Part shown: positions 1 to 27,475 of the stretch, piece by piece
How positions within the stretch are numbered: position 1 is the stretch's first letter
How the letters are laid out: each line of letters begins with the position of its first letter
Source: a virus
DNA length: 27,475 bases
Strand: one strand, 5' to 3'
IMG/VR virus record: IMGVR_UViG_3300014501_000057
Span: 1 to 27,475 of that record
Made by a program: the position numbers and the translations under genes
Notes under the pieces: model-generated
The model's database searches: none
What the model was told of the DNA's origin: nothing
The model's input: only the letters and a program-made list of their open reading frames with translations

Positions 1-2259
1 CGAGCTCGCGAGGCCGAAGTCGTTGGGTGCGCCGTGGTTGGCGACGTAGGCTTGCGCGGTCGACTGCGCGAGTAGCGGCTGCGCGAACTGTGGTGTCCCG
101 CTCGTGAAGTGGACGTTGTTCGAGATGAAGCGAACTTTGTACCACAGGCAGCCCGTCGGAAGCGCGATCATGCCGGGCGAGAGCACGCTATTCGCAACGC
201 CGTTTGTCTGCGTGAGCGTCGATCCGGCGACGACACCTTGATCGGTCACCAGACACGCCTGAAGCGACCCGCTCGTCACGGTCGACGCATCGAGGTGAAC
301 CGCGAACGCGAGCGCGCGCCGCATGCCCCAGACCTGCGGGCCGTCGGCGGTCTGGGTGCCGCTCGCGCTGGCCGAGACCTTCCAGGTATTGACCAGCGCG
401 CCGCCGATCGTCGCCGTGGCAGCCGCGATCCCGGCCGTCACCGTCCAGGTCGAGGGCGCGATGATCTCGGAGTCGGGCGCGAAGTTGGGCGACGTTCCGA
501 CGCCGTCGAAGCCGGTCAGCGTGACGCACTGCACGCCGCGGATGCAGTCACCGTTCGCTAGTCCTTGCGGGGCGTAGTCGGGCACGAGATCGTAGCGGGT
601 GTAGACGCGGAACGTCCCCGCGCTCGCGCCGATCGCGTACTGGTTGAGCAGGCCGAGCGCGTCGTTCGCGCACGCGGCGGTTGTCTGAAACGACGTGTTC
701 GTGACGGGCGCGCCGTCGATCTCGCGGCCGAGCGTCGTGATCGAGAGCGTGTCTTGGTCGATCGCGGAGACCGGCTGCTGGGTGGCCGGATCGGTGTTGC
801 CGATGACCTTGATCGAGTTGTAGCCCTGGCTGGCGTCTTGGTCTTTGACCTCGACGTTGACGGGCTCGTAGGCGGCCGTGCCCTGGTGCAGCGTGACGCC
901 GTAGGTGTACGTGTTGGCCGAGCTATCGTAGAGCTGGATGAGCCGCGGCGTCCGGTCGTGCCCGACGCGCACGTACCAGACGTCGCCCGTCGTGATCGCG
1001 CCGAGCGCGTCCGAGATCGACTGGCCGACCGATGCGTCCGTGCGCGTGCCCGCGAACGTCAGGCCGACGACGGGAAAGTTCGCCGGGTTGATGACCAGAT
1101 GCGGGTAGTTCGTGACCGGGAAGTTCTGATTCTGGATGAACGACAGGATGCACGCGCCGATGTCGGCGTTCGCGAATGTGCCGATCGTATAGTTCTCGTA
1201 GGCTTCGTCGAACGCGCCCGAGAGCGGCGTGAGCGAGATCGTCGCCTTGGGCGCCTTGTCGTTGGGCCGATCGCGCAGCTTGATCACGCCGGCGTAGCGG
1301 CGGCGGCCCAGCGTGCACAGCGGACCGTAGTTGCCGATCGTCGCCGGGTTCCCCGGCATCGTCAGCGGCGTGCCGACCGTGAGGTACGCCTGTCCTGACG
1401 CGGCGTCGACGCCGACGGCGTACACCGGAATCCCCATCGTGAGGCCGACCGAGCCGCCGACGTTCGCGTCGTCGATGTAAACCTGCTGCGCGTCTTCGCC
1501 TTGCGCGGGATCGTACGGCAGCGTCGACCCGCAGTAGAGCCGTTGGTTCGCCGATCCTGCGAACGTGGACGGGACGTACCAGGCCGATGCGCTCGCTGCG
1601 ACTTCGAGCATCGGCTGGCTGAACTTGAGCTTTTGTCCGCTCGCGATCGTCGCGCCGTTGGCAAACAGCTCGATCTCGACGGTCGTCACGCCCGGCACCG
1701 CTTGCCACGTTACGCTCACGCGGCCGGCCGCCCCGACGGGGATCAGCGTGCTGGTACGCGTACCGTGCGCGACGTCGATGAGCTGCAACGCCGCTGAGCC
1801 CGCGGTGATGTGCGACGGGTCGATCCAGATGGACGCGGTTATGTAGTATCCGGAGAAGATCGACCGACCCGGCGAAAGGGCAAAGCTGCTGCTATCCGGC
1901 GCGCCCGTGCCGGTGATCTCGTAGTCGGTCGCGCCGCCCGGCCCGCCCGACGCGAACGCGCCGCCCGAGTTCGTCCAGCTGGTGAACGCGTCCGAACTCG
2001 TCGAGAGGACGTTCTTGGTGATCGCCTGGCCGAGCGCGTCGTCGCCCGTGCTGATCTCGACGATGTTCCAGTCGGTCCAGTAGAAGCGGCTGTACGTGGT
2101 CTCGTAGTGCAGTCCGAGCGTGAGCGTGCCGGCGCCGCAGCCCGCGGGCGTGTCCTCGTACTGGATCTGACCGCCGTTGAAGTCGCCGCTCGCGTCGGTC
2201 TTGAGGCATGCGCTCATCGAGGGCGTCCAGACCGAGACCCGTACGTCTGGAGCGCCCAT
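1..2259 (-). CDS. Large minor tail / baseplate-hub-like protein, 3' part beyond left edge
   Basis: I checked this frame triplet by triplet. It has no stop from the ATG at 2259 to the window edge, giving 753 codons of a truncated gene. The start has GAGG five bases upstream. The protein is rich in Gly, Thr, Ser and aromatics, as in beta-rich tail-tip proteins. The first ~260 residues (MGAPDVRVSVWTPS onward) look like beta-sandwich/jelly-roll domains, and a middle part contains IGACILSFIQNQNFP and GDVWYVRVGHDRTP. Following the tape measure gene in transcription order, it occupies the usual place of distal tail or tail-associated receptor-binding proteins. The family is inferred from position and composition. 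No catalytic motif is recognised, and the C-terminus is not in the window. Confidence 0.8.
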   Translation of the reverse strand, partial: MGAPDVRVSVWTPSMSACLKTDASGDFNGGQIQYEDTPAGCGAGTLTLGLHYETTYSRFYWTDWNIVEISTGDDALGQAITKNVLSTSSDAFTSWTNSGGAFASGGPGGATDYEITGTGAPDSSSFALSPGRSIFSGYYITASIWIDPSHITAGSAALQLIDVAHGTRTSTLIPVGAAGRVSVTWQAVPGVTTVEIELFANGATIASGQKLKFSQPMLEVAASASAWYVPSTFAGSANQRLYCGSTLPYDPAQGEDAQQVYIDDANVGGSVGLTMGIPVYAVGVDAASGQAYLTVGTPLTMPGNPATIGNYGPLCTLGRRRYAGVIKLRDRPNDKAPKATISLTPLSGAFDEAYENYTIGTFANADIGACILSFIQNQNFPVTNYPHLVINPANFPVVGLTFAGTRTDASVGQSISDALGAITTGDVWYVRVGHDRTPRLIQLYDSSANTYTYGVTLHQGTAAYEPVNVEVKDQDASQGYNSIKVIGNTDPATQQPVSAIDQDTLSITTLGREIDGAPVTNTSFQTTAACANDALGLLNQYAIGASAGTFRVYTRYDLVPDYAPQGLANGDCIRGVQCVTLTGFDGVGTSPNFAPDSEIIAPSTWTVTAGIAAATATIGGALVNTWKVSASASGTQTADGPQVWGMRRALAFAVHLDASTVTSGSLQACLVTDQGVVAGSTLTQTNGVANSVLSPGMIALPTGCLWYKVRFISNNVHFTSGTPQFAQPLLAQSTAQAYVANHGAPNDFGLASS

Positions 2260-2551
2260 GCATGCCTCGCAAAGAACAGAGCCGCTCGCACCGAACGGCC
2301 CGGAGATGGAGAACGAACCCGCGTGGCCGCCGCAGCTGCTCGCGGCGCTCGACGCGCTACCGGGTCACGTCGAGCTCGAGAGCCCCGAGGCGGCGGCGAT
2401 CACGCTAGGTGAGGAGCAATTCACCCGCTCGCAGCTCGACGCGCTGCTGACAGCGTGGAATCCGCCCCCGCGGTGCGCGAACGGCCACGTCCTGACCGGC
2501 GGACCGTCCGCGCGCAGGGCCTGCTACTGCGGAGCGCCCGTCACGTCTTGA
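2258..2551 (+). CDS. Small plus-strand protein with C-terminal Cys/His cluster (moron-like)
   Basis: This 97-residue ORF is the only well-supported gene on the plus strand. The ATG at 2258 has GGAG five bases upstream (2249-2252). From about codon 17 the third positions are strongly G/C, as in real genes of this window. The middle is acidic and helical-looking (LLAALDALPG, QFTRSQLDALLTAW). The end carries CANGH and CYCG, a possible zinc-binding cluster. It exactly fills the gap between the tape measure gene, whose stop it overlaps tail to tail, and the tail-tip gene, whose start codon it overlaps head to head. An alternative ATG at 2306 lacks a spaced ribosome binding site. I found no convincing promoter upstream. 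Function unknown; a phage moron-type cargo gene is possible. Confidence 0.72.
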   Translation: MHASQRTEPLAPNGPEMENEPAWPPQLLAALDALPGHVELESPEAAAITLGEEQFTRSQLDALLTAWNPPPRCANGHVLTGGPSARRACYCGAPVTS

Positions 2552-5500
2552 CGTAGCGCGTCGTCGATCCCCACGCGTTGGGGTTTACCGGGAGCATGCC
2601 CTGGCCGCGTCGTGCGAGCAAGGTTGCGAGCGGCCCGATCGTGGCCAGGGCGATCATGTCGGAGTCGATGTTGATCGAGACCTGCAGGTCGCCGCTGCCG
2701 ACGGTCGGCACGCCTGGGTTGGGCGTGAGCGCGTTGCCGTTCGAACCGCCGGTCGTCGAACCCGGCGTCGTCCCGCTGGGCGTGCCGTTCGTCGGCGTCG
2801 GCGTGTAGGTGCCGTTGGCGTTGAGCGTGCCGGTATTCAGATTCGGATACGTGCGTGACACCTGGAACAATGCCGACGATGCTGGCCCGCTGCCGACCTG
2901 GCCCGTGAAGGAGTTCTCGAGGTTGATCAGGTTTTGCGCGCTGATCGTTTGGCCGTCCGCGAGCGTCGCCATCCCCTTCTTTTCGTTCGTGACGCCGAAG
3001 TCGGCGTTGGGATTTCCGCCCTCGAGCCCGAGGATCTGCTGGAGCATCGCCTGTTCGTCGGGCGTGAGCCCCTTGTTCGTGGCGTTCGCGTTGGCCCACT
3101 GCTCCATTTGCTGGTACATGGGCGTGCCGCCCATGCCGACGTTGTACTGGCTGGCCGCGGTGTACGGCGTACCGTTGAACATCTGCGCGCCGGCCGCGCC
3201 GTTGAAGTTGACGTCGGCTTGGCCCCAGTTGGCCGTGTTGTAGATGTCGGGCTGCTGCGCTTGCGTTTCGTGCGGGCCGAACAGGCCGCCGATGTACGAC
3301 CCGAGCATCGCGCCGATCTGTGACCCACCCGGAAAGTGCAGCAGCAGCGACCCAGCGATGCCGCCCAGCGTACCGCCGAGTGCCGAATCGCCGTTGCCGC
3401 CGCCGACTGCACTCCCGGTGAGAAGCCCAGTGAGCGCGCCGCCGATCGCGGACATTCCGCCGCCGCCGGAGCCGCTGCCGAGGGCGCCCTGAATCTGGCT
3501 GAAGACCGATGACCCGCTGCTCGCGCTCGCGGTCGGGATGTCCTGGCCGGCGATCTGCGTGATGTTCGAGGGCAGACCGTTGCCGGCCGGAATGAGCAAT
3601 CCCGCGATGCCCGCGATGTTGAGGCCGTCGAAGCCCGGGATGCTTCCGGTCGCGCCGGGGATCGGCGAGCCGCCGTTTCCGCCGCCGGACTTCGAGACCG
3701 CAGCGGCGGCGAGGGTGGCCGCATCCGTAAGCGTCTTGAGCGCCGCCGTCGCCGGCGTTACGCCCGTGTTGGCGAACGTCGTTGTCGCCTGCGTCGCGGT
3801 CTTCTCTTCGGTCGCGCGCAGCGTTGTCTGCTGCGTCGCCGCGTGCTCTTCGGTCGACCGCACCGTCGTCGCGGTCGTCGCGGTTTTCTGCGCCGCGATG
3901 AACGCCTGCGTGGCCGCGTCCATCTGCGGGTTCGCGCCGCCGACGCCCATCGCGCCGACGCCGACAGCCGCGCCCATGCCCATCGACTTGAGCAGGTTGG
4001 GCAGAATCGAGTTGTTGATCGAGGTGAAGAGGCTCGACTTGACGATCATCGTTTCGAGCGACTTGATATAGTCGGTCGCCATTTGATCCCAGATGCTCTT
4101 GAGACTGTCCTTGAGCGACTGATGCTTCGTCAGGATCGTGTCGAGGAAGCTCGTTTCGTCCTTCTGCTCTTCGTCCGTGAACTTCTTATGCGCCGCCTGT
4201 TCAGACGCCAGGTTCGCCTTGTAGGCCTCGTCGTACTTGGCGAGGACTTCTTCCATGCGCTTCTCGGTCTCGGTCACGTTGCCCGAGATGAGTTCCTCTG
4301 CCGTCAGCGCAGACGCGATGCGCGCCTTATCGCCGGAAGCCTGGGCCGCGACAAGTGCCTGCTGCGCCGCGGCGAACTTTGCGAGATAGTCCTGATCGAG
4401 CGACTGAAGCTGCGCGAGCGTCGAGCCGTAGTAGGCGACCTTCGCCGCGTTGAGCGTGTCGGTCTCTTGCGAATCCGACGTCAGCGCAGCGCGGTTCTGC
4501 TGCAGCCACTTGGAGAGCTGCGCGACGCCGGCGTCTTCGCTGAACGCGTCGGCCCGCTTCTTGGTGTACTCTTCCCAGCTGCGCGATGCGGCGCCGACGG
4601 CTTCGGCGGCTTTGGACTTGAAATCGTCGAGCTGGTCTGACACCGTCGCGAGCGACGTCTGATTCCTGTTGAGCTGCGAGTTGTTTTCGCTCAGGGTGGC
4701 GTTGAGCTTGCCGATCTCGGTGTCGGCTGAATGCACTTCTTGCTGAAGGGCGTGCATCTCGCGCGACTGTGTAGCGGTCAGCTTCGCGCCCGCGCGCTCC
4801 TTGTCGGCAAGAGCGTCGTGCTGCGCTGCCAGCTTGTCGCGGCTTGCGATCAGTCCGTCGATCGTCGACTTGAGCGTCGACTGCGTGATCGTTTCGGAGT
4901 CGATCGCGCCGTTGAGTAGCTTTTGCTTGTCGAGTAGGTCAACGTACGTCTGCGCCTCGAGCTTGGCTTGAGCCGTGCGCTGGCCTTCGACCGTCATCGC
5001 GGTCTTGACCGACTCGGCGAGTTGCTTCTCAGTCGAGTCGTTCGCTTTGAGCGCGGCGTCGAGGTCGATCTGCTCTTGCTTGAATGCCTCGACGACCGGG
5101 TTGCCCTTGTCGTACGCGCCGATCAGCGTGTCCATCGCGCCGGATTCTTTGGGCGCATGGGGCGTCGACGTGCCGGGGATGTGATGCGTGGACGGGTGCG
5201 TCGGCGGCGCGATGTCGTGATGCTGCGACGCGCCCTTGTCGCCGGGAACCGTCAGCGGCAGGCCAGCGGCGCGAGCGTTTGCGACCGTCGGACCGCCCGT
5301 GAGGGAGAGCGGGTCCGTCGGACCGCCCCAGCCGCCACCGGTCTGCGCTGGCCCGGTGTTGACCGGGTTGGGTAGGCGGAATCCAGCCAGGATGCCGAGC
5401 TGCGTGACGGCGCCCTTGATGTCATCGAAGATGCCGAGCGCCCAATCGTGAACGATCTGACCGCTGGTCTTGAAGTCGTCGTTCGTGTCGTTGAGCCACG

Positions 5501-6710
5501 TGTCGAGCGCGGCGCCGGCGGAGACGAATGAGTCGACGTCGGCCTTCGCGTCACGGATGTTCTTAGCCCAGCCGTCGACGGCGCCCGAATCGTCACTCCA
5601 TGCCTTGCCGAGCTGCGCGAGGTCGGTCGCGGCTTTCTCGACGCCCTGTTCGACCATCGGCAGCACGTTCTTCGCCAGCGAGAACATCGCGTCCGAGAAA
5701 CCCTCGGCGCCCGCCTTGAGCTCGGGCAGATGCTGGTGCGCCCAGGTCGTGAACTCGTCCGCGAGTGGCTGCATCGACGCTACGCCCGAGCGCATGCCGT
5801 CTTCGAACGCTTCGAGCACCGGGAGCAGGGCGTTGCCGAACTGTTCCTTGAGCAGATCCGTGAGATTGCTCAGGTTCTGCATCTTGCCGCTGTACGTGTC
5901 GAGCGCCGCCGCGGCGCTGCCGGACATGCGGCTTTCGATACGCTGCAGGATGACTTCGTAGTCAATCCCGTTCTTTTGTTCTTCCTTGGTGATGATACCG
6001 AGCTTGACGAGGCCGCGAAAGCGGCCGTCGTACGCGTCGGCCAACGCCTGGTCCGATTCGGCCAGGCTGGTGCCCTTGGAGGCCGCGAGGTCCATCGCGG
6101 CGGCCTGCGAGCGGATCGTGTCGTTGAGTGTAAGGCCGGCGACGAGCATTGCCTGCATGCCCGCGAGTGCATCGGTCTTCTGAAAGACGCTCGTGCGCGC
6201 GATCGCCGAGGCATAGTCGTCGACTGCCTTGGTCTGCGACTGCCAATCGGTGACGCCCTGGTTCTTGATCAGCGAGCCGATGACGACCATCTCGCGCTGC
6301 GAGGCCGCTGCTTCGTCGACGGAGCTCTTGAGGAACTCGAACGAGGCCGCGGCGACCGCAATAGCAGCGCCGATCAAGAGCAGCTCCGGCGCTGCGTCAC
6401 CCATCCCGCGCATGACCTGCGTGAGCGCGTCGATCTTGACCGCGGCCGCGTCGGCCTGGATGCCCATCGCGCCCAGGCCGGCCGTCATCATGCGGTAATG
6501 GGTGGCGACGCCGTCGACGATGTCGCCGTGCTCTTTGAGGACGCCGCCAAGCTGCTGGTGCGCCGTACCGGTATCCTTGGCGGCGCCCGAGCTGCGGATG
6601 TACGCTTGCTCGAGGTTCTGAAGGCGCGCCGAGAGATCGTCGATCGTCGCGGGCGCGCCGTTGGGGTTGAAGGTGATCTCGGCGGTAAGAGCAGAGGTCT
6701 CGTCGCTCAT
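2541..6710 (-). CDS. Tail tape measure protein
   Basis: At 1389 residues this is the longest complete gene. Tape measure proteins fill the tail tube during assembly and set tail length; the common scaling of about 1.5 A per residue suggests a tail near 200 nm. The N-terminal third has a hydrophobic segment (ELLLIGAAIAVAAASFEFL, about residues 110-130) and TP901-type signatures (GRFRGLVKLGI, YSGKMQNLSNLTDLLKEQFG). The centre is long helical/coiled coil, and the C-terminal third has Gly/Ala-rich segments that could insert in membranes (near SAIGGALTGLLTGSAVGG). I chose ATG 6710 over ATG 6722 because GGAGG sits five bases before it. It follows the tail assembly chaperones, as in most siphophages. 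Confidence 0.93.
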   Translation of the reverse strand: MSDETSALTAEITFNPNGAPATIDDLSARLQNLEQAYIRSSGAAKDTGTAHQQLGGVLKEHGDIVDGVATHYRMMTAGLGAMGIQADAAAVKIDALTQVMRGMGDAAPELLLIGAAIAVAAASFEFLKSSVDEAAASQREMVVIGSLIKNQGVTDWQSQTKAVDDYASAIARTSVFQKTDALAGMQAMLVAGLTLNDTIRSQAAAMDLAASKGTSLAESDQALADAYDGRFRGLVKLGIITKEEQKNGIDYEVILQRIESRMSGSAAAALDTYSGKMQNLSNLTDLLKEQFGNALLPVLEAFEDGMRSGVASMQPLADEFTTWAHQHLPELKAGAEGFSDAMFSLAKNVLPMVEQGVEKAATDLAQLGKAWSDDSGAVDGWAKNIRDAKADVDSFVSAGAALDTWLNDTNDDFKTSGQIVHDWALGIFDDIKGAVTQLGILAGFRLPNPVNTGPAQTGGGWGGPTDPLSLTGGPTVANARAAGLPLTVPGDKGASQHHDIAPPTHPSTHHIPGTSTPHAPKESGAMDTLIGAYDKGNPVVEAFKQEQIDLDAALKANDSTEKQLAESVKTAMTVEGQRTAQAKLEAQTYVDLLDKQKLLNGAIDSETITQSTLKSTIDGLIASRDKLAAQHDALADKERAGAKLTATQSREMHALQQEVHSADTEIGKLNATLSENNSQLNRNQTSLATVSDQLDDFKSKAAEAVGAASRSWEEYTKKRADAFSEDAGVAQLSKWLQQNRAALTSDSQETDTLNAAKVAYYGSTLAQLQSLDQDYLAKFAAAQQALVAAQASGDKARIASALTAEELISGNVTETEKRMEEVLAKYDEAYKANLASEQAAHKKFTDEEQKDETSFLDTILTKHQSLKDSLKSIWDQMATDYIKSLETMIVKSSLFTSINNSILPNLLKSMGMGAAVGVGAMGVGGANPQMDAATQAFIAAQKTATTATTVRSTEEHAATQQTTLRATEEKTATQATTTFANTGVTPATAALKTLTDAATLAAAAVSKSGGGNGGSPIPGATGSIPGFDGLNIAGIAGLLIPAGNGLPSNITQIAGQDIPTASASSGSSVFSQIQGALGSGSGGGGMSAIGGALTGLLTGSAVGGGNGDSALGGTLGGIAGSLLLHFPGGSQIGAMLGSYIGGLFGPHETQAQQPDIYNTANWGQADVNFNGAAGAQMFNGTPYTAASQYNVGMGGTPMYQQMEQWANANATNKGLTPDEQAMLQQILGLEGGNPNADFGVTNEKKGMATLADGQTISAQNLINLENSFTGQVGSGPASSALFQVSRTYPNLNTGTLNANGTYTPTPTNGTPSGTTPGSTTGGSNGNALTPNPGVPTVGSGDLQVSINIDSDMIALATIGPLATLLARRGQGMLPVNPNAWGSTTRYVKT

Positions 6711-6725
6711 TGCCGCCTCCATCCG

Positions 6726-6986
6726 CTACTGCCCCGTATCGGGGTCCTTGCCGAATACCGATCGCGTGATTGCCCGGCCGACCGCGACCTCGACGGCGTT
6801 CTTGAACGTCCTATGTTCACGCGCGCGATCGCGCTGCGACCAATGGAAATACAGCCGAATCTGCTGGCGCGTCATCGTTCGCTCGACGACACGCCAGTCG
6901 CGATTCAGATACCGGCCGACCGCGTTGAGCAGCTCGAAGTACGTCGGCGCTAGGTCGTCGCGCTCGCCTTCGGCTGCGCCGGCGCT
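6726..6986 (-). CDS. Tail assembly chaperone, -1 frameshift extension (gpT-like part)
   Basis: This reading frame has no useful start codon but is clearly coding: 86 codons ending with TAG at 6726-6728, containing TYFELLNAVGRYLNRDW and FKNAVEVAVGRAI. It is in the -1 frame relative to the chaperone gene upstream. It is entered if ribosomes slip at the heptamer C CCA AAA (6986-6992), so the fusion would have about 190 + 86 = 276 residues. Many tailed phages make a short chaperone (G) and a slippage product (G-T) just before the tape measure gene, and this fits position, frame and size. The next ORF (tape measure) starts 15 bases beyond the stop. The slip itself is inferred from sequence. Confidence 0.78.
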   Translation of the reverse strand, partial: SAGAAEGERDDLAPTYFELLNAVGRYLNRDWRVVERTMTRQQIRLYFHWSQRDRAREHRTFKNAVEVAVGRAITRSVFGKDPDTGQ

Positions 6987-7555
6987 TTTGGGCTGGCCGA
7001 GAACACCTCGTTTTCGATCAGCACCTTGCCGATCGCGGTGACGAGCTCGCCCGGCTTCATCGTCTTGTCGATCAGCTTTGCGCGCAGCGCGAGCGACTCG
7101 TCATCGTCCTCGAAGTCCGCGCTCGGCTCGTGCTCCGATCGCGCGAGGAAGTGCGCGAAGAGCGCCTTGAGGGCGGCCCGTTCGGTGAGCACGCGGGCGT
7201 AGCGAACGACCAGCGTGCTGAACTGCTTACCGGGCTCGAGCTTCTCGTAGTCGACGATCACGCCGAGCTCGCTAGCGCCACCGTTGAGCTGCGCCATGAA
7301 CGAGAAGCTCAGTCGGCATTGCTCGTTCGCCGGCAGCGGGTACAGGCGCACGGGTTCGCCGCCGATCGTGAGCGGGATCGGATCGAGGTTCAGGATCTTG
7401 GCCTGCTCGACCGCGTCGTCGAGATTCCCGGCCCCGCCCTCGGGCGCGACCTTCGAGCAGTTCGCCGCGTGACCGCCCGTGACGTGGCACTCGTCACAGA
7501 CGGCTTTCGCGGCTTCGCGCTTGTCGCGCTGCGCTTTGCGCTGTTCGGGCGTCAT
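6950..7555 (-). CDS. Tail assembly chaperone (gpG-like) with N-terminal Cys/His cluster
   Basis: This 201-residue protein lies between the tail tube and tape measure genes, the standard place for the chaperone that keeps the tape measure protein soluble and recruits tube subunits. Its central part (IGGEPVRLYPLP, ECRLSF-like NEQCRLSF) and acidic helical end fit tail chaperones. Unusually, residues 19-33 contain CDECHVTGGHAANC, a zinc-knuckle-like cluster. The ATG at 7555 overlaps the tail tube stop (TGATG), implying translational coupling. Near its end the slippery heptamer at 6986-6992 allows a longer -1 product. The family call rests mainly on context and the slippage arrangement. Confidence 0.82.
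   Translation of the reverse strand: MTPEQRKAQRDKREAAKAVCDECHVTGGHAANCSKVAPEGGAGNLDDAVEQAKILNLDPIPLTIGGEPVRLYPLPANEQCRLSFSFMAQLNGGASELGVIVDYEKLEPGKQFSTLVVRYARVLTERAALKALFAHFLARSEHEPSADFEDDDESLALRAKLIDKTMKPGELVTAIGKVLIENEVFSASPKAPAQPKASATT
6986..6992 (-). promoter_or_regulatory. Putative -1 ribosomal slippery site CCCAAAA
   Basis: On the minus strand, zero-frame codons AGC CCA AAA form an X XXY YYZ heptamer (C CCA AAA) 34 bases before the zero-frame stop at 6950-6952. A GC palindrome, GCGCCGGCGC, follows immediately. Slipping back one base enters the open frame that ends at 6726. No clear pseudoknot was identified by eye. Confidence 0.7.
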
Positions 7556-8805
7556 CAGTACGCCGTCGCCGAGCTCGTCACGAGATCAATTTGGAGATCG
7601 TTTCCGTTGCCGGGCGTCTCGGCGGCGTCGGCCGTGAAGACCTGCTCGAGCGAGCCGTACTGCTTGCCCGCGACGGGGTCGCCGGTCGGGTACAGATTGG
7701 GCGTACGCACCGTGATCGAGTACGGCACGGTACGGCCCACCGTCGAGTCGGCGTCCGTCAACGAAGCGATCGGGATCGCGAGCGAGACACCCGCGATCGA
7801 AGGCCCCGGTCCCGACGTCGTACCCAGGAACGTGTCGTAGACCGACGCATCCGCGAACGAGAACGTCGCCGAGACGGTGGCCTTGCGCTGACCGACCGGG
7901 AAGGCCGCGACGGTGCGCTGACCCGGCGGCTTGAACGTCTTTTCGAGGCCGTTCGCCAGCGACGCATCCCACTTCTTGAGGATCGTGCCGGCCGGCAGCA
8001 CGGCACCGTTGAACAGTACGCCGTTGAGTAAGCCGGTCTGCGGGAACGGGGCCTCCCAGTGCAGCGGGAACGCGGTCGAGAACGCAGGCGTCGCCGGGCT
8101 GCCCTGCAGCGCTTCGGTCGCCGCGACGAGGCCGAAGCTCGGTACGAGCAACTGGCCCGGCGCGCAGCCCAGCTTCATCGAGTCGATCGTGGTGCCCGAG
8201 AAGTCCCAGCAGTCGTAGCCGCGGTTGTACTCGAGCAAGAAGCTCGGCAGGGTCGTACCGTAGCTGCAGGTCGAGAAGAACGCGGTCGTCGAGAGCGCCT
8301 GGACCGTGTCGCCGATCGCATGCGTCTTGGTCGCGTTCGAGACGGTGACCGTGTTGGCCGCGTGCGCTGAGACCACGCAGGTCTCGACGTTCGCGGTTCC
8401 GGCTCCGACGATCACGGAGTCACCGACCAGGACGTCCGTACCGGTGCCCGCGGTCACGGCGAGCGCGATGCTCGAGCCTACGGCCGAAGTCGACGTCAGC
8501 GCGGTCGTGTAGTATGTGGCCGCGACCGGTGCGGTCTGCGCGCCCATCGCCCACGCGATGAACGGCGCGAGCGTGTCTGGATCGGGGTTCGGATCGAGGT
8601 TTCCGGCCGCGTCGTACGGGCCGGCCGGCGAGAGCGACACACCCGGGCGCTTGCGGCCGTTGGGCCGCGAGACGCTCGTGTTCTTGCCTTGCAGCGTGAA
8701 CGCCGAGAAGCCGGGCGCGATCGTGGCGGCGCCGGGGTTCACGCCGAACGTGACCTCCTTGCGCACCATGACGAAGGTTTGATGGGCAACGACGACAGCG
8801 GGCAT
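7555..8805 (-). CDS. Major tail tube protein
   Basis: This is a 416-residue, beta-rich protein with few charged residues (KEVTFGVNPGAATIAPGF near the N-terminus; TVPYSITVRTPNLYPTGDP near the end). It has the composition and position of a tail tube subunit, between the tail terminator region and the tail chaperones. Residues of about 115-165 (DVLVGDSVIVGAGTAN onward) look like an inserted small beta domain that may project from the tube, which would explain why it is longer than the usual 150-250 residues. ATG 8805 has GGAGG five bases upstream. A strong 12-bp hairpin lies just before the ribosome binding site and may set expression of this abundant structural protein. Confidence 0.82.
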   Translation of the reverse strand: MPAVVVAHQTFVMVRKEVTFGVNPGAATIAPGFSAFTLQGKNTSVSRPNGRKRPGVSLSPAGPYDAAGNLDPNPDPDTLAPFIAWAMGAQTAPVAATYYTTALTSTSAVGSSIALAVTAGTGTDVLVGDSVIVGAGTANVETCVVSAHAANTVTVSNATKTHAIGDTVQALSTTAFFSTCSYGTTLPSFLLEYNRGYDCWDFSGTTIDSMKLGCAPGQLLVPSFGLVAATEALQGSPATPAFSTAFPLHWEAPFPQTGLLNGVLFNGAVLPAGTILKKWDASLANGLEKTFKPPGQRTVAAFPVGQRKATVSATFSFADASVYDTFLGTTSGPGPSIAGVSLAIPIASLTDADSTVGRTVPYSITVRTPNLYPTGDPVAGKQYGSLEQVFTADAAETPGNGNDLQIDLVTSSATAY

Positions 8806-8824
8806 GGGCCCCTCCAGAAATGGA

Positions 8825-8853
8825 CAAGCCGCCTGCGTGAACGCGGCGGCTTG
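8825..8853 (-). other. Intergenic hairpin upstream of tail tube gene
   Basis: CAAGCCGCC and GGCGGCTTG pair, and inside them GCG pairs with CGC, giving a 12-bp stem with one bulged base and a 4-base loop (TTCA on the transcribed strand). It lies in the 86-bp gap between the Pro-rich small gene and the tail tube ribosome binding site. No U-run follows, so it may be an mRNA-stabilising or processing structure rather than an intrinsic terminator. Confidence 0.6.
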
Positions 8854-8891
8854 CGAGGTGAGCTGGGCCCGCTATCGGCGGGCGATGCGGG

Positions 8892-9152
8892 TTACTGGCT
8901 GGTGATGATACGGTCTGGCCCCGACGGGCTCGGTGGCGACGGCGGCACGACGAGCGGCGCCGGCTTCTGCTCGGGCGCGTCGACACGCGGGGGGCCGACG
9001 ACGTCGGGCGGCGCTTCGGCGAACCATGGGTGACGCAGGATCTCTGCGGCGTCGCCATCGGCGACGAGCTGCGCGACGCCGCGCTTGAAGACGACGCCCT
9101 CGATCTCGGCTTCCGAGAGATGCGACTCGTCGGTCATGATGATGGATTTCAC
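8892..9152 (-). CDS. Small Pro-rich protein of the tail module, unknown
   Basis: This 86-residue ORF starts with GTG at 9152, preceded by AGGAGG at four bases, one of the strongest ribosome binding sites in the window. The GGAGG overlaps the stop of the upstream tail terminator gene. The N-terminal half (DESHLSEAEIEGVVFKRGVA) is helical and charged; the C-terminal third is Pro-rich (PAPLVVPPSPPSPSGPD) and probably disordered. Its place between tail terminator and tail tube suggests a minor tail or assembly factor, but I recognise no family. Confidence 0.72.
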   Translation of the reverse strand: MKSIIMTDESHLSEAEIEGVVFKRGVAQLVADGDAAEILRHPWFAEAPPDVVGPPRVDAPEQKPAPLVVPPSPPSPSGPDRIITSQ

Positions 9153-9160
9153 GGAACCTC

Positions 9161-9685
9161 CTAGTACGTCGTGTACGTCGTGGCGAAATACAGCACTTCG
9201 CAGTAGGCCCAAATGTGCTGCTGATCGCCCTCGTTGATCACGGGGTAGAACTGGATGTCGCCCAGACGGCTTTGCGACGCGTTGCCGCCCAGGCCGAAGA
9301 CGTTGGGCTGATTGAGCAGCGCGACCAGACCGTTACCGGCGCCGTCGTCGAGCACGGCCTCGATCGCGGCGAGCGCGTCGTCGAGGTTCGCGATCTTGCC
9401 CGGCGTGTCGCCGACGGGCGCCGTGATCGTCGAGCACGCCGCGAGCGTCAGCTGAAACGTCAGCGAGACCTCTTGCTGACGACCGTTCGCGCCCTGGCCC
9501 TCGGGTTTGGTCGAGATCTTCGGTATCCACACGGCGCACGCGGGCTGCTTGCCGGTTGCGAACTGCGCGCTCTTGCGGACGTCCTGCAGCGTCGCGAGCT
9601 TGCCGCCGACGTGCATCTCGGCTTGGATCGTCGCGACGAGCGAATCACGCATCTGAAACGCGAGCGTGCTGGCCGTTACGCTCAT
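9161..9685 (-). CDS. Tail terminator (gpU-like) protein
   Basis: This 174-residue protein starts at ATG 9685, overlapping the upstream gene's stop as ATGA. Tail terminators cap the growing tube and form the interface to the head. Size, an N-terminal helix followed by alternating beta segments (EVSLTFQLTLAACSTI; QHIWAYCEVLYFATTY) and position directly after the gp10/gpG-like gene and before the tail tube support the call. No catalytic or signal sequence is expected or seen. The assignment is by synteny and fold impression. Confidence 0.68.
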   Translation of the reverse strand: MSVTASTLAFQMRDSLVATIQAEMHVGGKLATLQDVRKSAQFATGKQPACAVWIPKISTKPEGQGANGRQQEVSLTFQLTLAACSTITAPVGDTPGKIANLDDALAAIEAVLDDGAGNGLVALLNQPNVFGLGGNASQSRLGDIQFYPVINEGDQQHIWAYCEVLYFATTYTTY

Positions 9686-10188
9686 TCAGACGCTCCCAGG
9701 CCATTGCCCATAATGTAGTTCTTGAGGATCGAGTTGATCCGCTCGACGGCTTGCTGGTCGATTTCCAGGAAGACGCGCGGCGGAATCGCGCCGACGAGCG
9801 CGCCCTCGTGCTTGAAGAAGCCGGCGCCGCCGAGCATCGCAGCGAGTCGCCCCTCACGGTGCTTCGCCGGTCGGCCGCGTGTGCCGAACTGCAGGTACGG
9901 AGCGTACGAGACGTTCGTGCCGACGACGATCGAGTTGCCCTGGACCGAGGCGACGTTGCCGCCCGCGCCCACCATGAGCGACGCCAGGAGGCGCCCCGTG
10001 CGGTGCAGCAGCGGCGTGTGCGTCTTGTTCGGCGGCCAGCCGGGGCCGCCGGCGTCGATGCGGTCTTGCGCCGACTTCAGGACGACCAAACCGGCGCGCA
10101 GCAGCGCGGGCTGTAGGTTCTGGGTGGCAGCCTTGATCCGACCCAGCCGCGCTTGCAGCTGAGCCATCCCTTCGATGCCGTCGGCCAT
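9682..10188 (-). CDS. Tail completion / virion morphogenesis protein (gpG / HK97 gp10-like)
   Basis: This 168-residue protein shows features of the phage virion morphogenesis family: WPPNKTHTPLLHRTGRLLAS (about residues 51-70), then SYAPYLQFGTRGRPA (about residues 94-108), and IPPRVFLEID near the end. Such proteins join the tail to the connector. ATG 10188 immediately follows the stop of the upstream head-closure gene, and its own stop overlaps the tail terminator start. The Y-x-x-x-x-QFGTR motif is the most diagnostic element. Confidence 0.87.
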   Translation of the reverse strand: MADGIEGMAQLQARLGRIKAATQNLQPALLRAGLVVLKSAQDRIDAGGPGWPPNKTHTPLLHRTGRLLASLMVGAGGNVASVQGNSIVVGTNVSYAPYLQFGTRGRPAKHREGRLAAMLGGAGFFKHEGALVGAIPPRVFLEIDQQAVERINSILKNYIMGNGLGASE

Positions 10189-10551
10189 CTATTTGGCCGA
10201 GTACTTCTGCGGGCCGCGCTTGAGGATCAGATGGAGGTGTGGCGGATACATTGCCCAGTTCGCCGCGAAGACGACGTTGTAGGACACGCCGTTCACGCGA
10301 GCTACGTAGACGGATCCGCCATCGACGATCTCGATCGACGGAAGGTTTCCGTTGACGTCGGGATCGATCATCAGGACGGCGTCGATGATCTGGAGCTGGC
10401 CGGACGGATCCGTGAACGTCTCGCCGCTGCGTGGCTGAAAGTCGGCGTTTCCAGTGTAGACGACATCCTCGGTGAACGTGAGACCGTCGGTCCCGCGTGG
10501 TTGCGAGACGATCGTGACGGCGTCGGTGTCGAAGTCTGACCAGTCGATCAC
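10189..10551 (-). CDS. Head closure / head-tail joining protein
   Basis: This 120-residue protein starts at GTG 10551, two bases after the connector stop. It is probably translated by re-initiation, because its own ribosome binding site is weak. Sequence such as GNADFQPRSGETFTDPSGQL and VYVARVNGVSYNVVF suggests a small beta-barrel of the head-closure type that seals the connector before tail joining. It lies exactly between the connector and the gp10-like gene. Family assigned by size and synteny; moderate confidence. Confidence 0.66.
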   Translation of the reverse strand: MIDWSDFDTDAVTIVSQPRGTDGLTFTEDVVYTGNADFQPRSGETFTDPSGQLQIIDAVLMIDPDVNGNLPSIEIVDGGSVYVARVNGVSYNVVFAANWAMYPPHLHLILKRGPQKYSAK

Positions 10552-10553
10552 GG

Positions 10554-11555
10554 TCAGAGCCCGTTGAACTTCAGCGCCGCGAGCAACGCATCGAGCTGCG
10601 CGTTGAACGTCGAGCGAGTGTTGTCGCGATAGCGAACGGTCTTGCCGCCGGACGTCTGACCTGCCAGGCCCTGGTTCGACTTGTTCTTCATCTCCCACGA
10701 GCGCGACTGGACCAGCAGCTTCTGAGCGGCGCGCAATCCGGCGAAGCGCCCTTGTAGCGGCGCCGCGCTCGTGTCCGTGATCGCTGGCGTCCGGCGCGCG
10801 CCGGACAGCGTGAAGCAGGCCGGCGAGATCGGCGTCGTGCCGTCGATCGTGATGCCCATCAGCCCGTTGGAGATCGCGATCGTCACGATCTCGCCCGCGC
10901 ACTCGCCGTCCAGGTAGACCAGGTAGCGCAGCGCGCCCGGCGCGTTCGTGACGGTCACCGCGATCGCGCCCGGCGTTCCGAGCGTCACGGTCTGCGGCGC
11001 GGACGGTAGACTCTCGCCCGAGTACGTCAGCGCCGAGACCTCGATCGTATGGGCGCCGGAGCTCAGCGGCGTCTGCACGCCGATTAGCGTTGGCGCCGTC
11101 GTGAACGTCGGCGGCGGGACGGCGTAGTTGACGCCGTACGCGCAGGTGACGTCGATCGGGATGCCCAGCGGGAAGAGCGTCGTGAGGCCGATGCCCTGGT
11201 AGGCCAGCGGCGTCATGTTCTGCAGCGTCCCGGCTTCGTAGTCGACCAGCAGCGACTGGGTCGGGACATCGAACCCGACGCCGTCGGGCAGCACGATCTT
11301 GACCTGGCGCACGTAGATGAGCGGATAGGCGCCGACGCTCAGGAAGTTCGATCCGTTGCCGTAGCGGCGCAGCGTCTCTTCGCGCGGCAGAAACGATTGG
11401 CCGATATTCGCGTCGATCTGACCGCTGGTTTCTTCGAGCCAGTCGTTGAGCGTCGCGTCCGAGATCGCCGTACCCGTGCGCGTCGTGAGATCGAGCGTCT
11501 CGTCACCCTTGAGCTGCGCTAGCGTGAGGTAGGACGCCGGCGTTACGAGCAGCAT
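10554..11555 (-). CDS. Head-tail connector (gp6-like adaptor) with inserted Ig-like domain
   Basis: This is a 333-residue protein. Residues 33-52 (DATLNDWLEETSGQIDANIG) are the helical signature of connector proteins that form the ring below the portal. The C-terminal helix plus GGKTVRYRDN resembles the end of adaptor proteins. Residues about 152-242 (TAPTLIGVQTPLSSGAHTI onward) look like an inserted Ig/Fn3-type beta domain, which makes the protein much longer than the common 100-200 residues. ATG 11555 has GAGG six bases upstream. It is followed by head closure and tail completion genes. Confidence 0.75.
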   Translation of the reverse strand: MLLVTPASYLTLAQLKGDETLDLTTRTGTAISDATLNDWLEETSGQIDANIGQSFLPREETLRRYGNGSNFLSVGAYPLIYVRQVKIVLPDGVGFDVPTQSLLVDYEAGTLQNMTPLAYQGIGLTTLFPLGIPIDVTCAYGVNYAVPPPTFTTAPTLIGVQTPLSSGAHTIEVSALTYSGESLPSAPQTVTLGTPGAIAVTVTNAPGALRYLVYLDGECAGEIVTIAISNGLMGITIDGTTPISPACFTLSGARRTPAITDTSAAPLQGRFAGLRAAQKLLVQSRSWEMKNKSNQGLAGQTSGGKTVRYRDNTRSTFNAQLDALLAALKFNGL

Positions 11556-11575
11556 CGTCTACCTCTTTCTGGCGC

Positions 11576-12262
11576 TCAGCGGCGCGCGGCGCGGAGTTGC
11601 TTTTCGGCCTTGGCGGCCTGCGCGGACACGCGTTGATACGACGCCTCTGCGTCTTTGAGCGCGGCCGCGAGCGCTTCGGCACCCGCGTCGGCGACGATGA
11701 CCGGCGTGCCGGCCGCGATCGCGTCGATCGCGAACGCGTCGCCCTCTTCGCCCGCCGTGCGCACCAGGACGTGCGCCTGACGGTAGAGCTCGAGGCGAAC
11801 TTTGGGATCGAGCGCGCTCTCGGTGACGCTCACGCGCGCATCGGTTCCGGTGACTGCTGCGCGCGATGTCGTGACGAACCGCAGTTCGGCTTTCGTGCTG
11901 GCCGGATAGGCGATGCCGAACGCTTCGACGAGCGAGGCGCACGGTTCGGCAACGGTGGCCAGCCCGCGCGACAGGTGCAGCACGACGAACGGCTCGTTGC
12001 CGCGCTGGTACGTGCGACGCTCGAACGGGAAGGCCGCGAGATCGCCCGCCGGCGCTGTAGCGCTTGGGGGCACGGTCGTGACCTTGTTCGCGATTTCTAC
12101 CGTGTCGAGCTCGGTGATGAGCGGTTTCGATCCGCGCAGCAACTCGATGTCGGCCTCGTCGTCGGTCGTGTAGCGGCCGTCCTTGAAGCGCACGGCCGAC
12201 TCGCCGTCGGGCCGCATGATCGAGAGCGCAGGGTAGCGCGACGATGCAAACGTGGTCGCCAT
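11576..12262 (-). CDS. Capsid-associated N-domain fused to a GT-B glycosyltransferase-like C-domain
   Basis: This is a 228-residue protein. Residues 1-50 (FASSRYPALSIMRPDG, VRFKDGRYTTDDEADIELL) resemble a short domain common in phage proteins encoded next to the capsid gene. Residues about 92-200 resemble the donor-binding half of GT-B enzymes: YRQAHVLVRTAGEEGDAFAI, then AIAAGTPVIVAD. The usual E-x7-E motif appears as E172-x7-D180. A full GT-B enzyme would be about 350-400 residues, so the acceptor half is missing. The end is an Ala-rich helix. ATG 12262 has GGGAG five bases upstream. It sits just after the major capsid gene, so a role in decorating or modifying virion proteins is plausible but unproven. 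Confidence 0.75.
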   Translation of the reverse strand: MATTFASSRYPALSIMRPDGESAVRFKDGRYTTDDEADIELLRGSKPLITELDTVEIANKVTTVPPSATAPAGDLAAFPFERRTYQRGNEPFVVLHLSRGLATVAEPCASLVEAFGIAYPASTKAELRFVTTSRAAVTGTDARVSVTESALDPKVRLELYRQAHVLVRTAGEEGDAFAIDAIAAGTPVIVADAGAEALAAALKDAEASYQRVSAQAAKAEKQLRAARR

Positions 12263-12280
12263 GAAATCTCCCGTGATGAG

Positions 12281-12352
12281 CACGCGCAGCGGGAGTCGAA
12301 CCCGCGTCGCCAGCCCAACGGGCCGGCCATCGACCATCGAATGTGTGCACGT
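12281..12352 (-). tRNA. tRNA-Asn(GTT)-like cloverleaf, degenerate
   Basis: A 72-base cloverleaf folds on the minus strand: acceptor ACGTGCA with TGCGCGT (one G-U pair), D arm CATT/GATG with GG in the loop, anticodon stem CCGGC/GCTGG with loop CCGTTGG (anticodon GTT at 12317-12319), four-base variable loop, and a perfect T arm GCGGG-TTCGACT-CCCGC. Against a functional tRNA: base 33 is C rather than T, position 8 is C, A14 is lacking, and no CCA is encoded. It could be a divergent phage tRNA, a remnant, or a tRNA-like mRNA element between the capsid and the next gene. Confidence 0.5.
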
Positions 12353-12360
12353 GACGCGCA

Positions 12361-12392
12361 GCGACGCGGACGACCGAAGTCGCCGGCGTCGC
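12361..12392 (-). terminator. UUCG-loop hairpin downstream of the major capsid gene
   Basis: Starting 16 bases after the capsid stop codon, GCGACGC pairs with GCGTCGC around an inner CC/GG and GAC-TTCG-GTC stem. This gives about 13 base pairs with two bulges, closed by C(UUCG)G, one of the most stable RNA tetraloops. There is no U-run, so it may be an RNA processing/stability element or a partial terminator rather than a strict intrinsic terminator. Confidence 0.5.
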
Positions 12393-12408
12393 TGCGAGAG
12401 GGAGATCC

Positions 12409-13425
12409 CTAGGCGGACAGCCCCGTGATGATCCCGGACTCCTTCTGGTTGCGGTACTCGAGCGTACCCTCCCAGGTGATCATCCGCTCGACGGCCGTCG
12501 CGATACGCGCGAGCGGTTCCGAACGCAGCGGGATGAGGTCGGCGCGCTTGAAGCGCTTCGTCGAGAGCATCAGCGCGCTTGCGGTCGTGGGCGGTGACGC
12601 CTTACCCGAAAGCGCGGCGATCTCGAGCTGCGGCTCCATCGCGACGCTGACTTTGAAGTAACCCGTCTGGTACTCGTCGACCGAGCTGCCGCCGACATAG
12701 CCGGCGGAGTTCGGCGAGATGACCTGGACGATCGGACGGCCCGCGCCGCCGCCGACGAAGCCGTTGACGCAGCCCTTCGTCGGGCTCGTGCACAGGAACA
12801 GGTCCGGGACGGCCGGCGCGTACTGCGCGCGGATGTCGCCGGCCAGCGTCTGCACGACCGGCTCGAAGGCTGCCGCGTTCGAGCGCGCCACGCTCATCGG
12901 CGAACCGGCGACCACGGAGTTGGTCGTGAGCACCTGCACGACGCCGTCGCACTGGCCACCGGCCCATGCTTCGGTGTTGGTGTGGTTGCCGTTGATCAGC
13001 ATCCACTCCATCTCGTTGAACTGCTCTTCGAGTTTGAGCTCGGTGTCGAGGTCGATCGCCTCTTGGATGAGACGCTCGAGCTCGCCGTCGGCCAGCTTGT
13101 AGCCGCCGCCCTGCGTCCAGATCGCGACCTCGGTGTCGGTGACGCGCGCGGTCTGACCGATGCGGCACACGACGTTGGAGAGCTGCGACGGCGCGTTCGT
13201 CTGCGACGTGGGCTTGTTACCCTCGGCGTACGACGAGTTGCCGTGACCGGGCGCGTTGAGCCCGACCTCGTCCCAGTAGTGCGTCTTGCCCTTGGCTTTT
13301 CCGTCGCCGATGGCTTGCAGGAACGGCCGGGGCGGACCGTCCTTGAGGGTGATGGTGTCGGACAGGTCCTTGCGCTCGTAGTTCGCGTCGGTAACGCTGT
13401 CCATGGCCTTGATCGCGTAGTCCAC
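12409..13425 (-). CDS. Major capsid protein (SU10/DUF5309-like, HK97 fold)
   Basis: This is a 338-residue protein. The start DLSDTITLKDGPPRPFLQAI, then THYWDEVGLNAPG, YAEGNKPTSQTNAP and NVVCRIGQTARVTDTEVAIW, followed by a long acidic helix (LIQEAIDLDTELKLEEQFNE) and MLINGNHTN, match the layout of the SU10-type capsid family (Pfam DUF5309). The C-terminal half contains the P-domain-like strands ending with KRADLIPLRSEPLARIATAVER. GTG 13425 has AGGAG six bases upstream; an ATG seven codons later is the alternative. It lies after the prohead protease and scaffold genes, in canonical head-module order. Structured RNA elements flank it on both sides, suggesting mRNA-level control. Confidence 0.88.
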   Translation of the reverse strand: MDYAIKAMDSVTDANYERKDLSDTITLKDGPPRPFLQAIGDGKAKGKTHYWDEVGLNAPGHGNSSYAEGNKPTSQTNAPSQLSNVVCRIGQTARVTDTEVAIWTQGGGYKLADGELERLIQEAIDLDTELKLEEQFNEMEWMLINGNHTNTEAWAGGQCDGVVQVLTTNSVVAGSPMSVARSNAAAFEPVVQTLAGDIRAQYAPAVPDLFLCTSPTKGCVNGFVGGGAGRPIVQVISPNSAGYVGGSSVDEYQTGYFKVSVAMEPQLEIAALSGKASPPTTASALMLSTKRFKRADLIPLRSEPLARIATAVERMITWEGTLEYRNQKESGIITGLSA

Positions 13426-13513
13426 GTGGGACTCCTGAAATCGCGCCCGCGCGGATGCGACCGTGGTCGCGGCTGGCGGGACGCGTTGACGCGCGACTGA
13501 GCGCGCGGATCGA

Positions 13514-13533
13514 GCGGCGCGACGTCGCGCCGC
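13514..13533 (-). repeat. Perfect 20-bp palindrome between scaffold and major capsid genes
   Basis: GCGGCGCGAC is followed directly by its reverse complement GTCGCGCCGC, five bases after the scaffold stop. In RNA it would form a GC stem of about 8 base pairs around a 4-base loop. A second smaller inverted repeat (GCGACC-gt-GGTCGC, 13457-13470) follows before the capsid ribosome binding site. No T-run. Likely an mRNA structure regulating or protecting the capsid message; a dimeric protein site is the alternative. Confidence 0.55.
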
Positions 13534-13538
13534 GTGGG

Positions 13539-14684
13539 CTACGCCGCGGGTGCGACGCTGTGAAGGAGCCTGACCGCCTGCGCGAGGGTCGTGGGCTTCG
13601 TTACCGGCGCGGCTTCGGCAGCCGATTTCGCGGCGTCGACTCGAGCCTGCTGGGCTTCCTTGGGATCTTCGTGACCGCCCGGCGCACTGCGTTCGCGGGA
13701 CGCCTTGAGCGCATCGGCCTCAGCCGTCGTAGCGCGCGCGATCGCGGCGCTCTTCTCTGCTTCCGCCGCGTCGGCGCGCGCGACCGCGTCACCGGCCGTC
13801 TTGACGGCAGCGTCGACGCTGGCTTGCATCGGCTCGACAGCCGACTTCACGGCCGCGTCGATCGACGACTTGAGCGCGGCCGGGTCGAGCGCGGCCGTGA
13901 TCTGTTGCTGCAGCGCCGCGAACGCAGCCGTCAGCTCGTCAACACCGGACTTCGCCGCCGGTGCGGGTTCGGTCACGGGCGCCACGCCCGGCGCTACGGC
14001 GGGCGCTGCCGCCGGCGGATCGACGACGGTCGACTTCGCGCTGTCGTCGGCAGGTTTTTCGAGGAGCTTGCTCGTCGCGGCATGTGCGGTAGCGGCCGCG
14101 TCGACGATCTTGCCAACCGCGTCGTGCGCGGTCTGGATCGACTTCTGATCCTCGGCGCTGTGGCGCTTACCGGCCTTCGTCGCAGTCTCGTCGACCGCGC
14201 TGGCCTTCTCGGCGTAGATCATCGCGACGAGCGTGGCGATCTGCAGGCCGTACTGGTCCAGGATCGCGTCGACGGCTGCGCGGCGCGAGGCGTCGTCGAA
14301 GCCTGGCGCGTTGATGACCTGGCCGATCGCGTACTCCATGTCGTAGAGCACGCCGTACAGGTTCATGCGCGCGGTGTCTTGCATCGCGTCTTGGACGGAC
14401 TCTTCGAGCGAAGCGTCTTTCTTCGCGATCGGTTCGACCGGTGCGGGCGCCGCCGCCGGCGTCGGTTCGGTGGGCTGGCTCTTTCGCGCGACCAGGCCGA
14501 GGCGTTCCAACGCTCCGACCAGCGCGGAGGTGATCGGGTTGTCCACGGGGCCTCCTTTGCACGCGACGATCTCCGCCGCGGGGTTGACCGGCACGTGATT
14601 TTGGCCGGCGTATTGGGCGTAGACGAACGTGATGTTGTCGATGTGCATCTCGTCGACGCGCAGCGGGATGAGGTTATTCTTCAC
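13539..14684 (-). CDS. Head scaffold-like protein, Ala-rich coiled coil, with internal start
   Basis: This is a 381-residue protein starting at GTG 14684, overlapping the protease stop as GTGA, with GAGG four bases upstream. Residues 1-46 (NNLIPLRVDEMHIDNITFVY) are of unknown type but have clean G/C third positions. After a low-complexity Pro/Ala stretch comes a helical region (MNLYGVLYDMEYAIGQVI), a second Pro/Ala linker, and a long Ala-rich coiled coil (ADAAEAEKSAAIARATTAEA). This composition, and its place between prohead protease and capsid, fit an internal scaffold. A second in-frame GTG at 14546 is preceded by AAAGGAGG at four bases, so a 335-residue form is likely also made. No homologous family is recognised. 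Confidence 0.75.
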   Translation of the reverse strand: MKNNLIPLRVDEMHIDNITFVYAQYAGQNHVPVNPAAEIVACKGGPVDNPITSALVGALERLGLVARKSQPTEPTPAAAPAPVEPIAKKDASLEESVQDAMQDTARMNLYGVLYDMEYAIGQVINAPGFDDASRRAAVDAILDQYGLQIATLVAMIYAEKASAVDETATKAGKRHSAEDQKSIQTAHDAVGKIVDAAATAHAATSKLLEKPADDSAKSTVVDPPAAAPAVAPGVAPVTEPAPAAKSGVDELTAAFAALQQQITAALDPAALKSSIDAAVKSAVEPMQASVDAAVKTAGDAVARADAAEAEKSAAIARATTAEADALKASRERSAPGGHEDPKEAQQARVDAAKSAAEAAPVTKPTTLAQAVRLLHSVAPAA

Positions 14685-15109
14685 GTGTCCTCGCTCAATT
14701 TGTATGGGCCGCTCCACGAGAATCCGATGATCTCGCCGCTCTTGGCGGCCTCGTAGACGGCGTAATCGTGCGGTCGAACCGCGACGTAGAGCGCGTTCTC
14801 GTCGGGCATCGGCGCGCCGAACCAGACGCCGACCAGATCGCAATCCAGACCGAGGTCGTGGTTTGCGTCGTAGCCGACGCCGCCCGAGGACTTCATCGCC
14901 AGCTCGTATGCGGCGGCCTTGAGTGCTTCGACGGTGACGCGCTCGTTTTCACGATCGCGCACGTCCGCGACGCATAGCTTGCCGATGATGATGCCGTCGT
15001 CGGCGGCCGCGGTCGCCTTGAACGCGAACTCGGCCTCCGCTGGCGTTGCGGCGCGCGGCGTCGGCGCCAACGCGCTCTTGAGCGCCTGGCGAAGCGTTGT
15101 GGCCGGCAT
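14681..15109 (-). CDS. Prohead protease (XkdF-like)
   Basis: This is a 142-residue protein. After a variable N-terminus, IIIGKLCVADVRDRENERVT, a helix, VGYDANHDLG with H84, GVWFGAP, and SGEIIGFSWSG with S131 reproduce the pattern of XkdF-type phage serine proteases. In these a His and a Ser in a G-F-S motif process the scaffold and capsid during prohead maturation. The ATG at 15109 has GGGAGG four bases upstream. It overlaps the scaffold-like gene by four bases, the usual protease-scaffold-capsid order. The third catalytic residue is not assigned. Confidence 0.78.
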   Translation of the reverse strand: MPATTLRQALKSALAPTPRAATPAEAEFAFKATAAADDGIIIGKLCVADVRDRENERVTVEALKAAAYELAMKSSGGVGYDANHDLGLDCDLVGVWFGAPMPDENALYVAVRPHDYAVYEAAKSGEIIGFSWSGPYKLSEDT

Positions 15110-15122
15110 GCGGCCTCCCGGA

Positions 15123-15569
15123 CTAGGCGGTGAGACCCGCCGCTGCTACCTCGCGCTCGAGGTCGTAGTTGGAATCGAGCGGCGTCGGCGCCGCGTTCTC
15201 GCGGTGCACCATCGCGTGATCGTCGAGCAGGTATCGGCCGTCGGGGCCGATCGCGTCGACGAACGCCTGACGCTCGTGGCCACGTTTGCAGCGGCACTCC
15301 CACGACGACGTGTCCTTCACGACCGAGGTCTGGTGGCCGCAGTCGCGACAGCGCACCGGCGTCCATTCGCGATCGTCGGGCATCAGCGCGGCGTCGCTGC
15401 GGAGCACCTGCGCGAGCGCATCGCGGTAGGCGATCGAGACGTTCTCGGCGGTGATCAGACCGAGACGGTGACGGACTGTCAGACGCGACCGGAACAGCGC
15501 GAGCTCGGCCGTCACCTCGGGCTTGAGGCGCAGGTTGCGCGGCGCGGCGCCGGCGTGGTCGTGGATCAT
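15123..15569 (-). CDS. Zinc-ribbon-like phage protein, unknown
   Basis: This is a 148-residue protein. The N-terminal half is helical and charged (RLKPEVTAELALFRSRLTV). Residues about 74-98 form a treble CRDCGH ... CRCKRGH pattern typical of a zinc ribbon, and the end is acidic. ATG 15569 has a GGAAAG sequence seven bases upstream. It lies between the small membrane protein and the prohead protease. The ribbon suggests nucleic-acid or protein binding, but no function can be assigned. Confidence 0.75.
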   Translation of the reverse strand: MIHDHAGAAPRNLRLKPEVTAELALFRSRLTVRHRLGLITAENVSIAYRDALAQVLRSDAALMPDDREWTPVRCRDCGHQTSVVKDTSSWECRCKRGHERQAFVDAIGPDGRYLLDDHAMVHRENAAPTPLDSNYDLEREVAAAGLTA

Positions 15570-15588
15570 CGATTCACTTTCCGGTGGG

Positions 15589-15750
15589 CTATCCGGGGCT
15601 GATTGGCACGCAGAGATCGGCTGGCCGAGCGAAGACGGCCCGCGGCTGGCCGAACAGCAGCTGCGTCGTCATCGGGCACGCGTAGAGCGTCGCGAGCACG
15701 GTGACGATCGTTAGCGCGACGATTCCGGCGGTGGCCAGCACGTCGCGCAT
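15589..15750 (-). CDS. Small one-helix membrane protein, unknown
   Basis: This 53-residue ORF starts at ATG 15750, sharing one base with the stop of the J-domain-like gene (TGATG), so the two are probably translationally coupled. Residues 4-24 (VLATAGIVALTIVTVLATLY) form a clear transmembrane helix; the remainder (about 29 residues) is short and uncharged apart from two Arg. A holin-like or membrane-anchor role is conceivable, but its place inside the head gene cluster gives no direct support. Confidence 0.62.
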   Translation of the reverse strand: MRDVLATAGIVALTIVTVLATLYACPMTTQLLFGQPRAVFARPADLCVPISPG

Positions 15751-16067
15751 CAGCTCGGAAACCGTTCGCGCACCGCGTTGAGTGCGACCATTAGCGCCGG
15801 GTCGCCGCCGACATCGGGATGGAACGCGGCCGCCAGCGACCGGTATAGACGCGACACATCGGGCGCTGCCGCGAGCGCCGCCGTCAGCCAGCCCTCGGCT
15901 GACGAGATCGCCCGTCGTCGCTGTTCGCGCTTCACGCATTCGGCCGACCACTGCGTGCCGTCCGAGAACGTCGCTGACGCGAGCGCGCCACATCCGCACG
16001 CGCAGACCGGAGCGTACGAGAACGTCAGGGTCCAACTGCTCGCGCCGTTGGTCGTCGAGCCGTTCAC
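15750..16067 (-). CDS. CxCxC cluster plus J-domain-like protein
   Basis: This is a 105-residue protein starting at GTG 16067, with GAGG six bases upstream, directly after the MuF stop. Residues 22-26 read CACGC, with C44 later, a possible metal site. Residues about 73-103 (RLYRSLAAAFHPDVGGDPAL) match helix II, the HPD turn (83-85) and the start of helix III of DnaJ-type J-domains, the part that contacts Hsp70/DnaK. The canonical helix I is short or missing. Coupled to a one-helix membrane protein downstream. It could recruit host DnaK for head assembly. A longer start at 16157 would run inside the MuF gene and lacks support. Confidence 0.7.
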   Translation of the reverse strand: MNGSTTNGASSWTLTFSYAPVCACGCGALASATFSDGTQWSAECVKREQRRRAISSAEGWLTAALAAAPDVSRLYRSLAAAFHPDVGGDPALMVALNAVRERFPS

Positions 16068-16068
16068 G

Positions 16069-16980
16069 TCAGTCCTCGCCGTCTTCGGGGTTGTTGCCCC
16101 GCGCTGCAGCTGCGCGATCCTCTTCGGTCCCGCGCCAGTCGCCCAGATCGTCGTCATCAGGCACCCAGACGCACCGGCAGTTCGGGTGAACGCTGCCGGG
16201 CTCGTCGTCGGGTAGATCGTCGATGTCGAAGACCTGGTCGTCGTACTGGGCGCAGATGTCGCACGGCTCGGCGGCCTGCCAGCGGACCTTTTGGACGGCG
16301 GCGGCCTGGTAGAGCGCCAGCTGACCCGTCACGGCCGCGCGCTGCAGCTCCGTGCGCGCGACCATCTTGAACCAGCTGTCGGCCGGTGTTTCGCGGACTG
16401 TGCCGTCGTCGCTGACGCTGCGCACGACCTCGAACGCCGCCTTGAGATTCGCGGCCGCGTCTTTCGAGCTCAGGCCGGCCGAGAGCGCGTCCTCGAGGAC
16501 CTGGTTGAGCGCCGCCTTGTCGCGCTCGTCGACGAGCGATCCGACATGCTCGGCGGCGTTCTTGACCTTGTCGATCGCCCACGTCGGCGGGACGTCGAAG
16601 CTGGCCGCGACGTCGAGCAGCTCGGCGGCATCGCCGTATGCGACGTGAACCAGGTCACTCATCGCGTCGTAGAGCGAATCGCTGTACGCAGCCGCGGTCA
16701 GCTCTGCGATCGCTTTGCGGATCGCCTCGATCTGCGCCTTTGTGAGCTGCGGTTTCTTTTCGGGCTCGGACTTCGCGGCGGTCGTCAGGCCGGCGGCCTT
16801 GAGGAACGCCTTGCAGGCCTTCTTGCGAACGCCTAGGAGATCGGGGACGAGTTCGTCGACGCGCTCAGTGACTTCGGCATCGGTGTCTTTGGCCGCGCCG
16901 GCGAAATCGCGCGCCGCCCTTCTGGGCCACCCCGCTCTTCGTCTTCGTAGGCGGCTTCGGCGGCGGATCGGGATTCGCAT
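16069..16980 (-). CDS. MuF-like minor head / head morphogenesis protein, 5' end uncertain
   Basis: The C-terminus carries the diagnostic MuF pattern: ARTELQRAA, then CDICAQYDDQ and VHPNCRCVWVPDD. Such proteins sit on the portal inside the head and assist assembly or DNA ejection. Clear coding begins at about 16910 with DFAGAAKDTDAEVTERVDEL. Upstream, this frame lies within the portal gene and reads as Arg-rich shadow, with no ribosome binding site at the possible starts (ATG 16980, GTG 17043). The good frame of the portal ends where the good MuF frame begins, so the two may be one fused gene split by a +1 shift (assembly error, mutation or programmed). The J-domain-like gene follows at once. 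Confidence 0.8.
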   Translation of the reverse strand: MRIPIRRRSRLRRRRAGWPRRAARDFAGAAKDTDAEVTERVDELVPDLLGVRKKACKAFLKAAGLTTAAKSEPEKKPQLTKAQIEAIRKAIAELTAAAYSDSLYDAMSDLVHVAYGDAAELLDVAASFDVPPTWAIDKVKNAAEHVGSLVDERDKAALNQVLEDALSAGLSSKDAAANLKAAFEVVRSVSDDGTVRETPADSWFKMVARTELQRAAVTGQLALYQAAAVQKVRWQAAEPCDICAQYDDQVFDIDDLPDDEPGSVHPNCRCVWVPDDDDLGDWRGTEEDRAAAARGNNPEDGED

Positions 16981-18379
16981 CGGGGTCCGGTGCGGGCTCC
17001 GGATCCGGCGCTGGTTCCGCGGCTGGATGGCCTGGCGGCGCACCGAACGGCATCGGCGGCGGTGCCGGTGACGCGACGGCCTGCGCGGATTTCAGCAGAC
17101 TGGCGACGATCGGCATGTCGAGATCGACGTCGGCCTTCGCGCTCTTGGGCAACTCCATCAGCGCCCGCGACTCCGCGACCGTTCCGCCCGCCTGCAGCAG
17201 CTGCACCGCGAACGGAATCGTCGACAGCCGGATCGCGTACTTGGCCTTGGGCTGAATCGCGAGGTCCGTGATGCCGAACTCGCGCATGATCGCGCGCGAG
17301 AGCGTCCGCCAAATGTAGCGGGCGCGCGGCATGACGCACTCTTCCTGGAACGTCTGGTCGTCGGCTTGCTTGCCGTTGCCGCCCAGCGTCCCTTCGGTGG
17401 TCATCAGCTTGGACTCGGGAACGTGGAACGTTGCGCACACCTCTTGGCGCGCGCGATCCTGAGCGTCCGAGAACTCCTCGTCTTGCTGCGGCGGGAAGCT
17501 GACCGTCCAGTCGCCGGCGAGCATCAGCGGCCGGGCGACGTTATCGCTGCCGGTCCGCGTCAGATCGATCTCGCGCTTGTTGTGCTCGAGATCGGTCTTG
17601 CTCATGCCCTTATTCGTCAGGATCACGCCCGAGCGCATCCCGTTGCGGAACTTGGCGGCCTCGCCTTTGCGCGCGCCCCAGTCGACACCCAGCGTAAGGT
17701 CGATCTCTTCGATCGGCGAGCCGCGGCCGAGCAGATCCTTGCCGCCTGCGCGCTTTCCGAAGATGATGTCCGCGGGCTTGTACTCGGTCGTGACGACCTT
17801 TGTGTTGACGCGCGTCTTCTGGACGAACTTCTTGATCGAGCGGCCGTCGTCGGCGAGCACCGGCGCGGTCGTGCGCGAATCCAGGCGCTCGAGGCCGACC
17901 ATCTTGCCCGTGCTCGGCAGGCGCAGAATGTGGACGTAAAAGTAACCGGAGACGTCGCGATCGAGCGCGATCTCCTCGACGAGGTCCTCGATGCACTGCT
18001 CGGGGTTGATCTGACCGAGCAGGATGCGCAGCGCCGCGACGATCGGGTCGCTGTCGACCGAATCCTGGTCGCGATCGTTACCGGGCGCGACGATGTCGTA
18101 GCCCGCGCCGCCGATCGTCTGCGAGATCAGCGAGGTCGCCGCGCCGATCCACGGGTGGTGGTTGGCGAAGTACCAGTAGAGCTCGGCCTGCGAGAGCGCC
18201 TTTGCGGTAAGCGCGTCGTCGGTCGAAGCGCCCAGGTAGCCCGCGATCGTCGTGACGGCCGAGTCCAGGACCATGCCCTTGGACGCGAAGTCTGAGATGC
18301 TGGTCGTCTCGCCCGATTTGAGCGACTGGAGATACCGCGACGCCGCCTCGACGGCCGCCGGCTCGACTTCGACGGGCAT
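16865..18379 (-). CDS. Portal protein
   Basis: This 504-residue protein resembles HK97-family portals: ELYWYFANHHPWIGAATSLI, DIVAPGNDRDQD, IEEIDLTLGVDWGARKGEA, FRNGMRSGVILTNKGMSKTD, RPLMLAGDWTVSF, then EVCATFHVPESKLM and GGNGKQADDQTFQEECVMP. The portal is the dodecameric ring at one head vertex through which DNA passes. The last ~70 residues are Pro-rich, and the final ~15 (FRRRGQRHRCRSH) look like out-of-frame sequence overlapping the MuF frame. ATG 18379 has GGAGG four bases upstream (cctcc on plus at 18384-18388). Terminase genes precede it, as usual. Confidence 0.92.
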   Translation of the reverse strand: MPVEVEPAAVEAASRYLQSLKSGETTSISDFASKGMVLDSAVTTIAGYLGASTDDALTAKALSQAELYWYFANHHPWIGAATSLISQTIGGAGYDIVAPGNDRDQDSVDSDPIVAALRILLGQINPEQCIEDLVEEIALDRDVSGYFYVHILRLPSTGKMVGLERLDSRTTAPVLADDGRSIKKFVQKTRVNTKVVTTEYKPADIIFGKRAGGKDLLGRGSPIEEIDLTLGVDWGARKGEAAKFRNGMRSGVILTNKGMSKTDLEHNKREIDLTRTGSDNVARPLMLAGDWTVSFPPQQDEEFSDAQDRARQEVCATFHVPESKLMTTEGTLGGNGKQADDQTFQEECVMPRARYIWRTLSRAIMREFGITDLAIQPKAKYAIRLSTIPFAVQLLQAGGTVAESRALMELPKSAKADVDLDMPIVASLLKSAQAVASPAPPPMPFGAPPGHPAAEPAPDPEPAPDPDANPDPPPKPPTKTKSGVAQKGGARFRRRGQRHRCRSH

Positions 18380-18436
18380 CGGACCTCCGGCGGTGGGTTG
18401 CGTGGGCGATTGAGCGAGCGGCGCTCGGGGCTGCGA

Positions 18437-19006
18437 TTACGTCAGGAGATCGCGTCCGCGTTCGGCCAGCTCGCGCAGCTCGTCGCCGTCGACGGCAATC
18501 GCACCAGCGTCAAGAGCGCCGGCGATGTCGACCAATAGCGCAGCTACCTGCGGCCCGCTCCCCGCGACGACAATAGCCTGAATTACTACGAAGCTGGGTA
18601 CGCCGTCGTAGAAGACGACTGTGGCCATGTGTAAGCTGCCATCGGGTTCGCGAATCAGCCGCGTCTCGATCGAGGGCTCGTTGGGCTCGTCCGAAGCCAC
18701 GGCTCGAACTGCGGCGTCGCTCGGTGCAGCGACCACGGCCGGCGCGTCATTGGCTCGCTCCGCGTCATCCTGCTCGGCCAACCGGCGCTGATACTCAGCG
18801 ACGTCGCCAACCGTCCCGCAGTCCGTGCACGGCGTCCCGACAAGCTCGGTGCCCTGGCGCGAGATGAAGCCGAGGTTTCTCTGCGCTTCCTTGTCGCCGC
18901 ACGTCTCGCACAGCGCCGCCCGCGGCTTCACGAGCAGCTCGCGCGAGCCGTTGCAGACGCAGCTCGCGTCGTGCGGCTCCAGCATCGGACACGGGATCGA
19001 TTTCAC
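18437..19006 (-). CDS. Cys-rich protein between terminase and portal, unknown
   Basis: This is a 189-residue protein starting at GTG 19006, with AAAGG seven bases upstream. The first ~70 residues contain three Cys groups (CPMLEPHDASCVCNG, CETCGD, CTDCG), probably two zinc ribbons. The middle is acidic and low complexity, and the C-terminal ~70 residues (HMATVVFYDGVPSFVVIQAI) form a separate beta/alpha segment ending in charged helices. No known family recognised. Placement between large terminase and portal is unusual but seen for small accessory genes. Confidence 0.72.
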   Translation of the reverse strand: MKSIPCPMLEPHDASCVCNGSRELLVKPRAALCETCGDKEAQRNLGFISRQGTELVGTPCTDCGTVGDVAEYQRRLAEQDDAERANDAPAVVAAPSDAAVRAVASDEPNEPSIETRLIREPDGSLHMATVVFYDGVPSFVVIQAIVVAGSGPQVAALLVDIAGALDAGAIAVDGDELRELAERGRDLLT

Positions 19007-19024
19007 GCAGTAGCCTTTCGCAAA

Positions 19025-20662
19025 TTACATCAGCCCGGTCATCGTGTACGACCGGGGCATCTGGCGGACTTGGTTTCCCATCCCGCGGCCCGTCACGAGA
19101 TCGTCGTGCTTGAGCGGCGCGGCTTCCGCGCGGCCCTTGGCCGTGATGATGAACGTCTTCATCTGCTCGCGCATCCGTGGGTCGATCGGCACGAAGGCGC
19201 CGTCGCGAAACGCGAGGTCGAGCGCGTCGAGCATCGGTGTTCGATTGGCGACCGACGTGTGCCAACCGGCCTTCTCATCGTCGGGGCTCACGAACAGGTT
19301 GGGGTAAACGTCACGCTCGAGCAGCGCGATCACCGCGTGGCCGTGGTTGTTGCGCTCGACGACGGCCAGCGCGTTGTTGTACTGGCGCCCGTAGCGGTCG
19401 ATCTGGCGAGCGAGCTCGTCGACGGTGATCCGCGAGAGCGAGACCGCGACGTCTTCGTTGGTCTCGCGGTCGATGATGCCCCAGGCGGTGTAGTCGGTCT
19501 TGCCGGCGTTCGCTCCCGCGACGGTCGAGCCGTTGGCCTCGCCGTCTTCGACGCCGCGCTCGATCCCCTCGGCCGGATCGGCCCACAGGATGTAGTCGCG
19601 GCCCGGCAGTGGGTCCTCGTAGATCCAGAGCGCGTCGCCTTCGTGCTTGCTGATCACGACGCCGTCGCCGATTGTGCGCAGCAGCTGCTGGTCGAACAGC
19701 GACCGGCCCGACGCGAGCCAGCAGCTGACAAAGTCCTCGGGATACTGCTCGAAGAAACGGTCCTTGAGCGACGACCGCTTCATGCGGCGCCACTTCCACA
19801 TCCCGGCGTCCAGCACGATGCCTTCGCGGGCCAGGTTCTCGGCGAGCGCCTTCTCTTCGTTGCCGTAACGTGCGTGCGAGCCGGTCGCGACCTCGGCGAC
19901 GATCTGCGCGGCTTCGTCCGGCGTGACCGGCAGCCGGTACATGCCGAACTCGAACCAGCGAAAGAAGATCAGCGTCCACTCGTTTTGACCGAGGTGCGCT
20001 TCCTGAGCGAGGTCGTAGAACTCGCCCTGCGCACCGAACGGCGTCGACTCGATCGTGATCTCGCCGGTCTCGATCGGCACGCCCTCGGCCGACGTGAGCA
20101 CGTCCGAGAGCGACGGATACCGCGACGCCTCCGAGAGGTGGAGACGGTTGATCGTCATCCCGTGGCCGAAGCTGCGATTGCCGGCGGTGCCGATGAAGTA
20201 GCGGCTGTCGGCCTCGGGATAGTAGAGCTCGCGGCGGTTCTGCGTCGCCCGGCGCCAGTGGAACAGCGGCTGTTTCGTACCCGGGACGCACATCTCGGGC
20301 AGCGAGTGGTGCTCGTAGAGGCGCGTCGCCATCTGGAAGAGCACCATCGTGGTCGGCAGATCGTGCGCCATCGTGACGGCGTACTGACCCGTGTACGTGC
20401 CGGTCAGAAAATCGTTCGTGCAGACCTCTTGGGTCGTGCAGCCCCACTGGCGGAACTTGACGATCAGATACCGGCGCAGCTTGCCGGCCAGAATCGCGGT
20501 CTCTTTAGCCTGGGCGAGCTTCCGCTGCTCCGGGCGCAGGTTGAACGGGATGATCCGTCCCGTCGCCTTGTCCCGGATTTTCTGCAGTGCTGTATAGGTC
20601 CCGAATGGGATCTCGACCGACTCCGGCCAAGGCCTCTGCGAGCCGCTGCTTGCGGAGCTCAT
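19025..20662 (-). CDS. terL: Terminase large subunit
   Basis: This 545-residue protein is the DNA-packaging motor: ATPase plus nuclease. The Walker A-like sequence K69-FRQWGCTT (about 69-77) is of the deviant terminase type. LHLSE with E178 is the Walker B, and ITIESTPFG (about 202-210) the coupling motif. In the nuclease domain, YILWADPAEGIERG, ALAVVERNNHG and the late KHDDLV supply the acidic metal-binding residues. ATG 20662 has GGAGG six bases upstream, so the gene begins well inside the small-subunit gene. No better start exists before the first conserved segment (IIPFNLRPEQRKLA). The protein appears complete. Confidence 0.95.
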   Translation of the reverse strand: MSSASSGSQRPWPESVEIPFGTYTALQKIRDKATGRIIPFNLRPEQRKLAQAKETAILAGKLRRYLIVKFRQWGCTTQEVCTNDFLTGTYTGQYAVTMAHDLPTTMVLFQMATRLYEHHSLPEMCVPGTKQPLFHWRRATQNRRELYYPEADSRYFIGTAGNRSFGHGMTINRLHLSEASRYPSLSDVLTSAEGVPIETGEITIESTPFGAQGEFYDLAQEAHLGQNEWTLIFFRWFEFGMYRLPVTPDEAAQIVAEVATGSHARYGNEEKALAENLAREGIVLDAGMWKWRRMKRSSLKDRFFEQYPEDFVSCWLASGRSLFDQQLLRTIGDGVVISKHEGDALWIYEDPLPGRDYILWADPAEGIERGVEDGEANGSTVAGANAGKTDYTAWGIIDRETNEDVAVSLSRITVDELARQIDRYGRQYNNALAVVERNNHGHAVIALLERDVYPNLFVSPDDEKAGWHTSVANRTPMLDALDLAFRDGAFVPIDPRMREQMKTFIITAKGRAEAAPLKHDDLVTGRGMGNQVRQMPRSYTMTGLM

Positions 20663-21080
20663 TGACGGCCTCCGGTGACATCCCGAGCTCAACGGTCACG
20701 CGATCGACGCCCAGCAGGCGCGCGCGGCGTTGCATAAAGCGCTCGGCGCTGCGCAACGCGCCGACGGCCCCGTTGACGTTCTTCTCCAAGCGCGCCGACG
20801 CGAGCAGGATGTAGCTCTGACGCGTACCCTCTTCAGCCTCCGCGAGCAGCCGTTTGCGCGACGCCTCCGTGTCGCTGTTGCGACGTTTCCAGCGCTCATA
20901 GACGTCGGCGATCATCCCTTGCGCCGTGCGCTTGTCGCCGATCTGAAGGTGCGGCTGGTTGGCCTCGATGAGGTCAGCGTTGACGAGCTTCATGATCTGG
21001 TTGGGCCGCTCGAAGCCCAGCAGCATCTTGTCTTCGACCAGGTCGACGATGTGCTCGTGGTCTGCGCGTGTACGCGCCAT
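20505..21080 (-). CDS. terS: Terminase small subunit-like protein
   Basis: This 191-residue, highly charged and mainly helical protein lies immediately upstream of terL. The N-terminus (DHEHIVDLVEDKMLLGFERP) could form the DNA-recognition helices. A central helix-rich region (LLASARLEKNVNGAVGALRS) fits an oligomerisation segment, and the Pro/Gly-rich end is probably flexible. ATG 21080 has GGAG six bases upstream. Its last 158 nt overlap terL in another frame with good third-position G/C in both. The call rests on position and composition, not on a specific motif. Confidence 0.75.
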   Translation of the reverse strand: MARTRADHEHIVDLVEDKMLLGFERPNQIMKLVNADLIEANQPHLQIGDKRTAQGMIADVYERWKRRNSDTEASRKRLLAEAEEGTRQSYILLASARLEKNVNGAVGALRSAERFMQRRARLLGVDRVTVELGMSPEAVNELRKQRLAEALAGVGRDPIRDLYSTAENPGQGDGTDHPVQPAPGAAEARPG

Positions 21081-21092
21081 CGGGGTCTCCTA

Positions 21093-21560
21093 CTACTTGC
21101 CGATCCCGATCGCCGAGAACGTGAACGACGGCGTCGTGCCCGTGATCGTCCATCGCAGGCGGACCGTGTCGCCAAAGAGGACCGCCGGCGTTGCCGCCGT
21201 GCCGGCGCCGAGCTGGATGATTTGCGTTCCGGTCGCCGTGATTGCGGCGCCGGAGGCGATCTGGAACCAGGTCGTGCCGCCGTCGCTCGAGGTGTCGACG
21301 AAACACGTCAGCGTCGGCGACCCGGTGCCCGAGACGGCCGTGACGTTGAGCAGCAGCAGAAACTCGCGGTAGGAACCGACCGCGACCGCGGCGCTCGTTC
21401 CGCCGGCGGTCTGCGCGGCGGAGCCCTCGACGGTCGTGCGCTGCGCGGCCGCGCCGACGGTCTTCATGTTGCCGAAGGCGTCGTAGTACTGGGCGCCGGC
21501 CGGCGACGCGGTCGCGAGCGCGAGGATCGCGACGAGCGCGATCTGCAGGCGGTGGATCAT
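21093..21560 (-). CDS. Secreted beta-rich protein with signal peptide
   Basis: This is a 155-residue protein. Residues 1-23 (MIHRLQIALVAILALATASP, then AGA before Gln24) are a clear signal peptide with probable cleavage at AGA-Q. The mature part is Thr/Ala/Gly-rich and beta-sandwich-like (REFLLLLNVTAVSGTGSPTL, SDGGTTWFQIASG). ATG 21560 has AGGAG five bases upstream and is preferred over GTG 21587, which overlaps the ParB-like stop. A Sec-exported protein between a ParB-like gene and terminase is odd for a packaging region. It may act at the lysogen surface or periplasm, or be a virion protein with a signal-like N-terminus. Confidence 0.75.
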   Translation of the reverse strand: MIHRLQIALVAILALATASPAGAQYYDAFGNMKTVGAAAQRTTVEGSAAQTAGGTSAAVAVGSYREFLLLLNVTAVSGTGSPTLTCFVDTSSDGGTTWFQIASGAAITATGTQIIQLGAGTAATPAVLFGDTVRLRWTITGTTPSFTFSAIGIGK

Positions 21561-21583
21561 GGTGGCTCCTATCGGTCGGTCGT

Positions 21584-22192
21584 TCACGCGTTGGCCTCGG
21601 ACTCGATGTACGCGACGCAGAGTCGCTCGAGGATGATGCCGTTGCGCAGTTGCTCGCCCTTGCGGCCGCGGGCGGGTTTCTCGATCTGGTCGCGCATCAT
21701 CTCGAGCGCCTGGTCGATCGTCAGCCGCTGGAGCTCGGTCACGAGGAACCGCAGCGCCTCGGGCTTGGCGTTGACGGCGGGCTCCGGATCTTCGTCCTTC
21801 GCCTTGGGCATCAGCGCATCGAAGCGCAGCTCGGCGAACGCGTCTGGATCGAGGCCGCGGATCTCGGTGAGCAGGCCGGCCAGGTCGTCCGTGAAGCTGC
21901 CGGCGAGATGCGGGCTGTTCAGCGCGACGTTGAGCGCCTTCTCGGCGACGGGCTCAAGGTCGACGAAGGTCACCCAGCACTCTTTGTGGCCGAGCTTCTG
22001 CATCGCAAGCGCGCGCTGGTGGCCGCCGACTGTGAAGCCGGTCCGCACGTTGACGATGACGTCCTGGACCTGGCCGAACCGGCTGATCGAGTCCATCAGC
22101 GCGTTGAGCGACTTCTCGTCGATCGTGCGCGGGTTGTACGGCGCCGGGACCAGGTCGGCGATCTTGCGGTGCTCGCGGCGAAGGGCTTTCAT
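21584..22192 (-). CDS. ParB/Srx-fold nuclease-like protein
   Basis: This is a 202-residue protein. IADLVPAPYNPRTIDEKSLN (NPR at 20-22), then PVQ-like FGQVQDVIVNVRTG and VGGHQRALAMQKLG (GGHQR at 56-60) form the N-terminal ParB/sulfiredoxin-type nucleotide-binding fold. The helix-turn-helix DNA-binding domain of true chromosome-partition ParB is not evident; the C-terminus is a different helical region ending in ERLCVAYIESEANA. Phages often encode such proteins near terminase or DNA methylase genes, with proposed roles in DNA modification or packaging. ATG 22192 overlaps the upstream stop (ATGA). Confidence 0.85.
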   Translation of the reverse strand: MKALRREHRKIADLVPAPYNPRTIDEKSLNALMDSISRFGQVQDVIVNVRTGFTVGGHQRALAMQKLGHKECWVTFVDLEPVAEKALNVALNSPHLAGSFTDDLAGLLTEIRGLDPDAFAELRFDALMPKAKDEDPEPAVNAKPEALRFLVTELQRLTIDQALEMMRDQIEKPARGRKGEQLRNGIILERLCVAYIESEANA

Positions 22193-22818
22193 CGCGCCGT
22201 GTCCACCCACAGGACGTAGTTCTGATCGGCGCTTGGCGCTTCGGGGGGCCGGGGCGGAGCCATCTCCGACGCGGCTGAGACGGCTGAGACGGGTCGAATG
22301 GCGACAAAAGGCCGCGGTCGCTGCAGGCGGCGCGCCCGCAGAATCGCGATCACGACGTCGCGTTGCTCGCGCGTCACCGGAATCACCCACTGGATGCCGC
22401 CGGCGCGCCACTCGACATAGCCGTCCGGGACGATGAAGCGCGGCGGTGCGAGCGAGACGATGCCGGTGCGCTCGTCCAGTACTTCCCACGGACCGGCCGC
22501 GCTTCGGTTAAGGTCATCGAAGATCGGTCGGGCCAGGAATGCCGACCGAATTCGGTCGTACGAGCAATCCGCCGGCGCGAACGCGAGGTAGAACGCCATG
22601 CGCGCTCGGAACGTCGTCATCGCCCGCGAGCGTCGACGGTGGCAGCGCCGGTGTCCGGACTGTTCGGCGCGCGCCGTGAAGCCGCTGCGGCTGGCCAGCA
22701 TGCGCATCCGCGGTAGGGCTGCGCGTTGGGCCGACGTCGATTCGCCGCGGCCAAGGATCTCGAAGAAGCGCGCGCACTCGCCGCGGCGGCGCTGGGCCAT
22801 CAGCTTGCGGCGGGTCAC
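22189..22818 (-). CDS. Basic protein of unknown function
   Basis: This 209-residue ORF starts at GTG 22818, overlapping the previous stop (GTGA). Third-position G/C is high from the first codon, which supports this start over the ATG at residue 67. The N-terminal ~65 residues are Arg-rich (SGHRRCHRRRSRAM), suggesting nucleic-acid binding. The remainder has WEVLDERTGIVSLAPPRFIV, YVEWRAGGIQWVIPV and an Arg-rich helix, and the tail is Pro-rich. No family recognised. It is part of the tightly overlapped run leading to the ParB-like gene. Confidence 0.68.
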   Translation of the reverse strand: MTRRKLMAQRRRGECARFFEILGRGESTSAQRAALPRMRMLASRSGFTARAEQSGHRRCHRRRSRAMTTFRARMAFYLAFAPADCSYDRIRSAFLARPIFDDLNRSAAGPWEVLDERTGIVSLAPPRFIVPDGYVEWRAGGIQWVIPVTREQRDVVIAILRARRLQRPRPFVAIRPVSAVSAASEMAPPRPPEAPSADQNYVLWVDTAR

Positions 22819-23237
22819 GAAGCCCGCCTCGCCCGACGGTACTCCTCGATCGAAGCCACCTTCTCGTCCCGCGGCTCACCGACGAACTTGCGAACCTCGG
22901 CGTTGTAGGCCGCGATGATCGACTCGGTCATCCCGCGCGGCCAGCTGCCGATCTGGTCGGGAACCTCGACCTCGTCTGGGTCGCAGCCCCGCACGGCCGC
23001 CGCCACGTATCGGTAGATCTCCGCGCTCACGAAGTCGTCGAGCGCAGCGCCCTCGATGGCGGGAAGGAGCAACGCGAGCCGCGCGCGCTCGTCGCCCGGC
23101 GGGAACAACCCGATGACGTGCACGATCGGGGCGTCGCCCGTCGGCTGACCCAGCGCATACTCGACGGTTCGTCCGTCGATCCAGACCGCACCCGGCGAAA
23201 CTCGCGACGTGAACCCGGGTGGCTTAGTCGTCGTCAC
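22815..23237 (-). CDS. Hypothetical protein
   Basis: This 140-residue protein starts at GTG 23237 with GAGGAA seven bases upstream, overlapping the previous gene by 14 nt. The first half is beta-rich (AVWIDGRTVEYALGQPTGDA, IVHVIGLFPPGDE); the second half is helical and acidic (LDDFVSAEIYRYVAAAVRGC) and ends with basic helices (SIEEYRRARRAS). No recognised domain. It is joined by short overlaps to its neighbours, so it belongs to the same transcription and translation unit. Confidence 0.72.
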   Translation of the reverse strand: MTTTKPPGFTSRVSPGAVWIDGRTVEYALGQPTGDAPIVHVIGLFPPGDERARLALLLPAIEGAALDDFVSAEIYRYVAAAVRGCDPDEVEVPDQIGSWPRGMTESIIAAYNAEVRKFVGEPRDEKVASIEEYRRARRAS

Positions 23238-23484
23238 GCAGTCGTTCCTCGTCGGGATCGGCGTCGTTGCCGTTCAGGTTGGCGACGACGTTGCCGTACG
23301 TCGATCCGCAGCCGTCGTCGTCGAACTCGGGATTGCCGCACGGGCAGCCGGTCGGCGCGTGCGGCTCGATCCCGCCCGGCCCGCTGTCGGGGACATCGAA
23401 CGGATCGCCCGGACACGGGCCGTCGTGGACCTGGTGCGGGCAGTCGACGCAGTCGTCGGGGACGAAGACGATCGGCTCGCTCAT
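23224..23484 (-). CDS. Small acidic Cys-rich protein
   Basis: This 86-residue protein starts at ATG 23484, overlapping the previous stop (ATGA). It contains CVDCPHQVHDGPCPGD near residue 12 and CPCGNPEFDDDGCG in the middle, with an acidic Asp/Asn-rich end. The Cys/His spacing resembles small zinc-binding phage proteins that act as adaptors or nucleic-acid binders. Function unknown. Confidence 0.75.
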   Translation of the reverse strand: MSEPIVFVPDDCVDCPHQVHDGPCPGDPFDVPDSGPGGIEPHAPTGCPCGNPEFDDDGCGSTYGNVVANLNGNDADPDEERLRDDD

Positions 23485-23714
23485 CCGACCATCCCGTACA
23501 TCGTCCACTTCTCGCGCGTCGCCGGCGAAGCGGTGAACAGGAACGCCGTCAGATCGCAGAACGGACACCGGCACGCGTAGGTGACCTCGATCGACAGAGC
23601 GCAGCAGCGGGCGCAACGGGCGGCCGTCGCCCAGATCTTGCCGTCGCGCACGTTACGGAACGCGTCGTCGAGGTGCTCGATCCGGCGCCACATCCAGTCG
23701 ACCGGCTCGGCCAT
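23481..23714 (-). CDS. Small zinc-ribbon-like protein
   Basis: This 77-residue ORF starts at ATG 23714 with GGGAG eight bases upstream. Residues about 30-55 carry CARCC ... CRCPFC, a four-Cys arrangement like a zinc ribbon, after a charged helix (WMWRRIEHLDDAFRNVRDGK). The same frame stays open upstream and looks coding back to about 23790 (ATG 23786, no ribosome binding site), so the true protein may be longer. It overlaps the next gene by four bases. Confidence 0.68.
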   Translation of the reverse strand: MAEPVDWMWRRIEHLDDAFRNVRDGKIWATAARCARCCALSIEVTYACRCPFCDLTAFLFTASPATREKWTMYGMVG

Positions 23715-23947
23715 CTGCGTCGCTCCCGTGAAGATGAAGCCGCCGGCGGCGAACGACGCGCCCTCTCGCTTGCGCGGGCGGCGCATCGGCGCGGACGCGC
23801 ACCGGCGACAGGTTGGCGCGGACGGCCGACAACGCCCGGCTTCGTTTCGTGCTGGTCGGCTTGGTCGTGACGTACAGTAACGGTTGTACTCCGCCGTGAT
23901 CGCAGAGGTCCGTTCGCGCGGTTGCCCGCGCACTGCATCCGCGGCGG
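23715..23947 (-). other. Unresolved stretch between two small genes
   Basis: These 233 bases have no ORF with a convincing start. The frame of the downstream zinc-ribbon gene is open throughout and has good codon use near 23715-23770. A second frame looks better from about 23790 to 23880 (VTTKPTSTKRSRALSAVRAN) but has no ATG, GTG or TTG. A short inverted repeat GTACA-N8-TGTAC lies near 23870-23890. A broken or frameshifted gene, or an unusual start, is possible. Confidence 0.4.
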
Positions 23948-24391
23948 TTACGTCGAGCTCGACGGCCCGATGTAGTAGAACCGCGAAGCAACCCACGTCG
24001 ACGCATCTTCGGGATCGCCGCACTCGACGACGATCGTCGTCCCGGTCGACGTCACGCCGTTGTCGACGAGGTCCTTCGCGGACGGCAGCGATGCGCGCAC
24101 GAACTCCGGCTCGTCCTTCGTGACGACGTTGCCCGCGAGCACGGCGCGCATCGGCTTGTCGCCGACCGTGACGAGCTGCGCGATGATGCACTTGCCGTCG
24201 ACCGGACTGAGAAAGGCGATGAAGACGCGGTCGCGGCCGTCTTCGCCGTGCACCAGCACGGGCGCCGGCGTCTCCTGGTGGTCGGCCGTGAAGCCGTGGA
24301 GGTCGAACGATCCGGCCGGCACGCCGGGCGGCAGCGGCGCGTCGATCGGCGCGAACTGCAGCAGGGCGGCGGCGGCGATCAGCGCGAGCAT
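23948..24391 (-). CDS. Putative secreted protein downstream of integrase
   Basis: This is a 147-residue protein. Residues 1-17 (MLALIAAAALLQFAPID) are hydrophobic and could be a signal peptide or anchor, though the usual N-terminal basic residue is absent. The rest is beta-rich (DGRDRVFIAFLSPVDGKCII, TIVVECGDPEDASTWVASRF). Two Cys residues (in GKCII and VECGD) could form a disulfide. ATG 24391 has GGAGG four bases upstream and lies only 14 bp from the integrase stop, so the two are probably co-transcribed. A lysogen-expressed exported protein is plausible; no family recognised. Confidence 0.7.
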   Translation of the reverse strand: MLALIAAAALLQFAPIDAPLPPGVPAGSFDLHGFTADHQETPAPVLVHGEDGRDRVFIAFLSPVDGKCIIAQLVTVGDKPMRAVLAGNVVTKDEPEFVRASLPSAKDLVDNGVTSTGTTIVVECGDPEDASTWVASRFYYIGPSSST

Positions 24392-24405
24392 GGAGCCTCC
24401 GGCGG

Positions 24406-25302
24406 TCAGAGCCGCAAGTACTTCCCGGAGCCGTCCCGCGGCTTCGAGTGCAGGTAGAGCGACGTCGTCGAGATCGACGCGTGGCCGAGCGTGTCGCGCA
24501 CGAGCGAGATCGGCGCGCCGGCGTCGAGCGCGTGGCTGGCGTGCGCGTGACGCAACCAGTGCGGGCTGACGGGCTTGGCGATCTTCGCCCGCCGCGCGGC
24601 GCCGGCGACGACGTCGCGCAACTGCGAGAACGAGAGCGGCAGGCCGTTGCGCATCCGGAAGATCGGCGCGTCGTCGGGATCCTCGGGGCGCCGGAGCGCC
24701 GCGGCGAGAGACCAGACGGGCGCGGGGATCCGGACGGTGCGCAGCTTCGAGCCCTTGCCGACGACCGAGACGAACGCGTCGCCCGTCTCCTCGTCAACCG
24801 TTGCCGATCGCCAGCGCAGCGAACAAAGCTCGGCGCGGCGGAAGCCGCCCGCATAGAGCAGATGCAGGATCGCGACGTCGCGCGGCTTGCGCGGCGCGCG
24901 GATCAGCCGTCGAGCCTCGGCGCGCGTGAGCGCCCGTTCGCTTGGATCGTTGATCACCTTGGGGACGCGCAGCGCGACACCGACGTCGACGGGGATCAGC
25001 CCGGCGCGCGCGAGGAAGCGCAGGAGCGACTTGACCGCCGAGAGCATGCGCGCTCGCGTCCGGATCGCCAGCTCGGCTTCCTCGAGCTCGTCGGCGTAGT
25101 CCTGAAGGTCGGCCAGCGTGGCCGCGGCGAGCGGCTTTCGCAAGAACGCATGCATCCTGGCGATGTCCCGGCGGTAGGTTTCGATCGTCGACGCCGGTCG
25201 GCCGTGCAGCCAGAGCCCGACGAGGCGATCGTCGCCCGGTCCCGGACTTGGCCGGGAAAGTCCCGTACCGGCGGTGTCGGTGAGCGCGATCGCGTCGAGC
25301 AT
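24406..25302 (-). CDS. Tyrosine recombinase / integrase (XerC/D-like)
   Basis: This is a 298-residue enzyme. The core-binding SAM-like domain covers about residues 28-105 (STIETYRRDIARMHAFL), the catalytic domain about 120-298. All catalytic residues are visible: R155 in GGFRRAEL, the beta-hairpin Lys in GKGSKLR (183/186), H248 and R251 in HWLRH, H274 in LGHASI, and the nucleophile Y283 in SLYLH. Integrases of this family cut and rejoin DNA at short core sites; here it is probably the phage integrase, although length and layout are also Xer-like. ATG 25302 with GGAGG four bases upstream is chosen over GTG 25305. A regulatory-looking gap lies upstream and a putative secreted protein downstream. 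Confidence 0.92.
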   Translation of the reverse strand: MLDAIALTDTAGTGLSRPSPGPGDDRLVGLWLHGRPASTIETYRRDIARMHAFLRKPLAAATLADLQDYADELEEAELAIRTRARMLSAVKSLLRFLARAGLIPVDVGVALRVPKVINDPSERALTRAEARRLIRAPRKPRDVAILHLLYAGGFRRAELCSLRWRSATVDEETGDAFVSVVGKGSKLRTVRIPAPVWSLAAALRRPEDPDDAPIFRMRNGLPLSFSQLRDVVAGAARRAKIAKPVSPHWLRHAHASHALDAGAPISLVRDTLGHASISTTSLYLHSKPRDGSGKYLRL

Positions 25303-25636
25303 CACGCCTCCGCCGGTCGAGTCACTTCACTCGGTTACGTCACTATAGTCGCTATACTCGGTATAGCCGCTGAACTTTTCTCGCACGCGGACACGCACGC
25401 GCACTCGCGCGATCTAGTGATAGAACGCGTCGGACCGAACCCATTTAAATGACACTTCAGTGGGGTTTTTCGACGGGCTCAGGACCGATGCGATCGGGCT
25501 GGCCGGCGTCGCCCAAACCGCCGATTCTTGACGAACGCTGAACGCTTGCGGATCGCATCGAACGCGGCCGCGTGACCCTCGCAACGACCGCCGCGAACCG
25601 CTTCGCGCGGCTCGAACAGGCAGTCAGAGCAGAGCT
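25303..25636. other. 334-bp regulatory gap upstream of integrase
   Basis: No supported gene. It holds an AT-richer island with operator-like repeats (25342-25367), a purine/pyrimidine GC run, the palindrome CATTTAAATG (25442-25451) followed by a T5 run (25466-25470), and a hairpin at 25590-25611 (GCCGCG(CG)AA-gcgg-TTCGCGGC on the minus strand) that could end transcription of the upstream 76-residue gene. The integrase promoter and possibly the phage attachment site would be expected here; neither can be proven. Confidence 0.5.
25342..25367. promoter_or_regulatory. Operator-like inverted repeats upstream of integrase
   Basis: ACTATAGT (25342-25349) is a perfect palindrome. It is followed by a perfect inverted repeat, GCTATAC-TCG-GTATAGC (25351-25367). 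Minus-strand TATAGT and plus-strand TATACT are near -10 boxes, but no good -35 partner is seen. The site is about 40-65 bases upstream of the integrase start, a suitable place for an integrase or excision control protein. Confidence 0.55.
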
Positions 25637-25867
25637 TCACGTCTCGCTTATACCGTCCGCGACGAGTTCGATTTCACGTGAAACGACGCCGCGCGGACCG
25701 CGACGCCGACCCTTCGGAGCGGGCCGCGTCGTACGACGGGCTTCGCGATCGTCGCGCTCGGTCGTCGTTTCAGCGCACCGCGCTTTCGCGGCCGAGAGGA
25801 CCGACGGCGTCGCGCGCGGCGGTTCGAGGAGCAATCCGTAGAAGGCCGACCGTTCGCTCGCGCGCAT
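25637..25867 (-). CDS. Small basic protein, unknown
   Basis: This 76-residue ORF starts at ATG 25867, with GGAGG five bases upstream and high third-position G/C in the first half. The N-terminus (MRASERSAFYGLLLEPP) is helical. The middle and C-terminus are very basic (RPAPKGRRRGPRG) and then SREIELVADGISET. No family recognised; size and charge would suit a DNA-binding or excision-type factor next to an integrase, but this is only context. A parS-like palindrome is embedded in its last codons. An overlapping plus-strand ORF has weaker codon use. Confidence 0.58.
   Translation of the reverse strand: MRASERSAFYGLLLEPPRATPSVLSAAKARCAETTTERDDREARRTTRPAPKGRRRGPRGVVSREIELVADGISET
25671..25684. promoter_or_regulatory. 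parS-like palindrome
   Basis: ATTTCACGTGAAAC contains the perfect palindrome TTTCACGTGAAA and matches 13 of 14 positions of the conserved chromosomal ParB site core GTTTCACGTGAAAC. It lies inside the end of the 76-residue gene and near the integrase. Only one such site was noticed in the window. Binding by a host ParB is inferred. Confidence 0.5.
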
Positions 25868-25923
25868 CAGCACCTCCGGAAACGGCTACGCCCGCGAGCG
25901 ATGCTCAGCGGGCGCAAATCGTG

Positions 25924-25944
25924 GGACGAAAACCTGGTTCGTCC
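25924..25944 (-). repeat. Inverted repeat between the 286-residue and 76-residue genes
   Basis: GGACGAA and TTCGTCC pair around a 7-base loop, starting 15 bases after the stop of the 286-residue gene. It forms a 7-bp RNA hairpin without a U-run, or a protein site upstream of the 76-residue gene. Confidence 0.45.
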
Positions 25945-25959
25945 TACTCGCCAATTTTC

Positions 25960-26820
25960 TCACGACGCGGCGCGCTCGTCAACATGCACGCCCGTCAGCG
26001 CTGCAATCGCGCTCAGCAACTCGTCAGCTTGCGCGCCGGTCCGCGCCATCGCGACGAGCTTCGCGGCCTCGGCCAGGAAGTCGCTCTCGTTGCGGCCGGT
26101 CTGCGCGATCGTCGCACGCGTCGCGGGCTCGGCACGGACGCTGAACTTTTCGCGAACGTCCTTTCCCTTGCGCGGCCGGCCGACGGCGCGCTCGTGATCC
26201 CAGTGCTCGTCCGCGATGTTCTCGCCGCCGCTGCCCTTCTTGCGTGGCCCGCGGTCGTTGCGTTTGGGCCCCGAAACGCGGACCCCGCGAGCTGCGTCGA
26301 CGATCGCCACCGCGTCGCGCCGCGTGCGCTCGGCCGGCGGGAGCGATTCCCAGGCTGCCCGGGCCGCCGCGCGCTGCTCCGGGGTGTCGGCGCCCTCACC
26401 ATCCTCGAAATCCCGGCGCGCGCGCTCGGCGGCGGCTTCCTCGGGCGTCTTGAGATGGTCGTCGGCGGCCGCGGCGGGGACGTCGACCTCGACGAGCTGC
26501 TCGCCCGGCATCGGCGCCACGATCGCGCGGCCTCGTACGATGACGACCGTTGCGGCCGGCCGGCGCGTGACGCTGACGGCGCGCTTGCTGGGGCTGTCGC
26601 CGGCCGGCAGCGCCGTGATCGGCCGCCCGGTCCAGCCGTCGAGGACAGGGCGCTCGTCGTGCGGCGCGTGGAGCGCCCGCTGAACGACGTCGGCAGCGTT
26701 CGCGCTCGGCCCTCCGTATGTCCGCCGTCGGCGCGGCGCTTCCTCAGCGGCTGTCGCGGCGTCGAGCATATCGCCGAGCGTCCGAGGGCGGGTCAGATCG
26801 CCAAAGCTGCCATCGTGCAA
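25960..26820 (-). CDS. Ribbon-helix-helix-like DNA-binding protein (C-terminal)
   Basis: This is a 286-residue protein. The start is set by AGGAGG seven bases before TTG 26820; the open frame upstream reads as Arg-rich shadow. The N-terminal two-thirds are Ala/Asp/Arg-rich and probably largely disordered (ERARRDFEDGEGADTPEQRA). From about residue 180 come basic segments (PKRNDRGPRKKGSGG, AVGRPRKGKDVREKFSVRAE), then a strand-helix-helix pattern (FSVRAEPATRATIAQTGRNE, then SDFLAEAAKLVAMA, about 216-250) like ribbon-helix-helix DNA-binding domains, with an AT-hook-like GRPRKGK before it. It may be a regulator of the early/lysogeny genes. The target is unknown. Confidence 0.7.
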   Translation of the reverse strand: MHDGSFGDLTRPRTLGDMLDAATAAEEAPRRRRTYGGPSANAADVVQRALHAPHDERPVLDGWTGRPITALPAGDSPSKRAVSVTRRPAATVVIVRGRAIVAPMPGEQLVEVDVPAAAADDHLKTPEEAAAERARRDFEDGEGADTPEQRAAARAAWESLPPAERTRRDAVAIVDAARGVRVSGPKRNDRGPRKKGSGGENIADEHWDHERAVGRPRKGKDVREKFSVRAEPATRATIAQTGRNESDFLAEAAKLVAMARTGAQADELLSAIAALTGVHVDERAAS

Positions 26821-26951
26821 GGGGTCGCCTCCTGAGGTACGAGACGAATCGCGCGGCGCTGAAGGGCGCTGCACGAGGGTCTGTACTCGATCGGCGGTCG
26901 GTACCAGCGAGGCGAGCCTATATGACGAGGGACGGGCCGCTGTCGGCGCGT

Positions 26952-27182
26952 CTAGGTGCCGGGAAGTAGCCGCTTCAGGGCGTCGGACGGTTTCTCGCCC
27001 GTGCGAAGGTGTGCCCTGCCCTCGGACCGTGAATCTTTGACCAAGCCGTCCGACGCGGTCGCGGTGAATGTCCCGAACCGTACAGACCGTGCCCAATGGG
27101 CGAGCACCCGGTCGAAGGCGTCAAAGTCGCTTTGAGGAAGGCGCCCGTCCGCCGTGCGGTCCATGCCGTTCAAGGATACCAC
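26952..27182 (-). CDS. Small hypothetical protein
   Basis: This 76-residue ORF starts at GTG 27182, with GAGG four bases upstream, overlapping the end of the partial gene before it. An ATG six codons later is possible. It has a helical N-terminal part (SDFDAFDRVLAHWARSVRF) and a C-terminal KPSDALKRLLPGT. No family recognised. It is followed by a 131-bp gap before the 286-residue gene, where a promoter could lie, though no clear -35/-10 pair was found. Confidence 0.55.
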   Translation of the reverse strand: MVSLNGMDRTADGRLPQSDFDAFDRVLAHWARSVRFGTFTATASDGLVKDSRSEGRAHLRTGEKPSDALKRLLPGT

Positions 27183-27475
27183 GACGCCTCAGCCGCGATC
27201 GGCACGATGATCGCGCTCGCGCTGCGCCGGAACCGCACGAGGTGGCGCGCGCAGTACGGCTCGGCCGGGAGCAGCTTCCCGTCGGTGCCGTAGTAGTTCG
27301 AGTACCCGGCGCGCGCGATCGGCGGTCGGTGGCAGAGGTTGTCGTGGTCCTTCGCGCACGAGCCAACGCAACCGGTATGCGCCTCACGACGAGCGGTGCG
27401 TTCGCGGTACGCCTGCGCCGCCTTCAACGCTTCGATTCGCTCGCGCTCGCGCTCCGGGTATTCCTCGGGCGGCGC
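27170..27475 (-). CDS. Partial Cys-containing protein, 5' end beyond right edge
   Basis: The minus frame is open from the window edge to the stop at 27170 (101 residues visible). The visible start is a charged helix (PERERERIEALKAAQAYRER), followed by CVGSCAKDHDNLCHRP and YCARHLVRFRR. The four Cys and nearby His could bind a metal. A TTG at 27427 is an internal start candidate, but the open frame continues upstream, so the gene is probably truncated by the window. Function unknown. Confidence 0.6.
   Translation of the reverse strand, partial: APPEEYPERERERIEALKAAQAYRERTARREAHTGCVGSCAKDHDNLCHRPPIARAGYSNYYGTDGKLLPAEPYCARHLVRFRRSASAIIVPIAAEASWYP

Follow-up and report, generated by a model that had tools for sequence, protein, structure and literature searches.

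The window, that is, the whole stretch of DNA analysed here, is a virus record of 27,475 bases without host information. Every called gene is encoded by the minus strand apart from one small gene at 2258–2551 (+), which extends from the ATG at 2258–2260 to the TGA at 2549–2551 and codes for 97 amino acids. It is located between the tape-measure gene (2541–6722, minus strand, 1393 amino acids, stop codon at 2541–2543), recognized as such by its position and length, and the tail-tip gene (1–2259, minus strand, 753 amino acids, ATG at 2257–2259), which runs off the end of the window. An earlier note on this DNA had described the small gene as the only one of its polarity, with its stop codon overlapping that of the tape-measure gene tail to tail, and both statements are borne out: it is the sole plus-strand call, and the two converging genes share 11 nt at their ends (2541–2551). 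The note's main point, that an isolated inverted gene exactly fills the junction between the two tail genes, is upheld by the comparisons described below, which indicate a real gene. A minus-strand gene occupying 2260–2540, which the note had envisaged as speaking against this, was rejected: all three minus frames contain stop codons in this interval, and none of the relatives has a minus-strand gene there.

Relatives with and without the inverted gene

The major capsid protein served as a query and led to a sibling phage (G001, IMGVR_UViG_3300035687_000014, 36,371 bases), whose major capsid protein is 77% identical to that of the window. The tape measure of the window is 50 and 38% identical in segments to the 1560-amino-acid tape measure of the sibling, and the tail-tip protein 42–51% in segments to the sibling's of 1917 amino acids, with the start codons aligned. 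At the junction the sibling has the tape-measure gene (L007:2823–7505, +), then an inverted small gene (L007:7493–7780, −) and then the tail-tip gene (L007:7848–13601, +). The product of this small gene (95 amino acids) is homologous to that of the window (39% identity over 82 amino acids, E = 1e-14), and its gene is the sole inverted one in the stretch from the integrase to the small gene that follows the tail-tip gene. A search for homologues, which had been proposed as a check together with the question of their orientation, has thus yielded one, likewise inverted between tape-measure and tail-tip genes. Kept in both phages are the place, the inversion, the C-terminal motif and the overlap with the converging end of the tape-measure gene, which measures 11 nt in the window and 13 nt in the sibling.

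In a third relative (G002, IMGVR_UViG_3300022557_000263) homologues of the tube, chaperone, tape-measure and tail-tip genes are present. The tape-measure gene (L010:3159–6923) and the tail-tip gene (L010:6995–12169) are separated by 71 bp, which contain a terminator-like hairpin and no inverted gene; elsewhere in this record only a 13-residue match (E = 2.4) to the small protein was found. Because the third relative possesses both flanking genes without the small gene, the latter is, as judged from these gene orders, optional. Its presence does not follow tail-tip relatedness, the tail-tip proteins being 57% identical between sibling and third relative and 46% identical between window and sibling; this is what one would expect if the gene were acquired or lost in one piece.

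The viral contigs yielded no homologue when searched with the window protein and only the sibling when searched with the two-member alignment. There was no homologue in the phage records and none on plasmids, where only short matches to Phaeobacter plasmids were obtained (40% coverage, E = 0.2), and no family match to the small protein in PHROGs, Pfam, NCBIfam, PADLOC, or the PDB sequences. The best match, phrog_28080 (E = 0.054), was to the sibling protein only and was judged to be due to chance. Bacterial genomes scanned with the tail-tip and terminase proteins revealed no relative, and one further phage (L002 of G003) was set aside, as it shares only tail-tip-like domains, has another gene order at the junction and lacks a homologue. 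The small gene is previously undescribed, and its relatives in the searched databases amount to one uncultivated phage; the sample consists of two family members and one absence, all of them from incomplete environmental records without host information.

In all three phages the gene that precedes the tape-measure gene is followed, in a different frame, by a reading frame that is conserved (window 6722–7000, minus strand, with ..DDLAPTYFELLNAVGRYL..; L007 about 2560–2800; L010 about 2900–3140). This out-of-frame extension probably reflects the G/GT programmed frameshift that is usual for tail assembly chaperones. In both relatives a second inverted gene is found just past the tail-tip region (L007:13946–15105, −, 315 amino acids; L010:12534–13562, −, 342 amino acids); the two products are 29% identical over 154 amino acids (E = 4e-15), and the L007 copy has no family match.

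Coding evidence, hairpin and start codon

The case for the small gene that can be made from the window by itself is modest. The probability of finding 97 open codons by chance is about 0.19 at the composition of the window, so that the open length alone is no evidence. The codon score from the ATG at 2258 is 0.11 bits per codon, as compared to 0.3–0.7 in most of the tail and head genes, and it was reached by none of 2000 composition-matched shuffles; codon use, which had been called good in the earlier note, is therefore far above that of shuffled sequence but only modestly gene-like. That the open reading frame 2258–2551 is a real protein-coding gene is concluded from sequence comparison, because the sibling carries a conserved homologue, inverted and in the same place. 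When the 36 frame pairs across the junction were compared between window and sibling, the annotated pair scored z = 19.5 and the next one 4.8; no pair but the annotated one gives a strong alignment, which indicates that there is constraint on the protein frame. A spurious reading frame in a GC-rich gap, which the chance expectation for its length and the weak codon score would allow, has next to no likelihood against a sibling protein conserved in the same inverted place and a coding frame that alone aligns strongly, and with the sibling homologue it can in practice be dismissed.

The start codons of the small gene and of the tail-tip gene lie together in the palindrome CATGCATG (2257–2264), which occurs only once and is not conserved in the sibling. 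Each of them is preceded at 5 nt by an SD-like sequence, GGAG (2249–2252, plus strand) in the case of ATG 2258 and GAGG (2265–2268, minus strand) in the case of the tail-tip ATG at 2259. The geometry given in the earlier note, a CATG overlap within the palindrome and a ribosome binding site for each gene, is therefore correct; the weight given to it in the title of the note is not sustained, since in the sibling 67 nt lie between the small-gene ATG and the tail-tip ATG, and since an interlock of this kind is no more than chance would give. The reverse complement of CATG is again CATG, and wherever an ATG follows a C the opposite strand reads ATG as well. For this reason the interlock needs no explanation, and the interlocked ATGs are probably a coincidence. 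One could think of a functional divergent overlap, in which initiation at the ATGs of the two strands is coupled or mutually exclusive, and the good spacing of both SD-like sequences would fit; the chances of this are very slim, as the overlap is lost in the sibling, as the two starts sit on different RNAs, as CATG provides such pairs for free, and as the N-terminal 16 codons look non-coding.

Read in the direction of the tail genes, a hairpin of 10 bp followed by TGTTCTTTGC (2279–2301, minus strand) ends 19 nt before the tail-tip ATG. A hairpin of 10 bp is also present in the sibling (L007 about 7802–7826), ending 21 nt before the tail-tip ATG, and one of 12 bp followed by CTTTT in the third relative (L010:6944–6974), 20 nt before that ATG. 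Stems this long occur in shuffled 60-mers with a frequency of about 2% (window), 2% (sibling), and 0.4% (third relative), and of the 18 gene starts inspected in the window that of the tail-tip gene alone reaches 10 bp, one other having 9. The stems are unlike in sequence in the three phages; it is the position that is kept. The resemblance to a terminator is strongest in L010, and the hairpin may act in the tail operon as a partial terminator or as an element of RNA processing or stability.

The small gene may also be shorter. The extent with the best codon score is 2306–2551 (+), which starts at M17 (M17 ENEPAW) and codes for 81 amino acids, and the first 16 codons from ATG 2258 score below background (−1.9 bits) and contain the 10-bp hairpin. 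A start at ATG 2306 would place the hairpin between the genes, in a divergent gap of 46 nt, which is where the sibling has it too. There is no good SD before ATG 2306, whereas ATG 2258 has the good GGAG at 5 nt. On account of the hairpin position in the three phages and of the codon scores we lean, with some reservation, toward ATG 2306 as the true start.

Motif and predicted fold of the small protein

The C-terminus of the small protein contains the motif C-x3-H-x11-C-x-C (C73, H77, C89, and C91). The four residues are identical in the only homologue, as are flanking Gly and Arg, in a comparison of two sequences; the Cys/His C-terminus noticed earlier is hence real and conserved. The spacing C-x3-H...C-x-C is typical of a metal site, and the motif is regarded here as a putative one, with metal binding predicted from the pattern of residues. 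In having this conserved motif at its C-terminus the protein resembles small zinc-ribbon and zinc-knuckle proteins, from which it differs in that its motif is short and that it has no match to any family of Pfam, NCBIfam, PHROG, PADLOC, or PDB. AlphaFold models have a mean pLDDT of 70.6 and 61.9, and fold searches with these low-confidence models gave no significant match and nothing above common arrangements. The protein probably consists of a small alpha-beta-beta-alpha part, taken from the low-confidence model of the sibling protein, which is followed by the metal knuckle.

Interpretation of the inverted gene

The window carries a gene for a tyrosine integrase (24406–25305, minus strand; phrog_1 integrase, E = 2e-42), and the integrase is present in both relatives (70% identical in the sibling, 56% in the third relative), which points to a temperate lifestyle. 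Since the phage bears an integrase and the gene is optional, stands alone and is inverted within the late operon, the locus is best regarded as an accessory locus, and we consider it rather probable, if far from certain, that the small gene is a moron-like gene of a temperate siphovirus-like phage that acts in the lysogen via its own promoter. The suggestion of the earlier note that the gene is moron-like cargo finds support in the inverted homologue in the sibling, its clean absence in the third relative, the integrase, and the antisense location. In a transcriptomic study of Salmonella prophages a location antisense to lytic genes is described as characteristic of accessory or moron loci, one of which was found to be transcribed from its own promoter (PMC7067206). 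The small gene is like such loci in being optional among relatives, antisense to lytic genes and part of a phage with integrase, and like the moron STMMW_20121 of Salmonella ST64B (PMC7067206) in being a single gene between phage genes; it is unlike described morons in that it ends inside the tape-measure gene and that no terminator was found after it.

Such a locus could work as follows. A single small gene, whose product has roughly 81–97 residues, is carried backwards at the tape-measure/tail-tip junction, and its own promoter, located at the tail-tip gene's 5' end or else in the short gap between the two divergent genes, would drive it. Because the gene faces against the late operon, we infer that it would be transcribed when this operon is silent, which is in the lysogen. 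The protein might then act on host or phage physiology, where our guess, drawn from what morons usually do, would be the exclusion of other phages or the modulation of a host factor. By ending only 11–13 nt inside the tape-measure gene the small gene could fill the junction with neither tail gene being harmed. A scan for sigma-70-like promoters found none in the window phage or the sibling. In the sibling an extended −10-like TGCTATGCT is seen, by eye and post hoc, 6 nt before the ATG, which is without an SD; it is compatible with a leaderless transcript from a promoter of its own. No plus-strand terminator was found near 2551 by a scan that covers classical terminators only. The small gene could equally be expressed late.

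It is less likely, but worth serious thought, that the gene serves the phage itself as a tail assembly helper, a late regulator, or in another lytic function, being inverted by happenstance and transcribed from its own promoter during infection. This would agree with its being flanked by these tail genes in both phages that carry it and with a divergence (39% identity) that resembles that of the neighbouring tail proteins; it agrees poorly with its absence in the third relative, which has both tail neighbours, and with the fact that, owing to the inversion, its transcription would run head-on into that of the late operon at the very time when the gene is needed. The earlier note had also thought of antisense regulation of the tail genes, for which no evidence was found. 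In such a unit the plus-strand transcript would silence or tune the mRNA of the tape measure or the tail tip, the protein being secondary. The ends of the small gene overlap both neighbours or nearly so, and an antisense RNA of a prophage that covers a tailspike gene, STnc6030, has been described (PMC7067206). We nevertheless consider this improbable, since there is constraint on the protein frame (the z of 19.5), the overlap amounts to only 11–13 nt, and the sibling has lost the overlap on the 5' side.

Going further than the reading as a moron-like gene, we tentatively propose that the two proteins represent a new family from temperate phages, small and with a putative metal knuckle, whose members are encoded inverted at the junction and act in the lysogen, e.g., in superinfection exclusion or host-factor modulation, and that insertions recur at this junction, with a hairpin at a fixed spacing from the tail-tip start as its mark. 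Genes oriented opposite to the late operon are promising places to look for functions conferred by a prophage on its host, and a small gene without relatives in the databases searched beyond one uncultivated phage is a testable unknown. The pair of presence and absence together with the common hairpin marks where such genes fit while the tail operon stays intact.

Two other features of these genomes should be mentioned. A ParB-like/DNA methyltransferase-like gene (window 21584–22489, minus strand) lies upstream of the terminase region and has a counterpart of 56% identity in the sibling. A tRNA-like element immediately follows the major capsid gene both in the window (12280–12352, minus strand) and in the sibling (L008:14499–14574, +). 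The element of the window has an altered anticodon loop, is called tRNA-Asn (GTT) by ARAGORN and reaches 20.8 bits with the tRNA-Sec model; that of the sibling is tRNA-Sec-like with a UCA (UGA-reading) anticodon, matches the Rfam tRNA-Sec model below the gathering threshold (E = 7e-6, 35.7 bits), and is called tRNA-SeC by ARAGORN.
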